DNA of 64,000 bases. Source: a virus. The notes under the pieces are model-generated. The model saw nothing but the letters and a program-made list of their open reading frames with translations, was not told the origin of the DNA and searched no databases. Below are positions 1-64,000 of the stretch, in pieces. Position numbers and translations under genes: made by a program. Position 1 is the first letter of the stretch; each line of letters starts with the position of its first letter. The stretch lies in the IMG/VR virus record IMGVR_UViG_3300019760_000006, positions 1-64,000 of that record; one strand, given 5' to 3'.

Positions 1-672
1 GATGGAACTTTTCATGATAATAATGCATTAAATTATTCTGTTGTTGCTGGAAGGGAGATCAATAGGGATGATGGGAAGAACATAACGTACGCCTGTCTGT
101 ATGGAGCACAATCTAAAAAGATATCAGTGATGACGAGTGTGTCTGAAAGTAGAGGACAAAAGATAATTGATGCCCTTTGGCAGAACAACCCAGGATTATT
201 AGCTGTTAAAGAGAATATAGAAAAGTATTGGGAGAGGACAGGTAAGAAGTATGTTATGGGTTTAGATGGTAGAAAAGTTTACACAAGAAGTAAGCATTCT
301 CTCATGAACAGCCTATTTCAACATGCAGGCGCTCTTATATTGGATTTTGCACAGTGTTTTGTGGCTAATAAAATACAAGAAGAAGGACTGGATGTTCAGA
401 GGTGGGGGGAGTTCCATGACGAGAGTCAGTTTTATGAGAGTAACAAAGAAATTCAGATATTTACATTTGAAGAGAAACCGGAACAAATTAGGGACAATCT
501 CAGATACTCAAAACCTAAGTTAGATGAAGTATCTAATATGTGGGTTCAGTATTACGCCCCTGTCGGTCACTTATTAGATCAGGGGTTTTTAGCTGCTGGA
601 AAATTCTTTAAAACAAACGTAGAGTTTAGAGCAGAGTATCTTTGTGGCCCCTCATGGAGAGAATGTCATTAG
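1..672 (+). CDS. DNA polymerase, family A (C-terminal part, truncated by window edge)
   Basis: The frame is open from base 1, so the N-terminus lies outside the window. The 223 visible residues carry the end of a family A (Pol I/T7-like) palm and fingers: a helix with R..N..K..YA..YG near residues 18-38 matches the O-helix motif B (K/R...YG). A later segment (HSLMNSLFQHAGALI) matches the T7-type helix before the active site. HDE near residue 139 is motif C, which holds a catalytic Asp. It is expected to be the phage replicative polymerase. An internal GTG at 127 is not a real start. Promoter and SSB genes follow on the same strand. Confidence 0.9.
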   Translation, partial: DGTFHDNNALNYSVVAGREINRDDGKNITYACLYGAQSKKISVMTSVSESRGQKIIDALWQNNPGLLAVKENIEKYWERTGKKYVMGLDGRKVYTRSKHSLMNSLFQHAGALILDFAQCFVANKIQEEGLDVQRWGEFHDESQFYESNKEIQIFTFEEKPEQIRDNLRYSKPKLDEVSNMWVQYYAPVGHLLDQGFLAAGKFFKTNVEFRAEYLCGPSWRECH

Positions 673-730
673 TAATACGTAATAAAAATAAGGAGTTATA
701 ATATAATTATCATAATATGTGAAATAATAG

Positions 731-759
731 TTGACAAACAACATTAGATTTTATATAAC
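731..759 (+). promoter_or_regulatory. sigma70-type promoter
   Basis: TTGACA at 731-736, a 17-base spacer and TATAAC at 754-759, in the gap after the polymerase gene. The bases after the -10 (ATAATCATTGA) resemble those after the promoters at 5205 and 7746, so this belongs to one promoter family. It should drive the genes from 859 onward. Confidence 0.75.
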
Positions 760-858
760 ATAATCATTGATTGAAACAACAATACAAAAACAAGGGAAAA
801 TAAAATGTACATACTTAAGGATTTTATTACGATTCAATATTCAAAGGAGCAAATCAAA

Positions 859-978
859 ATGTTTAAAGATGAGAGGATTAAAGAACAGAAACACATAGCT
901 AATGAAGTTTTGACAGGATTAAAATCATCATTTGATTCACAAGCTGATGATAGACAACAATTAATAAAAAGGAGATAA
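859..978 (+). CDS. small hypothetical protein (39 aa)
   Basis: Short charged, helical peptide ending in KRR. The ATG at 859 has AAAGGAG nine bases upstream and is preferred. An in-frame ATG at 805 would add 18 residues but has only a weak ribosome site. The stop is five bases before the next start, so it is probably co-transcribed with the 984 gene. No family recognised. Confidence 0.5.
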   Translation: MFKDERIKEQKHIANEVLTGLKSSFDSQADDRQQLIKRR

Positions 979-983
979 ATAAA

Positions 984-1961
984 ATGAAAAGTAAATTTGT
1001 AAATTCAACAAACAACAGATTTGTTAGGTGTATTAAAGATGTCATCCACAGACCAGATGATAACATTATGCATTATGAGACTTGGGATAAGGTTGGGGAG
1101 GAGTATGAAATTTCTGGTCAGGGGGAAGATGGTGAGCTTTATATTAATGATTGCTCCGGTACGGGGTGTCATCAGGTTGGAAAACCTGGAAATATGTGGT
1201 TTGATGAACATTTCATCCTACTTATGAATGAGAATGAATTTAAAAAAGAATTCCTTGACAAAAACAATAAAGTTGCTGTACATTGTAAGACAGAAGCAAA
1301 AGCAAAAGCTTTTTGTGCTTGGATGCATGATCAAGGTTTGACTTGGTGTACGGGTTATAGTTATCTAAGGGTAGATAATAATTTTGAATTATACTTTGAA
1401 GAAACTTGTTATTCAAACCATGGAGAGTACAGTCCTATAGGGTTTTACAAAGATAATGGGTGGAGAGTCATAGAGTTTGACAAAATTAAATTTAATGAGA
1501 TTGAAAACAATAAGATGGGGAAGAAAGAGGAGAAGGAGGTGGATATGAAAAAAGTTAATTATGAGGTAATTAAACCATTCAATTTTGAAATGATTCTCAA
1601 AAGGAATCCTTGTGAATCAGAACAGAATAAAGCAATGCTTGAGTTGTTTGAAGCCGGAAACGCTAAGACAGATTACTTTCAGGAATGGGAGGATATTAAA
1701 GATTTTGAATGTGTAGAAAGGAATATTGATTGGTTAGTTGAAAAAGGTTTTATTAAGAAATGCAAAAAGCCTTTTAAACCATTTTATTTTAAAATTAAAA
1801 TCGATAATGAAGAAGACTTGAAAAGTTTATATGCAAGATTTATACTGATTAATAGAGAAGTAAATGAATATGGAAATTACTCATTTAAATGTACAAGAGA
1901 ATTTAATGATGAAGTTGATGCACTTGAAGAGATCCTCTATAAAAATGAAATTAAGTTCTAA
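984..1961 (+). CDS. hypothetical protein (325 aa)
   Basis: Soluble protein rich in charged and aromatic residues. Two parts are visible: an N-terminal half (about 1-170) with several Cys and Trp, and a C-terminal half after a Lys/Glu-rich linker (about 175-190). A second Met inside the linker (about residue 188) has a strong GAAGGAGG-type site at about 1531-1538, so a shorter internal product is possible. It lies between the polymerase and SSB genes, which suggests a role in early replication or take-over, but no motif supports a function. Confidence 0.75.
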   Translation: MKSKFVNSTNNRFVRCIKDVIHRPDDNIMHYETWDKVGEEYEISGQGEDGELYINDCSGTGCHQVGKPGNMWFDEHFILLMNENEFKKEFLDKNNKVAVHCKTEAKAKAFCAWMHDQGLTWCTGYSYLRVDNNFELYFEETCYSNHGEYSPIGFYKDNGWRVIEFDKIKFNEIENNKMGKKEEKEVDMKKVNYEVIKPFNFEMILKRNPCESEQNKAMLELFEAGNAKTDYFQEWEDIKDFECVERNIDWLVEKGFIKKCKKPFKPFYFKIKIDNEEDLKSLYARFILINREVNEYGNYSFKCTREFNDEVDALEEILYKNEIKF

Positions 1962-2015
1962 TACTAAGTTATAATAATAAACAAATAAATAAAGTAACAA
2001 AAAGGAGAATATTTT

Positions 2016-2858
2016 ATGGCGAAGGATATTATTAAAGTTAGAGGAACACTAAAACGAGTTTACATGAAGGAACTCACTCAGGAAGAACTTGATAGAATTA
2101 TCACACCAAGGACTGGACCAAATGCTGGAAATCAGGTTAAGATCTATGATGGAAAAACACATAAACTAAACATTCAGATGGATGATGATAAGTGGTATGG
2201 CGGCGGTGCCGTTAAAATTAGGCCAGGAGATCCTTGTATTCTTAGAAAGCAAGTAGATGATGAGTGGGAAAATATTTATGAAGGTGCTAAGGTTGTGTTT
2301 AAAGCTAAACTAAACGGTGACTATAATCCAAATATCAGGTGGAAAACATTTGATATGGAGGAGAATGGGGCACCTCCAGAAAACCCATTCATTTATAAAC
2401 AGAATGAAGCTAATAGTAATGCCGATTCGAACACACAGTCAGCTAATAAACCAAAGTTTGATCCTATTGGTATGATGAAGGGTAATGCTTTTAATGGAGC
2501 TATGGAAGTTCTTCAGCATAATGTCAATGTGGTAACATTCGATAGTGTAAAAGGGGTTGCTGGAGAGATTTTTAAAGCTAACAAAACTCTTCAAGAGAAG
2601 TATCCTGATGAAAATGGCGCTACTATTGGTATGGTGGTGAAAGAAGCTTGTTGTATGACAAGTGATTCAAAAGAGATTATTAAAATTGCTGAATATCTTT
2701 TGACAAGTGTTGTAAGTGAATTGAATAGCTATTTGGATGGTGATTATAATCAAAATGATTATAATCAAGATTATGATAGAGGCGATAGCGAAAATAATCC
2801 TGAGAACGTAAGTGGTCAAGATAACCAACCTATTGATGACAGGGAAATTCCCTTCTGA
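2016..2858 (+). CDS. single-stranded DNA-binding protein-like, with SSB-type acidic tail
   Basis: 280 residues. The N-terminal part (about 1-125) is beta-rich, as expected for an OB fold. A low-complexity Asn/Ser stretch follows, then a helical region, then an Asp/Asn-rich tail ending in DDREIPF. That ending matches the acidic IPF tip of bacterial SSB proteins, which docks partner replication proteins. The gene has a good ribosome site (AAAAAGGAG) and sits close to the DNA polymerase. Role inferred: coating single strands and recruiting replication proteins. The tail is seen directly; the OB fold is inferred. A different replication protein with an SSB-mimicking tail is the alternative. Confidence 0.65.
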   Translation: MAKDIIKVRGTLKRVYMKELTQEELDRIITPRTGPNAGNQVKIYDGKTHKLNIQMDDDKWYGGGAVKIRPGDPCILRKQVDDEWENIYEGAKVVFKAKLNGDYNPNIRWKTFDMEENGAPPENPFIYKQNEANSNADSNTQSANKPKFDPIGMMKGNAFNGAMEVLQHNVNVVTFDSVKGVAGEIFKANKTLQEKYPDENGATIGMVVKEACCMTSDSKEIIKIAEYLLTSVVSELNSYLDGDYNQNDYNQDYDRGDSENNPENVSGQDNQPIDDREIPF

Positions 2859-2882
2859 TAAGCACTTGAAATAATTAAAGAT

Positions 2883-2919
2883 ACACACCTTGTATTAACT
2901 TATGAGGTGTGTTAATAAA
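2883..2919 (+). terminator. weak terminator-like hairpin after the SSB-like gene
   Basis: ACACACCT at 2883-2890 pairs with AGGTGTGT at 2905-2912, and a TTAATAAAA run follows. There is no clean U tract, so termination is probably partial. Confidence 0.4.
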
Positions 2920-2944
2920 AACACATAAAAGGTAAATAAAATAG

Positions 2945-3259
2945 ATGAATTACAAAAGAGTTGAAATTGTTGAGGAAGTAATTGGTGTTATAAATGGTAG
3001 AGTTGTAGCTAAACTACAAGGTCATAAACATGATGTAATGACAAAACGTATTTTGTATATTAATCCAGATATTAGATTCTTTTCAACAAGTGAAACAATG
3101 TATACAATACCAGATGTTAATACAATCTCAGTTGATAAACTACTTGAAATTGCAAATGATATTAAATTTTATGAAGAGAATGGAGATAATCAAGTTAGAT
3201 GGATGAGACAGATATCATTAGAGAAACCTAATGATATTATGAAGAAACGATTTACATAA
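2945..3259 (+). CDS. hypothetical protein (104 aa)
   Basis: Small soluble protein, no signal or membrane segment, no recognised motif. It begins a run of small genes (2945-4666) with short gaps and overlaps that look like one operon. Confidence 0.65.
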   Translation: MNYKRVEIVEEVIGVINGRVVAKLQGHKHDVMTKRILYINPDIRFFSTSETMYTIPDVNTISVDKLLEIANDIKFYEENGDNQVRWMRQISLEKPNDIMKKRFT

Positions 3260-3282
3260 TAATAAAAGGAAAAAGGAATAAA

Positions 3283-3540
3283 ATGGAAAGTAAATTTGTA
3301 AAGTGTGCTGTAATATTTAACAATATTCTTGATATCATTGAATCTTTATTTGTGTGGGTTTTGATTGCAATTTGTATTAGGTTTTGTCTTGGAATACCCA
3401 CGGTGAATGTTTGTGGTAAATACACTGAAAATATAAATGGAATCCAAGAAACAGGGAGTTACTCTATATCACTCGATAAAAATGGTATCAATAAGAAAAT
3501 AAATATTGAACATGTAGAGATTGTTGAGGATTTGAAATGA
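3283..3540 (+). CDS. small membrane protein (85 aa)
   Basis: One hydrophobic segment around residues 20-42 with a charged C-terminal tail. AAAAGGAAAAAGG lies upstream. It overlaps the next gene by four bases (ATGA), so the two are translationally coupled and may act together at the membrane. No family recognised. Confidence 0.65.
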   Translation: MESKFVKCAVIFNNILDIIESLFVWVLIAICIRFCLGIPTVNVCGKYTENINGIQETGSYSISLDKNGINKKINIEHVEIVEDLK

Positions 3541-3953
3541 AAAAATTATTTATTACATTTCTAAGTTTGTTGATATATTTTAGTTGTTGTTTTAACTGCT
3601 ATTCAGAGTCAACATGTGATATATCTAAATTTGATAGAAATGGTTTGGCTTATAAAGTGATTAGAGATAGAGTTAAAGTGGCATCTGAGTTGTTGTTTGG
3701 TGAACAGATAGATGGGGGGTTTCAAATCGTGAGTATTAATAATTTTGAATACCGGGATTTGAAATATATAAGAGTTGAGGTTGGTGCTATTGTTACAAAC
3801 AATGATAATAAGATTAAAGAAAAGGGTGTTTACTTTGTAAGTTTCCACGAAGTTAAAAATCTTGATCTAATATTTGATCTGATTCCCGAATCAATTGTAA
3901 AAATTGATTCAAAGTTTGGTGATGATCTTCTTAGTGTTAAATCAAACATATGA
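3537..3953 (+). CDS. secreted/periplasmic small protein (138 aa)
   Basis: The N-terminus is a clear signal peptide: MKK followed by a hydrophobic core to about residue 17 and small/polar residues near Cys18-Ser24. The mature part is about 115 residues with no known motif. It overlaps the upstream membrane protein gene by ATGA, so the pair is probably a cell-envelope unit. Confidence 0.65.
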   Translation: MKKLFITFLSLLIYFSCCFNCYSESTCDISKFDRNGLAYKVIRDRVKVASELLFGEQIDGGFQIVSINNFEYRDLKYIRVEVGAIVTNNDNKIKEKGVYFVSFHEVKNLDLIFDLIPESIVKIDSKFGDDLLSVKSNI

Positions 3954-3978
3954 TATAAACAAAAAGGATGAATTTAAA

Positions 3979-4257
3979 ATGAGCAATGAATTTAAGGTTG
4001 GTGATAGGGTGATTGTGAATGGTGAACAAGATCTCATTAATTTTGTAACCGCTAAAGGGGTTGTTGTTGCGGATTCAGAGGAATTACCCCCTATGATAGG
4101 CGTTGAGTTTGAAATGACTGATGCCTCAATGCACAGCTGTAAAGGAGCTGGAATAGATAAGCATTGTTATTATATATACCCATCTCTTATAAAAAGGATT
4201 GAGGAAAAAGAAAAGATAGGGGGGGAAGGAAAAAGAAAAAGATACAATGATTCTTAG
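3979..4257 (+). CDS. hypothetical small protein with a possible SH3/KOW-like fold (92 aa)
   Basis: The ATG at 3979 follows AAAAAGGATG and is preferred to an upstream in-frame start at 3904 that would overlap the previous gene. Residues 1-75 (FKVGDRVIVNG... then GVVV...GVEFE) resemble small beta-barrel domains of the KOW/CAP-Gly type. A basic tail follows. Function unknown. It overlaps the next gene by 11 bases. Confidence 0.6.
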   Translation: MSNEFKVGDRVIVNGEQDLINFVTAKGVVVADSEELPPMIGVEFEMTDASMHSCKGAGIDKHCYYIYPSLIKRIEEKEKIGGEGKRKRYNDS

Positions 4258-4666
4258 CAAATATACTTTCAGAACAAACAACTTTAGCTTTGAAAGAGTT
4301 GTAGATGATGCAATTGAAGATCAGAAACTATCGTTCCTGGTAATTGGAAAGAATAATTGTTTGTTTGGTATGTCCAAGAACTTTTATAATGAATGTAGAG
4401 AAGATATAGGTAAATTCTCTATAGAGAATAGTTATACAGTATCTTATAATAATCTGACTGGGAAGTTTGTAACAGAGCCTTCTGCTAATTATGAGCATCC
4501 ATATTGGTTACACATCTTTAGTAAAGAGGATATTAGGAAGGTTATTAAATTTTCTAATAAACTAAAAAGATTGGATGAGGAAAGAAAAAGGAAACTTTCA
4601 GATAATATCGGGCCAAATAAAAAGACTAAAGAAAAAAGTACACAATTTACTGTTATAACACTCTGA
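4247..4666 (+). CDS. hypothetical protein (139 aa)
   Basis: Soluble protein with a strongly basic helical C-terminus (about residues 100-135). The ribosome site GGGGGGAAGG lies inside the previous gene. It is the last gene before a strong terminator at 4697. No family recognised. Confidence 0.6.
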   Translation: MILSKYTFRTNNFSFERVVDDAIEDQKLSFLVIGKNNCLFGMSKNFYNECREDIGKFSIENSYTVSYNNLTGKFVTEPSANYEHPYWLHIFSKEDIRKVIKFSNKLKRLDEERKRKLSDNIGPNKKTKEKSTQFTVITL

Positions 4667-4696
4667 TAGTATAATGTTATAACATTGTAATATTTA

Positions 4697-4740
4697 CCCC
4701 CCATACTTACATTAATTTGTAGGTGTGGGGGATTTTTATT
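4697..4740 (+). terminator. intrinsic terminator
   Basis: CCCCCATACTTACA pairs with TGTAGGTGTGGGGG through Watson-Crick and G-U pairs around a TTAATT loop, and the stem is followed by ATTTTTATTT. It closes the 2945-4666 operon. Confidence 0.85.
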
Positions 4741-4796
4741 TGTAAAAGTGATTTGAAATTTTTATTCCAAACTTATTCTGAAACGGTTTCAAAAAT

Positions 4797-4929
4797 TTAG
4801 ACCAAAATTACTTTTTGATTTGTGAATTTTTTAAAAAGACAACATAGGATGGATCTTCAAGTGAAATTGCAATTTCTTTATAGAAAAATAGACCAAAGTT
4901 GGTTGTGAAAAAATAGACCAAAGTTGGTT
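4797..4929 (+). repeat. direct repeats, iteron-like
   Basis: ATAGACCAAAGTTGGTT occurs exactly at 4888-4904 and 4913-4929 (25-base period). A degenerate copy (TTAGACCAAAATTACTT) lies at 4797-4813. They sit in a 600-base non-coding gap between a terminator and early promoters. Such repeats are typical binding sites for an initiator or regulator; the protein is unknown. Confidence 0.6.
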
Positions 4930-4999
4930 TGCCAGGCGGGGTGGCAGAAATGAATGTTGTTCAGTTACTGAATATAATTAATTTAAAAACTCTTTTTAC

Positions 5000-5102
5000 A
5001 AAAACAAAAAGGCTCAAACATTAATCGATATTAACATTTGAACCTTTTATAAGAAGTGTCTTGGCTTGGTAGCTCGACCTCTTTAGTTTTATGACAAATT
5101 GT
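5000..5102 (-). ncRNA. candidate small non-coding RNA with its own promoter and terminator
   Basis: Read on the minus strand, a TTGACA-N17-TATATA promoter (5109-5137) is followed by about 55 bases without an ORF. Then comes an 18-pair stem (arms 5028-5045 and 5007-5024, with G-U pairs, loop ATCG) and a TTTGTTTTTG run. The stem pairs fully only in minus-strand RNA; on the plus strand the same positions are mismatches. That supports transcription from the minus strand. No target recognised. Confidence 0.6.
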
Positions 5103-5137
5103 CAGATCTATATATAATAAGGTGGGGTATTTGTCAA
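5092..5137 (-). promoter_or_regulatory. minus-strand promoter with a palindromic operator at the start site
   Basis: -35 TTGACA is at 5137-5132 and -10 TATATA at 5114-5109, with a 17-base spacer. The palindrome TGACAAATTGTCA (5092-5104) lies on the expected start site and looks like an operator. The -35 context (AATAGCTTGACAAAT) is the same as in the minus-strand promoter at 38217-38245. Confidence 0.65.
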
Positions 5138-5204
5138 GCTATTTGATTATGTATAGATACATATATAGATACTGAAATTAATTTTATTTTATATGAAATA
5201 ATTC

Positions 5205-5233
5205 TTGACACCTTAAAACCACCTTGCTATAAC
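5205..5233 (+). promoter_or_regulatory. sigma70-type promoter (family copy 1)
   Basis: TTGACA, 17-base spacer, TATAAC. The flanks AATAATTC before the -35 and ATAAACATTG after the -10 recur at 7746-7774. It drives the 5291 gene. Confidence 0.8.
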
Positions 5234-5290
5234 ATAAACATTGGTTGGAGTTAATTATTAATTGTAAGAGTGAAAGAGGAAATTAAACAA

Positions 5291-5464
5291 ATGGAAAAGA
5301 AAATCAAAGAGTTGAAAGCTGGCGAAGAAGTAACTATAATTGCAGTTGAAACTGGATCAAGGGCTTGTACAGGTTGTGTGTTTGAAGGTGCTTGTAATTA
5401 CAAAACACTTGAAGAGATAGGGATTCTGGATTGCGAAAATTTAATCTTTAAAATTAAAAAATAA
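5291..5464 (+). CDS. small Cys-rich protein, C-x2-C-x-F type (57 aa)
   Basis: The ATG at 5291 has AGAGGA ten bases upstream; a GTG at 5270 is the alternative. Residues about 26-50 carry C-x2-C-x-F, then Cys, then a C-x-N-x-x-F ending. The same motif occurs twice in the 13415-14188 protein, so they share a small, possibly metal-binding, domain. Function unknown. Confidence 0.6.
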   Translation: MEKKIKELKAGEEVTIIAVETGSRACTGCVFEGACNYKTLEEIGILDCENLIFKIKK

Positions 5465-5467
5465 CCA

Positions 5468-5496
5468 TTGACAAACATAAATCACCTTGTTAATGT
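5468..5496 (+). promoter_or_regulatory. sigma70-type promoter, poor -10
   Basis: TTGACA at 5468-5473, 17-base spacer, TAATGT at 5491-5496, starting just after the 5464 stop. It probably drives the 5551 gene and those after it. Confidence 0.5.
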
Positions 5497-5550
5497 CTAA
5501 TTAAATTAATGGGGTGCTTAACAATAACAGATAATAAAAAGGAACACAAA

Positions 5551-6015
5551 ATGTTGATTACAGGTGAATTAAATAGAAGAACGTGGGAAATTCGCAGACG
5601 CGCTGCTAATCATTGGAATTGCAAAGTGCTGTCTGTCTCCTGGAAACATTGCCTGAAACTTGCCAAGTATCACGGAACAGTAGAGAAAATTTGGCAGAAG
5701 GAAGTCCTGAAGCAAGCCCAGGAAACAACAAACAAAACTATCGTATATGAAAGATCCGCAACAAAACAAACAGTCAAGAAACGTCGTGGTAGACCTGAGA
5801 AGAACGGGGAACTTATCCCTTTTATTGAGAATTGTATCTCTGCCGGAAATATGACAAGGAAACAACTCCTTGCAGCCACCATGCTGCGATATCCAGAGAT
5901 GAAAAAATCATCTTTATCAGTAACAATTAGTAACTGTGGTAATACTGAGAAAACAAGATTGACAGGTGGTAAGGTTTTTGTTAAAGATGAAAATAAACAC
6001 TTGGTTTTTGCCTAA
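5551..6015 (+). CDS. probable DNA-binding protein with AT-hook (154 aa)
   Basis: The start at 5551 follows AAAAAGGAAC; an in-frame ATG at 5509 overlaps promoter sequence and is less likely. It has a basic N-terminal helical region (about 1-60), then KKRRGRPEK near residues 80-88, a classical AT-hook/Arg-Gly-Arg-Pro minor-groove motif, then a helical domain (about 90-135) that could be a winged helix. The codons are visibly richer in G+C than those of the neighbours. Role inferred: regulator or nucleoid-type protein. Confidence 0.6.
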   Translation: MLITGELNRRTWEIRRRAANHWNCKVLSVSWKHCLKLAKYHGTVEKIWQKEVLKQAQETTNKTIVYERSATKQTVKKRRGRPEKNGELIPFIENCISAGNMTRKQLLAATMLRYPEMKKSSLSVTISNCGNTEKTRLTGGKVFVKDENKHLVFA

Positions 6016-6035
6016 TTGAAAAAGGATGTGATAAA

Positions 6036-6200
6036 ATGAAAGATTTGTTAGAGTTTTGTAAGTGTGAATTGAAAAGGTTAGAATCTGATGATCAATATGG
6101 TGGTTATTCGGAATGGGAGAATGGTATTGAGCGAGGAAGGATATCACAGCTTGAGGATATCATAGAAGAAATAGAAACCAGGTTGATAGAAAAGAGATAA
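6036..6200 (+). CDS. small hypothetical protein (54 aa)
   Basis: An ATG with AAAAAGGATG upstream starts a charged peptide with a helical, coiled-coil-like C-terminal half. It is followed five bases later by the next start. No family recognised. Confidence 0.55.
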   Translation: MKDLLEFCKCELKRLESDDQYGGYSEWENGIERGRISQLEDIIEEIETRLIEKR

Positions 6201-6205
6201 ATAAA

Positions 6206-6445
6206 ATGAAAGAGATAAGCTTAAAAATAAATCTTATGATTACAGATCTTTTGGAAGAGAAGGAAAGAGCTTGTATATCCGGGAATCTTGATTGTGAAAC
6301 AGTATGTGAGACAACAATTGAGAATCTCCAAGATATACTTCATTGGATTGCACAAAAAATAGGGTATAAAAATGTACTTTACACAAAGGTTGAAACATAT
6401 AACAAGTACTTGGGAAATTGTGTATCAAGGGATGAACTACTATGA
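6206..6445 (+). CDS. hypothetical protein (79 aa)
   Basis: Small helical protein with three Cys. The AAAAGAGATAAATAAA leader is typical of this operon. It overlaps the next small gene by 14 bases. Function unknown. Confidence 0.6.
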   Translation: MKEISLKINLMITDLLEEKERACISGNLDCETVCETTIENLQDILHWIAQKIGYKNVLYTKVETYNKYLGNCVSRDELL

Positions 6446-6548
6446 TGCTGAATACATTTACAGTAACCTATTGAACACCTCTGTGAGGATTATTCATATT
6501 GATTTACAAGAAGATGGCAGCAAAATGATAGTTATTAAGGAGAAATAA
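6432..6548 (+). CDS. small hypothetical protein (38 aa)
   Basis: An ORF in another frame starts inside the previous gene (MNYYDAEYIYSN...) and ends in KEK. AAGGG sits only just before the ATG, so initiation may depend on translation of the upstream gene. Coding status is moderate. Confidence 0.4.
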   Translation: MNYYDAEYIYSNLLNTSVRIIHIDLQEDGSKMIVIKEK

Positions 6549-6553
6549 ATAAA

Positions 6554-6754
6554 ATGTTATGTCAAGAAGTGAGAAAAGATATCCGGGACGCTGTTTATAT
6601 GGCAATGGATTTTATAGCAGATTGGCAAGGTGAGGATTATGTTGGCGGGATTTGCAAACGAGAAGATCTCAACATTAATTCACAAGCGGTTTTAGATTTT
6701 GTCTTTAAATGCCAACAAGAATATAATACTATAGAAAATAAATGGTGGTTGTAA
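6554..6754 (+). CDS. hypothetical protein (66 aa)
   Basis: Good AAGGAGAAATAAATAAA leader. The protein is acidic with two Cys. It is part of the run of small early genes. No family recognised. Confidence 0.6.
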   Translation: MLCQEVRKDIRDAVYMAMDFIADWQGEDYVGGICKREDLNINSQAVLDFVFKCQQEYNTIENKWWL

Positions 6755-6767
6755 AAGGGAGAGTAAA

Positions 6768-6983
6768 ATGTCCTGCACAGTTAGCTATACATTTCCTTGC
6801 AAGGAGGAGTTTTCACCTAAACGGTGTGTGATAAAGCCTATTAGGGGAAGATGCTCTGCCTTCTTAACATTAATGCCAGCAACTCATTATATATTACTCC
6901 CATTTGCTAAAATTGGTTTATGTCTGCAAATGTCAAATGTTCCAGATACGTTATGGACGGTTACAGAAATTAAGGAGATTTAA
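6768..6983 (+). CDS. hypothetical Cys-rich protein (71 aa)
   Basis: GGGAGAG lies upstream of the ATG. Cys at about 3, 11, 20 and 29 and a moderately hydrophobic middle are visible, with no clear transmembrane helix. The next start is two bases after the stop. Confidence 0.5.
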   Translation: MSCTVSYTFPCKEEFSPKRCVIKPIRGRCSAFLTLMPATHYILLPFAKIGLCLQMSNVPDTLWTVTEIKEI

Positions 6984-6984
6984 A

Positions 6985-7239
6985 ATGTCAAATGAATCAA
7001 TACCATTTTATTCTGAAACATTTGGAAAGCACATAACAATAGTTTACGGCTATTTACCAAGTGAGTCATGGATAGATAAAGGAAAATACTGTCAAATACC
7101 CGAATACTTTGAAATCCTTGCTATCCTGGATAGCAAAACAAATTCGGAAATCCTGATTGATGATGAGGACGCTTACATTCTCGATGATATAGAAAGAGAA
7201 TATAAACAGCATTGTGAATTAATAAAAGGAGAATATTAA
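6985..7239 (+). CDS. hypothetical protein (84 aa)
   Basis: The ATG at 6985 with TAAGGAG is preferred over an upstream in-frame start at 6904 that would lie inside the previous gene. Acidic soluble protein, no known motif. Confidence 0.6.
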   Translation: MSNESIPFYSETFGKHITIVYGYLPSESWIDKGKYCQIPEYFEILAILDSKTNSEILIDDEDAYILDDIEREYKQHCELIKGEY

Positions 7240-7240
7240 A

Positions 7241-7435
7241 ATGGGCAGAGAAAAAGGTTATAAACCAAGTATTAGGTCAATTAAAGAAAAAGGTGGATCG
7301 TTTTATATAGATTATGATGATAATTTAAATGGTCCTGGTGTTTTTGATACTGAATTTGGGTTTTGTTGGGCAACTTGCAATGTGGAAAATGTTTGCGAAG
7401 AATTAAACAAAGAACTAACAAAAGGAAAATATTAA
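7241..7435 (+). CDS. hypothetical protein (64 aa)
   Basis: AAAAGGAG lies upstream and the start is one base after the previous stop. It is a small, probably beta-rich protein with two Cys. The ending TKGKY is encoded by AAAAGGAAAATATTAA, which also forms the ribosome site of the next gene. Confidence 0.6.
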   Translation: MGREKGYKPSIRSIKEKGGSFYIDYDDNLNGPGVFDTEFGFCWATCNVENVCEELNKELTKGKY

Positions 7436-7436
7436 A

Positions 7437-7721
7437 ATGAAAAATAAAAACGATGATAAATTTATCAACCGATCAAATGAACGATCTGCAATTGAAAAAC
7501 GTATTGCAATCAAGCAGAAGAAACTTGACATTCTGCTTAAACATAACACGCTTAAACAACAACCTGAAATAAAGCGCCTAACACTTGAAATAAAAGAGTT
7601 AGAAGAAGAAAGAAGAGGGTTGTATCTGAAAAAAGAATCTACTTTTAAATCAAGTGAAAATGGGGTTGTAGAGGAGGTGCGTGTGAATAAAAAAACAATA
7701 AGAAGACGGAGACAAAAATAA
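7437..7721 (+). CDS. hypothetical coiled-coil protein (94 aa)
   Basis: Strongly charged, with a helical heptad-like region around residues 18-65 and a basic tail (RRRRQK). It could bind nucleic acid, but there is no direct support. Last gene before the promoter at 7746. Confidence 0.6.
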   Translation: MKNKNDDKFINRSNERSAIEKRIAIKQKKLDILLKHNTLKQQPEIKRLTLEIKELEEERRGLYLKKESTFKSSENGVVEEVRVNKKTIRRRRQK

Positions 7722-7745
7722 ATTAGAACCCCTTGAAAATAATTC

Positions 7746-7774
7746 TTGACACATTAAATTCATATTGCTATAAC
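7746..7774 (+). promoter_or_regulatory. sigma70-type promoter (family copy 2)
   Basis: TTGACA, 17-base spacer, TATAAC. The upstream AATAATTC and downstream ATAAACATTG are identical to the promoter at 5205. It drives the 7824 gene. Confidence 0.8.
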
Positions 7775-7823
7775 ATAAACATTGAACGAAACATTCACTA
7801 ACACAAAAACGGAGATTATTAAA

Positions 7824-8249
7824 ATGAAAAACAGAGACTACAAAAACATTGAAGGGATGACACTTTCTTTTAAATATGGGGTATCAAGGGGGTATGAGAC
7901 ACAAGGTTATACAACTTGTGGATGTTGGTTTAATGGTGGGAAAGTAGGGTTTTGCATGGGTGGTGGTTATGATCTTGCTGGAACATCTTTTGGGCAGTTT
8001 ATTGAGACGTTATTTCATGAGGAGTTGAAAAGAAAAAGCGCCAAGGATTTATACGGATTCTCCTTTTTCAATGAGAAAACCAGAAAACGGCAAACACAAT
8101 GGAGCAAAAACTGTTCTGAAGGGGGTTTTCTTGACGGTGGTTGTGGTTTTAATTCGATGATGGAGGTTTTTAATCGTCTTGGTTACTCTCTCAAGTATGT
8201 GCTTGAAACGACTAATGAAAAAGTTTATACTATTACAACACACAAGTAG
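7824..8249 (+). CDS. conserved phage protein, Gly-rich (141 aa)
   Basis: The ATG at 7824 follows CGGAGATTATTAAA; an in-frame start at 7782 lies within promoter sequence. Central GGGYDLAGTSFG and later LDGGCGFN blocks resemble a small conserved phage family of unknown function. Six Cys are present. No enzyme motif recognised. Confidence 0.6.
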   Translation: MKNRDYKNIEGMTLSFKYGVSRGYETQGYTTCGCWFNGGKVGFCMGGGYDLAGTSFGQFIETLFHEELKRKSAKDLYGFSFFNEKTRKRQTQWSKNCSEGGFLDGGCGFNSMMEVFNRLGYSLKYVLETTNEKVYTITTHK

Positions 8250-8266
8250 AACAGGAGAATAAAACA

Positions 8267-8578
8267 ATGTCAAAAAGAACACAGCAGGTAAAATCATTAG
8301 GTAAGAATGGTAGACGAATCATAAAGAAACAGCAAACAATTGAATCTGTTTCAAGAGGTGGCAGAATCTTCTCCGTTATCTTTACTAAGAAAGATGGAAG
8401 TGAAAGAAAGATGGTTTGCCGGAAGGGGGTTGTGAAACATCTTAGAGGTGGACAGTCAACTACAAAGCATATCAAATCACTTGTGACTGTCTATGACACA
8501 CAGGCTAAAGGGTATCGCTCGATTAATCTTAAAACCTTGAAGATGGTCAAAGGAAGAGGTAAGACAGTTACATTCTAA
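8267..8578 (+). CDS. conserved small basic phage protein, SH3-like (103 aa)
   Basis: A basic N-terminus is followed by the pattern F-x-V-x-F-x-KKDGS-x-R-x-M-x-C-R-x-GV-x-K-x-L-x-GG, then LVTVYD and GYRSI. This pattern is familiar from a widespread family of about 90-residue phage proteins with a predicted small beta barrel. Nucleic-acid binding is plausible from the charge. GGAG-type site upstream. Confidence 0.6.
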   Translation: MSKRTQQVKSLGKNGRRIIKKQQTIESVSRGGRIFSVIFTKKDGSERKMVCRKGVVKHLRGGQSTTKHIKSLVTVYDTQAKGYRSINLKTLKMVKGRGKTVTF

Positions 8579-8599
8579 AGGGAGGAAGGGATAAATAAA

Positions 8600-8758
8600 A
8601 TGAACAATGTTGTAGATAATTTCATAAGTGATTTACTGGATGACATTTATGGTCAGGATAGACAAGAACCTTTGACAAACGACTCTTTTTGGTTAGAAGA
8701 TGATAGTATTCTGTCAGATGAGACGACAAAAGTCTATGATAAAGATTATTATAATTAA
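8600..8758 (+). CDS. small acidic hypothetical protein (52 aa)
   Basis: The GGAGGAAGGGATAAATAAA leader gives a strong ribosome site. About a quarter of residues are Asp or Glu, which would fit a DNA-mimic or host-inhibitor role, though nothing specific shows it. Confidence 0.55.
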   Translation: MNNVVDNFISDLLDDIYGQDRQEPLTNDSFWLEDDSILSDETTKVYDKDYYN

Positions 8759-8785
8759 TTGTTAAAAGAAGAAGGAGATGAAGTA

Positions 8786-9001
8786 ATGTTTGGTTGCACA
8801 CCTGGTGTATATAAAAATAAAGAAGCTGTTAAATCAGTCGCTAAAGGTTATTCTTTAGAAGAAGGCAACGGTTGGATTGTCATGGAAAAACATTGCAAAG
8901 CAGGTAAGGGTAAATCTATTACGTGGTATCGCCCGGTTAGAGTTGAGGATAATATGGAGGCAAGAGGTGAAGGGTGGAGACCGCCATCAATTCCTTATTA
9001 G
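8786..9001 (+). CDS. hypothetical protein (71 aa)
   Basis: The ATG at 8786 has GAAGGAGATG upstream; a TTG at 8759 is unlikely. Small basic protein containing EKHCKAGKGKSITWYRP, with no recognised family. Last gene before the promoter at 9033. Confidence 0.55.
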   Translation: MFGCTPGVYKNKEAVKSVAKGYSLEEGNGWIVMEKHCKAGKGKSITWYRPVRVEDNMEARGEGWRPPSIPY

Positions 9002-9032
9002 GGGGCTTTTTAAAAGTTTGCTAAAATAATAG

Positions 9033-9061
9033 TTGACAAGTGAATAATAAAATGCTACATG
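9033..9061 (+). promoter_or_regulatory. sigma70-type promoter, weak -10
   Basis: TTGACA at 9033-9038, 17-base spacer, TACATG. The upstream AAATAATAG matches the context of the 731 promoter. Confidence 0.5.
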
Positions 9062-9119
9062 TCTACCAGAATACATTAACAAACAATGTCATAGAAAGAA
9101 AATTTACAAGAGAGTAAAC

Positions 9120-9206
9120 ATGACAGCAACAATGTTTATCGGTATATGTGTAGCATTTATCCATATAGCAATTAATTACTGGTGTTTCAAGTACGAAATC
9201 AATTAA
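9120..9206 (+). CDS. tiny membrane peptide (28 aa)
   Basis: The ORF encodes one hydrophobic helix (about residues 5-21) with a short polar tail. AGAGAG precedes the ATG. Tiny phage membrane peptides are common, but coding status here is uncertain. Confidence 0.4.
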   Translation: MTATMFIGICVAFIHIAINYWCFKYEIN

Positions 9207-9226
9207 TAAGTTTGGAGATTCTTAAA

Positions 9227-9592
9227 ATGAAAAAGACAATCGAAATTGTAGGACATGGTGTTATGTTAACTGATTATTTTCATGGAACGAGTGGAGTATG
9301 GATTAATGTCTATATCAACAATAAAACAACAGTCAGTGAAGTTATCGAACTATTAAGGGATGAGATAAATTTAGTGTGGGATCATGTAGAGTTTACAGCG
9401 AGTCAACACGGTTGTAATCCCGAAGATGTTTGGACAGCTATAACAGAACAAATAGGAGAGATGGAGAACTATGTAAAAAATAAAGGTAATGGAAATAATA
9501 TTTTTCACTATAATTCTGACTTGGATAGCGGAGAATATGATGAAGATGAAGAAATGCCTGTAGCTATATTCACAATTGAGTTTGAAGATTAA
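9227..9592 (+). CDS. hypothetical protein (121 aa)
   Basis: The ATG at 9227 with TTGGAG is preferred over the in-frame upstream start at 9182. The protein is acidic at the C-terminus (many Asp/Glu after residue 100). No known domain recognised. Confidence 0.6.
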   Translation: MKKTIEIVGHGVMLTDYFHGTSGVWINVYINNKTTVSEVIELLRDEINLVWDHVEFTASQHGCNPEDVWTAITEQIGEMENYVKNKGNGNNIFHYNSDLDSGEYDEDEEMPVAIFTIEFED

Positions 9593-9623
9593 TACTATTC
9601 TACTAAGAGCAAGGGCTAAAGTA

Positions 9624-9746
9624 ATGAAAAATATTGAAGTGATTAAGTGTGCTGAGACATTGAGGAATAAATTCTATCGTGTTGTTTTTGAAACTGAAAA
9701 TATGAAGTATACAACGGATGGCTGGTTGAATTATAACCAAGCATAG
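9624..9746 (+). CDS. small hypothetical protein, possibly the first half of a broken gene (40 aa)
   Basis: Starts MKNIEVIKCAETLRNKF and stops at a TAG. The next 45 bases in the same frame encode a sensible continuation (QIKTWISTNNISIKK). A second ORF at 9791, one frame over, continues with a plausible end. The three pieces read like one 80-residue protein interrupted by a stop and a frameshift. Confidence 0.4.
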   Translation: MKNIEVIKCAETLRNKFYRVVFETENMKYTTDGWLNYNQA

Positions 9747-9790
9747 CAAATTAAGACTTGGATATCAACCAATAACATTTCAATCAAAAA

Positions 9791-9868
9791 ATGAAATTAG
9801 AACTTGCAAAACGTGGGCATAGTGTTAGTATAGATAAATATGCTATGTCTAAAAACTATTTATTATAA
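9791..9868 (+). pseudogene. possible C-terminal remnant of the 9624 gene (25 aa)
   Basis: ATG-initiated ORF without a clear ribosome site. The peptide (MKLELAKRGHSVSIDKYAM...) would be a natural continuation of the reading through 9746. It may equally be an independent tiny gene. Confidence 0.3.
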
Positions 9869-9879
9869 AGGAGGAAAAA

Positions 9880-10137
9880 ATGAAAATCAATGGCAAGCAG
9901 ATTTGGGCTTTAGAGGAAATTGGCAACGAACCAGAATTTAATCATTTTGGTTGTGATAACTGTAATAATGGGTTAGGTGATATTGTTATCTCCTACAGGG
10001 CCAGAACAAAAGATCAACTTTTCTATCCAGAAAATAATTATGATTATTATGAATTGTGTTTATGTCAAGATTGCCTTTGTGCTTACTTCAATGGTGATGA
10101 ACTACCCGAAGATTGTAATAATATTTATCAGATTTAA
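9880..10137 (+). CDS. hypothetical zinc-binding-like protein (85 aa)
   Basis: The very strong AAAGGAGGAAAAAA leader marks the start. C-D-N-C near residues 24-27 and C-x-C-x2-C-x2-C near 65-72 form a likely zinc site. Acidic overall. Function unknown. Confidence 0.6.
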   Translation: MKINGKQIWALEEIGNEPEFNHFGCDNCNNGLGDIVISYRARTKDQLFYPENNYDYYELCLCQDCLCAYFNGDELPEDCNNIYQI

Positions 10138-10154
10138 AAATTAGAAGGTGAATT

Positions 10155-10802
10155 ATGAACATCTTTATAACAAATCCCTCTCCTGTCATATCTGCTTACA
10201 ATATTGATGATGTGCGAGGCAACAAAATGATAGTTGAATCTTGCCAAATGATTGGCACCCGGCTGTATATGTGCATCGATAAGCTACAGTCAAGATACCC
10301 ACTATCATGGATAAAGGCAAATAAGGAGAACAAACAACAATACAAAGAAGAAACAGGGCTGTATGTTCCTTGTTATATTGATGTCCCTTGTAATATATGG
10401 ATAAGGAAGAACAACTATAATTTTGCTTGGCTTGTTGCACATACGAAAGCGCTCGCAGATCTTTATTATCTAAGAACACAAAAACAACATGCATCAATGA
10501 AGATTTTCAATTCACCCTATTTTCCTTCAGATTTTATATGTTATCATCCATATGATAAACTATCACCCCTGCCTAACTGCACACCATTTTGTAAATCTAT
10601 TGATGGTAAGAAGCAGTACTTCACAGAGTCACAAGAAAAAGTAATTCGTGACTATAAAAAGTTTATGATACAGAAATGGTGCAAGACTGACAAAATTAAA
10701 TTGACTTGGGAGAGACGCAATATCACTTTTGATTATCCAAGGTTTATGAGTGAAAAGGCAATTAAATTAATGAAAGACAGACAAGCAATTTTGGGATATT
10801 GA
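10155..10802 (+). CDS. conserved phage protein of the MNIF...KMIxESxQM family (215 aa)
   Basis: The N-terminus (MNIFITNPSPVISA, then D-x-R-x-x-KMIVESCQM) and the middle (NIWIRKNNYNFAWLVAH...AL...YY) match a widespread phage family whose members are often 150-220 residues long. Some are loosely annotated as pyrimidine-dimer glycosylase-like, but I see no catalytic evidence. It is followed by the lysozyme-like gene with a one-base gap. Function unknown. Confidence 0.55.
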   Translation: MNIFITNPSPVISAYNIDDVRGNKMIVESCQMIGTRLYMCIDKLQSRYPLSWIKANKENKQQYKEETGLYVPCYIDVPCNIWIRKNNYNFAWLVAHTKALADLYYLRTQKQHASMKIFNSPYFPSDFICYHPYDKLSPLPNCTPFCKSIDGKKQYFTESQEKVIRDYKKFMIQKWCKTDKIKLTWERRNITFDYPRFMSEKAIKLMKDRQAILGY

Positions 10803-10803
10803 T

Positions 10804-11586
10804 ATGGCAAAGATAAAGAAACAGTTAAAACCTTGGCAAACCATGATAGTTGTCTTTACTTTTATATTCATTGGGTACAACTTAGTATCTGCCTGGACCA
10901 ACGAGTGGTTTGCTAATAAGGAGAGGACAAAACTGGAACAAGAGGTGGAAGAGAAGCAAAAAGAAATTGATGAATCTCAGTTTGAAATTGCAAAGAAGCA
11001 TAATGAAATTATCTCTCTAAAACAACAAGTTGAAAAATATCGCGGCTTGACAGAGGGTTATGGAGAATTATGCCTACTACGTAAACAACCTATCTATAAT
11101 AGAGTCATTGAGGTGTTTAATAAATATAAACTAATACCAGATAACGAGACAACAAAACAAGAGTTTTATGGTAAATTACTATTCTTCACTTGTGTAGTTG
11201 AGTCTAATGGTGGGAGACATTTAGATCAACTATCAGGTGGACCAGGAAGTGGTTATTATCAGATTGAACCCTCAACCCATGATGACATATATACACACTA
11301 TTTCCGATATAATAAACAATATGAGAAGATAACTCTTTCATCATTCGATAAAAATAAGAGTGAAAAAGCAAACCTTAGAGATAATTTTGAGTACCAGACC
11401 TGTATAGCATTCTATCAGTATCAACGATTGATTGATGCCAGTATGATTGGTTCTGATTATATAGAGGAGAGTGAGACACACACTATTGCTAAACTGTGGA
11501 AAACACATTGGAATACGAGACGAGGGAAGGGAGATATCAAGATATCTATAAAAAAATATAATGAATTTATAAATAATGTAAAATAG
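10804..11586 (+). CDS. membrane-anchored lysozyme-like protein, candidate endolysin (260 aa)
   Basis: Residues 11-31 form an N-terminal transmembrane or signal-anchor helix. Residues 38-82 are a coiled coil. From about residue 125 a lysozyme-superfamily-like domain begins: CVVESNGG (candidate catalytic Glu143), then GPGSGYYQIEP at 146-156, resembling the G-x-x-Q-(I/M)-E-P loop of phage muralytic enzymes. Role inferred: peptidoglycan cleavage at host lysis, with the helix making it either an anchored or a signal-arrest-release enzyme. An M15 peptidase is encoded at 23125-23535. A virion-associated or superinfection-related wall enzyme is the alternative. Confidence 0.6.
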   Translation: MAKIKKQLKPWQTMIVVFTFIFIGYNLVSAWTNEWFANKERTKLEQEVEEKQKEIDESQFEIAKKHNEIISLKQQVEKYRGLTEGYGELCLLRKQPIYNRVIEVFNKYKLIPDNETTKQEFYGKLLFFTCVVESNGGRHLDQLSGGPGSGYYQIEPSTHDDIYTHYFRYNKQYEKITLSSFDKNKSEKANLRDNFEYQTCIAFYQYQRLIDASMIGSDYIEESETHTIAKLWKTHWNTRRGKGDIKISIKKYNEFINNVK

Positions 11587-11589
11587 TTG

Positions 11590-11618
11590 TTGACAAGGTT
11601 AATTCGACTTGGTAAGGT
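11590..11618 (+). promoter_or_regulatory. sigma70-type promoter, weak -10
   Basis: TTGACA at 11590-11595, 17-base spacer, TAAGGT. It lies directly after the lysozyme-like gene. A run of nine G (11632-11640) follows. Confidence 0.45.
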
Positions 11619-11676
11619 GTCTTTAAGTTAAGGGGGGGGGATGAAAAACAACCAACAAACAAAGAGAATAAATAAA

Positions 11677-12012
11677 ATGAAAACAACAATTACATTACAT
11701 GCGGATAGTAAAGAAGATAGAATTAAAGCTTTAGATTTTCTTGACAAGGAAGACATTACAGGGATGACATTTACATTTATCAGTAAGCGTGGTTTTGTTT
11801 GCTATTTTGATGATGGAAGGAGAGATACAAAAGAAGAAATTAGTTTTGAAATTGAGCAGCCTACTATCTACCATTGCCTTAATATCCAAGATGAAGATAC
11901 AAAGAAAATGTTGAACGAATTGATTAATAAAAAGCAACAGATTTATTTTAAAAATCACCCAAATATCCATTGGAAAAGGGGGATTTTAAAAAATGAAGAA
12001 GGAGGAGAGTAA
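11677..12012 (+). CDS. hypothetical protein (111 aa)
   Basis: The ATG at 11677 (AGAGAATAAATAAA leader, the operon-typical pattern) is preferred. An in-frame ATG at 11641 directly follows the G9 run and would add 12 residues. Soluble, mixed alpha/beta. No family recognised. Confidence 0.6.
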   Translation: MKTTITLHADSKEDRIKALDFLDKEDITGMTFTFISKRGFVCYFDDGRRDTKEEISFEIEQPTIYHCLNIQDEDTKKMLNELINKKQQIYFKNHPNIHWKRGILKNEEGGE

Positions 12013-12017
12013 ATAAA

Positions 12018-12395
12018 ATGAGTTATGAAAGTAGAATATATGTAGGTGTGGTTAGGAACGGAGATGATTATTTTAGTGAAATTGCAAAATTTCAGATTGG
12101 TAAAATAGATTATACAGGAGCTTTTCATAGACTTATTGGGATGTCAAAAGATGTAGATGATTTGTGTTTATATGCAGATGATGGGGATACTGAAATAACA
12201 ATAGACAAATATGGAGAGAAGTTAAAAGAACTACCTTTAGATGATGTTATAAAAGCTTTAGGAAAAGATAAAGAAAGATATAGACGAATCCCTCCTGTTA
12301 TTGAGTTTCTTAGAGTTATTAAAGTACAAAAAGAGTTTGGGGTGTGGGGGTATGAAGACGATGTTAATATAAAAGTGTTACATTTTGGTTATTAA
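12018..12395 (+). CDS. hypothetical protein (125 aa)
   Basis: GGAGGAGAGTAAATAAA gives a strong start five bases after the previous stop. Acidic soluble protein with no known motif. Last gene before the terminator at 12445. Confidence 0.6.
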   Translation: MSYESRIYVGVVRNGDDYFSEIAKFQIGKIDYTGAFHRLIGMSKDVDDLCLYADDGDTEITIDKYGEKLKELPLDDVIKALGKDKERYRRIPPVIEFLRVIKVQKEFGVWGYEDDVNIKVLHFGY

Positions 12396-12444
12396 TAAAT
12401 AACTGCCTAAAAACCTTATTTAAACTGTAGTAACAAATAACAAT

Positions 12445-12492
12445 AAAACACTTGATAACTCTTTATTATAGGAGTTGTTAGGTGTTTTGTTG
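12445..12492 (+). terminator. intrinsic terminator
   Basis: A 17-18 pair stem (12445-12461 with 12471-12488, some G-U pairs) has loop TTTATTATA and is followed by a T-rich GTTGT. It ends the operon finishing at 12395. Confidence 0.8.
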
Positions 12493-12553
12493 TATGTTGG
12501 TTTAAATAAAATTTAAATAAAAAAATCTTCTCAATATTAAACCATTATAAAAA

Positions 12554-12730
12554 GGCAAACAGTTATTGTGCGCGCTATGTATGTGTTTTCACAACTACAG
12601 GTTGTAGTTGATGAATAACAACATGTTTGTTTGCCTATATAATATAAACATTCATTATCCGAGCATATAAGTATTTGCGCACTATTATAGTTTGCTCGGA
12701 TAATATTATCTGACTTAGATAATATTATCT
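12554..12730. other. non-coding block of stacked hairpins (origin, centromere or structured RNA candidate)
   Basis: There is no ORF from 12396 to 13050. Visible: a nested structure closed by GGCAAACA (12554-12561) and TGTTTGCC (12628-12635), enclosing GTTATT/AATAAC and CAACTAC/GTAGTTG arms. Then a perfect 12-pair hairpin ATTATCCGAGCA (12654-12665) / TGCTCGGATAAT (12693-12704). Then GATAATATTATCT twice (12699-12711, 12718-12730). Perfect arms this long in AT-rich sequence are unlikely by chance. Confidence 0.5.
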
Positions 12731-12841
12731 AAGAAAGCATTGATAAATAAAAGAAGATGAATATAAAATTTGGCCCCGACGAGGAGAGAACGTAGTGAAC
12801 GAGAATGAGGAGTGGGTTAGATCAATTTCATTATCTAAAAA

Positions 12842-12858
12842 TTCAAACACTGTTTGAA
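12842..12858. repeat. palindrome next to parS
   Basis: TTCAAACA-C-TGTTTGAA is a perfect inverted repeat with one central base, two bases before the parS site. It looks like a protein-binding site. Confidence 0.5.
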
Positions 12859-12859
12859 A

Positions 12860-12875
12860 TGTTTCACGTGGAACA
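12860..12875. promoter_or_regulatory. perfect bacterial parS (ParB binding) site
   Basis: TGTTTCACGTGGAACA is the exact reverse complement of TGTTCCACGTGAAACA. That fits the chromosomal parS consensus established in Bacillus subtilis (TGTTNCACGTGAAACA) with N = C. A further partial copy of its half (CGTGGAACACG) follows at about 12884-12894. No parA or parB gene is seen in the window, so host ParB is the likely partner. Confidence 0.8.
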
Positions 12876-12897
12876 CGTGGGGACGTGGAACACGAAT

Positions 12898-12917
12898 ATA
12901 TGAACTATTGTTCATAT
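12898..12917. repeat. palindrome, operator-like
   Basis: ATATGAAC-TATT-GTTCATAT, perfect eight-base arms, lies between parS and the promoter at 12959. It could be an operator or a short hairpin. Confidence 0.45.
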
Positions 12918-12958
12918 TAAATTAATTTAAAATTTGTAAATGTTATTCACAATAACAC

Positions 12959-12987
12959 TTGACAACAAATTATGCACATGTTATTAA
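12959..12987 (+). promoter_or_regulatory. sigma70-type promoter
   Basis: TTGACA at 12959-12964, 17-base spacer, TATTAA. It drives the operon beginning at 13051. Confidence 0.65.
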
Positions 12988-13050
12988 TACACATAATCAA
13001 TTGAAACATTAACTACAATAAAGAAAGAAAAAGAAAAGGAGAATAAACAA

Positions 13051-13212
13051 ATGGAAAAGAATGACCTTATTATCAAATACCAGTTGAAAATTGACCAGAT
13101 GGAGAGGAAAATTAAAGATACATATAAAACAGACATAGGGAGAGGTACTGCTTATTTCTTCATTAAAGAGTGGGAAGATTTTATTAAAGATTTGGAAAAG
13201 ATGGAGGATTAA
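13051..13212 (+). CDS. small hypothetical helical protein (53 aa)
   Basis: The AAAAGGAGAATAAACAA leader gives a strong ATG. Charged, helical peptide. First gene after the parS region. No family recognised. Confidence 0.6.
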   Translation: MEKNDLIIKYQLKIDQMERKIKDTYKTDIGRGTAYFFIKEWEDFIKDLEKMED

Positions 13213-13220
13213 GAAAACAA

Positions 13221-13397
13221 ATGAGAACTTTTATATTAAGATCAATTCAAGTGATTTTAACACTAACGATAGGTATATCTGTAGCTTTACTGTTTAAACA
13301 TAAATTTGCAATCTTCCTGCCAGTTTTAGTTGGGAGTATTCTGTGGGTTATGTTAATCTTTGGTATAGATGAGTATATTTATTTTAACAGACAATAA
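13221..13397 (+). CDS. small membrane protein with two transmembrane helices (58 aa)
   Basis: Hydrophobic segments at about residues 8-25 and 29-48 are separated by KHK. The ribosome site is weak (GGAGGATTAAG overlaps the previous stop). The size would also fit a small holin-like protein, but nothing specific supports that. Confidence 0.55.
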   Translation: MRTFILRSIQVILTLTIGISVALLFKHKFAIFLPVLVGSILWVMLIFGIDEYIYFNRQ

Positions 13398-13414
13398 GAG
13401 ATGGGAGTAAACAA

Positions 13415-14188
13415 ATGGAAATTAATTTAAATGATTATGAACTTATGAAAGGTTTGCATTGTTGTGGTTGTTATTTTTACCCTGAAGGAGGGGGGTTTTG
13501 TAAGGTAATGAACACCGGTAAGTGTAAAGCGAATGTTGATGAAGGTTATAGAAAGGTTGAGCATGACGGAGACAAACTACAGGTGTTACGTACTATCAAC
13601 TTAGGTGATCATCTTGGCTTGGTTGATGTTATTAAAGGTGGTGATTGCAAGGATTGCATGTTCGAGGCGGGCTATAGTTCGTGTGGGAGTAAAGCTATAG
13701 AGGTTATCTCTGGTTTTGATTGCGACGTAGATGATTGTTATTTCATCAAACATGTTGAACAGCCCATAGTAAGGTGGGTACAATGCACACCGGATAACAT
13801 TAAGGTAGGGGATGAGGTTATTAGCAAAATAAATCCTGACAATAAATATACAGTTTACTCTGTATTTGATAAAGGCAGACAAATGACCTTGCCCCTTGAA
13901 GTCGATGGGGAATATAGGAAGATTAGTAGACCAACAAGCATGTTCCTCAAGAAAGTGGTTGTTGATAGTGGGAATTTGCCACAACCTATAGTTGAACGCA
14001 AGATTGCATCATTTGCAGAGATGGAGGCAGGTGATAAAGGTGTGGTTATAAGCAGTAAATATCATAAACACTATATAGGGAGGCAAGTTATCAAACTACT
14101 TAATGGGTATGTAGTTGATGTTAACGTAGGCGCTTATTGGAGTAACGGCGATTCTATTGATACTATTGTGGTTGAAATAGTAAATTAA
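13415..14188 (+). CDS. Cys-rich protein with two C-x2-C-x-F domains (257 aa)
   Basis: The N-terminal 110 residues contain two copies of a small Cys motif (C-x2-C-x-F... at about 16-30 and C-x2-C-x-F... at about 75-105). It is the same type as in the 5291 protein and may bind metal. The C-terminal half (about 110-257) contains repeated DKY/VYSVFDKGRQ and GDKGVV-type beta segments. Function unknown; a zinc-stabilised scaffold or adaptor is a guess. Confidence 0.65.
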   Translation: MEINLNDYELMKGLHCCGCYFYPEGGGFCKVMNTGKCKANVDEGYRKVEHDGDKLQVLRTINLGDHLGLVDVIKGGDCKDCMFEAGYSSCGSKAIEVISGFDCDVDDCYFIKHVEQPIVRWVQCTPDNIKVGDEVISKINPDNKYTVYSVFDKGRQMTLPLEVDGEYRKISRPTSMFLKKVVVDSGNLPQPIVERKIASFAEMEAGDKGVVISSKYHKHYIGRQVIKLLNGYVVDVNVGAYWSNGDSIDTIVVEIVN

Positions 14189-14213
14189 ATAATTAATAAA
14201 GGAGAAAATAACA

Positions 14214-14459
14214 ATGATTAAATCAATAGTGAATAGTAAGGTAGAACACAAAGAGAATCAATTTCCTAAGCTTATGCAGTGTATTGATACTCCATCATTA
14301 ATAGTTTATATGGTTAGTGAGGGGAAGGGTTATGTACTATCACCTGACAATGAAGACGATGAAGTATATCAAGATTGGGAGATCAACGATTATGAGGAAG
14401 AGTGGAGTATGTATAGATTTAAAGACTTCCATGGTAGTATCACTCTCGAACAAGATTAA
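14214..14459 (+). CDS. hypothetical protein (81 aa)
   Basis: AAAGGAGAAAATAACA precedes the ATG. Acidic small protein with a Trp/Glu-rich end. No known motif. Confidence 0.6.
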   Translation: MIKSIVNSKVEHKENQFPKLMQCIDTPSLIVYMVSEGKGYVLSPDNEDDEVYQDWEINDYEEEWSMYRFKDFHGSITLEQD

Positions 14460-14484
14460 TTAATAGTGAAAAAGGAGTTACAAA

Positions 14485-14718
14485 ATGAAAGCTTTAGGTT
14501 TTATTCTATGTGCATTCGGTGTATGTCTTGGATTGTATACAGGTGTATGGGTTTGTTTTATCGGTGGTATTGTTGACGTTATAGAGCAAGTTAGGGCAGA
14601 ACAGCTTGATTCGATGATCGTAGCTTGTGGAGTGGCTAAGGTTATGTTTAGTTCATTCGCTGGATGGCTGACAGCAATCGTACCATTTACATTAGGTGCT
14701 GCACTTATGCAGGATTAA
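14485..14718 (+). CDS. small membrane protein (77 aa)
   Basis: Two hydrophobic stretches (about residues 3-30 and 52-74) flank a short charged loop. AAAAAGGAG lies upstream. It is followed directly by a strong terminator. A holin-like role is possible from size and topology only. Confidence 0.6.
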   Translation: MKALGFILCAFGVCLGLYTGVWVCFIGGIVDVIEQVRAEQLDSMIVACGVAKVMFSSFAGWLTAIVPFTLGAALMQD

Positions 14719-14738
14719 TTAACAACATTAAACTGAAC

Positions 14739-14780
14739 GGATAGCATCTCAATACTCTGGGGTGTTATCCATTTTTATTT
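14739..14780 (+). terminator. intrinsic terminator
   Basis: GGATAGCATCTC (14739-14750) pairs with GGGGTGTTATCC (14759-14770), and ATTTTTATTT follows. Confidence 0.85.
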
Positions 14781-14801
14781 ATGTTTTATTAATAAAATCA
14801 T

Positions 14802-14830
14802 TTGACATCTACAGAGAATAGGAGTAGTAT
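14802..14830 (+). promoter_or_regulatory. sigma70-type promoter
   Basis: TTGACA at 14802-14807, 17-base spacer, TAGTAT. It drives the gene at 14866/14877. Confidence 0.6.
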
Positions 14831-14865
14831 TTTCATATTGAGTTTGAGAAAAACAAATAATATAG

Positions 14866-15135
14866 GTGATCACAAAATGCTTAAGTTCAAAACAAAAACA
14901 AAAAAAACTCACACTATCACATGTGACAGCAGCAGGTCTTGTAGGCGATACTCTCGTTACTGATCTTAAAGCAGGGGATACTTTTGAATACAATGACTAC
15001 AAAGGCGACGAACTTAAAATCAATGAAATTATCAAAGAAACGGCAAAGATGATAAAGTTCAGTGTAACTAATAACCAGAATAAAACATTCGGACTTCGAC
15101 TTAGAAAAACAACAACAATAAATTTAATTTTTTAA
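14866..15135 (+). CDS. hypothetical protein with a probable slippage site at an A8 run (about 85-89 aa)
   Basis: The best start is the ATG at 14877 (AGGTG eight bases upstream), but its frame closes after 28 codons. The frame that stays open to 15135 has only a GTG start inside the ribosome site. Both frames run through eight A (14900-14907). Joining MLKFKTKTKK to the open frame there (TLSHVTAAGLVGD...) gives a sensible small beta protein. Either slippage on A8 makes the product, or the run carries a frameshift. Confidence 0.5.
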   Translation: MITKCLSSKQKQKKLTLSHVTAAGLVGDTLVTDLKAGDTFEYNDYKGDELKINEIIKETAKMIKFSVTNNQNKTFGLRLRKTTTINLIF

Positions 15136-15157
15136 AAGGAGAAAGGAATAAAACAAG

Positions 15158-15379
15158 ATGACTAACTTAATCATGAAAACCTTGAAAACTCTCTTCATAC
15201 TTCTCACAATCATTAGCATAGCTTCTATCCCGGTAGGTATCACATTTAACTTTAGTGCTGGTGTTATCCCTCTTGCACTTCTTGGTATGTTTCTATTCGG
15301 TTTTGCAGCTAACACCTGCTCCGAGATCGTTAGTGAACGGGAACTAAGAGAAGCGCTGGCAAGAGTAAAGAAGTTCTAA
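15158..15379 (+). CDS. small membrane protein (73 aa)
   Basis: Two hydrophobic helices (about 4-27 and 29-52) and a charged tail. AAAAGGAGAAAGG lies upstream. Last plus-strand gene before the convergent zone. Confidence 0.6.
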   Translation: MTNLIMKTLKTLFILLTIISIASIPVGITFNFSAGVIPLALLGMFLFGFAANTCSEIVSERELREALARVKKF

Positions 15380-15420
15380 TAAAGACTGCTTGACTGAAGT
15401 CGCACATAATATCATCTAAC

Positions 15421-15464
15421 AAGCACCTACTGGTTATTAATTTAATTGGTAGGTGTTTTCTTTT
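15421..15464 (+). terminator. intrinsic terminator
   Basis: CACCTAC (15424-15430) pairs with GTAGGTG (15449-15455) and is followed by TTTTCTTTT. It ends the left plus-strand arm. Confidence 0.8.
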
Positions 15465-15554
15465 ATCTATTAGAATGAATGACATTCAATTATAAAATGA
15501 ATCACATTTATTATCACACAATTAATACAAAAATAAAACTAAAAAAGATTTTCA

Positions 15555-15583
15555 TTGACAAAAAATGTAGGATATTTTATAAT
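15555..15583 (+). promoter_or_regulatory. perfect consensus sigma70 promoter with no gene behind it
   Basis: TTGACA at 15555-15560, exactly 17 bases, TATAAT at 15578-15583. No ORF of useful size follows on this strand before the minus-strand genes, which converge here. Confidence 0.75.
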
Positions 15584-15589
15584 CAAACA

Positions 15590-15730
15590 GGGAGATATTT
15601 AGGGGGAGATGGTGCGGGTTAGACCGATCACTATGTTAAGTACCTATTAAATATTCTGCGAGGTTCTCTCTATTATACCTCACTTGATATTTGTAATCAC
15701 AAATACAACACACACATAAAGAAAATAGTG
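15590..15730 (+). ncRNA. candidate non-coding RNA from the 15555 promoter
   Basis: The transcript would begin near 15590. Hairpins are visible: CGG-GTTAGA-CCG inside GTG/CAC (about 15612-15631), GAGGT/ACCTC (about 15660-15681) and TATTTGT-AATC-ACAAATA (about 15688-15705). Only a 13-codon ORF is present. A part of the sequence (GGGTTAGACCGATCA) resembles GGGTTAGATCAAT at about 12815 near parS. Extent and 3' end are uncertain. Confidence 0.4.
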
Positions 15731-15945
15731 ATAATAATATATTATTATAATTTTATAATAGTTTTATTTAAAAGAAGTTTTTTCTTTTACTTTCTTTTTA
15801 TTAAAAGAAACTCTTTTTAAAGATACTCTTACTTTTTAAAAGTAAGACAAACCTTGATATTTATATTATAGATAACCCATAAAAACACTTATATATCTAT
15901 GTATATATATATATAATTTTAATGTTTATTTACTATAGAAACATA
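15731..15945. other. non-coding, AT-only convergent spacer with hairpins
   Basis: No gene. It contains weak AT-rich inverted repeats, including CTTACTTTTTAAAAGTAAG at about 15829 and TTTTCTTTTA/TAAAAGAAA arms, and a TA dinucleotide run at about 15900. These may stop transcription arriving from either side. Confidence 0.4.
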
Positions 15946-15991
15946 AAAAGGTAACCTCGGAAACCCTTGTCAATAAAGGATCTCCAAGGTT
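15946..15991 (-). terminator. intrinsic terminator of the minus-strand arm
   Basis: On the minus strand the arms 15991-15978 and 15966-15953 form a 14-pair stem using G-U pairs and are followed by ACCTTTTTATG. The G-U pairs form only in minus-strand RNA. Confidence 0.75.
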
Positions 15992-16044
15992 GTGTTTTTA
16001 GTTTCTTAAAAACGCCTGTAAGTTTTGTAGATACTCTACAATTT

Positions 16045-16069
16045 TTTCATAGATTAAGAATCTATGAAA
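16045..16069 (-). terminator. hairpin after the last minus-strand gene
   Basis: TTTCATAGATT and AATCTATGAAA form an 11-pair stem with a 3-base loop, ten bases after the stop at 16079. A second short hairpin (TTGTAGA-GTA-TCTACAA) follows. It probably acts with the terminator at 15953-15991. Confidence 0.55.
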
Positions 16070-16078
16070 GCTAAACAA

Positions 16079-17308
16079 TTAATTGTTCACCCACCTCTCA
16101 AACATCTCCCTCATTCTATCACTAAAGAACATCACTTGTATCTTCTGACCTTTTCTAATTCTTGTTCTCCATATGCACTGAAGCATGACAGAAAGACTTC
16201 TCTCATCTTCTATTTCTTTTGTTTTTAACTCCCCCTTCTCTTTAAGATATTTGTCAATATTCACATTAGGATAGACATTCTGCATATAAATAATAACACT
16301 TTTGTTGCTATATTCATTTGTAGCTTTACTGTTAAATGGTATCCAACAATCTTTATAACCTCTCAGTTGCACATGTCTTCCCTTTTTTGTTATATCTTCT
16401 TGTGATGTAGAAATTTCTTTTGGACAAGCATATAATAGTTCTTCTTTTGTACACCTCCTCCTTTTCAAGTAATCACCAACATTATCTCTTATCTTTTTTA
16501 GTTCGCTTGGTTTCCGACTCACCCACCAGTTATTTGAGAAGTGTGTCCTCCTATTCTTTGATATTTTCTGTATCGCTTTTGGTGAATCAATAATCTCAAC
16601 TAAAGATGATATTTTCTTTTTGATCTTCTTAACTTCATCGTTGTTTTGTTTGTTTATAGTATATTTTATATTATTAAGATGGAAGTAAGCACATAAATCA
16701 CTACACTCAAACAAATATGTCAGGATAACATAGTTATCCACAATCTTAAAGAAATCAGCAGGTATTTGTATTATAAATATTGATTCATTATCTAAAGCAA
16801 AAGCATTACCACTAAGTATCTCCTTCTTAAACATTCTATACTCATTTGTACCAATCTCTTCATCATCCTCTGGCCCAACCCATCTAACTTGTTTTGTTAT
16901 AGGATCAATCTCAAGATATTCAAGCTTCTTTAGCTCTCTTTTTTGTTGTCTTGATATTTTGAGTGGCTTGAATGTTGTCACTTCTTCATCTATAATCACT
17001 TCATAGTTTTGTTTTTTAATCTCAGCTTTTATCTCTGGTGTGAATAGAGAGAATAGTGCATGTGTTGTTACAATACTCTTCCCCTCTGTCAATAGAGATA
17101 ACAATGCTTGTGTTTTTGATACATATTGTTTTTTGTTTTGGTCATAGTAATCCACTGGTTCACAAAAATGTTCACCAGGACAACCACCCATATACCTCTT
17201 TGCTTCTGTGAGGAGTGGAAGAATAACTAATAAAGGTGCGTCACAACGTTGTTGTGAAGTTCTCTCATTAATTCTCTCTATTTGGTTTGTAGTCTTCCGA
17301 CTCCCCAT
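16079..17308 (-). CDS. superfamily 2 helicase-like ATPase (409 aa, start uncertain)
   Basis: MGSRKTT at the annotated start looks like a P-loop with Arg for Gly (GxxKTT). VIIDEE (residues about 104-109) is a DEAD/DEAH-type Walker B box. QCIWRTRIRKGQ near residue 380 looks like motif VI with its arginine fingers. The P-loop needs a preceding beta strand, which the ATG start lacks. In-frame sequence upstream encodes IIQIIDQI and reaches AUA codons at 17332/17329, following AAGGAG. Role inferred: DNA or RNA unwinding. Last gene of the arm; it follows the kinase-like gene. Confidence 0.6.
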   Translation of the reverse strand: MGSRKTTNQIERINERTSQQRCDAPLLVILPLLTEAKRYMGGCPGEHFCEPVDYYDQNKKQYVSKTQALLSLLTEGKSIVTTHALFSLFTPEIKAEIKKQNYEVIIDEEVTTFKPLKISRQQKRELKKLEYLEIDPITKQVRWVGPEDDEEIGTNEYRMFKKEILSGNAFALDNESIFIIQIPADFFKIVDNYVILTYLFECSDLCAYFHLNNIKYTINKQNNDEVKKIKKKISSLVEIIDSPKAIQKISKNRRTHFSNNWWVSRKPSELKKIRDNVGDYLKRRRCTKEELLYACPKEISTSQEDITKKGRHVQLRGYKDCWIPFNSKATNEYSNKSVIIYMQNVYPNVNIDKYLKEKGELKTKEIEDERSLSVMLQCIWRTRIRKGQKIQVMFFSDRMREMFERWVNN

Positions 17309-17328
17309 TATTTGATCAATTATTTGTA

Positions 17329-17853
17329 TTATTTGTGCTCATCTCCTTCTATTGTTATGATTTCATCAATATATGTTTCACCACTCATATCGGGCACATC
17401 ATAAATATCTTTAAAGTAATTGTGTACATTAATCCAAGTTTCTTCAGATTCACCCCTCATATTTTCTTTTGAAGATAACCTCCTATTCAAACCAACCTTA
17501 TTCTCATCTCTCCCAAAATCAATCACTTTCAATGTATAGCCTACTGGCAGGTTATTCCAAATTCTCCTCCTATGCCAATGTGCTAAAGATAGTGCAGCAG
17601 CATCTATAATTATGTTCTTTGAACATTCACAACATTCTTGAATAAACCCCTCCATCATTCTAATTACAACACTTTCTCTCCCTTCACTCCAAATATATTT
17701 TGTGTTGTTAGAGAGCATATAATACAACACATCATCTGAAAATACCATATAATCTTCTATGTGGATATTTGGTTTATTTAAATATTCACCAACCCAAGTT
17801 GTTTTCCCTGTGCCAATATTACCAACTAAAACAATACATTCTTTATTTATCAT
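17329..17853 (-). CDS. P-loop kinase, polynucleotide-kinase-like (174 aa)
   Basis: GNIGTGKTT at residues 11-19 is a Walker A motif after a short beta strand. NIIIDAAALS (about 84-93) is a Walker B-like strand. A basic region (RRR, about 98-100, and GLNRRLSSKENMRGE) resembles the lid of nucleoside or polynucleotide 5'-kinases. Likely reaction: phosphate transfer from ATP to a nucleotide or DNA/RNA end. Its substrate cannot be read from sequence. Confidence 0.65.
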   Translation of the reverse strand: MINKECIVLVGNIGTGKTTWVGEYLNKPNIHIEDYMVFSDDVLYYMLSNNTKYIWSEGRESVVIRMMEGFIQECCECSKNIIIDAAALSLAHWHRRRIWNNLPVGYTLKVIDFGRDENKVGLNRRLSSKENMRGESEETWINVHNYFKDIYDVPDMSGETYIDEIITIEGDEHK

Positions 17854-17929
17854 TTGTGTTCACCTCTCCCTACAAAATCTTCAAATGTTGTGTTATATTC
17901 AATCCATCTATTATTCATCTATAGTCTCC

Positions 17930-18517
17930 TTAATATATAACACCTCTGTTAACCCACTCTCTATACTCATCTCCATTTCTCATATAATAACATCTAACTG
18001 GCATCTTTACAACACACCTTTGGCACATAGGAGATTCAGGATCATCATATTCATTTGTTATTCTGATCTGTCCAACATCATAACATACTCTATATAAATC
18101 ATCTTCTGAATTTTCTTTTAACCACTCATCTCTATATAATATGTGATAACTCCTCTTCTCTAACACAAGGTTCAAAACCCGTGATAACAGCTGATAATAA
18201 AATAGAAGTGTTCCATCATTTGTTGAACTTCTTATAATCTCATAAGTAGTTTCTTTATTAGCTTCTGTTTTTTGTAATGAACTGTCATAATGTATGTACT
18301 CATCTATTTGTTTGTATATATCATCTAAGCCAGGTGTTTTAAAAACTTCTGCTACTTTGTCAATAGCTTCAGTAAATGTACACACCTCTTTACTTTGTAG
18401 AAACCACTTCCTCTTTTGTTTGCTATTATCTAAATCTCTTCCACACAAATCACAAGTTGTCTTAATAATTACTTTTTTAGTTGTAGCTGGTACATTAATT
18501 TCTTTGTAATGGTCCAT
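17930..18517 (-). CDS. hypothetical protein with CxxC pairs (195 aa)
   Basis: C-D-L-C near residues 22-25 and C-x2-C near 166-169 are likely to bind one zinc ion together, framing a helical core. No enzyme motif recognised. It follows the deaminase-like gene with a 26-base gap. Confidence 0.6.
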   Translation of the reverse strand: MDHYKEINVPATTKKVIIKTTCDLCGRDLDNSKQKRKWFLQSKEVCTFTEAIDKVAEVFKTPGLDDIYKQIDEYIHYDSSLQKTEANKETTYEIIRSSTNDGTLLFYYQLLSRVLNLVLEKRSYHILYRDEWLKENSEDDLYRVCYDVGQIRITNEYDDPESPMCQRCVVKMPVRCYYMRNGDEYREWVNRGVIY

Positions 18518-18543
18518 CTGTAGTTCTCCTTCACCCCTTCTTC

Positions 18544-18867
18544 TTACAATTCAGTAATTCTAACTCCACACCTACTTGCAATCTTTCTACATTTAGGACA
18601 AGGGAGTATTGGCAACCTCTTACCATGTTTATTACATCTATAAATAATAATATATTTTACACTCCTTTTATACATTCTTATCAATCTTTGTTCTGAATGA
18701 TCACCACCCATCTTCCTAACAATCTTCTGCCTATTGAATGTATATCCAAGTACTTCTTTCTTTTTGTTTAATGCAACAGCAGATACAAGATAAGTACATT
18801 GTGATTGTAAAGCTTTTTTTGTTAATGTTTTAATGAAACATCTTTTCAAATTGTATGATATTTTCAT
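18544..18867 (-). CDS. cytidine/dCMP deaminase-like protein (107 aa)
   Basis: HSE at residues 57-59 and PCPKC at 89-93 match the zinc signature of the deaminase superfamily (H-[AS]-E ... P-C-x2-C), with Glu59 as the proton shuttle. It is shorter than typical dCMP deaminases, so it may be a minimal member. A role in supplying dUMP would fit with the dUTPase and ThyX-like genes in the same arm. Substrate inferred, not shown. Confidence 0.65.
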   Translation of the reverse strand: MKISYNLKRCFIKTLTKKALQSQCTYLVSAVALNKKKEVLGYTFNRQKIVRKMGGDHSEQRLIRMYKRSVKYIIIYRCNKHGKRLPILPCPKCRKIASRCGVRITEL

Positions 18868-18869
18868 GA

Positions 18870-19049
18870 TTAAATAGTATCAATATTTTTATATCTTTTT
18901 AAATCTTCAAGTAATTCAATAGTTAATTTCATAAACCTATTAATCTCATGTGGATTAATTCTATGATCTTTATTTAAACAATATTCATATCCATCGGAGA
19001 TGCTTTTCAATTGTAATAGTTTCTTATCAAAATTTGATTTATCAGTCAT
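18870..19049 (-). CDS. small hypothetical helical protein (59 aa)
   Basis: Continuous ORF between the deaminase-like and methyltransferase-like genes (MTDKSNFDKKLLQLKS...). AGAGAGGTAAGTA lies upstream of the ATG. Charged and helical. No family recognised. Confidence 0.55.
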   Translation of the reverse strand: MTDKSNFDKKLLQLKSISDGYEYCLNKDHRINPHEINRFMKLTIELLEDLKRYKNIDTI

Positions 19050-19061
19050 TACTTACCTCTC

Positions 19062-19691
19062 TTATAAAAGCCATTGTTTTGCCATCGCTTCAGCTATACC
19101 TGTGAAAAATCTACTTCTTTCTTTACCTCTGTTTTTACCTGATATTTTATGTATTCTGTTGTCCCTTCCATCAACAATATTTGTTGGTTGTAATTTTGGT
19201 AAATTGTTGAGCCACAACCCTGTTTTCTTCGTCTCACCATGACCAAACATCCAAGGCTGTATATATTGTGTTGGTTCAATTTTAATCCTCTCTTTTGCAT
19301 ACTTATGTTGCACAGGATTTTCAATACAAATCTTTTTATGTTTGAAATTATTTAAGAAGAAGTTAAAGAATTTACACCCCTTTTCCATATCATCCCACCT
19401 TTGTCTATCTATATTTGTCTTTACAATATTACTCTTACCACCTTCATATAACCACCTAACACCAGAATTGCAAAGATATGTACATGGCGGGTGTGCTATA
19501 ATTAAATCAAACATATCAAAATCTATCAACTCTGGTTGGAGAATATCTCCTTGTATATGCTCTCCATAAGAAGATTCACTTGGTAAAATATCACAGCTTA
19601 CAGCATAAATATTTTTGTTTTGACTCCTCCCCTCTCTTATAAAAGCATCCCTAACAACGCCGCTATACTCACAAGCAACTAAAACATTCAT
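19062..19691 (-). CDS. DNA methyltransferase-like protein of the phage HPPCTYL family (209 aa)
   Basis: Starts MNVLVACEYSG (Rossmann-type SAM-binding loop), D34 and a QGD near 47-49, then AHPPCTYL at 66-73, corresponding to motif IV with a catalytic-type Pro-Cys as in cytosine-C5 enzymes. ENPVQH and QPWMFGHGETKKT follow. This set of blocks is typical of a widespread phage family annotated as cytosine methyltransferase or SAM-dependent methyltransferase. It lacks an obvious target-recognition domain. Likely role: protection or modification of phage DNA; the exact base is unproven. AGGAGG lies just upstream. Confidence 0.65.
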   Translation of the reverse strand: MNVLVACEYSGVVRDAFIREGRSQNKNIYAVSCDILPSESSYGEHIQGDILQPELIDFDMFDLIIAHPPCTYLCNSGVRWLYEGGKSNIVKTNIDRQRWDDMEKGCKFFNFFLNNFKHKKICIENPVQHKYAKERIKIEPTQYIQPWMFGHGETKKTGLWLNNLPKLQPTNIVDGRDNRIHKISGKNRGKERSRFFTGIAEAMAKQWLL

Positions 19692-19830
19692 ATGAGCCTC
19701 CTCATTAAATCAACTATATCTGTCTACTACTCTTCCTATATGACATTATTTCATCAATTACATTTATTATTCATTTAAACTTTCCTTACCCCTCTTTCTT
19801 TCTTTATTAATTTATATAATAGTTTCATAA

Positions 19831-20409
19831 TTAAATAATATTAATACTCTCAATATCCATTGGCAAGGCAACTGTTGTTTCATACTCAGCAGCAGACTCA
19901 ATAGCTAAGATAGTTTTATCCTGTGCACTAAGATCTAAATTTTTAGTAGTAAATAAACTACCAAGAGCAATCTTTGTTCCACTGCCAGATGCATAGTATT
20001 TATCAACAGACTTTATAACTTGATAATTCCCTTCAATGCAAAATATACCCCCTGTATCTGTAGCTACAAGGATGTGGCTGTCCATTTCTTCAACATTATT
20101 TACGTTTCTGGAGTATAATCCAACTTTTAAGCACTCTATAACACTATTAACAAACTCTGTATGCATGAATTTATTAATATCAGTTTCATTTCTATTCGGT
20201 ATTTCTAAAGAATACTGTAGAAGAGACTGGCACTTGGGGTCTCCACTTACGCCTATTAAGTATTCATGTTTTTGATCCGCATCTTTAATCTTAAAGATCT
20301 TAGGGTTTGATAGAACCCTTTTAACACCTCCGCTTGTACTTATACATGTGTCACTTGCCATCCAAACTTTCTTATCTTCTTTGTCGATATATGAAACAAT
20401 ACAAGTCAT
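19831..20409 (-). CDS. proteasome-beta/HslV-like Ntn hydrolase (192 aa)
   Basis: The ATG at 20409 has GAAAGGAA nine bases upstream and is preferred to 20454. This places Thr directly after Met (M-TCIVSY), as needed for an N-terminal Thr nucleophile after Met removal. WMASDT (about residues 17-22) carries the conserved Asp and NPKIFKI (about 36-42) the conserved Lys of proteasome beta/HslV active sites. GSGTKIALG near 140-148 matches the conserved GSG region. Role inferred: a peptidase ring or a lone amidohydrolase. No HslU-type ATPase lies beside it. Confidence 0.7.
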   Translation of the reverse strand: MTCIVSYIDKEDKKVWMASDTCISTSGGVKRVLSNPKIFKIKDADQKHEYLIGVSGDPKCQSLLQYSLEIPNRNETDINKFMHTEFVNSVIECLKVGLYSRNVNNVEEMDSHILVATDTGGIFCIEGNYQVIKSVDKYYASGSGTKIALGSLFTTKNLDLSAQDKTILAIESAAEYETTVALPMDIESINII

Positions 20410-20479
20410 TTTAAATAGTTCCTTTCTTTTCATTCCTTTTACATTAATATCCAATTTAACATATAAAATAGGCTGATAC

Positions 20480-20533
20480 AGAGAGATTTATAGTTTTCTT
20501 ATACAAGTATATAACCTTTTTATAAACCTCTCT
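20480..20533 (-). terminator. possible AT-rich terminator-like hairpin
   Basis: GAGAG-A-TTTATA and TATAAA-CC-TCTCT arms flank a T/A-rich loop in the gap between the genes at 20576 and 20409. Weak. Confidence 0.3.
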
Positions 20534-20575
20534 ATAATCGCTTAAGAGTAGCTTTAATTTCGATTAATATTAAAT

Positions 20576-20914
20576 CTATTCTTTTACAATTCTATAACCT
20601 AAAGACTTGGCTGTATTTTCAAATTCTTTTTCTTGTCTTTCTCTTCTTAATTTATCAATTCGTTCATTTTCTTCCTTCAGGTATTCTTTTAATTCTTCCT
20701 TTGTAACTAAACCAAAGAACTCTCCATCACTTGAGTATTTAGCTATACTGCCTTCAAATTCACTAAAATAATCATCATGACAAGCTATTTGAACATTTAC
20801 CTTTTCACCATCCATCTTTGAAGCTTGGATAAGAATTTCATCACTAAGATTATCAACCCTCTCAATCACACAACCAACCAAATCTCCCAATTCTGAATAA
20901 AAATTATTAGACAT
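20576..20914 (-). CDS. hypothetical protein, phage DUF7448-type pattern (112 aa)
   Basis: The start pattern L-x-D-L-V-G-x-x-I, then EILIQ, then IACHDDY resembles small phage proteins of unknown function. A coiled-coil tail follows from about residue 78. Family assignment is tentative. Confidence 0.5.
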   Translation of the reverse strand: MSNNFYSELGDLVGCVIERVDNLSDEILIQASKMDGEKVNVQIACHDDYFSEFEGSIAKYSSDGEFFGLVTKEELKEYLKEENERIDKLRRERQEKEFENTAKSLGYRIVKE

Positions 20915-20925
20915 TACATATCTCC

Positions 20926-21129
20926 TTATTTAGACTCAACACTTTCACACAAACTATTAAGAATCTCTTCAATCTGTCTTAAAGATGTTGAAACATTTTG
21001 CATAAAGAACATAACCTCATTTGAATCAACTACATGCTCTTGTTGCATTTTAAATTTAAAATTAGAATAAGAATCCTCTACAATCTTATTATATTCTTTT
21101 AATTGTTCAATCTTTTCTATTGTATTCAT
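20926..21129 (-). CDS. small helical protein (67 aa)
   Basis: Predicted coiled coil with no motifs. It overlaps the upstream gene by four bases (ATGA). Confidence 0.55.
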   Translation of the reverse strand: MNTIEKIEQLKEYNKIVEDSYSNFKFKMQQEHVVDSNEVMFFMQNVSTSLRQIEEILNSLCESVESK

Positions 21130-21503
21130 TTGATATCTACATTCTCCTTGTCAGAATTTATGAGGACTTCTTCCCATTTACCAAGCTTTTCTTTGTTCTT
21201 AATATCCTCTCCCAACTTAATTATACTGTCTAACTCCCTCTTTATTGCTTTATAAGAATCCCTCTCCATAGGAGAGACACCATCAAATATTGGCAGCCAC
21301 ATAAACAAGAACCATTTACGTAGCAATCTATACTTTGTGTTTCCATCTTTATTAGTTCTTTTTACAATCTTATAGTTTTTGTATTTATCTCCACAACCAA
21401 CACCTTTAATACTTCTTGATAGTGGTGAAGGTGTTGGCTTAATAGGTTTTTTGTTTGTATCTGTTTGCCATTTAGTTTTTGTATTTCCTTCTGTTAATTT
21501 CAT
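21126..21503 (-). CDS. hypothetical protein (125 aa)
   Basis: Basic N-terminal half with a Pro/Ser patch, then KYRLLRKWFLFMWLPIF (about 57-73), a short hydrophobic stretch that might touch membrane, then a charged helix. It overlaps both neighbours by four bases, so it belongs to a tight operon 20926-22236. Confidence 0.55.
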   Translation of the reverse strand: MKLTEGNTKTKWQTDTNKKPIKPTPSPLSRSIKGVGCGDKYKNYKIVKRTNKDGNTKYRLLRKWFLFMWLPIFDGVSPMERDSYKAIKRELDSIIKLGEDIKNKEKLGKWEEVLINSDKENVDIK

Positions 21504-21706
21504 TGTAGACCCCTGAACATATTTATAAAAGGGTTAATGTTTTCATTACTTTTATACAGTTTCAAACTATCTTCTAATGTTTGAATCCTGTCTTTCATTC
21601 TTTCATTACAACCCCAACAAACACACATATTAATGTTTTTATGTAGGTTGCCATCTCTAACAATACCAAGATACTCTCCACACTCTTTACAATAAAGTTT
21701 TTTCAT
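21500..21706 (-). CDS. small zinc-finger-like protein (68 aa)
   Basis: C-x2-C at residues 6-9 and C-x-C-x2-C at 28-33 form a likely zinc ribbon, followed by a helix. ATGA overlaps occur on both sides. Confidence 0.6.
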   Translation of the reverse strand: MKKLYCKECGEYLGIVRDGNLHKNINMCVCWGCNERMKDRIQTLEDSLKLYKSNENINPFINMFRGLQ

Positions 21707-22236
21707 TTTGTTATATTTTCTCCTTTAACCTGAACAGTTCTTTGTAGTGTATCAATTCTATAATTATCAAGTTCCATGCTAACAAGAATATGTTTATTTG
21801 TCAATATATCGTTTTCACCCCCTCTATGCACCTTCTCATGTAAATGACCATGGATATTATAATCAATATCTTCTCTCATGTATTCTTGAGGTTTATGTGT
21901 TAGTAGAAGATTATATCCATAAATTTTCATCTCCATACTTTCACCAACCCAATCCCATCCACTATCCAAATACCAGCCAGTTGTTTTCGAGTCGTGGTTC
22001 CCTTTCACGAAATAATTCTTACAATCTTTTGTAAGTTCAAAATACCTCTCACTCCAATATCCGTACTTATAAAAAGTAAAATCACCAAGACAGATAAAAA
22101 CTGTTCTTTCATCTTTGTGTATATCACTGATGTTTTTAAGAATAATTTCTTCAAATCCTTTCTGTCTATACCCACATTCATACATTGTTTTATGACCCAA
22201 GTGAGGGTCTGAAAAGATATAGTATTGTCTTCTCAT
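21703..22236 (-). CDS. calcineurin-like metallophosphoesterase (177 aa)
   Basis: The classic metal motifs are all present: SDPHLGH (D10, H12), GDF (G51-D52), GNHD (79-82), H114 and GHLH (130-133). Length matches small phage phosphoesterases. The substrate cannot be told from sequence; nucleotide or nucleic-acid phosphate esters are usual for the fold. Confidence 0.85.
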   Translation of the reverse strand: MRRQYYIFSDPHLGHKTMYECGYRQKGFEEIILKNISDIHKDERTVFICLGDFTFYKYGYWSERYFELTKDCKNYFVKGNHDSKTTGWYLDSGWDWVGESMEMKIYGYNLLLTHKPQEYMREDIDYNIHGHLHEKVHRGGENDILTNKHILVSMELDNYRIDTLQRTVQVKGENITK

Positions 22237-22237
22237 T

Positions 22238-22669
22238 TTAATTAAATCCTTGAGTATAGTCTTCGTTCATTATAAAATAATTCATCCATTCTTTATGTAC
22301 AGTATTGTTTTTCTCTGCCTTACAAAAACAGCACATAATATCTGTTTTCTTTCTAAGTGCTCTTGTAGTCTTAGCCTCATAATGACCACAAATATTACAA
22401 TGTACTATCCATTTCCAAGGGTATCTGTTAAGTCTCTTAAAATTCTTAAACCCCACTACAGTAAAATTACCAATTATTTCTCCAGTTAAATCAACAAAAG
22501 TTCCATTATATCTGAGACCTGAAGGTATTTCATCAAGGCTTGGACAACACTCCCAATGAAGTGGCATCGTATCTTTATGGCAATAACTCGGCCTACTAAT
22601 ATCAGACCTTTGTAGCACCAAATCTCTATACTCTTTTGTTGATAGATCTAAAAATCTTGTGGATTGCAT
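22238..22669 (-). CDS. hypothetical zinc-ribbon protein (143 aa)
   Basis: The second Met (22669) is chosen because GGAGGTGG, ideally placed, covers the first one at 22681. The central FVDLTGEIIGNFTVVGF and W-x-V-H-C-x2-C-G, then C-C-F-C, resemble the zinc-ribbon part of phage AP2/HNH-type proteins, but no nuclease motif is present. It may be a DNA-binding remnant of such a protein. Confidence 0.5.
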   Translation of the reverse strand: MQSTRFLDLSTKEYRDLVLQRSDISRPSYCHKDTMPLHWECCPSLDEIPSGLRYNGTFVDLTGEIIGNFTVVGFKNFKRLNRYPWKWIVHCNICGHYEAKTTRALRKKTDIMCCFCKAEKNNTVHKEWMNYFIMNEDYTQGFN

Positions 22670-22700
22670 AACCACCTCCATTCTTTTTTAAAATAATAAA

Positions 22701-22780
22701 ATCCCTACAGACCAAATATTATCTGTATGTCGATAATTTCAATCTGTAGGGATCATATCCTCTCTCTAACTATTTGTCAA
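22701..22780 (-). promoter_or_regulatory. promoter overlapping a hairpin
   Basis: On the minus strand TTGACA (22780-22775), 17 bases and TATGAT (22757-22752) form a good promoter. The hairpin ATCCCTACAGA (22701-22711) / TCTGTAGGGAT (22743-22753), followed by a T-rich stretch, overlaps the -10 and start site. It can end transcripts from 22922, while new ones begin almost inside it. Confidence 0.65.
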
Positions 22781-22921
22781 GTTGTTTTTCCACCTAACTT
22801 CAAAAACATGTGTGTTTTTATTGGATGCATCCCCCAATTTAATGTAAATGGACCAACATCTCCTGAGCTGCCCACAGTAGTATCACCCCCCCCCCTTTTT
22901 TTTATTATCTCACTATTTTAT

Positions 22922-23113
22922 TTATGCTTGTGCAATAGCTTTAATATAATCTTGAAACAACCTATCTTTTGCTTGTTTTACAGAGTGACTGCAACCATGT
23001 TTAAAATCTCTCTTACAGATAGGGCATTTATCTCCCCTCGCAGACCAAGATGTCATTTTATCTTTAGCTCTCTGTATTTTCCTATTTTTCTTACTCTCTG
23101 CTGATCTTGCCAT
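22922..23113 (-). CDS. small zinc-binding protein (63 aa)
   Basis: Basic N-terminus, then C-P-I-C (about 30-33) and HGC-x-H (about 39-43), likely one zinc site. It is followed by a 240-base gap holding a G/C run (ten C at about 22886), a hairpin and the promoter. Confidence 0.55.
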   Translation of the reverse strand: MARSAESKKNRKIQRAKDKMTSWSARGDKCPICKRDFKHGCSHSVKQAKDRLFQDYIKAIAQA

Positions 23114-23124
23114 TAAGTTGTCCT

Positions 23125-23535
23125 CTAAAATTCGTTATACAACCTGTTTTGTGTTCTAAAATCGGCATGTAGCCAACCCACATCTTTCTCGATAGTTATT
23201 GGAAACACACCATAATCATTCCATCTCTCTTTAAGATCCTCTCTAACCTCCTCTACAGTTACATCTTGAAATTTCATATCGGTTGCATTCCCTCTTGAGT
23301 GTTGACTCCAATAAGAATAATCTGGTGATTCTGGTGTTCTAAAACCTGACCATTTGTAGCTTCCACCCCAAAACCAATCATTAATTATAATCTTACCATA
23401 TGTATCCCTCATCAAATCAATAAATTGTACCACTTCTGGTGTTATGAACCACCATGATTTATCATCTCCGAACTTATGATAAGTCTGAGGATCAACTAAT
23501 TCATAAATTTTAAACCACTTGGGTTTGTGAATCAT
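23125..23535 (-). CDS. M15-type peptidase (136 aa)
   Basis: SQHSRGNATD (His79, Asp86) and GWLHADFR (His123, Asp125) give the H-x6-D ... H zinc-binding pattern of family M15 (D-Ala-D-Ala carboxypeptidase / L-Ala-D-Glu endopeptidase). No signal peptide is present. Role inferred: cutting peptidoglycan cross-bridges during lysis, perhaps with the lysozyme-like protein at 10804. It is embedded in a nucleotide-metabolism operon, which is unusual. Confidence 0.75.
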   Translation of the reverse strand: MIHKPKWFKIYELVDPQTYHKFGDDKSWWFITPEVVQFIDLMRDTYGKIIINDWFWGGSYKWSGFRTPESPDYSYWSQHSRGNATDMKFQDVTVEEVREDLKERWNDYGVFPITIEKDVGWLHADFRTQNRLYNEF

Positions 23536-23537
23536 AA

Positions 23538-24122
23538 CTAATTACCAATAATATCATTAAAAACTATTTCTACCTGCTTCTTAAGATCCAGCAAATTATC
23601 AGTAGAATTATCCAATACATAATCACACTTATCTTTAAGAAGGTGAACTTCATTCTCACTATTATGGTTTGGCATATAATCAATACCATCAGCTTTGGCG
23701 CGAGTTATGCGAGTTTCTTCATCACAATCTACAGAGATTGTAATATAATCTCTCTTCCTGCAAGAATTAAGCTCCGTCCTGGTCCTACAATCATCACAAA
23801 TAATCAAACCAACATTATCAAAATCCTCTTCAATCTCTTTACTTGTTGTTTCAAAGACTTCAGCAAAAACCTTCTTACCGTAATACTTCTTTGTAATATC
23901 ACTAAGCTCCTGGTAGAATCCTCGTTTTTTTGGTAGAGTGCATTCAATATTATCTCGAATATACTCATCATAACACTTCATTGGTTCAGCGAATTTAAGT
24001 GTATAAATGTCTTTATAAGTTTTGTCAATTTCATTAAACTTTTCTTCAAACATCTCCATGAAGAAACCAGATGTTGATGTCTTCCCACTTCCTGCATTTC
24101 CAATGATTGCAATTTTATACAT
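23538..24122 (-). CDS. deoxynucleoside monophosphate kinase-like P-loop protein (194 aa)
   Basis: GNAGSGKTS at residues 8-16 is a Walker A motif. LIICDDCRTRTE (about 106-117) is a Walker B/DR-type loop typical of phage dNMP kinases. ITRAKADG (about 137-144) and SENE (154-157) fit the lid and the phage dNMP kinase HxSE-type block. Role: phosphorylating dNMPs with ATP to feed replication. Confidence 0.75.
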   Translation of the reverse strand: MYKIAIIGNAGSGKTSTSGFFMEMFEEKFNEIDKTYKDIYTLKFAEPMKCYDEYIRDNIECTLPKKRGFYQELSDITKKYYGKKVFAEVFETTSKEIEEDFDNVGLIICDDCRTRTELNSCRKRDYITISVDCDEETRITRAKADGIDYMPNHNSENEVHLLKDKCDYVLDNSTDNLLDLKKQVEIVFNDIIGN

Positions 24123-24142
24123 AATAATTTACCTTTTTGTTT

Positions 24143-24445
24143 TTAATTATTTTCAACAAGAGTCATAATCTTTACATATGAATCAATTGGTTCAAGAGCT
24201 TTCATCTTCTCTTCTACAAGATTGTTATTGTAATAATAGTTAAGCCACTTCTTAAACAAAGCAGGCTTCAAACCAAAACACTCTTTTAGATTAGCACCAG
24301 CATCTTTAATAGATTGATTAGCATCTTCGATCTTACCAAGTTCTGCACTAACCTCTTTAATTGTTGAAATAATATCTTTTGCATCTTTCAATTCAAGTGT
24401 TGAAAGAAATTTGTCAATCTCACTTTCGTAAACATTTTCATTCAT
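24143..24445 (-). CDS. hypothetical helical protein, weakly DsbA(T4)-like (100 aa)
   Basis: Two helical parts: an amphipathic N-terminal half and LKECFGLKPALFKKWLNYYYNNN. The latter resembles the end of the T4 dsbA double-strand-binding transcription factor (DELG-x-DGKMFNRLL-x-LYH). If real it would be a transcription co-activator. The similarity is short and judged by eye. Confidence 0.45.
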   Translation of the reverse strand: MNENVYESEIDKFLSTLELKDAKDIISTIKEVSAELGKIEDANQSIKDAGANLKECFGLKPALFKKWLNYYYNNNLVEEKMKALEPIDSYVKIMTLVENN

Positions 24446-24472
24446 AATTATTTCCCCCTCTTCTTTTAGTTT

Positions 24473-24721
24473 TTATTTATTTATATCACCAAACCAAGTT
24501 GTATAAATTCTTTCTATGTTCTGTTGTGATTTAACAAGTTTTTCGCCAGCACACCAACATTCTTGAAACACCACTTCTTCTCTTTTAATCTCCTCTTCAG
24601 TGAAGTTTTTAAACACATTGATACAGACATCATTTGCAAATCCTGAGTGGATACCTGCCATATCGTCGTGAAAATCAAAACTTATATCCAAACCTTCATC
24701 TTTGCCTTCATAGTCTGCCAT
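24473..24721 (-). CDS. hypothetical acidic protein (82 aa)
   Basis: Acidic N-terminal half, single Cys pair (C-W-C), no recognised motif. AAAAAGGAATCAAA lies upstream. Confidence 0.55.
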   Translation of the reverse strand: MADYEGKDEGLDISFDFHDDMAGIHSGFANDVCINVFKNFTEEEIKREEVVFQECWCAGEKLVKSQQNIERIYTTWFGDINK

Positions 24722-24733
24722 TTTGATTCCTTT

Positions 24734-24952
24734 TTATTTTAGAAGTTTATTATACCTTTTAATTTCTCTGTTCAATCTTTCCCATTCTTTCTTTGCTGTA
24801 TTGTTTTTCCAATACTTCTCTGTTTTCAAAACCTTCTTAGGGTTGTTTTCATCTTTAATCAGTTTAGTGAATACAAATTCTGAATAGAGGTTGTCTGCTT
24901 TTGATTTAAGAAAATTAATCTGATTCTGAATGTTTTCTACGTTGTTTTTCAT
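24734..24952 (-). CDS. hypothetical coiled-coil protein (72 aa)
   Basis: The ATG at 24952 avoids the overlap with dUTPase that the upstream start (25015) would need. Helical, basic. No family recognised. Confidence 0.55.
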   Translation of the reverse strand: MKNNVENIQNQINFLKSKADNLYSEFVFTKLIKDENNPKKVLKTEKYWKNNTAKKEWERLNREIKRYNKLLK

Positions 24953-24986
24953 TTTTATTCTTTTCGCTTTCTTTTTAATGTTACTT

Positions 24987-25475
24987 TTAAATATCTGTAC
25001 TACCGTCACTGCCACGGTTCTTCTTTGTCAACTTCTTTACACTATTAAATTTTAGTGGTGGTTGTTTATCACATATTCTGAATTGAAAAAGTTTGTCACC
25101 AAAATCTATTTTACAATCCCTCAAAGCATACACCGGAACCCACCACTCATCCTCTGGACCTGCAAAACTGTTATCTATAATACCTATATTGTTTGTTTGA
25201 ATAATTCCTTTCTTACCAAATGTACTCCCTCTCGGGACCAAATGGGCTTCAAATCCTTCAGGAAGCTCAAGACAAAACCCAAGATAAATCTTAAAACTCT
25301 CACCTGCTGAGATGTGCATTAGTCCAAGATAGGTATTACCCTCAAGTGGACCAGATGTCATTTTAATTCTATCTACATATACGTCAATCCAATCTCCAAC
25401 TTCAATCTTCTCAAGCTTTGGTAAATCTGGATTATTGTACTGAACATTAATTGTTTGCATCTCTATATCACTCAT
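24987..25475 (-). CDS. dut: dUTP diphosphatase (dUTPase)
   Basis: All trimeric dUTPase motifs can be followed: PRGSTFGKKG (81-90, motif 2), NNIGIIDNSFAG (95-106, motif 3, with the catalytic Asp101), DKLFQFRI (127-134, motif 4), and RGSDGSTD (154-161, motif 5, the C-terminal arm). It hydrolyses dUTP to dUMP and pyrophosphate, which keeps uracil out of DNA and supplies dUMP for thymidylate synthesis by the ThyX-like enzyme at 34484. The usual length for the family is 140-160 residues, so the gene is complete. Confidence 0.9.
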   Translation of the reverse strand: MSDIEMQTINVQYNNPDLPKLEKIEVGDWIDVYVDRIKMTSGPLEGNTYLGLMHISAGESFKIYLGFCLELPEGFEAHLVPRGSTFGKKGIIQTNNIGIIDNSFAGPEDEWWVPVYALRDCKIDFGDKLFQFRICDKQPPLKFNSVKKLTKKNRGSDGSTDI

Positions 25476-25478
25476 TAT

Positions 25479-25724
25479 TTAATATTCATCCTCTGTTTTA
25501 TATTCGACAATCAATCCTTCACCCCTTTTACCAGCCTCCCACGCTTTTTCCATCATGTATACCACATTAAGTGCATCGCTTAAATCTCTACTTATATACA
25601 TATCTTCAGGTTCACCTGCACCAATAAAAAATTCTTCTTCACCATCAACTTTAATCCTAACATAATCCCTATAGTCTCTTCTTTCGAGTGCTTCCTCTGT
25701 AGGTTCATACTGTACAATTTTCAT
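25479..25724 (-). CDS. hypothetical protein (81 aa)
   Basis: AAAGGAGATAAG lies upstream of the ATG. Acidic. The stop is four bases from the dut start. No family recognised. Confidence 0.55.
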   Translation of the reverse strand: MKIVQYEPTEEALERRDYRDYVRIKVDGEEEFFIGAGEPEDMYISRDLSDALNVVYMMEKAWEAGKRGEGLIVEYKTEDEY

Positions 25725-25743
25725 CTTATCTCCTTTCCTTTTA

Positions 25744-25854
25744 TTAATAGTGAAATTTAATATCTGCGTTAGTAGCTACTTCGAACTCTTTGCCACACCA
25801 ATCACATTCAACAATTTCGCTTCGAGGATCACCAAAAAACTCATCATTTTGTGA
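25744..25854 (-). CDS. orphan frame encoding a zinc-like C-x2-CGKEF peptide, no standard start codon
   Basis: The frame opens after a TAA that overlaps the end of the 25844 gene and runs 36 codons to TAA. It encodes E-C-D-W-C-G-K-E-F, typical of phage zinc peptides. No ATG, GTG or TTG precedes the motif; only an ATT codon is available. It may be reached by a +1 shift at the end of the upstream gene, by a non-AUG start, or be a remnant. Confidence 0.35.
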   Translation of the reverse strand, partial: SQNDEFFGDPRSEIVECDWCGKEFEVATNADIKFHY

Positions 25855-26107
25855 TTACTAAATAATCTTGAGACAAAACAAGATCACCATTTTGTCTTCT
25901 ATATGTGAGTATCGGGTAACTATCTTGATTGTTAATATTCTTCATATTATAAGAAGAAGAATACTCATCCCAATATATTTCATATGGTCCATACCCATAT
26001 GTTTCTGGTTTATGTGATGGACATATAAGCAAAGATCCAAGAATTACTTTTTCGCCTTTTGAATCTTTGACTCCAAAATATTTATTCATCTTGAATTTTT
26101 CAGCCAC
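25844..26107 (-). CDS. hypothetical protein, YopX-like pattern (87 aa)
   Basis: The GTG start at 26107 has GAGGAGG upstream, inside the preceding small gene. N-terminal YFGVKDSKGEKVILGSLL resembles the YopX-type fold seen in small phage proteins. Similarity by eye only. Confidence 0.5.
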   Translation of the reverse strand: MAEKFKMNKYFGVKDSKGEKVILGSLLICPSHKPETYGYGPYEIYWDEYSSSYNMKNINNQDSYPILTYRRQNGDLVLSQDYLVITK

Positions 26108-26109
26108 GG

Positions 26110-26199
26110 CTACGCCTCCTCATCTTCGAGTAGTTGCTTAATTAAAATAACTTTTTCTTTTAAAGGCACTTCGGCGTGTAATTCTTTAAGTTTGTTCAT
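26110..26199 (-). CDS. tiny helical peptide (29 aa)
   Basis: The ORF MNKLKELHAEVPLKEK... ends in DEEA. Its last codons form the GAGGAGG ribosome site for the next gene, so it may act as a coupled leader peptide. Confidence 0.4.
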   Translation of the reverse strand: MNKLKELHAEVPLKEKVILIKQLLEDEEA

Positions 26200-26211
26200 T
26201 ATGTATTGCTC

Positions 26212-26415
26212 TTATTTAATAACTCCAAGTGTTTTTAGCTCATTAATATAAGTATAAATTAAATTCTCTTTACTCCCTTCCAATCCTCTTCTTTCAAGAA
26301 TATCTATCATACCAATCCACAAACTCTTTGCTGCATCTTCATACTCTTTTCTAATTGACTGAATGTAATCTGTAATCTCGCTATTGCAATTTGTTAAGCA
26401 TTTTGGTTGTTCCAT
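26212..26415 (-). CDS. hypothetical protein (67 aa)
   Basis: Good AGAGGAG site. Helical peptide with two Cys at the start. No family recognised. Confidence 0.55.
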   Translation of the reverse strand: MEQPKCLTNCNSEITDYIQSIRKEYEDAAKSLWIGMIDILERRGLEGSKENLIYTYINELKTLGVIK

Positions 26416-26427
26416 TTTACTCCTCTC

Positions 26428-26805
26428 TTATTTAATAATATCATCAAGTGCCACAGTTAACACCTCATCAAAAGAACTACCTCCATTGTACCATTTTAAC
26501 TCAAAGTCAATAAAACCTGGGTTCATCTCATCAAACTCTGCTTCTGCAATATCTTCATAAGCATCAATATCTTCTTTATTGACTACTTTGTAAAGGTGTT
26601 TTTCTCCTGAATTTGTTGTATAAATCAAATACTCTCTATAAAATCCATTTTCAAAATCATATACAATTTCTTCTTCTGAATGTTCATCACAATATGCATA
26701 TCCTTTTTCATTTTCAAGGAGTCTTTTCAACATTTGATTAAAAGACTCACCCTCTTTTTCATAAATTCTCTGAATTGTTCCTTTAATGTGTTCTGTTTCA
26801 CTCAT
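26428..26805 (-). CDS. hypothetical acidic protein (125 aa)
   Basis: Acidic soluble protein, probably mixed alpha/beta, with no recognised motif. Spacing of 12 bases to the next gene. Confidence 0.6.
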   Translation of the reverse strand: MSETEHIKGTIQRIYEKEGESFNQMLKRLLENEKGYAYCDEHSEEEIVYDFENGFYREYLIYTTNSGEKHLYKVVNKEDIDAYEDIAEAEFDEMNPGFIDFELKWYNGGSSFDEVLTVALDDIIK

Positions 26806-26843
26806 CTTAACAACTCCATTTTTATTTAAGTTAAGTTTCTAAA

Positions 26844-27182
26844 TTATTTCAACCAGTCCGCTATTTTGATTGGTTGCCCAGTAATATCAATTCCACTTTT
26901 CAAAGTTTCAACAACCATTTGCATCCTTAATGGTAAGGATTTAAAATTTAATTCATACCCACTTCCTGCTTTTAATGAGTTTTTATTAATTCCAATCTTA
27001 TCAATCCAATATTCTTTCATTTGTTTGTTATACTCTATTTCCTTCCATCTTGCAAGTAAAATCTTGCAGATTTTGTCAAATTCATGATCAGAAATAACGC
27101 TCATATCATGTTCATAGTACAAACAGCTATGACAAACATATAATCTACACAATCTATCTGTTGATATTGATTCAATATTCAT
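26844..27182 (-). CDS. hypothetical protein (112 aa)
   Basis: Soluble protein with a YVCHSCLYYEHD segment. The ribosome site is weak (GTGAGATATA). The start overlaps the amber-interrupted short ORF at 27172-27252, so translation may be coupled to it. Confidence 0.5.
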   Translation of the reverse strand: MNIESISTDRLCRLYVCHSCLYYEHDMSVISDHEFDKICKILLARWKEIEYNKQMKEYWIDKIGINKNSLKAGSGYELNFKSLPLRMQMVVETLKSGIDITGQPIKIADWLK

Positions 27183-27252
27183 TATATCTCACGTCATTAT
27201 AAAACTTACCATATTTCTAATTTGATCCATAAATCTTATCAATAGCAGCCAT
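27172..27252 (-). pseudogene. short ORF interrupted by an in-frame TAG
   Basis: A very strong AGGAGGGG precedes ATG at 27252. The frame reads MAAIDKIYGSN, then TAG (27219-27217), then 14 further sensible codons to TGA. The strong ribosome site suggests recent function; either it is an 11-residue peptide or the TAG has broken (or is read through in) a 26-codon gene. Confidence 0.35.
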
Positions 27253-27265
27253 CTTACCCCTCCTG

Positions 27266-27697
27266 CTAATACTCATTTTTCAAATCAATAACTTCTTGCT
27301 TATAATTTTCAATTCTTTTAATAAATTCATTAAGATGCTTATCAGACTGCATAATCACAATATTACATAACCCCTTAAAGCAAGCTTTACACTCATTTTT
27401 ATCTGTAAAAACTCTCAATGGTGTGCCAGTCCTACTCCTATATCCAGTATTATCAAAAACAGGAATTGGTCTCTTCGTCCACTCACCTTTCTTGTTAAGC
27501 TTAAAGAAACAAGATTGTGTATAATAGATGTTTTTGTTACCTGCATCTGAGATTGGTCTAATTTCAACTTTTGTTGGTAGAACTTTCCGTACAGGTTTAT
27601 CAGGGAATCTTCTTCTAAAATCACAAATCCAAACCTGTTCATAATCCATACTTCCATTTGTGATCTTATCAATATCAACTTCTGATTTGTATTCCAT
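27266..27697 (-). CDS. hypothetical protein (143 aa)
   Basis: Soluble basic protein with C-x2-C near residues 103-106 and no recognised family. Together with the genes down to 25479 it forms the operon behind the promoter at 27774. Confidence 0.6.
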   Translation of the reverse strand: MEYKSEVDIDKITNGSMDYEQVWICDFRRRFPDKPVRKVLPTKVEIRPISDAGNKNIYYTQSCFFKLNKKGEWTKRPIPVFDNTGYRSRTGTPLRVFTDKNECKACFKGLCNIVIMQSDKHLNEFIKRIENYKQEVIDLKNEY

Positions 27698-27773
27698 TAT
27701 GCGATTATTCCTTTGCTATAGTTAATAGTAAGATACAGTTACAAAGTTGATTTGTTTCCAACCAAGTGACTAC

Positions 27774-27802
27774 ATCTTACTATCTTTGTTTTAGTTTGTC
27801 AA
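27774..27802 (-). promoter_or_regulatory. sigma70-type promoter
   Basis: On the minus strand TTGACA (27802-27797), 17 bases and TAAGAT (27779-27774), upstream of the 27697 gene. Confidence 0.6.
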
Positions 27803-27812
27803 TATGTTTTTG

Positions 27813-28469
27813 TTAAAATTCCCAATTAGCCTCATACAACTTCTTTCTATCCACCAAAGAAAAACCTTTTAAACATTCTTCATAATTAGAGCAACTTCTC
27901 CTTAGATGAAAATTATCTCTAATATTATAACCAGAGATAATTGTATACTCACCTTTCAACCTGTTAGCGAAGTACTCTACAAAATCAATTGGGTTTGTAC
28001 AAACAATAACCTTCTTTCTGTGAATTAAATCATCAAGTATACTATCTCTAAAGAACAATGAACCAACCTCAAAGACAACCTCCTCAAACTTATCAATATA
28101 ACTTCCACATTTAAGATTATTATATTCTTTACTTACGTACCACGCAAGGTTTTTACTTTCAGTGTACCAAAGAAATTCTTTTACTTTAGCTCTTTCATTA
28201 AAAGCAAAAGTCTTTCCACAACCAACACCAGTTAGGATAAACACAGGTTTATTAATTTCTGGTTTACATTCTACAACAAGTTTCTGAAATTCTGTTAAAA
28301 CAACAGATTCTGTCTTGTTCTTTTCATAATTGAGCCTATCCTTCAAATAGTCAACTTCTTCTTTGAGAATCCTCTCCTCAAACTCCTTCACAAAACCAAA
28401 GGGGCTTCCAGTAATATCCTGAATTTGTTTGATAAGATTATATTTCTCTTCTTTTAGTTTATAACTCAT
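27813..28469 (-). CDS. P-loop ATPase, possible helicase-related protein (218 aa)
   Basis: FILTGVGCGKTFAF near residues 77-90 is a Walker A motif after a beta strand. KKVIVCTN (about 151-158) could be sensor 1 (T/N). The N-terminal 60 residues are a charged helical region. It might load or assist a helicase, but no close family was recognised. Confidence 0.5.
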   Translation of the reverse strand: MSYKLKEEKYNLIKQIQDITGSPFGFVKEFEERILKEEVDYLKDRLNYEKNKTESVVLTEFQKLVVECKPEINKPVFILTGVGCGKTFAFNERAKVKEFLWYTESKNLAWYVSKEYNNLKCGSYIDKFEEVVFEVGSLFFRDSILDDLIHRKKVIVCTNPIDFVEYFANRLKGEYTIISGYNIRDNFHLRRSCSNYEECLKGFSLVDRKKLYEANWEF

Positions 28470-28486
28470 AAATATCCCTTTTATTT

Positions 28487-28837
28487 TTATTTAATTTTGT
28501 ATATTTTCTGATTATTACTGGCGAGTGTTATGCCAGTAAGTTCATCTGTGATTGGTGGGAGATCTTTAATGCAATCACCAGTATTTAAAATCCAAACTAT
28601 ATGATGAGCTTTAATTAGTTGGTTATTAAGATTTATAGATACTCTTTCATATCTTTTCTTAGGATCGGGTTTATTCCTGTAGCCTGCAACCTTACCAGAC
28701 CACCTTGTATTCCAATTTTTCTTTCTATCAGTACGGTATCTCCATATAAGATTTCCAGTAGAGTCATCATACTTCAAAACACTTTTTATATATTCATAAC
28801 TTGGTCTATTACTGGATGGTTCAATATATTTATTCAT
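28487..28837 (-). CDS. degraded HNH endonuclease-like protein (116 aa)
   Basis: The ATG at 28837 has AGGTG upstream. Residues about 12-85 (LKYDDSTGNLIWRYRTDRK...AGYR...RVSINLNNQLIKAHHIVWILNTG) follow the phage HNH pattern up to the first His. Where active members have a D-H-x-D/N-G-N segment and a closing N/H, this one reads DCIKDLPPITDELTG. The nuclease centre is missing, so it is probably inactive or repurposed. Its position directly after nrdJ is typical of a homing endonuclease. Confidence 0.55.
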   Translation of the reverse strand: MNKYIEPSSNRPSYEYIKSVLKYDDSTGNLIWRYRTDRKKNWNTRWSGKVAGYRNKPDPKKRYERVSINLNNQLIKAHHIVWILNTGDCIKDLPPITDELTGITLASNNQKIYKIK

Positions 28838-28838
28838 A

Positions 28839-31199
28839 TTATCCGCACCTACTGAACCCGCAATTTTTACAAGAAGCACATCCTCCATCATTTACATAAG
28901 CTTTCTCGCCACACTCAGGACAAACCAACCCAATCTCATCGTTCTCATCTTCAATTTCTATCTGTTTTACATATCTTCGAAGAACTCTACTAAGTATGCC
29001 AGAGCAATCTACCATACTGTATGATGATTTGTCAAGCTGTTTTAAAACTTCATCAAGAGAGATACCATACCTGAAACACATACTTATAACTCTACAGATG
29101 GCATCCCAATTACTTTGCCTTTCAAGTAGAAGAAAGCTATTAAACATACCATCTTTATCATTACCAGCTTCAAGTGGTAGCTTTGTAAACACTTCAATAG
29201 GTAAGTCATCTTCATCAAGAGATACATTCAAATAAGCCTTTGATTTTTTCCACATAACTTCATGTCTTTCTGCATTTTCAATAGGTAGAAGTTCTTTTTT
29301 AATGAGAATACTCTCTGTAATTTCTTTTGGAACTGTGTTTTCATTATCTATTACGGCAGATAATACACCTTCTTTACAGCCATCTCTAAAAACTGTAATT
29401 CCCTTTAGTTTTTTCTTCCAAGCATCAATGTAAATAGAAACTATTTGATTCTTTGTACAATTATTTGGTAAATTAATTGTTGAGCTGATGCTTGAATCTG
29501 TAAATTTTTGAATTGCTGATTGAATCTTAATCCTATCCTTTGGTTTAACTTCGTCAGCTTCAATATAACAAAGTTTGTTCTTCGCCTCTTTAAGAGAGAT
29601 TCCATCAAAGCTATCTAAATCATTTAACATTTGTTTACAGGGAAGATAATGAATAAATTCATACTCTTTATTATCAATCCTGTTCTTTCTTCTATATGAA
29701 AACTTAAAAGATGGTTCAATACCGCTTGTACAATTATCAGAGATAATACTTAGTGTCCCTGTGGGACCAAAAGTATTGAATGATGTGTTTCTCATTCCAA
29801 AAGTGATAATATTTTCTGTAAGATCATCATCTAATTCAATCCAGCCAGACTTTTTAATTGCTTCGACAAACTTTACTCTATCAGACCTTTCACTTAATGC
29901 CTCACATGGGCCTTCATCGACAGCAATATCAACTGATGTCCTCATTGCTTGTGAAAGTAAAATACTCGTAACCGAGCTAATAAATTCCTCTGACTCTTTG
30001 TCTCCATAAACATAGCCAAGCATTGCAAAGGTATCACCAATACCAGTCTGTTCAATACCAATACGTTTTCCAAAACTATCAGCTAACTGCTGTTCAGGAA
30101 GAGGATGTTTTGTTTCATTGATATCTGAAAACACATTCATAATTCTTGTAGCTGTCTCAACATCATACTCAAAAGAATACCAATCAAATTCTGCCAACTC
30201 TGTGTAAGGATTTTTAACATATTTATGAAGAACAAAAGAACCCAAAAGGCAATTATTCCAATAACTTAACATTTGTTCTCCGCATGGATTGCTGGAAATA
30301 GGTTTAAGTTTATCACTAATGTATGTTCCAAAAGTATGCTTCTGAGCTGTATCAATAAACATCACACCTGGATCGCCACATTTATGGCTTGCTTCTGCAA
30401 TAAGATCAAGGATATCTCTTGCTTTCATTTGGGAATAGTATTTAAACTCCCCACCAGATTTAAACCACTTGTCATAGTCACCCCCCCACTCTTTCTCATA
30501 CTTCTCTTTATCTTTTTCAATATCTGGGAAACAAAACACCCACTCTTCATCATTCTCAATGGCAGTCATAAAACTATCGGTTAATTTTAGACTTACATTT
30601 ATACTCGAAATATCAGGCAGACTGTTTGTAAATATATCTTTTTGAAAAACTTGCTCAGGCCAAGCCTTACATCTGATAAAATCAATAGCGTCTGGATGGC
30701 GAATATCAATAGTCGCAATCATTGCCGCCCTTCTACCATTGGTCCCAACAACCTTACCTAATTCAGAAAAACTTGGCAGAAAGGAGACACTCCCACTACT
30801 TGTTATTGCTGCATTATCAACTTTTGTATTTTTTGGTCTTAGAATCGTAATATCAAAACCGCTACCACCTCTCATCTTAAAAGTGTTTGCGAGATTCTTC
30901 TGGCATTCAAATATTCCATCCATACTATCAGACTCAATTGGTGTGAGATAACAATTACTGAAAGATCCTCTCTCACCTTTATTACAACAACTAAGTATGC
31001 TTCCAGCAGGTAAAAACTTCCCGCTTCTAAGGAGTTCTTTTTGTTTTTTATTTGTTATCTCACAGTATTCAATAACTCCTTCAATAACATCTTTAACATC
31101 TTCGTGACCATACTTGTTAAGGCACACCATTTTGATAAATTGTTCATGTTCTTCAATACTCTGCTCAAGCAACCCTCTTGTTATTTTCACTTCACTCAT
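28839..31199 (-). CDS. nrdJ: ribonucleoside-diphosphate/triphosphate reductase, class II (adenosylcobalamin-dependent)
   Basis: 786 residues from the ATG at 31199; the ATG at 31232 lacks a ribosome site. SNCYL (Cys83) holds the first redox Cys. GSGFDITILRPK and SSGSVSF lead to SNPCGEQ (303-309), the finger loop with Asn304, the radical Cys306 and Glu308. FGPTGTLSIISDNCTSGIEP is the typical NrdJ region. The C-terminus carries C-x2-C ... C-x2-C-x2-C, the swinging redox/zinc tail of NrdJ. It reduces ribonucleotides to deoxyribonucleotides and needs vitamin B12, with no second subunit or oxygen. A degraded HNH gene follows one base after the stop. Confidence 0.9.
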   Translation of the reverse strand: MSEVKITRGLLEQSIEEHEQFIKMVCLNKYGHEDVKDVIEGVIEYCEITNKKQKELLRSGKFLPAGSILSCCNKGERGSFSNCYLTPIESDSMDGIFECQKNLANTFKMRGGSGFDITILRPKNTKVDNAAITSSGSVSFLPSFSELGKVVGTNGRRAAMIATIDIRHPDAIDFIRCKAWPEQVFQKDIFTNSLPDISSINVSLKLTDSFMTAIENDEEWVFCFPDIEKDKEKYEKEWGGDYDKWFKSGGEFKYYSQMKARDILDLIAEASHKCGDPGVMFIDTAQKHTFGTYISDKLKPISSNPCGEQMLSYWNNCLLGSFVLHKYVKNPYTELAEFDWYSFEYDVETATRIMNVFSDINETKHPLPEQQLADSFGKRIGIEQTGIGDTFAMLGYVYGDKESEEFISSVTSILLSQAMRTSVDIAVDEGPCEALSERSDRVKFVEAIKKSGWIELDDDLTENIITFGMRNTSFNTFGPTGTLSIISDNCTSGIEPSFKFSYRRKNRIDNKEYEFIHYLPCKQMLNDLDSFDGISLKEAKNKLCYIEADEVKPKDRIKIQSAIQKFTDSSISSTINLPNNCTKNQIVSIYIDAWKKKLKGITVFRDGCKEGVLSAVIDNENTVPKEITESILIKKELLPIENAERHEVMWKKSKAYLNVSLDEDDLPIEVFTKLPLEAGNDKDGMFNSFLLLERQSNWDAICRVISMCFRYGISLDEVLKQLDKSSYSMVDCSGILSRVLRRYVKQIEIEDENDEIGLVCPECGEKAYVNDGGCASCKNCGFSRCG

Positions 31200-31215
31200 G
31201 TACTTTAACCTTTTC

Positions 31216-31278
31216 TTATTTAATTTTATCATTCACTTGATCTTCTGTGAGCCTGACCATTGTTTTTACACTGTTCAT
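31216..31278 (-). CDS. tiny peptide upstream of nrdJ (20 aa)
   Basis: The ATG overlaps the previous stop (TAATG). The peptide MNSVKTMVRLTEDQVNDKIK ends just before the nrdJ ribosome site. It may be a coupled leader or simply a small gene. Confidence 0.35.
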   Translation of the reverse strand: MNSVKTMVRLTEDQVNDKIK

Positions 31279-31508
31279 TAATTATCTTCCTCTTCAACCT
31301 CACTCAAGTAAATCTCATGTTGTTTCTTATAGTATTCATAAAGTTCTTCAGATACACCCCAATCACTAAAATAGTCTCTTTCCAAAACTTTTACAAATTC
31401 TACAAACTTCTTATTTGATACAATTGAAGATATAACAATCATAATATCTTCAAGACTCATATTTACTGTTGAATTATTCGTTACATTATACTCTGTCGTT
31501 AGATCCAT
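31278..31508 (-). CDS. hypothetical protein (76 aa)
   Basis: Acidic helical protein with AAAGGAGAAAATTAATC upstream. No family recognised. Confidence 0.55.
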   Translation of the reverse strand: MDLTTEYNVTNNSTVNMSLEDIMIVISSIVSNKKFVEFVKVLERDYFSDWGVSEELYEYYKKQHEIYLSEVEEEDN

Positions 31509-31510
31509 GA

Positions 31511-31942
31511 TTAATTTTCTCCTTTAACATCTTCAGGCATCAAAACATCAAGGTCATACAATTCACCCTCTACTCTATACCTATCCCATTTCATATCTAA
31601 TGATACTTGTAGAAATGCAAGCTCTTCAAGAATTGAAGAAGTATCTTCATTCTCATATTCATGAAGTCTTCCTGATTTATTAACTCTCTCTTCTTCCTTC
31701 TCATACAGAGCTGTAATATCAGCATCAAAATCAAGAAGTAATTCTTTTGGAATTAGATATGTTGTACTCTCATATTCCCTTAAGTTACCAAACTGTTCTC
31801 CTTCTTTTTCTTTCCCTTCTTGGGAAGTTATTGAAAGCCGTTCTTCATGCATATTACACTGTCCATACCCAGGGCATTCAAAATTAAAATAATTACTTCT
31901 TTCAAGTGAACACCACCCGCAATCATTATACTTACAAGCCAC
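31511..31942 (-). CDS. hypothetical Cys-containing acidic protein (143 aa)
   Basis: The N-terminus has five Cys within 32 residues (CKYNDCGWC ... C ... C), likely a metal site, followed by an acidic helical part. AGGAGGTGTAAGGTG gives a strong start. No family recognised. Confidence 0.55.
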   Translation of the reverse strand: MACKYNDCGWCSLERSNYFNFECPGYGQCNMHEERLSITSQEGKEKEGEQFGNLREYESTTYLIPKELLLDFDADITALYEKEEERVNKSGRLHEYENEDTSSILEELAFLQVSLDMKWDRYRVEGELYDLDVLMPEDVKGEN

Positions 31943-31964
31943 CTTACACCTCCTATACTGTTGA

Positions 31965-32008
31965 AAAATATAGCATCTTCTATTTATTAAGTATTAAATG
32001 GAAGATGC
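31965..32008 (-). terminator. intrinsic terminator after the lipoprotein gene
   Basis: On the minus strand GCATCTTC and GAAGATGC (plus 32001-32008 and 31973-31980) form a perfect stem followed by TATATTTTTC. Confidence 0.75.
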
Positions 32009-32043
32009 CATTAGTTAATTTAATAATAATTTTAATTTATTTA

Positions 32044-32619
32044 TTAATCTACTGAAATAGAAACCGTAGCAGACCCGGCTTTAATAACCCTGTTGTTTTT
32101 ATAGTCTACTTTAACAGGATAAGGATAGACTGTAACTTTACCCTCTACATAGATAGGCATAAGCTGATTTGTATCTTTATCTACTGATAAAACCCAAGTA
32201 GCTGTTGTATTCTTTGAAGCAAAAATACCATTAGGTTCTTGCTGTTCAACAACTCCTTCAAGAAGTGTATGACCCCCATACACTTTAACTCGTTTCTTAG
32301 CAAGTTGTAAAGGATTGGTGAGACTTGTATCATAAGGGATTCCAAAACCAATAGAAGGTGTATCACCTTCAATCATCCCGTAATCACTCCTCCATACAGT
32401 ATGTGTAGATACCTTCTCATTTCTGAGATCGTATAGTTTTATGATCAAGTCTCTTTCTAATGAAAAATCATATGCAGGAATTGGTTGACCTTTAGCATAT
32501 TGTGAGAGTTGCCTATCCACTGCCTGGGATTCTTTTTCTGTTGATGTTTTTTCATAAGTGCAAGAACAAAGCCCTGTTACCATAGCCAACACTGATGTAA
32601 TATAAATAATCTTTTTCAT
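32044..32619 (-). CDS. phage-encoded lipoprotein (191 aa)
   Basis: MKK, a hydrophobic core and a lipobox-like TGLCSC near residues 15-20 indicate export and lipid attachment, probably at Cys20. The mature protein (QPIPAYDFSLERDLIIKLYD...GFGIPYDTSLTNPLQ) belongs to a lipoprotein type I recognise from other phages, but the function is unknown. Surface lipoproteins can block superinfection. AAAAGGAGGGAG gives a strong start. It is the last gene before a terminator. Confidence 0.7.
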   Translation of the reverse strand: MKKIIYITSVLAMVTGLCSCTYEKTSTEKESQAVDRQLSQYAKGQPIPAYDFSLERDLIIKLYDLRNEKVSTHTVWRSDYGMIEGDTPSIGFGIPYDTSLTNPLQLAKKRVKVYGGHTLLEGVVEQQEPNGIFASKNTTATWVLSVDKDTNQLMPIYVEGKVTVYPYPVKVDYKNNRVIKAGSATVSISVD

Positions 32620-32638
32620 CTCTTTTCACTCCCTCCTT

Positions 32639-32944
32639 TTAGTTTTTACTCATTTTTAAAATGTTAATTGCATCAATCTGAGCTTTAATCTCAGCTTTTG
32701 TTCCAGCACTAACATCTGGATTTCTAAGTTTTCCTTTTAGTTGAGAAATCTGCGCATCGTAAGTTGTAACAGCGTCTCTATCTGCTTCATGTTTCTGATA
32801 TGAATTTTCAAAAACTACCCTTTCAACAACAGTTTTACCAAAAATACCTGCATAGTTTAGAATGGTAAACACAATCATTGAACCAATCAAAAGAGTTACA
32901 ATCCACACCCACCAACCGCCAAAACACTTCTTTTCTTTTTCCAT
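32639..32944 (-). CDS. membrane protein with coiled-coil tail (101 aa)
   Basis: One transmembrane helix at about residues 10-33, then an external or cytoplasmic helical tail. It is adjacent to the lipoprotein gene, so the two may form an envelope unit. Confidence 0.6.
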   Translation of the reverse strand: MEKEKKCFGGWWVWIVTLLIGSMIVFTILNYAGIFGKTVVERVVFENSYQKHEADRDAVTTYDAQISQLKGKLRNPDVSAGTKAEIKAQIDAINILKMSKN

Positions 32945-32966
32945 TATTTATCCCCTCTTTATATTT

Positions 32967-32998
32967 GAGTCCCGCCAAAAAGAGGCAGGACTCGTTTT
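32967..32998. terminator. GC-rich hairpin between minus-strand genes
   Basis: GAGTCCCGCC and GGCAGGACTC (32967-32976, 32984-32993) form a stem with an AAAAAGA loop. A T5 run follows only on the plus strand, so it would stop plus-strand (antisense) transcription, while on the minus strand it is a bare stem that could stabilise or process the mRNA. Confidence 0.5.
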
Positions 32999-33009
32999 TA
33001 ATTGTCTAT

Positions 33010-33267
33010 TTAAAAATCATTATTAATAACTCTCTCAATTCCTTTAATAATATTCTCAGCTTTCTTAGACTTTTCTTCTTTCACAATCTTTTCTTTTTCA
33101 AGTCTAATAATCTCTTCAGTGTGTTTCTTCCTTTCTCTTTCCATATTCTCTTTAATTCTTTTCAAATCATTTGTAGCTTTTGTAAAACCTTTCACAGCTT
33201 TATCAATATCATCTTTGTTGTCCCAAAGAACAGAAATATAAGACCAAAATTGTTTTAAAGCATTCAT
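33010..33267 (-). CDS. coiled-coil protein (85 aa)
   Basis: Lys/Glu-rich heptads from about residue 25 to the end. The start is one base from the previous stop. No specific function. Confidence 0.55.
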   Translation of the reverse strand: MNALKQFWSYISVLWDNKDDIDKAVKGFTKATNDLKRIKENMERERKKHTEEIIRLEKEKIVKEEKSKKAENIIKGIERVINNDF

Positions 33268-33268
33268 T

Positions 33269-33661
33269 TTAGTTATCTCCTTTTAGAGAGTCTTTATAAG
33301 TTTTAATTGTTGATCCAACTGTATCTGAAACAAAAAGTGACTTCTTAGTTTTCATCATTAACTCAATCAATTCTATAGCTTCATGAGGAGCAAAGTTATG
33401 TTCATCTTCACTATTAGTAGTGAGAAGTTCCCTATACATCAATTTCAAACCCCTTGCCCTCTTTTTGGTATGCCACTTAATAAATCCATCAAGCAACTGA
33501 TCTACTTCTTTAGCTGGCAACGCTGTGTAAGATTTAATCATCTCTTTACCAAGAGTAATCAATGCTTCATTATTTAGCAATTCAAGCCAAGGTTGCATTT
33601 CACGAAATACCTCTTTAGCCATCTCCATCATCTCATTTACATCATCTTTTACAAATTCCAT
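33269..33661 (-). CDS. hypothetical helical protein (130 aa)
   Basis: All-helical, acidic, no motif. AAAGGAG upstream lies inside the previous small gene, whose stop overlaps this start (TAATG). Confidence 0.55.
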   Translation of the reverse strand: MEFVKDDVNEMMEMAKEVFREMQPWLELLNNEALITLGKEMIKSYTALPAKEVDQLLDGFIKWHTKKRARGLKLMYRELLTTNSEDEHNFAPHEAIELIELMMKTKKSLFVSDTVGSTIKTYKDSLKGDN

Positions 33662-33804
33662 TATTTTCTAATCTCCTTTCCGCAAACTGTACATCTATAC
33701 AGATTCTCTGATTTATTAACTTTGTTACAAAGTCTAATCTGTTTACCATACTTTTGGTCTTGCCACTCATGTTCACAGCTACACTTCAGTTTTTCTGTTG
33801 TCAT
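33661..33804 (-). CDS. small zinc-finger protein (47 aa)
   Basis: MTTEKLKCSC-E-H-E-W, then C, then C-T-V-C-G-K near the end: a zinc ribbon. GGAGATTAAAA lies upstream of the ATG at 33804. It is the first protein gene after the tRNA. Confidence 0.6.
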   Translation of the reverse strand: MTTEKLKCSCEHEWQDQKYGKQIRLCNKVNKSENLYRCTVCGKEIRK

Positions 33805-33841
33805 TTTTAATCTCCTTACTTTTAATTAATTGTTATTATGA

Positions 33842-33915
33842 TGGTGCTCCTGGAGAGAATTGAACTCTCATTAATCGCTTATAAGGCAACCGTTCTTCCT
33901 TTGAACTACAGGAGC
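33842..33915 (-). tRNA. tRNA-Ile, anticodon UAU, with encoded CCA
   Basis: 74 bases fold into a full cloverleaf: acceptor GCTCCTG/CAGGAGC (7 pairs), D stem GTTC/GAAC with GG in the loop, anticodon stem GTTGC/GCGAT with loop CTTATAA (U33, anticodon UAU), 4-base variable loop, T stem GAGAG/CTCTC with TTCAATT, discriminator A and CCA. It reads AUA, a codon that is frequent in this AT-rich genome. Confidence 0.92.
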
Positions 33916-33936
33916 TTTAATTTGTTTATGAAAAAT

Positions 33937-33965
33937 ATAATACACCAAGAGTTATTGTCTGTCAA
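33937..33965 (-). promoter_or_regulatory. strong sigma70-type promoter for the tRNA and genes after it
   Basis: On the minus strand TTGACA (33965-33960), 17 bases and TATTAT (33942-33937), about 20 bases before the tRNA 5' end. Confidence 0.75.
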
Positions 33966-33975
33966 GCACTTTATT

Positions 33976-34167
33976 TCAGTAAATACTATAATAATGATCT
34001 TTATCTTCTAATCTACAATCTGGATGAATATAATATTCACCATCATCTAAACCTGTTAACGCAACCTCAAGATCTGTGCAAAAATAATATTCATCCCACT
34101 TCTGCTGCATAACAGCACAGGGACAATCTTCGCAACTTTTAATCTCTTTATAGAATATTTTTGTCAT
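33976..34167 (-). CDS. small Cys-rich protein (63 aa)
   Basis: The ATG at 34167 with GGAGATTTAAAATA is preferred to 34203. C-E-D-C-P-C near residues 12-17 and two later Cys suggest metal binding. Function unknown. Confidence 0.55.
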   Translation of the reverse strand: MTKIFYKEIKSCEDCPCAVMQQKWDEYYFCTDLEVALTGLDDGEYYIHPDCRLEDKDHYYSIY

Positions 34168-34487
34168 TATTTTAAATCTCCAATTAACCAAGTCAATATC
34201 CAACCAAATTTAGAATCCTCATCAACATGAGAGTCACCAAACAACACATACCTGAAAGGCATTATTATTACAAATAGTGGGTAAACCCATAAAGTATTAA
34301 TTCTATTCATAAATGTTGTTTTAGGTGCCTCGTAATACCTATCTTTCACAAGGTATTCAGAATAATACCCCTCCTCATATGTACCAAACAAAATATCAAG
34401 AACATCACCCGGTGTTTGGCAGTCATTTTCTTTTATGACATTTTCTAATTCATACCTATATAAATTTCTTTTGCTTATTTTAATCAT
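34167..34487 (-). CDS. hypothetical protein with a hydrophobic segment (106 aa)
   Basis: Residues about 65-85 (LWVYPLFVIIMPFRYVLF) are hydrophobic enough to be a membrane segment. It overlaps the ThyX-like gene by four bases. Confidence 0.55.
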   Translation of the reverse strand: MIKISKRNLYRYELENVIKENDCQTPGDVLDILFGTYEEGYYSEYLVKDRYYEAPKTTFMNRINTLWVYPLFVIIMPFRYVLFGDSHVDEDSKFGWILTWLIGDLK

Positions 34488-35047
34488 TTTATACTCTTTA
34501 CAATTTCTTTTATATACATTAAAGGATAATAATCATGTTTTGTGATAATTTTTGCAAATTTACCACACGTATTCTTACCTTCTTTACAAATCCCATTCCT
34601 GTACACACAGTCAGGAACCATGAATAAGGCAAGATTGGGAGATATTTTCTTAATTTCATTTTTAATTAAAGACATCACTTTAACAGTTTCTTTGTGGCTT
34701 TTAAGACATAATCTTTTCCTTGAGAGACTAATGAGTGCTTCAGCATTAATCTTAATTGTATGTGTTACAGGGGTTAGTCTGTTAACCCCTTCATTAGATT
34801 TTTTATTATTTCTATCATCTCTATTAGAAAATACAAAATGTTCACACCCTATCTTATGCCTAACAAAATGTGTACTGACAAAAGAAGGAATACCTTCCAT
34901 TCTAATCAAGTACTCTTGTGTTCTTATAGGTGAATGTTCTAACATATAAGCAATCTTTTCAGTTATGTGTGTATTGAAATTAACTGTTGAATCGAAAGCC
35001 TCTTTCATCAATGCTAAATCTGTAATCTTTTTAACTGTTATTTTCAT
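34484..35047 (-). CDS. thyX: ThyX-like flavin-dependent thymidylate synthase (187 aa)
   Basis: RHKIGCEHFVFSNR (63-76) fits the ThyX signature (R-H-R-x7-8-S) with Lys for the last Arg and Ser74. NRLTPVTHTIKIN and LSRKRLCLKSHKE further match ThyX blocks. ThyX makes dTMP from dUMP using FAD, NADPH and methylene-tetrahydrofolate. The protein is shorter than usual (about 220-250) and the signature is non-standard, so activity should not be assumed. It fits with dUTPase and the deaminase as a thymidylate supply line. Confidence 0.65.
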   Translation of the reverse strand: MKITVKKITDLALMKEAFDSTVNFNTHITEKIAYMLEHSPIRTQEYLIRMEGIPSFVSTHFVRHKIGCEHFVFSNRDDRNNKKSNEGVNRLTPVTHTIKINAEALISLSRKRLCLKSHKETVKVMSLIKNEIKKISPNLALFMVPDCVYRNGICKEGKNTCGKFAKIITKHDYYPLMYIKEIVKSIK

Positions 35048-35059
35048 TAATCAATACCT

Positions 35060-35242
35060 TTACTGATTAGTCCAATACATTGCATCAGCTTTACCTACAA
35101 AAACATGCCATGATTGTTTTAATTTATTAGTAAAACTTCTATATTTATAATTAATAGGCCTTGCAAAACACCAACCAACACCTCTAATATAAACTGTATC
35201 TGCTGATTTTGTATTGAACATCTGATCAACATTGTATTTCAT
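35060..35242 (-). CDS. small hypothetical protein (60 aa)
   Basis: TAGGAGATTATTAT lies upstream of the ATG. Basic, aromatic-rich. Function unknown. Confidence 0.55.
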   Translation of the reverse strand: MKYNVDQMFNTKSADTVYIRGVGWCFARPINYKYRSFTNKLKQSWHVFVGKADAMYWTNQ

Positions 35243-35253
35243 ATAATAATCTC

Positions 35254-35430
35254 CTATTCTGTTAAAAGTTCATACTGTTTCATAGAATGAACTTGTATTT
35301 TTGTATCTCTATCTTCAGGTGTATTCACAATAATGTTTCTTAACTTGATCATATAGTCAGTATTCACATCTTCTTCATGCACATATCTCAGTCTATCATG
35401 AATAAACATTAGAAAGGTTTTATCTTTCAT
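35254..35430 (-). CDS. small hypothetical protein (58 aa)
   Basis: MKDKTFLMFIHDRLRYVHEEDV..., preceded by TTGAGG. Charged, mostly helical. The stop leads directly into the ribosome site of the next gene. The next gene downstream is 35060. Confidence 0.55.
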   Translation of the reverse strand: MKDKTFLMFIHDRLRYVHEEDVNTDYMIKLRNIIVNTPEDRDTKIQVHSMKQYELLTE

Positions 35431-35431
35431 A

Positions 35432-35728
35432 CTAAAACCTCAATTTACTAATCTTTTCAATTTCATTATTAATCTCCCTTCGAAGATAATTTTCAAGAGG
35501 TTCGTACTCATCTCTCTCTTCATCATATTCTCTCATATCATCTTCTCTAAACCAGATTGGAATGCCAAGAAATCTAACACAAATATCATTACCATCAGTT
35601 GTGAACTCTATAAAATAGTACTCTTCGGGACACTGATCTTCCAATTCTGATTGAAGCTTGTCAACAATATTAATAATACCTAATACTTCTCTCTCATAAT
35701 TTGAAACCCCTGGACAATCACTTTTCAT
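35432..35728 (-). CDS. hypothetical acidic protein (98 aa)
   Basis: AAGGAGATTGTACT gives a good start. Residues 1-30 are helical, then beta-rich, then acidic/helical. No family recognised. Confidence 0.55.
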   Translation of the reverse strand: MKSDCPGVSNYEREVLGIINIVDKLQSELEDQCPEEYYFIEFTTDGNDICVRFLGIPIWFREDDMREYDEERDEYEPLENYLRREINNEIEKISKLRF

Positions 35729-35789
35729 AGTACAATCTCCTTGTTTTTAAAAGATTCATCTGATAACATTTAAACTTTATATCTTTTAT

Positions 35790-36359
35790 TTATATACACT
35801 TTTCTACGAAAACCTTACATGCATCCATAGGATTTTTAATAGGAAATAAAACTTCCTTAACACTATTAATATCTATTTTGTCAACATTATTATTCCAATG
35901 CCAGTTATGTGTGTTAGCTTTCTTTATAATATCCATCCATTTATCATCTGTATTTAAACATTTAAATAAAGATCTGATAGTATCACACCATAACTTATGA
36001 TCCATAACTATTTCTATTATGTGTTCATGTTCTCCAATAAACCACTCTATTTTAATTTCATTTTCTGTATGAAAATAAATATCAAAAATATCACCGTATG
36101 CAGGTTTTAGTGATTTTGACCTTAATCTTAAATTATTGGTATCTAAAGACTCTATAACTGGTTTTATGTTCCTATCTACAAACATATCCATTAAAGTAAA
36201 GCGTAACTCTACATTAAATTTAAAATTAGGTGCATAGAATTTTGGAGTGTATTTAGCACGAAAAACTATAGCATCTTTTAAAAAATCATCTTTATTTTTG
36301 TCAATATAAACTGCACTACTCCCAACTTTCCTAACATCACCGCCAGATATTTTTCTCAC
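35790..36359 (-). CDS. hypothetical protein (189 aa)
   Basis: Soluble mixed alpha/beta protein with a His/Trp-rich middle (NTHNWHWNN, about 151-159). AAAAGGAGGTATA upstream. Function unknown. Confidence 0.6.
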   Translation of the reverse strand: MRKISGGDVRKVGSSAVYIDKNKDDFLKDAIVFRAKYTPKFYAPNFKFNVELRFTLMDMFVDRNIKPVIESLDTNNLRLRSKSLKPAYGDIFDIYFHTENEIKIEWFIGEHEHIIEIVMDHKLWCDTIRSLFKCLNTDDKWMDIIKKANTHNWHWNNNVDKIDINSVKEVLFPIKNPMDACKVFVEKCI

Positions 36360-36372
36360 TTATACCTCCTTT

Positions 36373-37446
36373 TCATATTTCCCTCATTAATTCTATAATT
36401 GGAAGTTTTCCATCATTCAATACAACTCCACAACCAAGTGTAGGTTTAGGCATATCTTTAGCATAATCAAAAGCATAGGCTTTATGATTAATCCCAACAG
36501 GTACTTGCATACTAAATATTGTCTTATTTCTCCCTGTCAAGTAGTTAATATAACAATCATGATGCCAATGTCCCGCTACTACACTCATCATCTCTTTTCC
36601 TGCCTTTGTATGTGCCTTCATTCCAGTGCCATGTGTATACAAGACATCATCATAAACAAAGTTATATTGAAAATTCCAGTTTGGTATTTCAAGAACTTCA
36701 TTTATTGATCTAACCCATTCTTTAGATACACCGGAATCAAAAGCGCGCCTTAGTAAAAGGCGGTCATGATTTCCCCAACATACATCCGCTTTTTGGAAAA
36801 TTGAGTACCAATTTTTAATTTTTTTCTTAACATAATAAAGTTCATCTTTAGCTGACATACCATCAGGGTCAGACTTATAGAAAGAAGAGTAGTGATTGTC
36901 AATAATATCACCTATGAAAATAACATGGTTGCAGTCATACTTCTTATAGATTGCTTTACAAAAACTTGGATATTCATCTAAACACCAAGGTTCGTGAAGG
37001 TCACCAATAACCAAAATATTTCTTGCTTCTTTCTTTACAGGTGACCAAACTCTCTCTCCAAAAGTACATTGATATTTTTGTTCTAATGGTTTCCAAGTAA
37101 CCTTAGTTTCTTTAGGATCAGGTTCTATACAAGAATACTCTTTATAACCACCAAATTTATATTTATTAATAGAATTAACCAAGCAATCAAATAATTCTTG
37201 TGGATCACTTTCTCCAATCAACCTTTTGCTTTCGTTCAACTCAGTAATATTATCAACTCTTTCAAACTCTTTATAAGTCTTTCCTGAAATGAAATCAAAT
37301 ACTGTACTTTTTGGTACACCAGTAATCTCTTCAATACTACGAAGAGATTCATTTTCGAATTTATACAATTTCCAAATCTGTGTTAGCACTTCATCAGATA
37401 GCTGTTTTTTCTTTCTGATCTGCCCATCACTTAATTTTTTACTCAA
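36373..37446 (-). CDS. metallophosphoesterase with N-terminal helix-turn-helix (357 aa)
   Basis: Residues about 15-55 (LSDEVLTQIWKLYKFENESLR..., then ITGVPKSTVFDFI) form a homeodomain-like HTH. The catalytic half has D149-x-H151 (GDLHEP), G179-D180, GNHD at 225-228, H272 and GHWH at 292-295, a complete calcineurin-like metal centre. This combination suggests a phosphoesterase or nuclease directed to DNA by its HTH. It overlaps the upstream gene by eight bases. Confidence 0.8.
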   Translation of the reverse strand: MSKKLSDGQIRKKKQLSDEVLTQIWKLYKFENESLRSIEEITGVPKSTVFDFISGKTYKEFERVDNITELNESKRLIGESDPQELFDCLVNSINKYKFGGYKEYSCIEPDPKETKVTWKPLEQKYQCTFGERVWSPVKKEARNILVIGDLHEPWCLDEYPSFCKAIYKKYDCNHVIFIGDIIDNHYSSFYKSDPDGMSAKDELYYVKKKIKNWYSIFQKADVCWGNHDRLLLRRAFDSGVSKEWVRSINEVLEIPNWNFQYNFVYDDVLYTHGTGMKAHTKAGKEMMSVVAGHWHHDCYINYLTGRNKTIFSMQVPVGINHKAYAFDYAKDMPKPTLGCGVVLNDGKLPIIELMREI

Positions 37447-37702
37447 TAATCATCTCCTCAACCTGTTCTCTTAGATCTGACATCATAACCTTACCTTCGC
37501 TTGTATTTGAAAATAATTGTTCATCTATTACCATATCTGTAGAAATATTGTTACCACAATGCCAACATAAACCTTTTATTGGCTTGCAGTCCTCTAAAAA
37601 ATCATCACATACGTCTTCAATATCTCTATGTTCTGTTTCAACTTCACATTCAAACAATGCACTCGCATAAATAGGTAGCCAAATTTTAATTTTCTTTTTC
37701 AT
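37439..37702 (-). CDS. hypothetical protein (87 aa)
   Basis: Contains LCWHCGNN (about 45-52) and two other Cys, a probable zinc site, in an acidic protein. Coupled to the phosphoesterase gene by an eight-base overlap. Confidence 0.55.
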   Translation of the reverse strand: MKKKIKIWLPIYASALFECEVETEHRDIEDVCDDFLEDCKPIKGLCWHCGNNISTDMVIDEQLFSNTSEGKVMMSDLREQVEEMIIE

Positions 37703-37712
37703 TATTTAACCA

Positions 37713-37937
37713 TCAGTCGTTAGACTGAACCTCTCTAAACTTAAATACAGCAGATTTAATAGAATCTTCTGCAAGAACAAGATACTCACCATTTTCAAGT
37801 TCTTGGTAAAAGCTAACTACATCTCCTATGAGAATATCTCTTGAGTAATACTTTGCACATTCTTCAACAGAATCAAAATTTATTTCACATGTTGTATACT
37901 TTTCACCAAATATAGTAATATCAGCTATAATTTTCAT
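37713..37937 (-). CDS. hypothetical protein (74 aa)
   Basis: Small alpha/beta protein, acidic, no known motif. Closely spaced in the operon. Confidence 0.55.
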   Translation of the reverse strand: MKIIADITIFGEKYTTCEINFDSVEECAKYYSRDILIGDVVSFYQELENGEYLVLAEDSIKSAVFKFREVQSND

Positions 37938-37958
37938 TATTTATTTTCTCTCCATTAC

Positions 37959-38192
37959 TCACTTAATCTTTTCAAAACATTTAGGTTCATCTGAATAAAT
38001 ACATATTGGTGTAGAACTTTCTGAGATGCCTTCAGAATCATTCCACCACAATTCAGCATCATGCTCAACTTCTGGTGTTAATGCCCTGTCACATTCATCA
38101 CCAAACTTACATTCTTTATAAAATGTACAAAATGTTTTATCTTTATAACAAATCATATATAGGGTCCTTTTCAATTTTAAGTTTTTATTCAA
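37959..38192 (-). CDS. hypothetical Cys-containing protein (77 aa)
   Basis: Six Cys spread along a small protein (CYKDKTFCTFYKECKFGDEC), possibly a metal-binding knuckle. First gene behind the promoter at 38217. Confidence 0.55.
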   Translation of the reverse strand: MNKNLKLKRTLYMICYKDKTFCTFYKECKFGDECDRALTPEVEHDAELWWNDSEGISESSTPICIYSDEPKCFEKIK

Positions 38193-38216
38193 TAAACAAT
38201 TTATACGTTGATTATA

Positions 38217-38245
38217 TTTATATAATACAAAACACCATTTGTCAA
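38217..38245 (-). promoter_or_regulatory. sigma70-type promoter
   Basis: On the minus strand TTGACA (38245-38240), 17 bases and TATAAA (38222-38217). The -35 context AATAGCTTGACAAAT is identical to the sRNA promoter at 5132. Confidence 0.7.
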
Positions 38246-38250
38246 GCTAT

Positions 38251-38508
38251 TTATTCATCACAACACCAATCTTCATTATCTGCCAAGTCAATATCAATAT
38301 ATTGATTCATTTTTTCTTCAGCCTCTTCTCTGATTTTAAATTTAACACATTCATTATTAAAACCTTGAAAACAAACATCCTCCCACTTACCTTGTATTTC
38401 TTCTTTTGTGTACATAAATGTTATAAATGGAAAATATTTCTTAGGTCTTCTCCACATTTGAATTTTCCAAAAACCACCCTTATTGACACACAACCTATAA
38501 TTATTCAT
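38251..38508 (-). CDS. hypothetical protein, paralog A (85 aa)
   Basis: The C-terminal half (CVKFKIREEAEEKMNQYIDI...WCCDE) is clearly similar to the small gene at 39016-39138 (CVKFRTRMEAEGQMNHYTDI...WVCD), so the two derive from a duplication. AAAGGAGATTAAA upstream. Confidence 0.55.
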   Translation of the reverse strand: MNNYRLCVNKGGFWKIQMWRRPKKYFPFITFMYTKEEIQGKWEDVCFQGFNNECVKFKIREEAEEKMNQYIDIDLADNEDWCCDE

Positions 38509-38526
38509 TTTAATCTCCTTTATAAA

Positions 38527-38751
38527 TTAGTTTTTATTTTTATCTATAATCTTCATAGTTTCTTCGTCAACATCAAAATCTCTCAAGAATTGGCTCTCTG
38601 TGTAAGCTACAGGATCAATTCTTGATAACTTATACCAAACAACCCTATCACATTCATTACAAACAAACCTTGTAAAAGCTGGAGTCTTATCTGGAACTCC
38701 AACAGATATAAAAGCATCACAATCATCATATGGACGTTCGCCAAAATTCAT
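38527..38751 (-). CDS. hypothetical zinc-like protein (74 aa)
   Basis: The ATG at 38751 avoids overlap with the upstream gene. C-N-E-C near residues 31-34 and an earlier Cys may bind zinc. Acidic tail. Confidence 0.5.
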   Translation of the reverse strand: MNFGERPYDDCDAFISVGVPDKTPAFTRFVCNECDRVVWYKLSRIDPVAYTESQFLRDFDVDEETMKIIDKNKN

Positions 38752-38752
38752 T

Positions 38753-39010
38753 TTATTTATTCTCCTCTTTTTGAACACCATACCAAATCTCTTTAAACTT
38801 ATCACTATCAATCTTATCAAGAGTGTCAGCAAGCTTATAAACCATATCAACCAACTCATCTCTTTCTTTGATAATATTATTAGCTATATACTTATTAGTA
38901 CAACAAATAGATTCATCATTTGCACTTGCGATATTGACATCTAAACCATTTGTGTGCCTTCCAAAAACAAACCACCTTGGGAATCTCTCTTCTACATATC
39001 TCTCTATCAT
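38753..39010 (-). CDS. hypothetical protein (85 aa)
   Basis: Starts MIERYVEERFPRWFVFGRH; helical C-terminal half. GGAGAATAAATAAA upstream. One base from the next start. Confidence 0.55.
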   Translation of the reverse strand: MIERYVEERFPRWFVFGRHTNGLDVNIASANDESICCTNKYIANNIIKERDELVDMVYKLADTLDKIDSDKFKEIWYGVQKEENK

Positions 39011-39015
39011 TTTAT

Positions 39016-39138
39016 TTATTCTCCTTTATTTGAATCACAAACCCAACTGTCATTTTGTGAAAGTTCAATATCAGTATAATGATTCATTTGTCCTTCAGCT
39101 TCCATTCTTGTTCTAAATTTAACACAAGACAAAAACAT
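39016..39138 (-). CDS. hypothetical protein, paralog B, short (40 aa)
   Basis: Matches the C-terminal half of the 38251 protein but lacks its N-terminal half. It starts within a hydrophobic MFLSCV with no strong ribosome site, so it is probably a shortened duplicate. Confidence 0.45.
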   Translation of the reverse strand: MFLSCVKFRTRMEAEGQMNHYTDIELSQNDSWVCDSNKGE

Positions 39139-39206
39139 AACTACACCTTTTTATTTAAAAATTTTAAATATCAAATAGATTGAATCAATACACAATAACT
39201 ACTAAA

Positions 39207-39350
39207 TCAATCCCTTACAAAATAATATTTACCAGTCCAAGACTCTTCCTTACACCACTCCTCTGCTTCTTTAATATTATCAAAATCTTTAAATATAATA
39301 TCTGTTACACAGTGATAATCATTATCAACTTCTACTATCTCAATTTTCAT
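39207..39350 (-). CDS. small acidic protein (47 aa)
   Basis: ORF MKIEIVEVDNDYHCVTD... ending YYFVRD, with AAAGGAAAATAAA upstream. Alpha/beta peptide similar in style to other small operon members. Function unknown. Confidence 0.5.
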   Translation of the reverse strand: MKIEIVEVDNDYHCVTDIIFKDFDNIKEAEEWCKEESWTGKYYFVRD

Positions 39351-39351
39351 T

Positions 39352-39537
39352 TTATTTTCCTTTTAAATATTTACAATGAGATAATTCAACCCTTATATTA
39401 CACAACTCTTCTGTAAGGGCTTTTTGTTTATCAAACATACTATTGACAAACCAATAACAATAGCTAAGCCAACAACATAATACAATTATCACTGCAATTA
39501 GCCAACAACATGATAGTTTATAAAAATTTTTATCCAT
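39352..39537 (-). CDS. small single-pass membrane protein (61 aa)
   Basis: Hydrophobic segment at about residues 10-34, rich in Cys and Trp, followed by a short coiled coil. AAAAAGGTGTAGT upstream. Confidence 0.55.
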   Translation of the reverse strand: MDKNFYKLSCCWLIAVIIVLCCWLSYCYWFVNSMFDKQKALTEELCNIRVELSHCKYLKGK

Positions 39538-39548
39538 ACTACACCTTT

Positions 39549-39752
39549 TTATCTAAAAACATTAACATTGTAAGCATTAATAGAGCAAGTAGCGCAATAA
39601 CAGTTACAACCAACAATAGTCCACCCGTTATCTATGATATCAATTTCATACGCTTCTGGTATGTCGTAAGTGCCCCAATTCTTTTCCATAGGTATTTCCA
39701 TATATTTACCACAACCACTACATCTTATCTTCATTACGCATGTAAAATTCAT
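39549..39752 (-). CDS. small zinc-ribbon-like protein (67 aa)
   Basis: C-S-G-C-G (about residues 11-15) and C-N-C-x-C-A-T-C (about 51-58) form a zinc ribbon. The 30 bases before the ATG are nearly identical to those before the 38251 gene, again indicating duplication. First gene of the minus-strand arm. Confidence 0.6.
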   Translation of the reverse strand: MNFTCVMKIRCSGCGKYMEIPMEKNWGTYDIPEAYEIDIIDNGWTIVGCNCYCATCSINAYNVNVFR

Positions 39753-39794
39753 TTTAATCTCCTTTACAAATTAGTTTTTGTTAAGTTCAAAAAC

Positions 39795-39823
39795 AACTTA
39801 CTATAACATTTTTATAATGTCAA
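39795..39823 (-). promoter_or_regulatory. possible start promoter of the minus-strand arm
   Basis: TTGACA (39823-39818) is clear, but at 17 bases the -10 is only TAAGTT; TATAGT lies too close (12 bases). A regulator may be needed, or the true promoter lies further right. Confidence 0.35.
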
Positions 39824-40107
39824 CTATTATTTTTCATATCTTGTAATTTTAAGACTATACATATTATTAGTTTCTATATATAGAAACACTTACATCATTC
39901 AATCATCTTATGGATGATAAACACACAAAATACAAAAACAACAATAATTTGTAGTTTATATAGTGAGTTACAAGGAAATAAGAGAAAATCTATGAAAACA
40001 AGAGCTTTTTAAAACAACAAAAAACATACATTTCTATTGTAACTTCTTATTTTAATTACAAATATAAACAAAATAAAAATAATCTTGAATTTAGAATAAT
40101 CTGATAT

Positions 40108-40162
40108 TTGCCTGTAATCAAGAATAATAGGACTTGACAGGCAATAAATTTCAAGGTATAAT
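40108..40162 (+). promoter_or_regulatory. late-operon promoter, perfect consensus, with a dyad over the -35 box
   Basis: TTGACA (40134-40139), exactly 17 bases, TATAAT (40157-40162). TTGCCTG (40108-40114) and CAGGCAA (40138-40144) form an inverted repeat, extended by CAAG/CTTG inside it, whose right arm covers the -35 box. It looks like an operator for repression until late infection. Confidence 0.75.
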
Positions 40163-40217
40163 ACTACCTATTAAACAAACAAATTATGAAACTATAAATA
40201 TATTAGCTATAAATTAT

Positions 40218-40486
40218 ATGCCTTTGGCATTAAGTTTATCTTATAAATTTTATTCTTTTAATTGTTATTATTAATAAAAAACAAAAGAATAAATTATATA
40301 TAAATAATTTTATCTCTTTATTTTCTTTTATTAATAAAAACTTAAAGAGATAAATAATGTTACTTATATATTATATGTCCGTAGGACATAAATATTGTGT
40401 TAAAGATTTTATTCCTTTGTTATTTATTATTAATATTAAATAAAGGAATAAATATATAAGTAACAAATTATATGTACGTAGTACAT
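40218..40486 (+). other. leader of alternating short and long hairpins before the late operon
   Basis: Short hairpins: ATGCC-TTT-GGCAT (40218), ATGTCC-GTA-GGACAT (40375), ATGTAC-GTA-GTACAT (40472). Long stems: TTTATTCTTTT/AAAAGAATAAA (40249, 40283), TTTATCTCTTTA/TAAAGAGATAAA (40309, 40343), TTTATTCCTTT/AAAGGAATAAA (40408, 40442). GTTACTTATATAT (40359) pairs with ATATATAAGTAAC (40452), enclosing one short and one long hairpin. No ORF. Confidence 0.65.
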
Positions 40487-40530
40487 AAATTATATGTTAT
40501 GATTTTATAATAAATAAAAGGAGAATAAAA

Positions 40531-40866
40531 ATGTTTAATAAGATAAAAATAATCTATAATACATTGTTGTTTATTTCAAGGTATGTTGAAGATTACAACC
40601 AATCTAAAGAACATATAAAAAGAGTTGAAAGAGATTTGTATATCGTAAGAGAAGAATATAGGAGATTGTATTTAGAACACACAAAGATTAAGAAAGAAAT
40701 AAAAGCAATACAAAAGGATTTAAAACCACCTTATGATGGTGATGTTAGAGTTGTTGATGTGTTTTGTTCTGTTTGTGGTAACTACATCAGGTCTGTTGAG
40801 AGTTTAGATGAGGGTGATATTTACTTTTGTTCTAAATGCCAGAATAATATGTGCAATTATAAATAA
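40531..40866 (+). CDS. coiled-coil protein with C-terminal zinc ribbon (111 aa)
   Basis: Long heptad-like helix (about 20-70), then C-S-V-C-G (about 83-87) and C-S-K-C (about 101-104), a zinc ribbon. AAAAGGAG gives a strong start. First gene of the late transcript; it could regulate late expression, but this is a guess. Confidence 0.6.
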   Translation: MFNKIKIIYNTLLFISRYVEDYNQSKEHIKRVERDLYIVREEYRRLYLEHTKIKKEIKAIQKDLKPPYDGDVRVVDVFCSVCGNYIRSVESLDEGDIYFCSKCQNNMCNYK

Positions 40867-40909
40867 TAAAAGGAGATATGTTTTTGTAATACAAAAATAA
40901 AACAAGTAT

Positions 40910-41149
40910 ATGAAAAACAATAGAAGTGAAGAGAAGATGACTATGAGAGATTACGATAGGAGATTAAATGATAGATGTGTGTGTTGTAATGAGTTTTTAA
41001 ATGAGGGGGGTAGGGATGTTATGTGTGACAAATGTAGAAGAGCTTGCTATGAATCAGACAATAATTATAATGATTGGTGTGTTGATAGTGTGTTGGGTTG
41101 GAATGAAGATATCAGCTTATCTGATCTGAAAATTGATACATGCTATTAA
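40910..41149 (+). CDS. small zinc-binding protein (79 aa)
   Basis: C-V-C-C (about 23-26), C-D-K-C (about 39-42) and further Cys suggest a zinc site. The ATG at 40910 lies 35 bases from the AAAGGAG at 40870, which instead serves a three-codon ORF at 40878. ATGs at 40937 or 40943 are alternatives. Confidence 0.5.
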   Translation: MKNNRSEEKMTMRDYDRRLNDRCVCCNEFLNEGGRDVMCDKCRRACYESDNNYNDWCVDSVLGWNEDISLSDLKIDTCY

Positions 41150-41349
41150 ACATTGATTTTAGGTTGATAGAGAGGTGTTTGTATTGATTGGTGTAAGTGT
41201 ATACGTTTAGAATAAATATCTTTCTATCAGCTTATTTTATGTGTTAAAATGGAGATTATAAATAGATGATAGATTTAATTCTATTGAAAGATTATATTTG
41301 GTTTGGTGTTTCTTATATTTATATAAAAATGTATAACTATATTCATAAG

Positions 41350-41409
41350 AAATAACATATTTGTAACTATTTATAACAAAAATAACATATTTGTTATTAT
41401 TTATTACAA
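41350..41409. repeat. two 30-base direct repeats
   Basis: AAATAACATATTTGT begins both units (41350 and 41380), and the following 15 bases differ at only a few positions. They lie just upstream of the promoter at 41426 in a 345-base gap without genes, suggesting a regulator binding site. Confidence 0.5.
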
Positions 41410-41425
41410 AAACGTAATAAAATAG

Positions 41426-41454
41426 TTGCAATAAATTAATATTCATGATATAAT
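41426..41454 (+). promoter_or_regulatory. sigma70-type promoter
   Basis: TTGCAA, 17-base spacer, TATAAT, directly after the 30-base repeats and 42 bases before the 41496 gene. Confidence 0.6.
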
Positions 41455-41495
41455 TATTGTATTAATTATTTTGATAAATGAAGAAAGGAAGAAAT

Positions 41496-41627
41496 ATGGA
41501 TGATATTGTTTTAGAACTTAAGAAGTTTTATATTTCAGTTATGAATAATGATAAATTAAAGATTGAAGATAGATTGGATGCAGCGGATAAGCTAAGAGAG
41601 TTTCTTAGTGAATATAATGATGATTAA
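41496..41627 (+). CDS. small helical acidic protein (43 aa)
   Basis: GAAAGGAAGAAAT gives a good ATG. MDDIVLELKKFYISVMNND... is predicted helical. It overlaps the next gene by eight bases. Confidence 0.55.
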   Translation: MDDIVLELKKFYISVMNNDKLKIEDRLDAADKLREFLSEYNDD

Positions 41628-41784
41628 TGATAAAATAACTAAACATCGTAAAAATAAGTCTATAGAAGAACTTAAAAGAAAAGCTGACAAAGCAAGACGA
41701 AAAGGTTGGTTCACAGTAGAGGAAATTGATTATGCTGAAGTAGAGGCAGAATATTTAGTTAAATTGTTTGGTTATAATAAATAA
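41620..41784 (+). CDS. small basic protein (54 aa)
   Basis: MINDKITKHRKNKSIEELKR..., a basic, helical peptide starting inside the previous gene. No family recognised. Confidence 0.5.
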   Translation: MINDKITKHRKNKSIEELKRKADKARRKGWFTVEEIDYAEVEAEYLVKLFGYNK

Positions 41785-41821
41785 TAATTGTTTGTAGATG
41801 ATTAATAATATTTAGTAGGAG

Positions 41822-42166
41822 GTGACGAATATAGATATATTTATGAATTACACTCTTCCAGATCCTCCAAAAAAGAATAATCCTGAAGAATTTGCTAAAA
41901 GAGTTGATGTTTTTATAAATTTTTGGGATTCTCCTAAATTTCCAGGAGAAGATTCAATGTTTTCAAAAAGTAATCAGATTAAATCTGAGTTTAAAGCTAA
42001 GGTTTTAGCTAACACTGAGTTTAAAGAATCAAATGAAAGTATTTATAATAGGAAAACTGATTATTCAGATAACTCTTCTTTATCAACTATAAAAGATAAC
42101 AGTAGTCCAATGGATCATATAATATCTTCTGGTTTTTCCATGGCAGCTATGGGTGGAATATTTTAA
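41822..42166 (+). CDS. hypothetical protein, probable AUA start at 41831
   Basis: The listed GTG at 41822 is part of the AGGAGGTG ribosome site, so it cannot be used normally. The in-frame ATA at 41831 has ideal spacing (8 bases). The next ATG is at 41843, about 20 bases away. The protein is about 111 residues, with a Pro/Asn-rich start and a glycine-rich end. Function unknown. Confidence 0.5.
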   Translation: MTNIDIFMNYTLPDPPKKNNPEEFAKRVDVFINFWDSPKFPGEDSMFSKSNQIKSEFKAKVLANTEFKESNESIYNRKTDYSDNSSLSTIKDNSSPMDHIISSGFSMAAMGGIF

Positions 42167-42235
42167 TAATAGTTGATTAAGTACTTGCTCTGTTACTAAT
42201 AAGTAACATCAAATTTGAATCTATAATTTTATAGT

Positions 42236-42263
42236 CACCTTATACTATTTAATAGATAAGGTG
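42236..42263 (+). terminator. perfect long hairpin
   Basis: CACCTTATACTATT and AATAGATAAGGTG arms pair almost completely, followed by TTGT. It may be a weak terminator or a stabilising stem between late genes. Confidence 0.45.
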
Positions 42264-42283
42264 TTGTAAAATGGAGATATATT

Positions 42284-42508
42284 ATGCTTCCATATGGAAT
42301 TCCAAGACTCCCTCAAACTGATTGCCCTGATTGTATTGATTTACATTATTTTGGTTTTAAATCAAGAAAAGGTAGATTAGACGGTAAGAGTAATATCAGA
42401 AATGTTAGAAATAAGAAAGCTACAAGAAGATATTGGAAACGTAAGGAGAGGAGGAGAGCTATTAAAGAGATTAACGATGAAATCTATGAAGAAACATCTA
42501 TTGAGTAG
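42284..42508 (+). CDS. basic protein (74 aa)
   Basis: C-P-D-C near residues 14-17, then a very basic helix (RRYWKRKERRR, about 48-58). TGGAGATATT upstream. Possibly nucleic-acid binding; directly precedes the terminase genes. Confidence 0.55.
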   Translation: MLPYGIPRLPQTDCPDCIDLHYFGFKSRKGRLDGKSNIRNVRNKKATRRYWKRKERRRAIKEINDEIYEETSIE

Positions 42509-42511
42509 GAG

Positions 42512-42892
42512 GTGATTGACATCAGTAGACCTGTAGGTAGTAACAAAGAATGGCAACAGAATAAAAAGATTCTAAAAGCTAAAGCTGATACAGATAAATG
42601 GGCTTCTGATTTAGCACCAGAAGCAAGAAAGATAATTAAAGAGCTAATGTTTAGTACAAAATCATCACCCGTGGTTAGGAAGGGGTGTGCTGAAATTGTT
42701 CTTAAAAGAGTTGATGATAGATTTAAAGAACTTGGTGGTAAGGCTGAATATCTAACTGATGAAGAGGTTGAGAAGAAACAACAGCAAGAGCAGTCAGAAA
42801 AGGCAAAAAAGAAAACTGAGGAGAATGGTGGAACTCCATTTTTAAGACTTACCTGTGAAACACCTGATGAGAAGACAGGGACAAATGATTAA
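42512..42892 (+). CDS. probable terminase small subunit, probable AUC start at 42521
   Basis: Position immediately before the large terminase (separated by an HNH gene), length of about 123 residues and a helical, charged make-up fit a small terminase, which recognises phage DNA for packaging. No direct motif supports this. The GTG at 42512 lies inside AGGAGGTG; the in-frame ATC at 42521 is 8 bases from the site and has no standard competitor. Confidence 0.5.
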   Translation: MIDISRPVGSNKEWQQNKKILKAKADTDKWASDLAPEARKIIKELMFSTKSSPVVRKGCAEIVLKRVDDRFKELGGKAEYLTDEEVEKKQQQEQSEKAKKKTEENGGTPFLRLTCETPDEKTGTND

Positions 42893-42895
42893 TTG

Positions 42896-42924
42896 TTGAC
42901 ATTAAGTTTATGAAATGATATTCT
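42896..42924 (+). promoter_or_regulatory. sigma70-type promoter before the HNH gene
   Basis: TTGACA (42896-42901), 17 bases, TATTCT. It gives the inserted endonuclease gene its own start and overlaps the end of the previous gene's gap. Confidence 0.6.
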
Positions 42925-42965
42925 CTAATATCTTAAAATATTAAATAAAAGGAGAATGTTGTTTT

Positions 42966-43673
42966 ATGAGTGAAGATGAAAAAGAGTTTAGGGTTATTAA
43001 AGAGTTTCCTGATTATGAGATTAACAAAGAAGGTATTGTAAGAAGGGCGAGTGATAAATTTAAACCTAATATTAGAAGGAATGGTAGGGGGTTTAAGTCA
43101 GTATCTCTAAAAGGTTCTAATGGGTTTAGATCTGTATATATAAAAAGACTCTTAGATTCTACGTTTAACAAACCAGAAGAAGATGATATTGTATCTTTAG
43201 ATGTAATAGGTTATCCAGAATATTCAGTAACATATGAAGGAAGAGTATGGAGTTACAGATCTAATAAGTTTATGGCACCGAGAAAAATAGGAAGAGGATA
43301 CTATGGTGTAAGTCTTGTAAATGAATTTGGTGATAAACATTTCTTAATTCATAGATTAATGGCTTTAACTTTCATACCTAATCCAGAAGACAAACCAACA
43401 GTTAATCATATAGATGGTGACAAAACAAATAACTGTATTGTAAATTTAGAGTGGGCAACATATGAAGAAAATAATAAACACGCTATATATAATAATTTAA
43501 GAGATAAAATTTTGGACACAGATAAAGTTCATGAGATATGTAAATATCTACAAGACAATGTAGGTTGTTTTGTAAAAGATGTTTGTAAAAAATTTGACGC
43601 TTCTTGGGATCAGGTTGGTGATATAAGAAAAAGAGTGACTTGGACTGAGATATCTAAAAATTATATATGGTAA
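42966..43673 (+). CDS. HNH homing endonuclease with NUMOD4-like repeats (235 aa)
   Basis: FPDYEINKEGIVRR (about 12-25) and YPEYSVTYEGRVWS (about 82-95) are two NUMOD4-type DNA-binding repeats. The HNH centre follows: FLIHRLMALTFIPNP, then VNHIDGDKTNNCIVNLEW (about 144-161). A C-terminal HTH-like segment closes the protein. It is a free-standing selfish nuclease inserted between the terminase genes, with its own promoter and ribosome site. Confidence 0.85.
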   Translation: MSEDEKEFRVIKEFPDYEINKEGIVRRASDKFKPNIRRNGRGFKSVSLKGSNGFRSVYIKRLLDSTFNKPEEDDIVSLDVIGYPEYSVTYEGRVWSYRSNKFMAPRKIGRGYYGVSLVNEFGDKHFLIHRLMALTFIPNPEDKPTVNHIDGDKTNNCIVNLEWATYEENNKHAIYNNLRDKILDTDKVHEICKYLQDNVGCFVKDVCKKFDASWDQVGDIRKRVTWTEISKNYIW

Positions 43674-43689
43674 TAGGAGGTGATCTAAA

Positions 43690-45189
43690 ATAAGTAATGA
43701 AGAAACTCATCAGCTTGGGCCTTGTAGTAAAAAGCAAGAGATGATTTTAAACAATGATTCTACCCTTCTAATATGCGGAGGTGCGGCGGGATCGGGTAAA
43801 AGTTATCTCTTGCTACTGATGATTTTGAAGTACGTTGATTGTCCAAATTGGCGTGGTGTCATTTTCAGGAGATCGTATACAGAAATTGAATCTGGTGGAG
43901 GCTTGCTTGATGAGGCATCTGCAATGTATTTTGGCCTCCCCAAAAAATATAGGCCGACACTAAATAGATCAAGGGTTTGTTTTACATTCCCCTCTGGAGC
44001 GCAACTCCAGCTTGCGTCGATGCAGCATCACCCTAAAGATACTCTTAAGCAATCTGGTTCGCAATTTAGTTTTATCGGGTTCGACGAACTTTTTACGTTC
44101 GAAGAACAGCAATTCGTTTTTCTCTTTTCCCGCCTTAGATCAAGATCAAAATATCCAGGGAGGGTAGTTTGCACTACAAACCCTTATGGTGATACATTTA
44201 TCCTGAAATACGTCATAGATAATCTTGATGAGGGCGGTTTCCCTATTAAATCGCTTGATGGTAAGAAAAGATATTTTATTCGTAGAGGTGAGGATGTAAC
44301 ATTTGCCGATACTGAAGAAGAACTTAAAGAAAAGTTTGGTGATAAAGTAATGCCAATATCTTTTTCTTTTATATCGGCTAATTGTTATGATAACACTTAC
44401 CTAATGGAAAATCAACCTGAGTATGTGGCCCACCTGGAGTCACTAAAAGATGTAGATAGGGATAGACTTTTACACGGTTGTTGGTTTGCGAAAGAGAAAG
44501 CCGCTAAATATTTTGATAGAGACTGGCTCAATAAATTAGATGAAGTCCCAAGAGGTAGTACTTGTTGTAGAGGTTGGGACCGTGCATCCTCGCCGCCTTC
44601 GGAAAAAGAATTACATCCAGATTTTACAGCCTGTTGTAAGGTTTGGAGGACTCGTAATGGTGATTTTATAATCACAGGCCAGCATAGTAAAAACAATTAT
44701 GATGATGTAACTAATACTTACGGTAGGTTTAGAAAGACTCCTGGTGAAAGAGAGAATATAATTCTTGAACAAGCTATAAGTGATGGAGAATCTTGCACTA
44801 TAGTTTTGAGTGAAGATCCTGGTAGCGCAGGAAAATTTGAGTATAAGGAAAGTGCAAAGGTATTAATGTCTGAGGGTTTTCTTGTTAAAAGAGACCCTGC
44901 TTGTCCTACAGCAAGTAAACTAAAGAGGTTTGAACCGTTTTCTATTGCTTGTCAGAATGGTTTAGTAAGCATAGTTGAGAGTACATTTGACAGAAAAACT
45001 CTTGATGCCTACTATAAGGAGCTTGAAGATTTTGATGGTGAGCGTTCTTCAAGAACACGTAAAGATGATCAAGCCGATGCTACAGCTACAGCCTTTAACT
45101 ACATTTCCCAAAAGAAAAACATCCCGATAGTTTGTAGAAATCAACAAAATTTAAAGACAATGTCTAATAGTCTTCTAAATACTCTTTAA
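43690..45189 (+). CDS. terL: terminase large subunit, probable AUA start
   Basis: Walker A GGAAGSGKS lies at residues 30-38 if counted from the ATA at 43690 (13-21 from the ATG at 43741). IGFDELF about 94 residues later is Walker B plus catalytic Glu. RGWDRASS, SEDPGSAGKFEYKES and RKDDQADATA give the nuclease acidic residues. It is the packaging motor and cuts concatemers. AGGAGG sits nine bases before the ATA. The 17 codons before the ATG encode a typical terminase start (P-x-S-K-K-Q-E), and no ATG, GTG or TTG exists between the in-frame TGA and 43741. Confidence 0.9.
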   Translation: MSNEETHQLGPCSKKQEMILNNDSTLLICGGAAGSGKSYLLLLMILKYVDCPNWRGVIFRRSYTEIESGGGLLDEASAMYFGLPKKYRPTLNRSRVCFTFPSGAQLQLASMQHHPKDTLKQSGSQFSFIGFDELFTFEEQQFVFLFSRLRSRSKYPGRVVCTTNPYGDTFILKYVIDNLDEGGFPIKSLDGKKRYFIRRGEDVTFADTEEELKEKFGDKVMPISFSFISANCYDNTYLMENQPEYVAHLESLKDVDRDRLLHGCWFAKEKAAKYFDRDWLNKLDEVPRGSTCCRGWDRASSPPSEKELHPDFTACCKVWRTRNGDFIITGQHSKNNYDDVTNTYGRFRKTPGERENIILEQAISDGESCTIVLSEDPGSAGKFEYKESAKVLMSEGFLVKRDPACPTASKLKRFEPFSIACQNGLVSIVESTFDRKTLDAYYKELEDFDGERSSRTRKDDQADATATAFNYISQKKNIPIVCRNQQNLKTMSNSLLNTL

Positions 45190-45312
45190 ATATTTTGTTT
45201 ATAAACAAAGTTTTATCTTACAAAGATAAACCTCGACATAAACACATATTACAAAATAAAGCAATTAATGTCAATAAGATTTTTTAAAGTTTGAAGATCA
45301 ACACATAAATTT

Positions 45313-45534
45313 ATGAAAATTTCAAAGTATTTAAACAGTAGTGAATCTGCTCAGATAACAAATGATGGAATTCTATTTCCTTCAATAATTGATTTAAAAT
45401 ATTTTGTAGAGGATATTATATTTGATTTAATAAATAAACACACAATATCCTCTTTAGGTGGAAAATACATATTGAATAAGGCAGCAGGAGAAGAAGAGAA
45501 AAAAAGAAATGAATACATAACAGGAGATAATTAA
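45313..45534 (+). CDS. hypothetical protein (73 aa)
   Basis: Starts MKISKYLNSSESAQ; acidic/helical end. The 120-base gap before it holds a small TTTATCTT-ACA-AAGATAAA hairpin (about 45212). No clear ribosome site. Function unknown. Confidence 0.5.
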   Translation: MKISKYLNSSESAQITNDGILFPSIIDLKYFVEDIIFDLINKHTISSLGGKYILNKAAGEEEKKRNEYITGDN

Positions 45535-45540
45535 TTACCA

Positions 45541-45855
45541 ATGATAGATTGTAATAATAAGAATTTCATAAGAAAACCATTAGATTATATACATAATCAA
45601 CAATTAACAAGTTCATTTGAACCTGTAACAATACCAGAAGATTTAGATTTTGACACTTATTTAGCTAAGACAGTGAATGGCGGTGATTTAGAAGTAAAGT
45701 GGAGTAATACAAGTTCTGAATCTTTCACATTTTCATTAGAAGATGGAACTCTTCCATTAAACACTGGTTTTGAGAAGAGAAGTTATGATAAGAATGATGT
45801 ACTGTTTTATGCTAAAGGTAATGATATGTTACAGATTATGTTTGTTAAGGAATAA
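45541..45855 (+). CDS. hypothetical protein, possible virion protein (104 aa)
   Basis: Beta-rich, soluble. GGAGATAATTAATTACC upstream. It overlaps the next tiny ORF (TAATG). Its location between terminase and portal would fit a minor structural or moron gene. Confidence 0.5.
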   Translation: MIDCNNKNFIRKPLDYIHNQQLTSSFEPVTIPEDLDFDTYLAKTVNGGDLEVKWSNTSSESFTFSLEDGTLPLNTGFEKRSYDKNDVLFYAKGNDMLQIMFVKE

Positions 45856-45926
45856 TGAGGAAATCAATAATGAAAAGCAATTTTATGTGGGATAAAGTTT
45901 CGTTTGAGGGGGTGGTGAATGCGTGA
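45855..45926 (+). CDS. tiny peptide linking two genes (23 aa)
   Basis: MRKSIMKSNFMWDKVSFEGV... starts on the previous stop (TAATG) and ends TGA just inside the next gene. Its last codons supply the GAGGGGGTGG ribosome site. It is probably a coupling ORF or remnant. Confidence 0.4.
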   Translation: MRKSIMKSNFMWDKVSFEGVVNA

Positions 45927-47556
45927 GATTTTCGTTGACTACGAATATGGAGACGATCTGAATCCAGGGACGTTCGCCGCGCCGTATAAACACGACCGGG
46001 GCATGTCCGGATGGTATGGTGGTGGAGTGGCTTACAATCCTGGTGACATCATCCGTTTTAAACGAGGTGTTGTGTGGCCGAAAGCCACAGGCACCAGTTT
46101 TGAAGGGACTTCAAGCGACCCAATAACATATACCGATTACGGTGACGCTGAAGAGCCCGCGACGCTTCAGCCTTCGGACTATTTGACCGGATGGTCCTTA
46201 CATGCAGCCGGTATTTATGTTGCTGATCTCGCTTCTCTTGTTGCGTCTTTTATCGTTCTTGACAATGAGATTCCTCTACCTTCAGTTTCTTCGATTGCTG
46301 AAATTACCGAAAATTCCTTCTTCTACGATTCCGGCGCTCAAAAACTATACGTAGGGGTTGACGGTGATATCGCAGACCACACTATCTCTGCACCTCACAC
46401 CGTGCATTGTTTCGCCGTGTCAAAAGCGTACATCCATGTTTACGGCCTGCGTGTAAGGCACGGATACGACACTCAAACGGGTGGTATAAAATTGTATGCC
46501 GGGGTGACTGAGAAAGTCGGATGTATCGTTGAAGAGTGTGAATCCGTGGCGTGTGGTACCGGGATTTATAACTATAATACAGATGCTACCATCAGGAAAA
46601 ATACTGCCCGGAATTGTTGGAATGGGCAGCAATATCCCGCCGGTGCAGGGTTTGGATTAATTACTGGGCGTGGTGGTGTTTTCGCAGACAATATTATTGA
46701 GGGATGCTACACGGGTGTCGGAACAACAACCGGTAATATCGGTGGAATTTTCACGAATAACAAGATTTTGGATTCCATAGTCAACTCCGTGGGGTATCTG
46801 TACGGAACAGCAGCAGGCCCGTGTAAAGTGTTTGGGAATTACATCCGACACAGCCCTGCTGCCGCTGTGGGTCATGGCCTGTGCGCCACAGCTACCGCTG
46901 GAAATTACGTCACTGCTAAAAATAACATCGTTGAGATTCCGACTGGCACTATCAATCATGTAAATATCAATTGCATTTATTTGAGGGATGGTTCGGATTA
47001 TACGGGCATAGATTTCGACAGCAATGATTATTTCGTGGCCGATGGCCTATCTTGTAAGATTGGTAGATTATGGGAGTCCGAAGCCGTTCCGGTTGTTGAT
47101 TACGACACGTTAAATGCTTTTAGAGATGTGACGGGAACAGACGCAAAATCAATTAGCGCTGATCCGCAGCTTGATACAGCTGGCAGACCGGCCACGAATT
47201 CCCCAATCGTAGGAGCCGGTCAGGTAATCCCGGGCATCCACGACCAGTCTACTCCGGCCACGGATATCGACGGCAAGCCCATCCTATTCATACCAAATAT
47301 GGGGCCTTATGATGACCGGGTGTCCAAAACTATCACCGAAGCCAACTATGCGCCCACTGGCTACTCAGTTCGGGCCGGTGCCACGCTAACGCTCAAGGGC
47401 GGCGGTGATGTTGATCTCTCAGGGATTACTGACACCGGGGAAATCATATGTAAGCTGGTAGGGGATATCAATTCGTTCGTACCGAATGGGGATGATACAA
47501 AGCTATCTTCTATGAAAAAAAAGAAAATATATAATTTAAATGAAAGGAGTTTGTAA
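45919..47556 (+). CDS. right-handed beta-helix protein, tailspike/depolymerase-like, acquired (545 aa)
   Basis: The N-terminus (FVDYEYGDDLNPGTFAAPYK) is typical of parallel beta-helix proteins. Residues about 150-350 contain the repeated short strands and Asn/Gly turns (N-x-I-x-x-C/G) of a pectate-lyase-type helix. The C-terminal part has NSPIVGAG and a DIDGKP segment. Carbohydrate binding or cleavage is inferred. By eye the gene is about half G+C, against roughly one third around it. The last 12 or so codons return to AT-rich phage sequence, suggesting a fused insertion. Its location between terminase and portal is unusual for a tailspike. Confidence 0.7.
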   Translation: MREIFVDYEYGDDLNPGTFAAPYKHDRGMSGWYGGGVAYNPGDIIRFKRGVVWPKATGTSFEGTSSDPITYTDYGDAEEPATLQPSDYLTGWSLHAAGIYVADLASLVASFIVLDNEIPLPSVSSIAEITENSFFYDSGAQKLYVGVDGDIADHTISAPHTVHCFAVSKAYIHVYGLRVRHGYDTQTGGIKLYAGVTEKVGCIVEECESVACGTGIYNYNTDATIRKNTARNCWNGQQYPAGAGFGLITGRGGVFADNIIEGCYTGVGTTTGNIGGIFTNNKILDSIVNSVGYLYGTAAGPCKVFGNYIRHSPAAAVGHGLCATATAGNYVTAKNNIVEIPTGTINHVNINCIYLRDGSDYTGIDFDSNDYFVADGLSCKIGRLWESEAVPVVDYDTLNAFRDVTGTDAKSISADPQLDTAGRPATNSPIVGAGQVIPGIHDQSTPATDIDGKPILFIPNMGPYDDRVSKTITEANYAPTGYSVRAGATLTLKGGGDVDLSGITDTGEIICKLVGDINSFVPNGDDTKLSSMKKKKIYNLNERSL

Positions 47557-47582
47557 TCAGAGATTACAACAAATAATAAAAA

Positions 47583-47990
47583 ATGATTAAAGAAAAGAAA
47601 GAATTTATTTATAAACCATTTGGATCTTTTTGGGTGAGTATGTTTTGGAAAGAGGTTAATAAGTGGTTTGAAGATGGTTGGAAAGTTTGTGAGAATACAG
47701 GGAATAAATTGAAAGATGTTCCTATCATCCTCCCTAATATGATTAGGGTTGTTTTTGAACGTGATAGTATTGATCTATCACTTGAACATCTTAAAACACT
47801 TACAAAAGTTGATGAATATAAAGAATTTTGTAAAAAGTGTGATATCGATTATGATAAATCACTTGAAAAAGCACCAATGAAATTTAAGAAGTTTATTCGT
47901 GAGTGGCTTGAAAACTATGAAGATAAAGAGGAAGATGTAAAACTTGATATCTTTCTTAATAAAGATTCTTTTAAACAGGTGAATGATTGA
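47583..47990 (+). CDS. hypothetical protein (135 aa)
   Basis: Lys/Glu-rich helical protein with AAAGGAG some distance upstream (47544), so initiation may be weak or coupled. It overlaps the next gene (ATTGA). No family recognised. Confidence 0.55.
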   Translation: MIKEKKEFIYKPFGSFWVSMFWKEVNKWFEDGWKVCENTGNKLKDVPIILPNMIRVVFERDSIDLSLEHLKTLTKVDEYKEFCKKCDIDYDKSLEKAPMKFKKFIREWLENYEDKEEDVKLDIFLNKDSFKQVND

Positions 47991-48169
47991 AAATTATAAC
48001 AAGAAAAAATAAGATTGAGATTTTGGACAATGATGGTAAAGATTTAACAAAGTCTCTTGAAATAACATCTTTTAAAACAGTTGTGGATGGTACGTCACCT
48101 CATAAAACGAGAGGTGTTATCTATATTGATAACGTAGAACATATCTGTGTTGATGAGGATAATAAATAA
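47987..48169 (+). CDS. hypothetical protein, TTG start (60 aa)
   Basis: TTG at 47987 overlaps the previous TGA, with ACAGGTG six bases before it. Small, beta-rich. It ends on the ATG of the portal gene (TAATG). Confidence 0.5.
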   Translation: MKIITRKNKIEILDNDGKDLTKSLEITSFKTVVDGTSPHKTRGVIYIDNVEHICVDEDNK

Positions 48170-49821
48170 TGTCAAAACGAAAAAAGAATAAAAACAAAAG
48201 AGCATCTCCTAATGTTAAGCAAGACGTTTATGTGAATAAGCAGGCACGTAAACTTTCAACAAGGACATCAACAATTGAAGTTGGTCAGCCTGGAATTGTT
48301 TCTGGAAACTATTTTATTCAGGATTCAAGAAAGACAGAACTCGCAATGCCACGCAGACTTTGTACATTTGATGTTATGTGTCAAGATGATGCTGTAAGCA
48401 ATTCTGTTAATTTTACAAATATGCTTGTTGTTAATTCAATGTATGGTGGTAAAGTTATTCCTGGTGAAAGTAATAGCTATGCAAGCAGAGTAAGTTCAGA
48501 TGCGATTAATTACATGTTTCATAACATGTCTTATGGTACTTGGCTTGATTTTTGTATCAACGCAGCAACAGACCTTAAATATGGATTCTCATTTGCTAAT
48601 ATAGTTACTGGAAAGTATAAGAAGGGTAAGTACAAAGGTGCTATTGGTATTAAGAAACTCTCTCCTCGTTGCCAAAAAACAGTTTATGGTTGGGTTTGGG
48701 ATAATAAGAATAGAGAGTTTGAAGGTTTCTTACAGAATAAGAACCTTTATCAAAGAAAGATGACATCTGGAAGATCAACAGATTTTCTTGGTAATATAAA
48801 TCTCCTTAACTCTGCTAAATATTATACAAATGGTTATCCATTTCTAAGAAGAGAACAACTTCTTCATTTCACTTATAACTCAACTAACAACAACCCACAA
48901 GGCAACTCTCCATTGATGGATTGTTACAACGCCTGGGCTGAGAAGAAATTAATAGAAAAATTTGAGATCTCAGCTATAACAAAGGGACTTGGCGGTGTTC
49001 TTTTATTACGAATTCCTTCACAATTGATTGAAAGGGCAAATGATCCGCAAGGGAGATTTCCAGAAGCGACTGCTGAATATCTTGCATTACAACAGGATGC
49101 AGCAGCTATTCATTCCGCTGAGAATGCACTTATGGTGCTTACAAGTGATGTAGATGAGATAACTAAACAACCTCTATATGATGTCAAATTTATGGGTGTA
49201 GAAGGCGGTAGTTCAACTAACTCATTTGACACAACAAAGATTATAGATCAAAAGAGAAAAGCAATCTATAATACATTCCTTACATCTGCAATTCTTCTTG
49301 GTCAAGGTGAAGTTGGTAGTTATGCACTCTCAAACAACATCACAACAATGCATGCTCTGGCTGTACAAAACAATATTCTTCAAAAGACTAATGTAATCAA
49401 TACACAATTAATTCCACGTCTACTTGAAGTTAATGGTATTGAACTTGATTGGAAAGATATGCCAAGATTTGAGCCTATCTCTCCTACTGAAGTTGATAAT
49501 GAAATTTTATCGAAAGTCGTACAAAGAATGAAGAGTGTTAATGCCATTACGCCAATAGCTCTTAAAACTATATATGAAGAGTTTGGTTGGGACACAGAAG
49601 GTGTTGATGAATTAGATTTCAGTGATAAAGGAGAGAGTAGAGCAGGAGAAAGCCAAGGAAGCTCAGGTACAGGTAATTCCCAAAACACTGGTGGTGGAAG
49701 TACATCTACATCTAACATGGAGAATTCAGATACTCAGAAGAGTATAAAGTATTTTATAAGAGATGGCAGTGCTTTAGTAGATGCAACCACTGGAAAATAT
49801 GTTGGTGAGATTGAAGAATAG
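48169..49821 (+). CDS. portal protein (550 aa)
   Basis: Located after the terminase and before the protease/scaffold, with the length and composition of DUF935-type portals. A basic N-terminus, then LHFTYNSTNNNPQGNSPLMDCYNAW (split here: the NPQGNSPL block near residue 243) is the typical portal core (N-P-x-G-x-S-x-L). AEYLALQQDAAAIHSAEN and FDTTKIIDQKRKAI also fit. A Ser/Gly-rich linker precedes the tail. The dodecameric ring lets DNA in and out of the head. Confidence 0.8.
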   Translation: MSKRKKNKNKRASPNVKQDVYVNKQARKLSTRTSTIEVGQPGIVSGNYFIQDSRKTELAMPRRLCTFDVMCQDDAVSNSVNFTNMLVVNSMYGGKVIPGESNSYASRVSSDAINYMFHNMSYGTWLDFCINAATDLKYGFSFANIVTGKYKKGKYKGAIGIKKLSPRCQKTVYGWVWDNKNREFEGFLQNKNLYQRKMTSGRSTDFLGNINLLNSAKYYTNGYPFLRREQLLHFTYNSTNNNPQGNSPLMDCYNAWAEKKLIEKFEISAITKGLGGVLLLRIPSQLIERANDPQGRFPEATAEYLALQQDAAAIHSAENALMVLTSDVDEITKQPLYDVKFMGVEGGSSTNSFDTTKIIDQKRKAIYNTFLTSAILLGQGEVGSYALSNNITTMHALAVQNNILQKTNVINTQLIPRLLEVNGIELDWKDMPRFEPISPTEVDNEILSKVVQRMKSVNAITPIALKTIYEEFGWDTEGVDELDFSDKGESRAGESQGSSGTGNSQNTGGGSTSTSNMENSDTQKSIKYFIRDGSALVDATTGKYVGEIEE

Positions 49822-49835
49822 ATTATACACTGGGG

Positions 49836-50435
49836 GTGATTAAAATTCCTTATGCTAATGTAGCTGATGCAAGAAAGAAAGTTAAAGCATTAAAGAATCT
49901 ATCTGACAGTCAAGTTAAAACTTTTATATCCGTGTTTAATAAACTTGTTAAAGATGGTGAGAAAGAAGATAGCGCTTATGCTAAAGCTATTGCATCAGCT
50001 AAACGTATTAAAAATAAATCAAAGGGATCTGAAGATCAGGTATACGATATGATTGTAAATAAATACATTGAAGAGAAAATGATTGCTTATGAACCTATGT
50101 ATTGTCCACCAAATGTCGCAGATTGTGTTCAAGATGCAATGACAGATGAAGAGATAGTGAAGATGGTTGATAACGCAAATAAGAAAATAGCAGATGGTAC
50201 TTTAAAACCATATCTTTTCCACAAAACACAAACTGATGCTTTTTCTTTTGTAAAAGCCTTTGTGAATCCTTGGGATTGTGTTGTTGGTGATCAGGAAATT
50301 TATGAAGGGCAACCTGTTATTGTTGTTAAGTATAAAAACAAGAGGGCATGGGAACTTAGAAAACAAGGTATTATTAAAGGCCCTTCTATTGGTGGTATAG
50401 CAGGAAGTATTGAGGAGGTTGATGAAGATGAATGA
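49836..50435 (+). CDS. XkdF-like prohead protease, first half, with ChaB-like N-terminus; probable AUU start at 49845
   Basis: The N-terminal ADARKKVKALKNLSD...KLVKDGEKEDSAYAKAIASA block resembles the ChaB domain fused to XkdF proteases in other phages. The end (IIKGPSIGGIAGSIEE) matches the G-x-SIGG region of that protease family. The second half of such proteases appears to continue in the next gene. The GTG at 49836 is inside GGGGGTG; the in-frame ATT at 49845 is 8 bases from it. Confidence 0.65.
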   Translation: MIKIPYANVADARKKVKALKNLSDSQVKTFISVFNKLVKDGEKEDSAYAKAIASAKRIKNKSKGSEDQVYDMIVNKYIEEKMIAYEPMYCPPNVADCVQDAMTDEEIVKMVDNANKKIADGTLKPYLFHKTQTDAFSFVKAFVNPWDCVVGDQEIYEGQPVIVVKYKNKRAWELRKQGIIKGPSIGGIAGSIEEVDEDE

Positions 50436-51246
50436 TCTTGATAAAATAAAAACCCCTAAAAAGAAACCAAAAAAGATTAAAAGGTATTTGAAGGATATTG
50501 ATCTTGATCATATTGCTATGACAAGTGGTATGGGGGCTGCAAGTGAAATGAATGAACCATTTATTCTTAAGTCTGTTGAAAAATCAAGTAAAGATGAAAA
50601 TACTTATACAGAAGAAGAGACAGGTATTCTTAAAGAACTTGGGGAATGGAAAGAAGAGTATATAACTATTAAATCTGTTAGTAAAACTACAGATATTCTA
50701 AATGAAGCTGAAGAAAATCCAAATATAAAAGAAGAACAAAAGGAGAAAGAAACAACAATGTCTAAACAGAATGATGGTGTGGTAGAGACACCTGTTGTTA
50801 GTGTTGAGGAACTTGATGCACTACGGCAGGAAGTTATGAAGATGAAGAAAGAGAATGAGATTCTTAAATCTAATGAATTGATTAAGGATTTTATTTTTTC
50901 TAATGATGAAGATAAACAGAAAGAAATTAAAAAAGGTGTAGCTGAGATTATCTCTACTATTGAATTTGAGTCAAGAGAAATTCTTACAAAAGCTTTTAAT
51001 GCTGCTATCAAACATGTTTCAACAAAGGCTGTAGAAAAAGCTAAGTCTGAGGATAAGAAACCTGAAGAGAATACTTTGAAGAAGATGTTGGATGAAGAGG
51101 TTGGTAGTGAGGATGGTGAGGATAAAGATGCACTCCTGAAAGGTAATCCTGAAGGTAGGACAGAAGTTGATAAGTTTAACGAAGATTTCACTAAGTACTT
51201 TAATAAATCTAAAGGAATTAAAGAAGACAATCAGGAGGGGAAGTAA
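50428..51246 (+). CDS. protease C-terminal part fused to capsid scaffold, with nested scaffold start
   Basis: The ATG at 50428 with GAGGAGG is preferred to TTG 50410 and overlaps the previous gene by eight bases. Residues 1-60 (LKDIDLDHIAMTSGMG...FILKSVEKS) resemble the end of XkdF proteases. From about 110 a long coiled coil typical of scaffold proteins begins, ending in an acidic region. An internal ATG at 50758, preceded by AAAAGGAG, would make a separate scaffold of 162 residues, as in lambda C/Nu3. Confidence 0.65.
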   Translation: MNDLDKIKTPKKKPKKIKRYLKDIDLDHIAMTSGMGAASEMNEPFILKSVEKSSKDENTYTEEETGILKELGEWKEEYITIKSVSKTTDILNEAEENPNIKEEQKEKETTMSKQNDGVVETPVVSVEELDALRQEVMKMKKENEILKSNELIKDFIFSNDEDKQKEIKKGVAEIISTIEFESREILTKAFNAAIKHVSTKAVEKAKSEDKKPEENTLKKMLDEEVGSEDGEDKDALLKGNPEGRTEVDKFNEDFTKYFNKSKGIKEDNQEGK

Positions 51247-51252
51247 TATATA

Positions 51253-51735
51253 ATGCCTACAGTAACTAATAGTACAAAAAGACGACAGATTTCTGAACTA
51301 ATTAAAGGGTATGATAATTTTCAGTATGAGAAGGGTATTAACTTCTATTTTGCAACAGTTGATGTAAAAGGAACTGCTGCTATTGATCCAATTGGAACCC
51401 CTCTTGTATGGAATAATACAACCTCTGCTTTTGAGGTTTTTATAGCTCAAGATTTTAGTGCTATTGCTACATCACCACTTCCTGACAAATCACCTATCTG
51501 TCTTACTGTTGGTGATAATAGAGGTGTTGGTTTTAATGAAGCAGATACACAACTTATTGCAGATACAGCCACTAAAATGACAGTTATTTTTAGAGGTGAG
51601 GCTGGTGTGAGTGAAGCTGGATTGGATTGGGGAACTGCAAATGGAACCAATCAGGGGCTTTTTAAAAATAAACTTGAACAGCAGAAAATTGCAATTGTAG
51701 AGAGTGCCACTGAAGTCACTCCTTCTTTTATTTAA
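51253..51735 (+). CDS. head decoration protein, lambda gpD/DUF2190-like (160 aa)
   Basis: The TATVD-style beta strands, AQDFSAIATSPLP, VTVGD-like TVGDNRGVGFNE and MTVIFRGEAGVSEAGLDWG with a C-terminal FKNKLEQQKIAIVESATEV are typical of small capsid-stabilising proteins located just before a gpE-type capsid gene. It should trimerise on the capsid surface. Confidence 0.75.
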   Translation: MPTVTNSTKRRQISELIKGYDNFQYEKGINFYFATVDVKGTAAIDPIGTPLVWNNTTSAFEVFIAQDFSAIATSPLPDKSPICLTVGDNRGVGFNEADTQLIADTATKMTVIFRGEAGVSEAGLDWGTANGTNQGLFKNKLEQQKIAIVESATEVTPSFI

Positions 51736-51758
51736 TGAGAGGTGAAATAAAATAATAT

Positions 51759-52850
51759 ATGAAAATTAATCAGACAGAAATCAGTTATGATGTAAAGAAA
51801 CAGGCTCAGGTAACTTCACAAGGAAACCCTTGGCTATTCCACGATAGAACAGATCTTCTCCAGAATTTTCAGGTAAAGCCGGGAATTTTTACTGCTTTGT
51901 TCGGTGGATCTTTTACTACAGACAACCTTAAAACTCATACTTATGAATTTGATCGTACATTTGAGACACTGGCGATGCCAGGTGGTAAACGTTATGATGA
52001 GATTGGTAAGGATCTGAAGAAAGATCAGCACGATATGAAATACTATGGTGTACCTTCTTTTGGTCTTAGATATAATGTCATGGCACAGGATTGGATGGAC
52101 AGACGACAGCCTGGCACTATGGAGCTTATGAATGAGGCTTATGTTGAAAGTCAGATGGCTCTAAAAGCTGAAAGAGCTTGGGGTTTGTTTACAGAGTATG
52201 GTATTGCCTCTCTCCTTCTGACTGATCAGAATATCATCCTTGATGGACCTTATACACAGTATAATTATTACACAGATCTTATTGGTGGTGCTCGTCCTGC
52301 TAAAGTTGATATGAAACTTGATGAGAATGTAAATCATGAAGATCTTATGAATGCTGAAGTTGATAATATTACTCAGAAAATTATGAAAGCGGGAATGTCT
52401 GCTGGAATGATGGTTTGTCTTTGTGGAACTACTTACTTTAATCAGAGGTTGGAGATTGAAAAGCTTACAACTCTAAACCGTGAAATCAGAAATCGTCTTG
52501 ATCTTGCATCAATGCCTGTTCCTGAGTCTTCTTTTGGTACTGGTGATCTTCCCTATCGGAACTTTGAAGGTATGCTTGATGGTGTTCTTTACATTCATAT
52601 TGGTAATGAAATTCTTACAGGTACAAAAGTAATTGCTGACACTGATGCATACCTTATGCCAATGGGTCTTAGTGGTTGGCTTGCAAAAGCTTATGCTCCT
52701 GCTATTGATAGAGAGAATGTGAATAAAGAGGCTCGCGATATGTATATGTGGAGTTATGAAGATAGGTTTGGTCTTAACACTTATTTTGAAAGTAATGTGC
52801 TCTTCGCTAATCGCAGACCAGAATTTATCACTCATTTGAAGAATACGTAA
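51759..52850 (+). CDS. major capsid protein, lambda gpE-like (363 aa)
   Basis: Length, position and blocks fit the gpE family (HK97 fold): F-x-T-D-x-L-x-T-x-T-Y-E-F, GGKRYDEIG, a central RAWGLFTEYGIASLL, EILTGTKVIADTDAYLMPMG and the C-terminal MYMWSYEDRFGLNTYFESNVLFANRRPE. AGAGGTG lies 14 bases upstream of the ATG. Expected to be the most abundant virion protein. Confidence 0.88.
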   Translation: MKINQTEISYDVKKQAQVTSQGNPWLFHDRTDLLQNFQVKPGIFTALFGGSFTTDNLKTHTYEFDRTFETLAMPGGKRYDEIGKDLKKDQHDMKYYGVPSFGLRYNVMAQDWMDRRQPGTMELMNEAYVESQMALKAERAWGLFTEYGIASLLLTDQNIILDGPYTQYNYYTDLIGGARPAKVDMKLDENVNHEDLMNAEVDNITQKIMKAGMSAGMMVCLCGTTYFNQRLEIEKLTTLNREIRNRLDLASMPVPESSFGTGDLPYRNFEGMLDGVLYIHIGNEILTGTKVIADTDAYLMPMGLSGWLAKAYAPAIDRENVNKEARDMYMWSYEDRFGLNTYFESNVLFANRRPEFITHLKNT

Positions 52851-52869
52851 TAAAAATAATAGTTTATAT

Positions 52870-52895
52870 AGGGCCTGAAATATGGCCCTTAGAAA
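52870..52895 (+). terminator. hairpin after the capsid gene
   Basis: AGGGCC and GGCCCT form a stem (52870-52875, 52884-52889), followed by TAGAAAATTATT. Weak terminator that could lower expression of downstream genes relative to the capsid gene. Confidence 0.55.
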
Positions 52896-52918
52896 ATTAT
52901 TATAAAGGAAGTTGATAA

Positions 52919-53362
52919 ATGGCAACTATTGATCGAGATAAGTTAAGAGAAGATGTAAAGTTTTGGTTGCCAGATGGTAATACATTATCTGATGATCAAA
53001 TAGAAAAATTAGATGAGATGATTATTGGAAAGATAGGTGATGATGATACAAAATATGATCAAATACTTTGCCTATCTATTGAGTTAGCTGCTATTAAAAA
53101 TTCTTCTAACTCTTCAATATCATCTACTGATGTAAAGAAAGAGAAACTTGGGCCTCTTGAAATAGAAAGTTTTAAGAGTAATAGAATCAAAGATCCTTGG
53201 CCTGATTGGATTAAATATGATCTACCTTTTATCTGTGCAATTATTGGATACACAGATCATTTAGTTAAACTTAAACATTTTCAAATATATGTATCTCCCG
53301 GCGAAGATATTGATATATTTGATGGACAATGTGACGATTATAGTCAACGATGTAGTTATTAA
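52919..53362 (+). CDS. probable head-tail connector/adaptor protein (147 aa)
   Basis: Immediately after the capsid gene. The N-terminal helices (DKLREDVKFWLPDGNTLSDDQIEKLDEMI) resemble adaptor or head-completion proteins by position and make-up. No direct motif. AAAGGAAGTTGATA upstream. Confidence 0.5.
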   Translation: MATIDRDKLREDVKFWLPDGNTLSDDQIEKLDEMIIGKIGDDDTKYDQILCLSIELAAIKNSSNSSISSTDVKKEKLGPLEIESFKSNRIKDPWPDWIKYDLPFICAIIGYTDHLVKLKHFQIYVSPGEDIDIFDGQCDDYSQRCSY

Positions 53363-53472
53363 CAAGTAAGTTAACAAGTAAATTTATATAACACAACATA
53401 ATTTCCCCGACAATGTAATAATGTTTTAATAATTCAAAAGAAACAATAAAAAAGGAGAAGAAAAAGGAAATT

Positions 53473-53745
53473 ATGGCAGACACAAGACCTGATGTAATTT
53501 TGAATGGTGAAGAGTACCAAGATCTTTATGCAGCTACAGGCATTACTGTTGGTACTAAATTAATTCTTTTTAACAAATCTACATCTGATGTGAGTGTAAT
53601 ACTATCAGCAACAAAACCACTTAATAATGATACAAAAGGTATAAGAATTGAGATTAAAGGTTCTATACGTGCTTTCACTGTTGATAGTGGAGAGAGTGGT
53701 TGTTGGGCTAAAGGATGGGGACCATTATCAGTGCAGGAAGCTTAA
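53473..53745 (+). CDS. small virion-type protein (90 aa)
   Basis: RPDVILNGEEYQDLYAATGITVGTKL followed by beta-rich sequence ending GCWAKGWGPLSV. This kind of small beta protein is often encoded beside large fiber-like genes in phages. AAAGGAGAAGAAAAAGG upstream. Confidence 0.55.
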   Translation: MADTRPDVILNGEEYQDLYAATGITVGTKLILFNKSTSDVSVILSATKPLNNDTKGIRIEIKGSIRAFTVDSGESGCWAKGWGPLSVQEA

Positions 53746-53783
53746 TATGAACTTAAATTATAATAATACAGGAGGTTCATATT

Positions 53784-55430
53784 ATGGCTATTAGACCTTA
53801 TTTTGGAGGTGGTACCGGTGGTGGTTTTGCTTTAGGCCATTTAGACAATCTTTTTGGGGCTACAAGTGGTGATGCAACAGCCTCTCCTTCGATAGTCCTT
53901 CCTGCTGCAAATAAAGCTGCTGCTATAGCTGTTAGAGATGCTTACTCATCTGCAAATCCTTCTTGGCTTGCTGAATATGATGCTGATAGTAATCTTAATA
54001 TTAGATTAATATATTTAGATGGTGGGAATACTATTGTTGTACATCAGATTAGACAAGGAGGTAGTTGGGTTGATAACGGAAGTGTAACTGCTGTTGAAGG
54101 GCTACCAGGAAGTGGTACTGACTTCTCTCATGTTTCTGATAATCATATTCCTGCTATTGGTGTTGGTCCTGACAAACTTCCATATGATAGTGGTATTGAT
54201 CACGATCCAGTAACAGGTAATCTTAGAACACCGGCTTCATTAACTGTTGGAAGTAATTCACTATCATTTGATGATGCTCAGACAATAAGCAGTGGTATTG
54301 AGAATGTCTTCTTTAAACTTGATTTTCAAGATGAAGTTTATTCCCCTGCATGGCAGCAAGCAAATTTAGATGCTTCTGGCAGAGTTAGAAATAGGAAGTG
54401 GATTGGTGATATTAAATCAGATTTTGTTAAACAGCCGATAGATACTGAAACACTGTCTGACCCTGTAACATTTAATTACACTGCATCTGATAATATCAGA
54501 ATAGCTGATTTTCAGTTGAAACTTGAAGATGCAGCTACAGATTTGACAATATCAATTACAACAACATCTGATGAGAAGGTTTGGAAATACAATTTTGGAG
54601 TTGCATCTCCTGGGTTAAATAAATTTAATATTATTAATAAAACATCACCTGTAGATGTAAGAATTGGTGATGAGTATAAGATAACAATAAGTGGTGGTCG
54701 AGTTAAAGGAAGTGCTTCAAACATTCCTTGGTTTACCGAAACCTATCGTGCCTGGAAAGATGTTGATTTAGCAAGAATGGAAGATTTAGGTGGAGATCAT
54801 ACAAAGATTAAAACTTTTATAATGAGAGATCAGCCAACAAAGGTTGCTGCCGGTACACTTCTAACAGGTAATAGAACATTTGATTTTAGTTTAGAAATGC
54901 ATGAAGGTGTCGTAGGTAATGGTACGCTAAGACAGAATGGTGGAATATTAAAAGCTGACATTTCTCCAGCTGGTTATTTTTTTAACCAAAGCTTATCCCC
55001 TATTACATTAAATTCTGGTGAATCTTCAACCTGGACTCTTGAGTTTACCCTTACAACTGGTGGTATTATAAGTAAATCATTTACAGTATCTGCTGTTGAC
55101 GCAGAGGAGTTAATGTATTGGGATGTACAAACATCTCATGATGCAAATGCATTTAATTATGTTAGCATAACCTCAAGACATGCAGAAATAAATACAGCAA
55201 TAAAGATAAATATTCAGACATACACAGGCAGCAAATACTTTGCTATTGCACAACCAACATCTGAAGCAGATATAACAAAACTCGTTATAGGCGGTATAAA
55301 TCAGATTGGGGCATTCACTAAAAACACATCTGCTATTACAATTAATACAATATCATATGATGTGTGGATTAGTAATAATCTTTTACTTGGAAGTGTTGTA
55401 TCTGGAGAGACAGTGGAGGTTATAAGATGA
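53784..55430 (+). CDS. large structural protein, head- or tail-fiber-like (548 aa)
   Basis: A Gly-rich start (FGGGTGGGFALG), then a mostly beta sequence with many Ser/Thr/Asn, and repeated segments in the C-terminal half, as in fibers. ATGA overlap with the next gene shows coupling. Its location between capsid and neck genes suggests a head-attached fiber rather than a tail-tip fiber. GGAGGTTCATATT upstream. Confidence 0.6.
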   Translation: MAIRPYFGGGTGGGFALGHLDNLFGATSGDATASPSIVLPAANKAAAIAVRDAYSSANPSWLAEYDADSNLNIRLIYLDGGNTIVVHQIRQGGSWVDNGSVTAVEGLPGSGTDFSHVSDNHIPAIGVGPDKLPYDSGIDHDPVTGNLRTPASLTVGSNSLSFDDAQTISSGIENVFFKLDFQDEVYSPAWQQANLDASGRVRNRKWIGDIKSDFVKQPIDTETLSDPVTFNYTASDNIRIADFQLKLEDAATDLTISITTTSDEKVWKYNFGVASPGLNKFNIINKTSPVDVRIGDEYKITISGGRVKGSASNIPWFTETYRAWKDVDLARMEDLGGDHTKIKTFIMRDQPTKVAAGTLLTGNRTFDFSLEMHEGVVGNGTLRQNGGILKADISPAGYFFNQSLSPITLNSGESSTWTLEFTLTTGGIISKSFTVSAVDAEELMYWDVQTSHDANAFNYVSITSRHAEINTAIKINIQTYTGSKYFAIAQPTSEADITKLVIGGINQIGAFTKNTSAITINTISYDVWISNNLLLGSVVSGETVEVIR

Positions 55431-58400
55431 CTATACCATTATTTGGGAAATTAGTTAGTGCTACCGGTCAACCTTATGCTGATGCTGATGCAGTTGAAGT
55501 TGACACAACAAACTTTAATAAGAATCTCTCAGCATCAGATGATGAAATACAGAAAGCTTTAGAGACTATAGATGAGCTTGATATTGGTGGTGAAGTTTTT
55601 AATCCTGCTGATCATTCAGTTACAGAGTTTAATGATATCACTGATGCCGGTAGTGGAGAAATAATTACTGCTGCTGAAAGACAGCAACAAGAAAATAATA
55701 CATCTGAAATTACTGCAATAAGAGCAATACTGGCTCAAGAAGAGGTTGTTTATAGATATATTGGGAGTATTGCACCAACCATACCGTCCTCGTACAGAGG
55801 TGAGTATTATGTTGAGATTGTTAACCCAATAGAAGATATAACAACTACATTACCTAATTTCGCACACAACGAAAATGCAACTAAATATGGTGTTGTTAAT
55901 AAGTCGGATACTTACAATGTTATAATAAATTCTCCAAGTGGGTATAGTATTGACGGAGGGTCTAACTATATTATAAGACCTGATTCATTTGCTTACTTCG
56001 TTAAAAAAGATGACACCAGATGGGTTGTTGGGTTATCAGGTACAAACACAGATGAAGCTGGTATAGAGCTTGATGATGGTGTTAATGACGTTGGTGGCAT
56101 TAAAAAATTAGTAGTTAATGGGATGAAGGTTGAAGCCATAAACACTACGGATGCCAATTTAAAATCGTATACAGAACTTATGACTCTTGATGGAGATGGG
56201 AATCCAACTCAATACACAGGTCAGGGACACGTTATTGAACTAAACCCGCCATTACGAGCATACCCTCACCCTTCAGCACAAGACACCTTGATAATGGATA
56301 TACAGCAAGGGTATTATGAGAAAGTTCATGTCCCTGGATTCTTAGGATATCTTGGTGATACAGAATCAATACTTCCACGTTTCGAAGATGAAAATAAATA
56401 CTTTAAAGGCGCTCTATTTTTCGAAAATGTCGTAAAAGACAGGGGTGCGTTTATTGAGATTGATAGAACTAATAAGGCATACGGCATTCAAGAGTTCGAT
56501 GGTCTTGACCCTAATGTATCTGGTGGCAATGACTACCTTATTGTATTCAGAGCGGCTTTGATCGGGACGGCTCCGAGAGATGGAAATGTCAGGCTTGAGT
56601 TGGTGAAGAAAGACGCAGACCCATCAGATCCAGATCTTGGATATATTACAGACAAAAACGGAAAACCAATTGTTGTTGAGAGAGCTTTCAAATCTGGTCA
56701 GCGCCTTGGAATAATGGAAGCCGCAGGAATAGTAAACGTCACTGGATTGCAGGAGTTTAAGTGTATTGTGACAGATACATTTCAACAGGGTGAGGTTATT
56801 CTCGGGGATAGGGCAAATGGTGGTACAGGGTTGTTGATCCAATGCCTTACATCTGAATATAAAACAGGTGATGCATTACAGCAGTTTGAATTAGATACTG
56901 CTCAAAATCTTGAATACAGCTCTTATTATTTAGGTGCTGATATTATAGATTTCAAGGCTGATTTTACCTATCCTGTAGCCGAAACGTTGCTTACAGCGGG
57001 AAATATACTTTTTAAAACTCACAACGCACATCTTCTTGCCGGTACTAATTTATTGCATGGTCAAGGAAACAATCATCTTAATATAAAAGATGACGGTGCG
57101 GTTACAATGTTTTCTCTTGATGAGGTTATTGATAATGAAAAGTCGCATACGCTGAAAGGAAAACCAATGCGCTTTTCTGTCACCATGACAAATGACAACT
57201 CTGATTTTGATGCCTATGTCTGCAAGTATACTGGAGACTCTACTAACACAAGGACTTCTATTGTAAGTGGATTTAATGGTGATGGTTCTCCTATCTTTCG
57301 GTCTGGATGGTCTGTAGCAGACCAATTCTTAATACCACAAACATCATTAGGCACTGATGTCACAACTAATCACGATTTAGTATTGCCTACTGATGCAAGT
57401 ATCAATAACTTCGGGTTTTTAATCAAACCAACAACGGCCACCTTCCCGTTTGAATGTGAGATAGGAAACCTTAATGCCGAGTGTACTGACCCATTTACAG
57501 GCTACTATTTAAAATTACCATCAACCGTTGAAGAAGCTCACCTTGAGTTTGATAAAGAATACAAAGGTTTTTCACTTAACTCTGAAGGCAATCAGACTTT
57601 AAGATTTACTATTAACAATCTTCCTATTACCGGAACCCCGATGCCTACGGGAAATCCAGGAAAAGGATTAGCACCGATTGAAAGCAACTCTTCTGTAGAT
57701 GATATCCCTCCGCAAGACTCTACATATGGAAGAGCAGGGATTAAGGTTAAAAAAAGCGGTAGGGTGGATGTTAAAACAGGGTTGAGGCTATACTCTGAAA
57801 AATCAACTGATACATCCGTTACATTCTGGTGGGAGATTTATAACGCCGGAGCTGATAACTTTAAAATAGATGCTTCGGAAACAACTTTTGATATTAAAGC
57901 AAACAGTAGCAATATCGCTTATAGCATGAATGAGTGGGGATGGGACGCAACCACAGATATGGTCTTCCTGCTTAAAGCTCAAGCAAGTGAGACGGATGGT
58001 TCATTTCTTGAATCTTATCTCGGTGGACCAGACATGGTTGACATTGATATCGATTTCAAGTCTTTGAGCACTGGCGAGTCTGCTGATGAACCAGCCGATG
58101 CGATATTCGTAGGTGACGAATTAGACCAGGTATGGGAAATAAAATCAGGCACGGATGGCCGACTCGAAACGCTACAGGATGGAGAGTTACCAGAGAATAC
58201 AAATTATCATGTAATCGGGACTGATTTTGATACTAATGATTTTGTGGTAGATCAGTTTGGTGGCATAACCTTGGTAGACAAACCAATAGCCACAGATTAC
58301 ACAGAGATCAGCGCGGACACAGATCTTGATGGGCCAAGGAACTACATTGTTGATACTCTGACACCTGCCACAACAGTCACCATCAACATACCTTTCGAGG

Positions 58401-59770
58401 AGACTTCATCTTTCACGGTACGTGACGAGAAAAAGGAGTTTGATGCTTATAACTGTATTGTGACGATCAGGGACGCATCTGACTCAATTGTCCATACCGC
58501 AACTCTGAACAATCGTGATAAAGGGTGGATCTTTTACAACAGTGACGGAACGGAAAACGGGTGGAATTATGGTGAGATAGGTAAGGGTGGTACAACAGCC
58601 ATTGCTTCTGATCATGTTGCATCAGTTGACTTTCCTGCTACTGAATTAAGTATTGAAATCTATGATCCTAATACAATTGCTGATGATGTATTTGATATGG
58701 ATAATATGGCAGAAAGTGTTACTTCTAAAGTAATGACTGCCGATGAAAGAACAAAGCTTGGTAATATGTCGAGCAATGGTACTGGTGATCATTGGGTTAG
58801 TGGTTTGATGATTGCTGAAGATGATCCAAAGAGTCAGTCATTACAATATAACAACGGTACTTATATGATTAATGGTTTTATAAAGACCGTTGCTACTGGT
58901 GGTGATTATGACCTTACATCACATTACACTGGATTGACAAGTTATCAACATGCTTTTGTAACAATCTATGTTGATGGTGATGAAGTCATAAAATCAACTC
59001 GTGGTCCTGCTGCTGATAAGTATGAGCTACCTGATACTGCTGCGCATATTGATGACTCAGTGACACTTGCTTTCATTGAGATAAAAGTTGATAATGGTGG
59101 ATTACCAAAAGATATTGGTAATAAAGAAATACAAGATGCAAGATGTTATAACAATCCTAACTCTGATGAGTTTGTTAAGGTAAGTGCTGATGACACAACA
59201 ACAGGTCATTTAATAGATAAACTATCTAACAACGGTAATATTTCATTTACTATTGAGAATGTTGGGTCTAACGAAACAATTAAAGCTGATTATTCTGGAA
59301 GTTCCAATCCACCAAGACTAAATGCCCATTTGTCAACAAATTTATCACTATCTCTTGAAATAGAGACAATTATTGAATTTAACACTGTTGAAAATGCGTT
59401 AGATATTTCTTTATCTTCTGGTGAAATAACTTTTACACATGGTGGTAAGTATTGTGGTCATTTAATTTTAAGTATTGATGAGGATAGAGATCCAGAAGTT
59501 TATGTGTGGGTTGAAAAAAAGCCAATTTCAACCGGTGTGTGGGAGTTAGCCAATAACATGAGTGTTTTGAAAGTAAAAGAAGACGGGACTTATTTTCTGC
59601 CAGGAGATGTAGAAGTAGATAGTGGGGATATTATAAGATTTAAAATTTACTATACAAAATCAGATGCAACTGCTGATCTTATTTCAATATCAAAAACTTT
59701 TTCTCTTGGGACACTGGTACAAGAATCAGCATCTGTTAGTCTAATAAAGGTTGGGGAGGTGACACCATAA
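55427..59770 (+). CDS. very large fiber-like virion protein with mosaic composition (1447 aa)
   Basis: The N-terminus (about 1-100) contains SASDDEIQKALETIDEL, a common attachment-type segment. The middle (about 110-1050) is beta-rich, with several carbohydrate-binding-like jelly-roll stretches. The end (about 1300-1447) has a C1q/TNF-like pattern (GEITFTHGGKYCGHL...VYVWVEKKP...DGTYFLPGD), typical of trimeric fiber heads. Bases from about 55,760 to 58,580 are visibly richer in G+C than both ends, so the middle appears acquired. Likely a receptor-binding or environmental-binding fiber; function inferred. Confidence 0.6.
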   Translation: MTIPLFGKLVSATGQPYADADAVEVDTTNFNKNLSASDDEIQKALETIDELDIGGEVFNPADHSVTEFNDITDAGSGEIITAAERQQQENNTSEITAIRAILAQEEVVYRYIGSIAPTIPSSYRGEYYVEIVNPIEDITTTLPNFAHNENATKYGVVNKSDTYNVIINSPSGYSIDGGSNYIIRPDSFAYFVKKDDTRWVVGLSGTNTDEAGIELDDGVNDVGGIKKLVVNGMKVEAINTTDANLKSYTELMTLDGDGNPTQYTGQGHVIELNPPLRAYPHPSAQDTLIMDIQQGYYEKVHVPGFLGYLGDTESILPRFEDENKYFKGALFFENVVKDRGAFIEIDRTNKAYGIQEFDGLDPNVSGGNDYLIVFRAALIGTAPRDGNVRLELVKKDADPSDPDLGYITDKNGKPIVVERAFKSGQRLGIMEAAGIVNVTGLQEFKCIVTDTFQQGEVILGDRANGGTGLLIQCLTSEYKTGDALQQFELDTAQNLEYSSYYLGADIIDFKADFTYPVAETLLTAGNILFKTHNAHLLAGTNLLHGQGNNHLNIKDDGAVTMFSLDEVIDNEKSHTLKGKPMRFSVTMTNDNSDFDAYVCKYTGDSTNTRTSIVSGFNGDGSPIFRSGWSVADQFLIPQTSLGTDVTTNHDLVLPTDASINNFGFLIKPTTATFPFECEIGNLNAECTDPFTGYYLKLPSTVEEAHLEFDKEYKGFSLNSEGNQTLRFTINNLPITGTPMPTGNPGKGLAPIESNSSVDDIPPQDSTYGRAGIKVKKSGRVDVKTGLRLYSEKSTDTSVTFWWEIYNAGADNFKIDASETTFDIKANSSNIAYSMNEWGWDATTDMVFLLKAQASETDGSFLESYLGGPDMVDIDIDFKSLSTGESADEPADAIFVGDELDQVWEIKSGTDGRLETLQDGELPENTNYHVIGTDFDTNDFVVDQFGGITLVDKPIATDYTEISADTDLDGPRNYIVDTLTPATTVTINIPFEETSSFTVRDEKKEFDAYNCIVTIRDASDSIVHTATLNNRDKGWIFYNSDGTENGWNYGEIGKGGTTAIASDHVASVDFPATELSIEIYDPNTIADDVFDMDNMAESVTSKVMTADERTKLGNMSSNGTGDHWVSGLMIAEDDPKSQSLQYNNGTYMINGFIKTVATGGDYDLTSHYTGLTSYQHAFVTIYVDGDEVIKSTRGPAADKYELPDTAAHIDDSVTLAFIEIKVDNGGLPKDIGNKEIQDARCYNNPNSDEFVKVSADDTTTGHLIDKLSNNGNISFTIENVGSNETIKADYSGSSNPPRLNAHLSTNLSLSLEIETIIEFNTVENALDISLSSGEITFTHGGKYCGHLILSIDEDRDPEVYVWVEKKPISTGVWELANNMSVLKVKEDGTYFLPGDVEVDSGDIIRFKIYYTKSDATADLISISKTFSLGTLVQESASVSLIKVGEVTP

Positions 59771-59809
59771 TGTATTGGAAGTGACATATTAAATAGTTAA
59801 TAGGTAATT

Positions 59810-59858
59810 GCAGTGGAGGAGTATTGATTAGTATCCATCTTCTCCACTGCTAAATAGA
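59810..59858 (+). other. strong 12-pair hairpin between fiber and membrane protein genes
   Basis: GCAGTGGAGGAG (59810-59821) pairs with CTTCTCCACTGC (59839-59850), with one G-U pair; TAAATAGAAAAAAAGG follows. No U tract, so it is more likely an mRNA processing or stability element than a terminator. Confidence 0.5.
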
Positions 59859-59895
59859 AAAAAAGGAAGAAAGAAAGAAAGGAGTTATTATGTAG

Positions 59896-60300
59896 ATGGG
59901 AGATAATGATAATAGTACTTTTTGGGATAGAGTTTTAGATTATCTTTCTAAGGTTATGTTACCTTTGTGTTTAGCTGGTGTGTGTTCTGGTGCTTTTTTT
60001 GCTTATGGTTCTATACAGTCTAATAAGATAAATGTAGAACATGTTCAGGCAGACATACAACGTGTATCCTCAGAACACAATAGTAGAATAATGGCAAACC
60101 AAATTGGTTTAGAAAAGACAAACGAGAAGGTGCATAAAATAGAGGTTCTTTGCGAAAATATGTATCGAACTTTGGATAATATAGAAGAGAGAATGAGAAG
60201 TAACGATAAGAAAACATATTCTGAACTTAAGAATATAAATAAAACTCTTGCTGTTTTAAAAGATAGAAGTGAAAGGCAGACAGACAAAGAGATTAATTAA
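59896..60300 (+). CDS. membrane protein with coiled coil, holin- or spanin-like topology (134 aa)
   Basis: One transmembrane segment at about residues 18-38 (VMLPLCLAGVCSGAFFAYG), then a long coiled coil (about 45-130). A start-stop pair ATG-TAG (59890-59895) with the GGAG site directly precedes this ATG, so initiation probably occurs by re-start. Function unknown; lysis-related is a guess. Confidence 0.55.
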   Translation: MGDNDNSTFWDRVLDYLSKVMLPLCLAGVCSGAFFAYGSIQSNKINVEHVQADIQRVSSEHNSRIMANQIGLEKTNEKVHKIEVLCENMYRTLDNIEERMRSNDKKTYSELKNINKTLAVLKDRSERQTDKEIN

Positions 60301-60321
60301 TACAGGAGGTGATAGTAATTA

Positions 60322-60687
60322 ATGGCATATGCAGGTGATTTAAAAGTTAATTTTACAAATCTAATAGCTAAGTATGGAAGTAGTTATACACTGAAAAGGA
60401 AGACAAGTTCTGGAACTCTAATAGACCCTTTGAATCCGACAAAAAGGTATGCAGAAACAGAAACAACACATACAATTACAGGATTTTTATCAGCTTACGA
60501 CAAAAAAATGATTAACAAACAACTTGTAGAGATCACAGATATTCCTATGTATGTATCTCCGACAATTACTTTCAATGGTGATACTGATAAGATTACAGTT
60601 AACTCAGACGAATATTCTATTGTTACTATCACACCTTACACAGTAAATAATGATGTGATTTATTATGAACTACAGTTACGTAAATAA
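60322..60687 (+). CDS. probable head-closure/neck protein (121 aa)
   Basis: Beta-rich, with LKRKTSSGTLIDPLNPTKRYAE and TVNSDEYSIVTITPYTVNNDVIYYELQLRK, the usual pattern of stopper or head-completion proteins, which end in a strand describing the quantity (Y-x-L-x-L-R). AGGAGGTGATAGTAATTA upstream; ATG normally spaced. Confidence 0.6.
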   Translation: MAYAGDLKVNFTNLIAKYGSSYTLKRKTSSGTLIDPLNPTKRYAETETTHTITGFLSAYDKKMINKQLVEITDIPMYVSPTITFNGDTDKITVNSDEYSIVTITPYTVNNDVIYYELQLRK

Positions 60688-60716
60688 CTGTGGATACGTA
60701 AATAAAAAGGTAGTAT

Positions 60717-61139
60717 ATGGCTAAATCTTTTAAAACATTCGCAAAAGAATTAGATAAAGAGTTTGATGTTATCAAAGAGGATATCGAACATAAATACAAA
60801 CAAACAGCTATTGATTTTCTTGATTATGTAACATCACCTCCACCTAAAGGGACACCAAGAGATACAGGATTTACTTCTAATAGCTGGCACATATCTCTAA
60901 ACTCACCTTCATTGAATCATGTAGGTGAACCGAGTACATCAACTGGAGCTAATACAGCTAAAGCACGACAAGAAGAAAGTATTCATAACTTAGAATTAGC
61001 AACATTAGAGAATATTAGAAGTATATTTATCAACAATCCAAATTCATGGATAAGTGACTTAGATGCTGGAAGTAGTACTCAAAATCCTGGTGGGTTTGTA
61101 GCTATGGGGGGACAATATGCCGAATCAAAAATTAAATAA
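60717..61139 (+). CDS. HK97 gp10-like neck/tail-completion protein (140 aa)
   Basis: TPRDTGFTSNSWHISLN (about 46-62) is the hallmark T-P-x-D-T-G-x-x-x-x-x-W segment of this family, followed by FINNPNSWISDLDAGSSTQNPGGFV, the conserved N-x-x-x-Y/I-x-x-x-L-x-x-G-S-x-Q-A/N-P end. It completes the connector before the tail joins. Confidence 0.8.
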   Translation: MAKSFKTFAKELDKEFDVIKEDIEHKYKQTAIDFLDYVTSPPPKGTPRDTGFTSNSWHISLNSPSLNHVGEPSTSTGANTAKARQEESIHNLELATLENIRSIFINNPNSWISDLDAGSSTQNPGGFVAMGGQYAESKIK

Positions 61140-61166
61140 AACAATTAGGAGGAGTGAAGGTATGAA

Positions 61167-61583
61167 ATGACAACATTTTTAGAAGCAAGTAATATAACAT
61201 TATCACATTTCCTAACTGAATGGAGTTCACCTGGGATGCCAGCAACACTCGTTGCTTTAGAAGATTTAAAGTTTGATAAACCAAATGCTTTGCCTTGGGT
61301 AAGAATGATTATTAAGCAAAATGAAGGGAGAGGACAGACTATTGGTGGTAAGGGGTGTAGAAGCTTTAAAAGGCTTGGTATGATCCTATTTCAGGTGTTT
61401 ACACCTCTATATTCAGGTACATATGATGGTAATGATTTATGTGAAAAGATAATTAAGATATTTGAAGGTGAGAATATTAATAACATTTCTTATTACAATG
61501 CTTTCTTTTCACCAACTGGTCCTGATGGTAATTGGTATCAGTTTAATGGCAATATTGAATTTAGTTTTAGTGATAAGAAATAA
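61167..61583 (+). CDS. tail terminator, DUF4128-like (138 aa)
   Basis: F-x-T/EW, then LPWVRMIIKQNEGRGQTIGG, FKRLGMILFQVFTPLYSG and a C-terminal WYQFNGNIEFSF match small phage tail-terminator proteins. A two-codon ORF (ATG-AAA-TGA at 61162-61170) overlaps its start (ATGA), which suggests coupled initiation from the AGGAGG site. Confidence 0.7.
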   Translation: MTTFLEASNITLSHFLTEWSSPGMPATLVALEDLKFDKPNALPWVRMIIKQNEGRGQTIGGKGCRSFKRLGMILFQVFTPLYSGTYDGNDLCEKIIKIFEGENINNISYYNAFFSPTGPDGNWYQFNGNIEFSFSDKK

Positions 61584-61608
61584 AATGATTAAAAAGGAGA
61601 AATAAAAT

Positions 61609-63084
61609 TTGAGTGCTTCAACAAACGAGACAGTCATAAGTTATTCAGTAGAACAGTCCCCCGGTGTACTTGCAGGTTCACCAACATTTAAAAGTTTGGA
61701 GGTAAATGATATTAGCACCCTTGGTGCTACTATTACAACCACTCCAAGAAATCCAATTGCAAACACACGTGGTCCTCGTAAAGGGTCACCAACAGATCTT
61801 GATAGTTCTGTCGAATTACCGGCAGATCTTACCATTGATTCTTTCCTTGATTTCTCTCAAGGATTTATGTATTCAAGCTGGTATTCACAAGCAAAGTTTG
61901 ACCCTACTGCTGTTACATCTACTGGATATACAGTAGGAAGTGGTGGTAATCTTGATGCAGGTACACTTATCTATGCAAGAAACTTTCAGAACTTAGAGAA
62001 TAATGGTTTGAAAGTTGTAGGAAGTGCTTCAACATCAACAGAAATTAAAACAACAGGTTTGGTTGCAGAATCATCTCCTCCTGCTGGTGCAATGGTAGAG
62101 GTTGCTGGTTTTCAAGGAGCGAGCGGGGATCTTCAGATTAATGCATCTGGTGATCTAACTTCAACAGCTTTGGACTTTACTACACTTGGAATTATAGTTG
62201 GTCAGAAGATTTATATTGGTGGTAATGAGACAGCTACACAGTTTGCAGGTACTAATAACAAAGGATTGGCAAGGGTTAGAGTTGTAGAAGCTAATAAACT
62301 TACACTTGATCATAGAGATCAAGATTATACTACAGATACTGGTGCAGGTAAAACTATACAGATTTTTATTGGAAGTTTTATTAGAGATCAGCCTGTTCAA
62401 GATCCTAAGTTTTTAAGAGAGACATATACATTTGAAGCAGCTTACGCTGGTCTTGGAGCTGCAAGTAATGAAAACTGGTATGAGTATGCAAAAGGTAATT
62501 ATGCAAACACATTTACATTTTCAAACCCTGGTCAAGCTTTATGTACACTAACTATGGGTTTTGTTGGTTTGGATACAGCAGTTCCGACTCAGACACAAGT
62601 ATCAGCTACACGAAAAGTTCCTACAAGAACATCTGCTTTTAATACATCTTCTGATTATACACGTATTCGAGTTAATAAAGCAGATGAGACTGGATTGACA
62701 TCTTATTTTGATAGTTTAGAAATTGCTATTAACAATAATGTAAATGCCCGTAAAGTTCTTGGAACACTTGGTGCAGCTTTTGTAAACATTGGTTCTCTTG
62801 AAGTAACCGGGACGGCAGATGTTATCTTCACCGATACAGGTGTTATTGAAGCAGTTAGAAATAACTGTACAGTAAGTCTAAACTATGGGGTGAGAAACCA
62901 AGATGGTGCTTTGGACTTCTCAATTCCATCTATGACCCTTGGTGGTGCTGATAAATCATTTCCAAGAAATGAGAGTATTACACTAAGTATTACAGGTAAT
63001 GCTTTTACAGACACTTTCTTTGGCTATGTATTTGGCATCACATACTTTCCATACATGCCTGGGTCTACTGCTGCTGTTTGCTAA
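61609..63084 (+). CDS. major tail tube protein, TTG start (491 aa)
   Basis: Position before the tail chaperone and the N-terminus (SYSVEQSPGVLAG-x-PTFKSLEVNDIS... with R-x-P-I-x-x-x-R-x-x-R-K-G) are those of siphovirus tail tube proteins. At 491 residues it is longer than usual (about 150-350), so extra outer domains are likely. AAAAAGGAGAAATAAAA precedes TTG at 61609. Confidence 0.75.
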   Translation: MSASTNETVISYSVEQSPGVLAGSPTFKSLEVNDISTLGATITTTPRNPIANTRGPRKGSPTDLDSSVELPADLTIDSFLDFSQGFMYSSWYSQAKFDPTAVTSTGYTVGSGGNLDAGTLIYARNFQNLENNGLKVVGSASTSTEIKTTGLVAESSPPAGAMVEVAGFQGASGDLQINASGDLTSTALDFTTLGIIVGQKIYIGGNETATQFAGTNNKGLARVRVVEANKLTLDHRDQDYTTDTGAGKTIQIFIGSFIRDQPVQDPKFLRETYTFEAAYAGLGAASNENWYEYAKGNYANTFTFSNPGQALCTLTMGFVGLDTAVPTQTQVSATRKVPTRTSAFNTSSDYTRIRVNKADETGLTSYFDSLEIAINNNVNARKVLGTLGAAFVNIGSLEVTGTADVIFTDTGVIEAVRNNCTVSLNYGVRNQDGALDFSIPSMTLGGADKSFPRNESITLSITGNAFTDTFFGYVFGITYFPYMPGSTAAVC

Positions 63085-63114
63085 ATTTATTTATATAAAT
63101 TTATATAAGTTATA

Positions 63115-63247
63115 CCCGACTATTAACATAAAGATTTTGTGTTGATACCTCGCGAGGCAGGTGGGTGGAGTGTTGTCGGGGCACTCTGCTCACCACTTCT
63201 CCAGCTTCTACATGCTACTGAATGTAGACATCTATCCGACAAGATGT
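63115..63247 (+). ncRNA. structured RNA element upstream of the tail chaperone gene
   Basis: The 215-base gap contains: CCCGAC (63115) pairing with GTCGGG (63175); a perfect 12-pair hairpin 63121-63147 with loop GAT; CCT-CGCG-AGG (63148-63157); GAGTG (63168) with CACTC (63182); TCTACAT/ATGTAGA (63207, 63222) with an 8-base loop; and ACATCT/AGATGT (63228, 63242), whose loop carries TCCGAC. TCCGAC could replace CCCGAC as partner of GTCGGG. It is far richer in G+C than its surroundings. No known riboswitch or ribozyme recognised. Confidence 0.6.
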
Positions 63248-63299
63248 AAAACAATAACAACACAACAAATTTTAAGAAAATTTAAGGAGAAATTTAAAA

Positions 63300-63758
63300 A
63301 TGACTAAGAAAGTAACTAAGAAAAATGTATATGCAATGTTTGATATGGATCATAGTGTGGAAGTAGATGGTTTTTGGAGTGAGTATGGAGATTTCCGTGT
63401 GAAGATTGCTCGTATGGGTGGTAAGAACACTGAATATACAAAAACTCTTATGAATCTTGGTAAGAAGTATCAAGCTGCCGGAAAGACAAACATCCCTGAT
63501 GACAAACTTGTGGAAATTGGTAATGAGATTATTGCTGATGGAATCATTAAGGGTTGGGAAGTAAGGGATGATGAAACTGGTGAGTGGGTTCCTGATAAGA
63601 TGTATGCTTACCCTTCAGGTGATATTGTAGACTATAGTAGAGAAGAAGTTCTTAACATTATGAACAATCTTGAAGAACTTAGAAAAGATATTGAAGATAA
63701 GAGTAATGCTAAGAGGAACTATCTTAAAGCTTATCAGGAAGATATAGTAAAAAACTAA
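63300..63758 (+). CDS. tail assembly chaperone, upstream (gpG-like) product (152 aa)
   Basis: Acidic/basic mixed protein directly after the tail tube gene, ending ...DIVKN at TAA 63756-63758. Immediately before the stop is A-AAA-AAC (63749-63755) in the correct frame. Chaperones of this kind bind the tape measure protein during tail assembly. TAAGGAGAAATTTAAAA upstream. Confidence 0.8.
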   Translation: MTKKVTKKNVYAMFDMDHSVEVDGFWSEYGDFRVKIARMGGKNTEYTKTLMNLGKKYQAAGKTNIPDDKLVEIGNEIIADGIIKGWEVRDDETGEWVPDKMYAYPSGDIVDYSREEVLNIMNNLEELRKDIEDKSNAKRNYLKAYQEDIVKN

Positions 63759-64000
63759 CAGAAGTTCTTTCTTGGAATCTTAGGAGAGGGAAGGCATATA
63801 GGACGGTTATGGAGGGACATGCAAAGAATCCTAATCGTCCTATACCAGAAGAATTTAAAAAAGTTCCTGAATTAGGGGAGTTTCTTATTTTTTATTGGGA
63901 AGTTTTTTGGGAGTTATCAACAGAGAGACTTGTTGAATGTGGACCTATTCCTGGAAGTAAAATTCTTCAATACTCTAAAGATTTTGATATTTCATATGAT
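63300..64000 (+). CDS. tail assembly chaperone, -1 frameshift (gpG-T-like) product, cut by window end
   Basis: If ribosomes slip back one base at A-AAA-AAC (63749-63755), reading continues LTEVLSWNLRRGKAYRTV... in a frame open from 63755 to the window end. This is the siphovirus G/GT arrangement: a few percent of ribosomes make the longer protein, and the ratio matters for tail assembly. The window ends before its stop. Confidence 0.8.

Follow-up and report, generated by a model that had tools for sequence, protein, structure and literature searches.

An orphan chromosomal-type parS site in a myovirus-type phage is probably a binding site for the ParB protein of its host

ParB-parS is among the best studied bacterial protein-DNA systems; it is known to be used by chromosomes, by plasmids, and by those phage-plasmids in which a ParB is also encoded. 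The window analyzed here consists of the first 64,000 bases of a linear virus record of 92,760 bases (IMGVR_UViG_3300019760_000006); the remainder of this contig was also read.

The parS site, TGTTTCACGTGGAACA, is located at nucleotides 12860-12875 (no strand assigned), and a scan of the whole 92,760-bp contig showed it to be the sole copy. Its reverse complement, TGTTCCACGTGAAACA, agrees at every position with the consensus TGTTNCACGTGAAACA of chromosomal parS sites (PMC7022226), as the initial annotation had proposed. The two halves of the site, GTTTCAC and GTTCCAC, are the two half-parS words preferred by the Pseudomonas aeruginosa ParB in ChIP-seq experiments, both of which are bound by this protein (PMC10419367). 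The degenerate form TGTTNCACGTGNAACA also has a single match in the contig, where 3e-5 occurrences of the exact 16-mer and 5-6e-4 of the degenerate form are expected by chance. When the 64 palindromic 6-bp cores were placed in the frame TGTTN......NAACA, CACGTG was the only one present contig-wide, and the same test found only the parS core in this contig (1) and in the Pseudomonas phages NoPa (2) and XD2 (3). In its match to the consensus and its occurrence beyond chance the element agrees with a chromosomal-type parS.

The site and its flanking repeats lie in a 655-bp gap devoid of ORFs (12396-13050, no strand assigned; ORF list), which agrees with the non-coding gap of about 650 bases originally noted. 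A 12-bp direct repeat, ACGTGGAACACG (repeat family D5, plus strand), has one copy at 12866-12877, overlapping the right half of parS, and a second at 12883-12894 that includes a third half-parS word, GTGGAAC, at 12885-12891 (PMC10419367); this is the second half-like copy of the initial annotation. The parS core and a second CACGTG make up the inverted repeat CACGTG-GAA-CACGTG (12865-12879, plus strand). Two more inverted repeats, neither assigned to a strand, are found directly upstream (TTCAAACA-C-TGTTTGAA, 12842-12858) and directly downstream of parS (ATATGAAC-TATT-GTTCATAT, 12898-12917). They had been described as two perfect flanking palindromes, which is correct as to their presence on both sides, but neither is gapless, the first having a 1-nt centre and the second a 4-nt loop. 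The non-coding stretch 12430-12760 is strongly structured (z = -8.25) and includes a long terminator-like hairpin (12443-12490, plus strand) that closes the upstream operon; four hairpins or palindromes can be recognized in it, including a 20-bp perfect palindrome at 12714-12733. Also upstream of parS, at 12771-12820, there is a GC-rich, purine-biased segment, GGCCCCGACGAGGAGAGAACGTAGTGAACGAGAATGAGGAGTGGG, amid AT-rich DNA. Folding of the parS stretch itself was not clearly better than that of shuffled sequences (z = -1.4), and the sole Rfam match was a tRNA, with nothing in 12430-12760 or at parS; a known or strong RNA element at parS is therefore unsupported.

The phage is of the myovirus type and stands alone. 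Its terminase large subunit (43741-45189, plus strand), which was used for placing it, is 43% identical to the terminases of Vequintavirinae and CR3-like phages, its primase-helicase is at most 41% identical to that of Pseudomonas phage M1, and its major capsid protein (51759-52850, plus strand) shows 27% identity to that of Alteromonas phage PT11-V22 and 24.5% to those of the NoPa group. The length of 92,760 shared by PT11-V22 and the contig was dismissed as a coincidence, the capsid proteins being only 27% identical. Protein comparison also provided a synteny marker, in addition to the capsid gene, in a phrog_2267 gene (8267-8578, plus strand) that is 42-44% identical to the genes preceding the parS regions of NoPa and XD2. 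Close relatives were sought in IMG/VR using TerL, a 257-amino-acid neighbour, P0001 and the primase, and none was found; a distant blastn search of the parS region against named phages gave no match, and a search with a tail protein against GTDB genomes did not identify a host. Distant members were so diverged that an alignment of their capsid proteins could not be used for scanning. A gene for tRNA-Ile (anticodon TAT) is also present at 33842-33915 on the minus strand, and the CCA that follows it is encoded.

The ParB domains ParB_N and HTH_ParB (PF02195 and PF17762) and the ParA-type ATPase domain AAA_31 (PF13614) are absent from the whole contig, while the same searches were positive in control genomes. 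This bears out the earlier statement that no parA or parB is visible, within the scope of a linear contig that has no end overlap and may be incomplete. The contig thus has neither the ParB nor the ParA-type ATPase in cis that make up a complete ParABS system, nor the partition genes of its own that define a phage-plasmid.

Distant relatives were searched for TGTTNCACGTGNAACA allowing up to one mismatch, in 20 named phages and four IMG/VR contigs, and a later search added genomes. NoPa has three sites (two exact), Y1-MI two (one exact), and XD2 four (three exact). In each of four P. putida phages two sites are exact and a third differs at one base. Of four full-length IMG/VR contigs of the NoPa/XD2 lineage, all with one or two sites, G058, G066 and G067 have exact sites and G056 has one-mismatch sites only. 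All 11 full-length genomes of this lineage of Pseudomonas myoviruses (93-98 kb) consequently have one to four sites, exact in 10 of the 11, and ParB_N was absent from these records. The reversed control pattern was not found in the 11 genomes and had one match in Barba5A. The same search found no parS in phiK7A1, Pakpunavirus EM, Nankokuvirus PS24, Barba5A, or the Acinetobacter, Aeromonas and Vibrio phages. A one-mismatch match in PT11-V22, TGTTGCAAGTGCAACA, has a broken core and was taken as chance.

The sites of this lineage are mostly intergenic, as are all three of NoPa and both of Y1-MI in the deposited annotation, and several lie beside terminator hairpins. XD2 and the P. putida phages have in common a non-coding stretch of about 1 kb with approximately 72% identity, in which the homologous site reads TGTTCCACGTGAAACA in XD2 and TGTTTCACGTGGAACA in five P. 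putida phages. In the alignment the 14 fixed bases are unchanged, and the two bases that differ are those at which the ParB consensus is degenerate. This conservation of fixed bases amid diverging flanks was observed in the XD2/P. putida phage lineage. A second XD2 site (L184:1780-1795), which is perfectly palindromic, looks like a compact insertion of 17 bases when aligned with the five P. putida phages, which suggests that single parS sites may be gained or lost. If the contig is circularly permuted, NoPa and the window phage share the order TerL, portal, MCP, primase-helicase, phrog_2267 gene, parS, and in both phages the parS region comes late in the forward gene block and is followed by genes that are mostly on the opposite strand. 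NoPa, KoPa-4, Kassivere, Roomu-2, Amme-3, XD2 and Y1-MI can be considered similar to the window phage in that orphan parS sites of the host type occur in their non-coding DNA, for several of them close to where the forward block ends. On the other hand, they have one to four sites and known Pseudomonas hosts, and the core proteins shared with the window phage are only about 23-35% identical to its own.

A wider survey of IMG/VR found the parS 16-mer in at least 120 stretches, compared with 1 for its reversal and 9 for a second control 16-mer, TGTTTGACGTCGAACA. Among the matches listed, the first site was inside a predicted ORF in 88 of 120 loci and intergenic in 32 (27%, versus 8.7% non-coding), and among the 50 long contigs with the 16-mer ParB_N was above the curated cut-off in four and weak in three more. 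The raw count was rejected as proof, since most loci are within ORFs and some contigs may be fragments of host chromosomes, and these figures serve here as background. Two unrelated contigs have arrays of sites. The first (G007, IMGVR_UViG_3300038443_000757; L019, L265, L266) is a phage contig of 169 kb in which parS occurs 12 times. The ten sites read all precede genes, and each of the four N variants is represented among them; the stretch read has phage gene families and an integrase, so this phage may be temperate. The second (G019, IMGVR_UViG_3300037518_000322; L047, L264), phage-like, 117 kb and 64-65% GC, has 24 copies, many of which are inserted after the stop codon of one gene and ahead of the ribosome-binding site of the next, in the manner of start-associated repeats. 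ParB_N was absent from both, and one sub-threshold HTH_ParB match was found in G019. In another contig (G003, L010:6637-6894) three copies were seen within, or next to, roughly 1.3 kb of non-coding DNA, two of them abutting head to tail (6863-6878 and 6879-6894).

The maintenance of one to four sites in each of the distant Pseudomonas phages leads us to consider that the site is probably real and that the virus probably recruits the ParB of its host. On balance, the sequence comparisons favor a genuine parS in a phage without its own ParB, to which the host ParB would bind and load, bringing the partition machinery with it. The initial annotation had suggested that the phage borrows host ParB for segregation, placement, or control of replication or packaging; its core, a real chromosomal-type site that in the absence of a phage ParB is probably a site for the host protein, is well supported by the statistics and the distantly related Pseudomonas lineage, and the uses it named are conjectural. 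As can be expected from the known specificity of ParB, a host with a ParB of matching specificity would provide the protein that binds at 12860-12875, and the bound ParB would load as CTP-dependent sliding clamps onto the adjoining phage DNA. Through ParB the phage genome could then acquire ParA and, in hosts whose ParB recruits one, an SMC-type condensin, and it would be gathered or organized through parS to the presumed benefit of the phage. We favor this organizing role because the sites occupy non-coding DNA close to where a forward transcription block ends. So small a number of sites (one to four) in quiet DNA of this kind suits a platform on which ParB loads to organize DNA, whereas arrays of the G019 type suit titration of ParB or regulation, and we rank the possible roles as DNA organization first, titration second and operator third. 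Against this reading, the single site of the window phage could be a chance occurrence, many relatives have no site although their hosts should have ParB, and there is no obvious need for partition in a short lytic cycle.

With rising numbers of phage genomes, the same binding would deplete ParB at the host origin, and it is conceivable, though unlikely, that this is the actual function of the site, which would then act as a sponge that disturbs chromosome segregation and origin control. The two contigs with 12 and 24 sites and no ParB_N are compatible with such a role, and even one site multiplied by many phage copies could exceed the few sites of a host, which in P. aeruginosa number nine, four of them near the origin (PMC7022226). 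A sponge should nevertheless favor arrays, unlike the single site seen here or the one to four of the Pseudomonas phages. The parB gene is not essential in P. putida KT2440. ParB loss is tolerated in Pseudomonas (PMC7022226), so that the gain for the phage is not obvious. The Enterobacteriaceae and Pasteurellaceae lack par genes altogether (PMC7022226).

The parS-like element and its inverted repeats might instead be an operator that regulates a promoter about 85 bp downstream, its ligand being either host ParB or some phage protein that recognizes this sequence as well. A sigma70-like candidate for the operon starting at 13051 is found at 12959-12987 (plus strand; TTGACA, 17 nt, TATTAA), and the location of the G019 copies between stop codon and ribosome-binding site resembles that of start-associated operators. 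We consider this improbable, as the -10 box of the candidate is weak, the contig has no phage protein bearing a ParB domain, and many of the Pseudomonas phage sites are located at terminators or convergent gene ends rather than at promoters.

It is similarly improbable that the site arose by chance or merely as a side effect of local duplication and hairpin-forming DNA in a structured non-coding region. Its core does take part in the CACGTG-GAA-CACGTG hairpin and in the 12-bp direct repeat, the 330 nt upstream are strongly structured, and many windows and motifs were scanned before this one was singled out. However, about 5e-4 matches are expected contig-wide, the other palindromic cores have no match, the parS stretch is no better folded than many shuffled sequences, and a related lineage keeps such sites in the same genome region. 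That the phage is a phage-plasmid with parA and parB outside the contig is very improbable: sequence may be missing from a linear contig with no end overlap, but its 92.8 kb is near the 84-98 kb of its relatives, it has structural, replication and packaging genes, its site is of the chromosomal type whereas the parS of a plasmid is usually recognized by the ParB of that plasmid alone, and isolated relatives with complete genomes also have no ParB_N.

The parS site itself is of a known kind. It has the TGTTNCACGTGNAACA sequence and both P. aeruginosa ParB half-site words of the bacterial chromosomal ParABS systems, to which the window adds an extra half-site; unlike them, it is on a phage, outside an oriC region and without parA or parB. 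Phage-plasmids of the P1, N15 and mycobacteriophage RedRock type also have a centromere-like site on a phage genome, but they encode their own ParA and ParB and their parS is system-specific, while the window phage has no ParB and a host-type site. Staphylococcal phages such as Lacachita, which have parB only and no ParA (PMC10286716), share with it an incomplete partition system on a phage and represent the reverse case, a ParB gene without ParA as opposed to a site alone. The literature yielded no account of virulent phages with orphan parS sites of the host type, in a search conducted largely without subscription papers and preprints that is therefore weak evidence of novelty.

Extending the preferred reading, host ParB recruitment, beyond this phage is more tentative. 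Virulent phages of several unrelated lineages with orphan host-type parS sites might capture the ParB clamp, and thereby ParA and condensin, either for the organization of phage DNA or for the removal of ParB from the host origin. If true, this would be a hitherto unrecognized route by which phages exploit bacterial chromosome segregation, and if virulent phages keep host-type parS sites without ParB, the segregation proteins of the host would be a direct factor in lytic infection.
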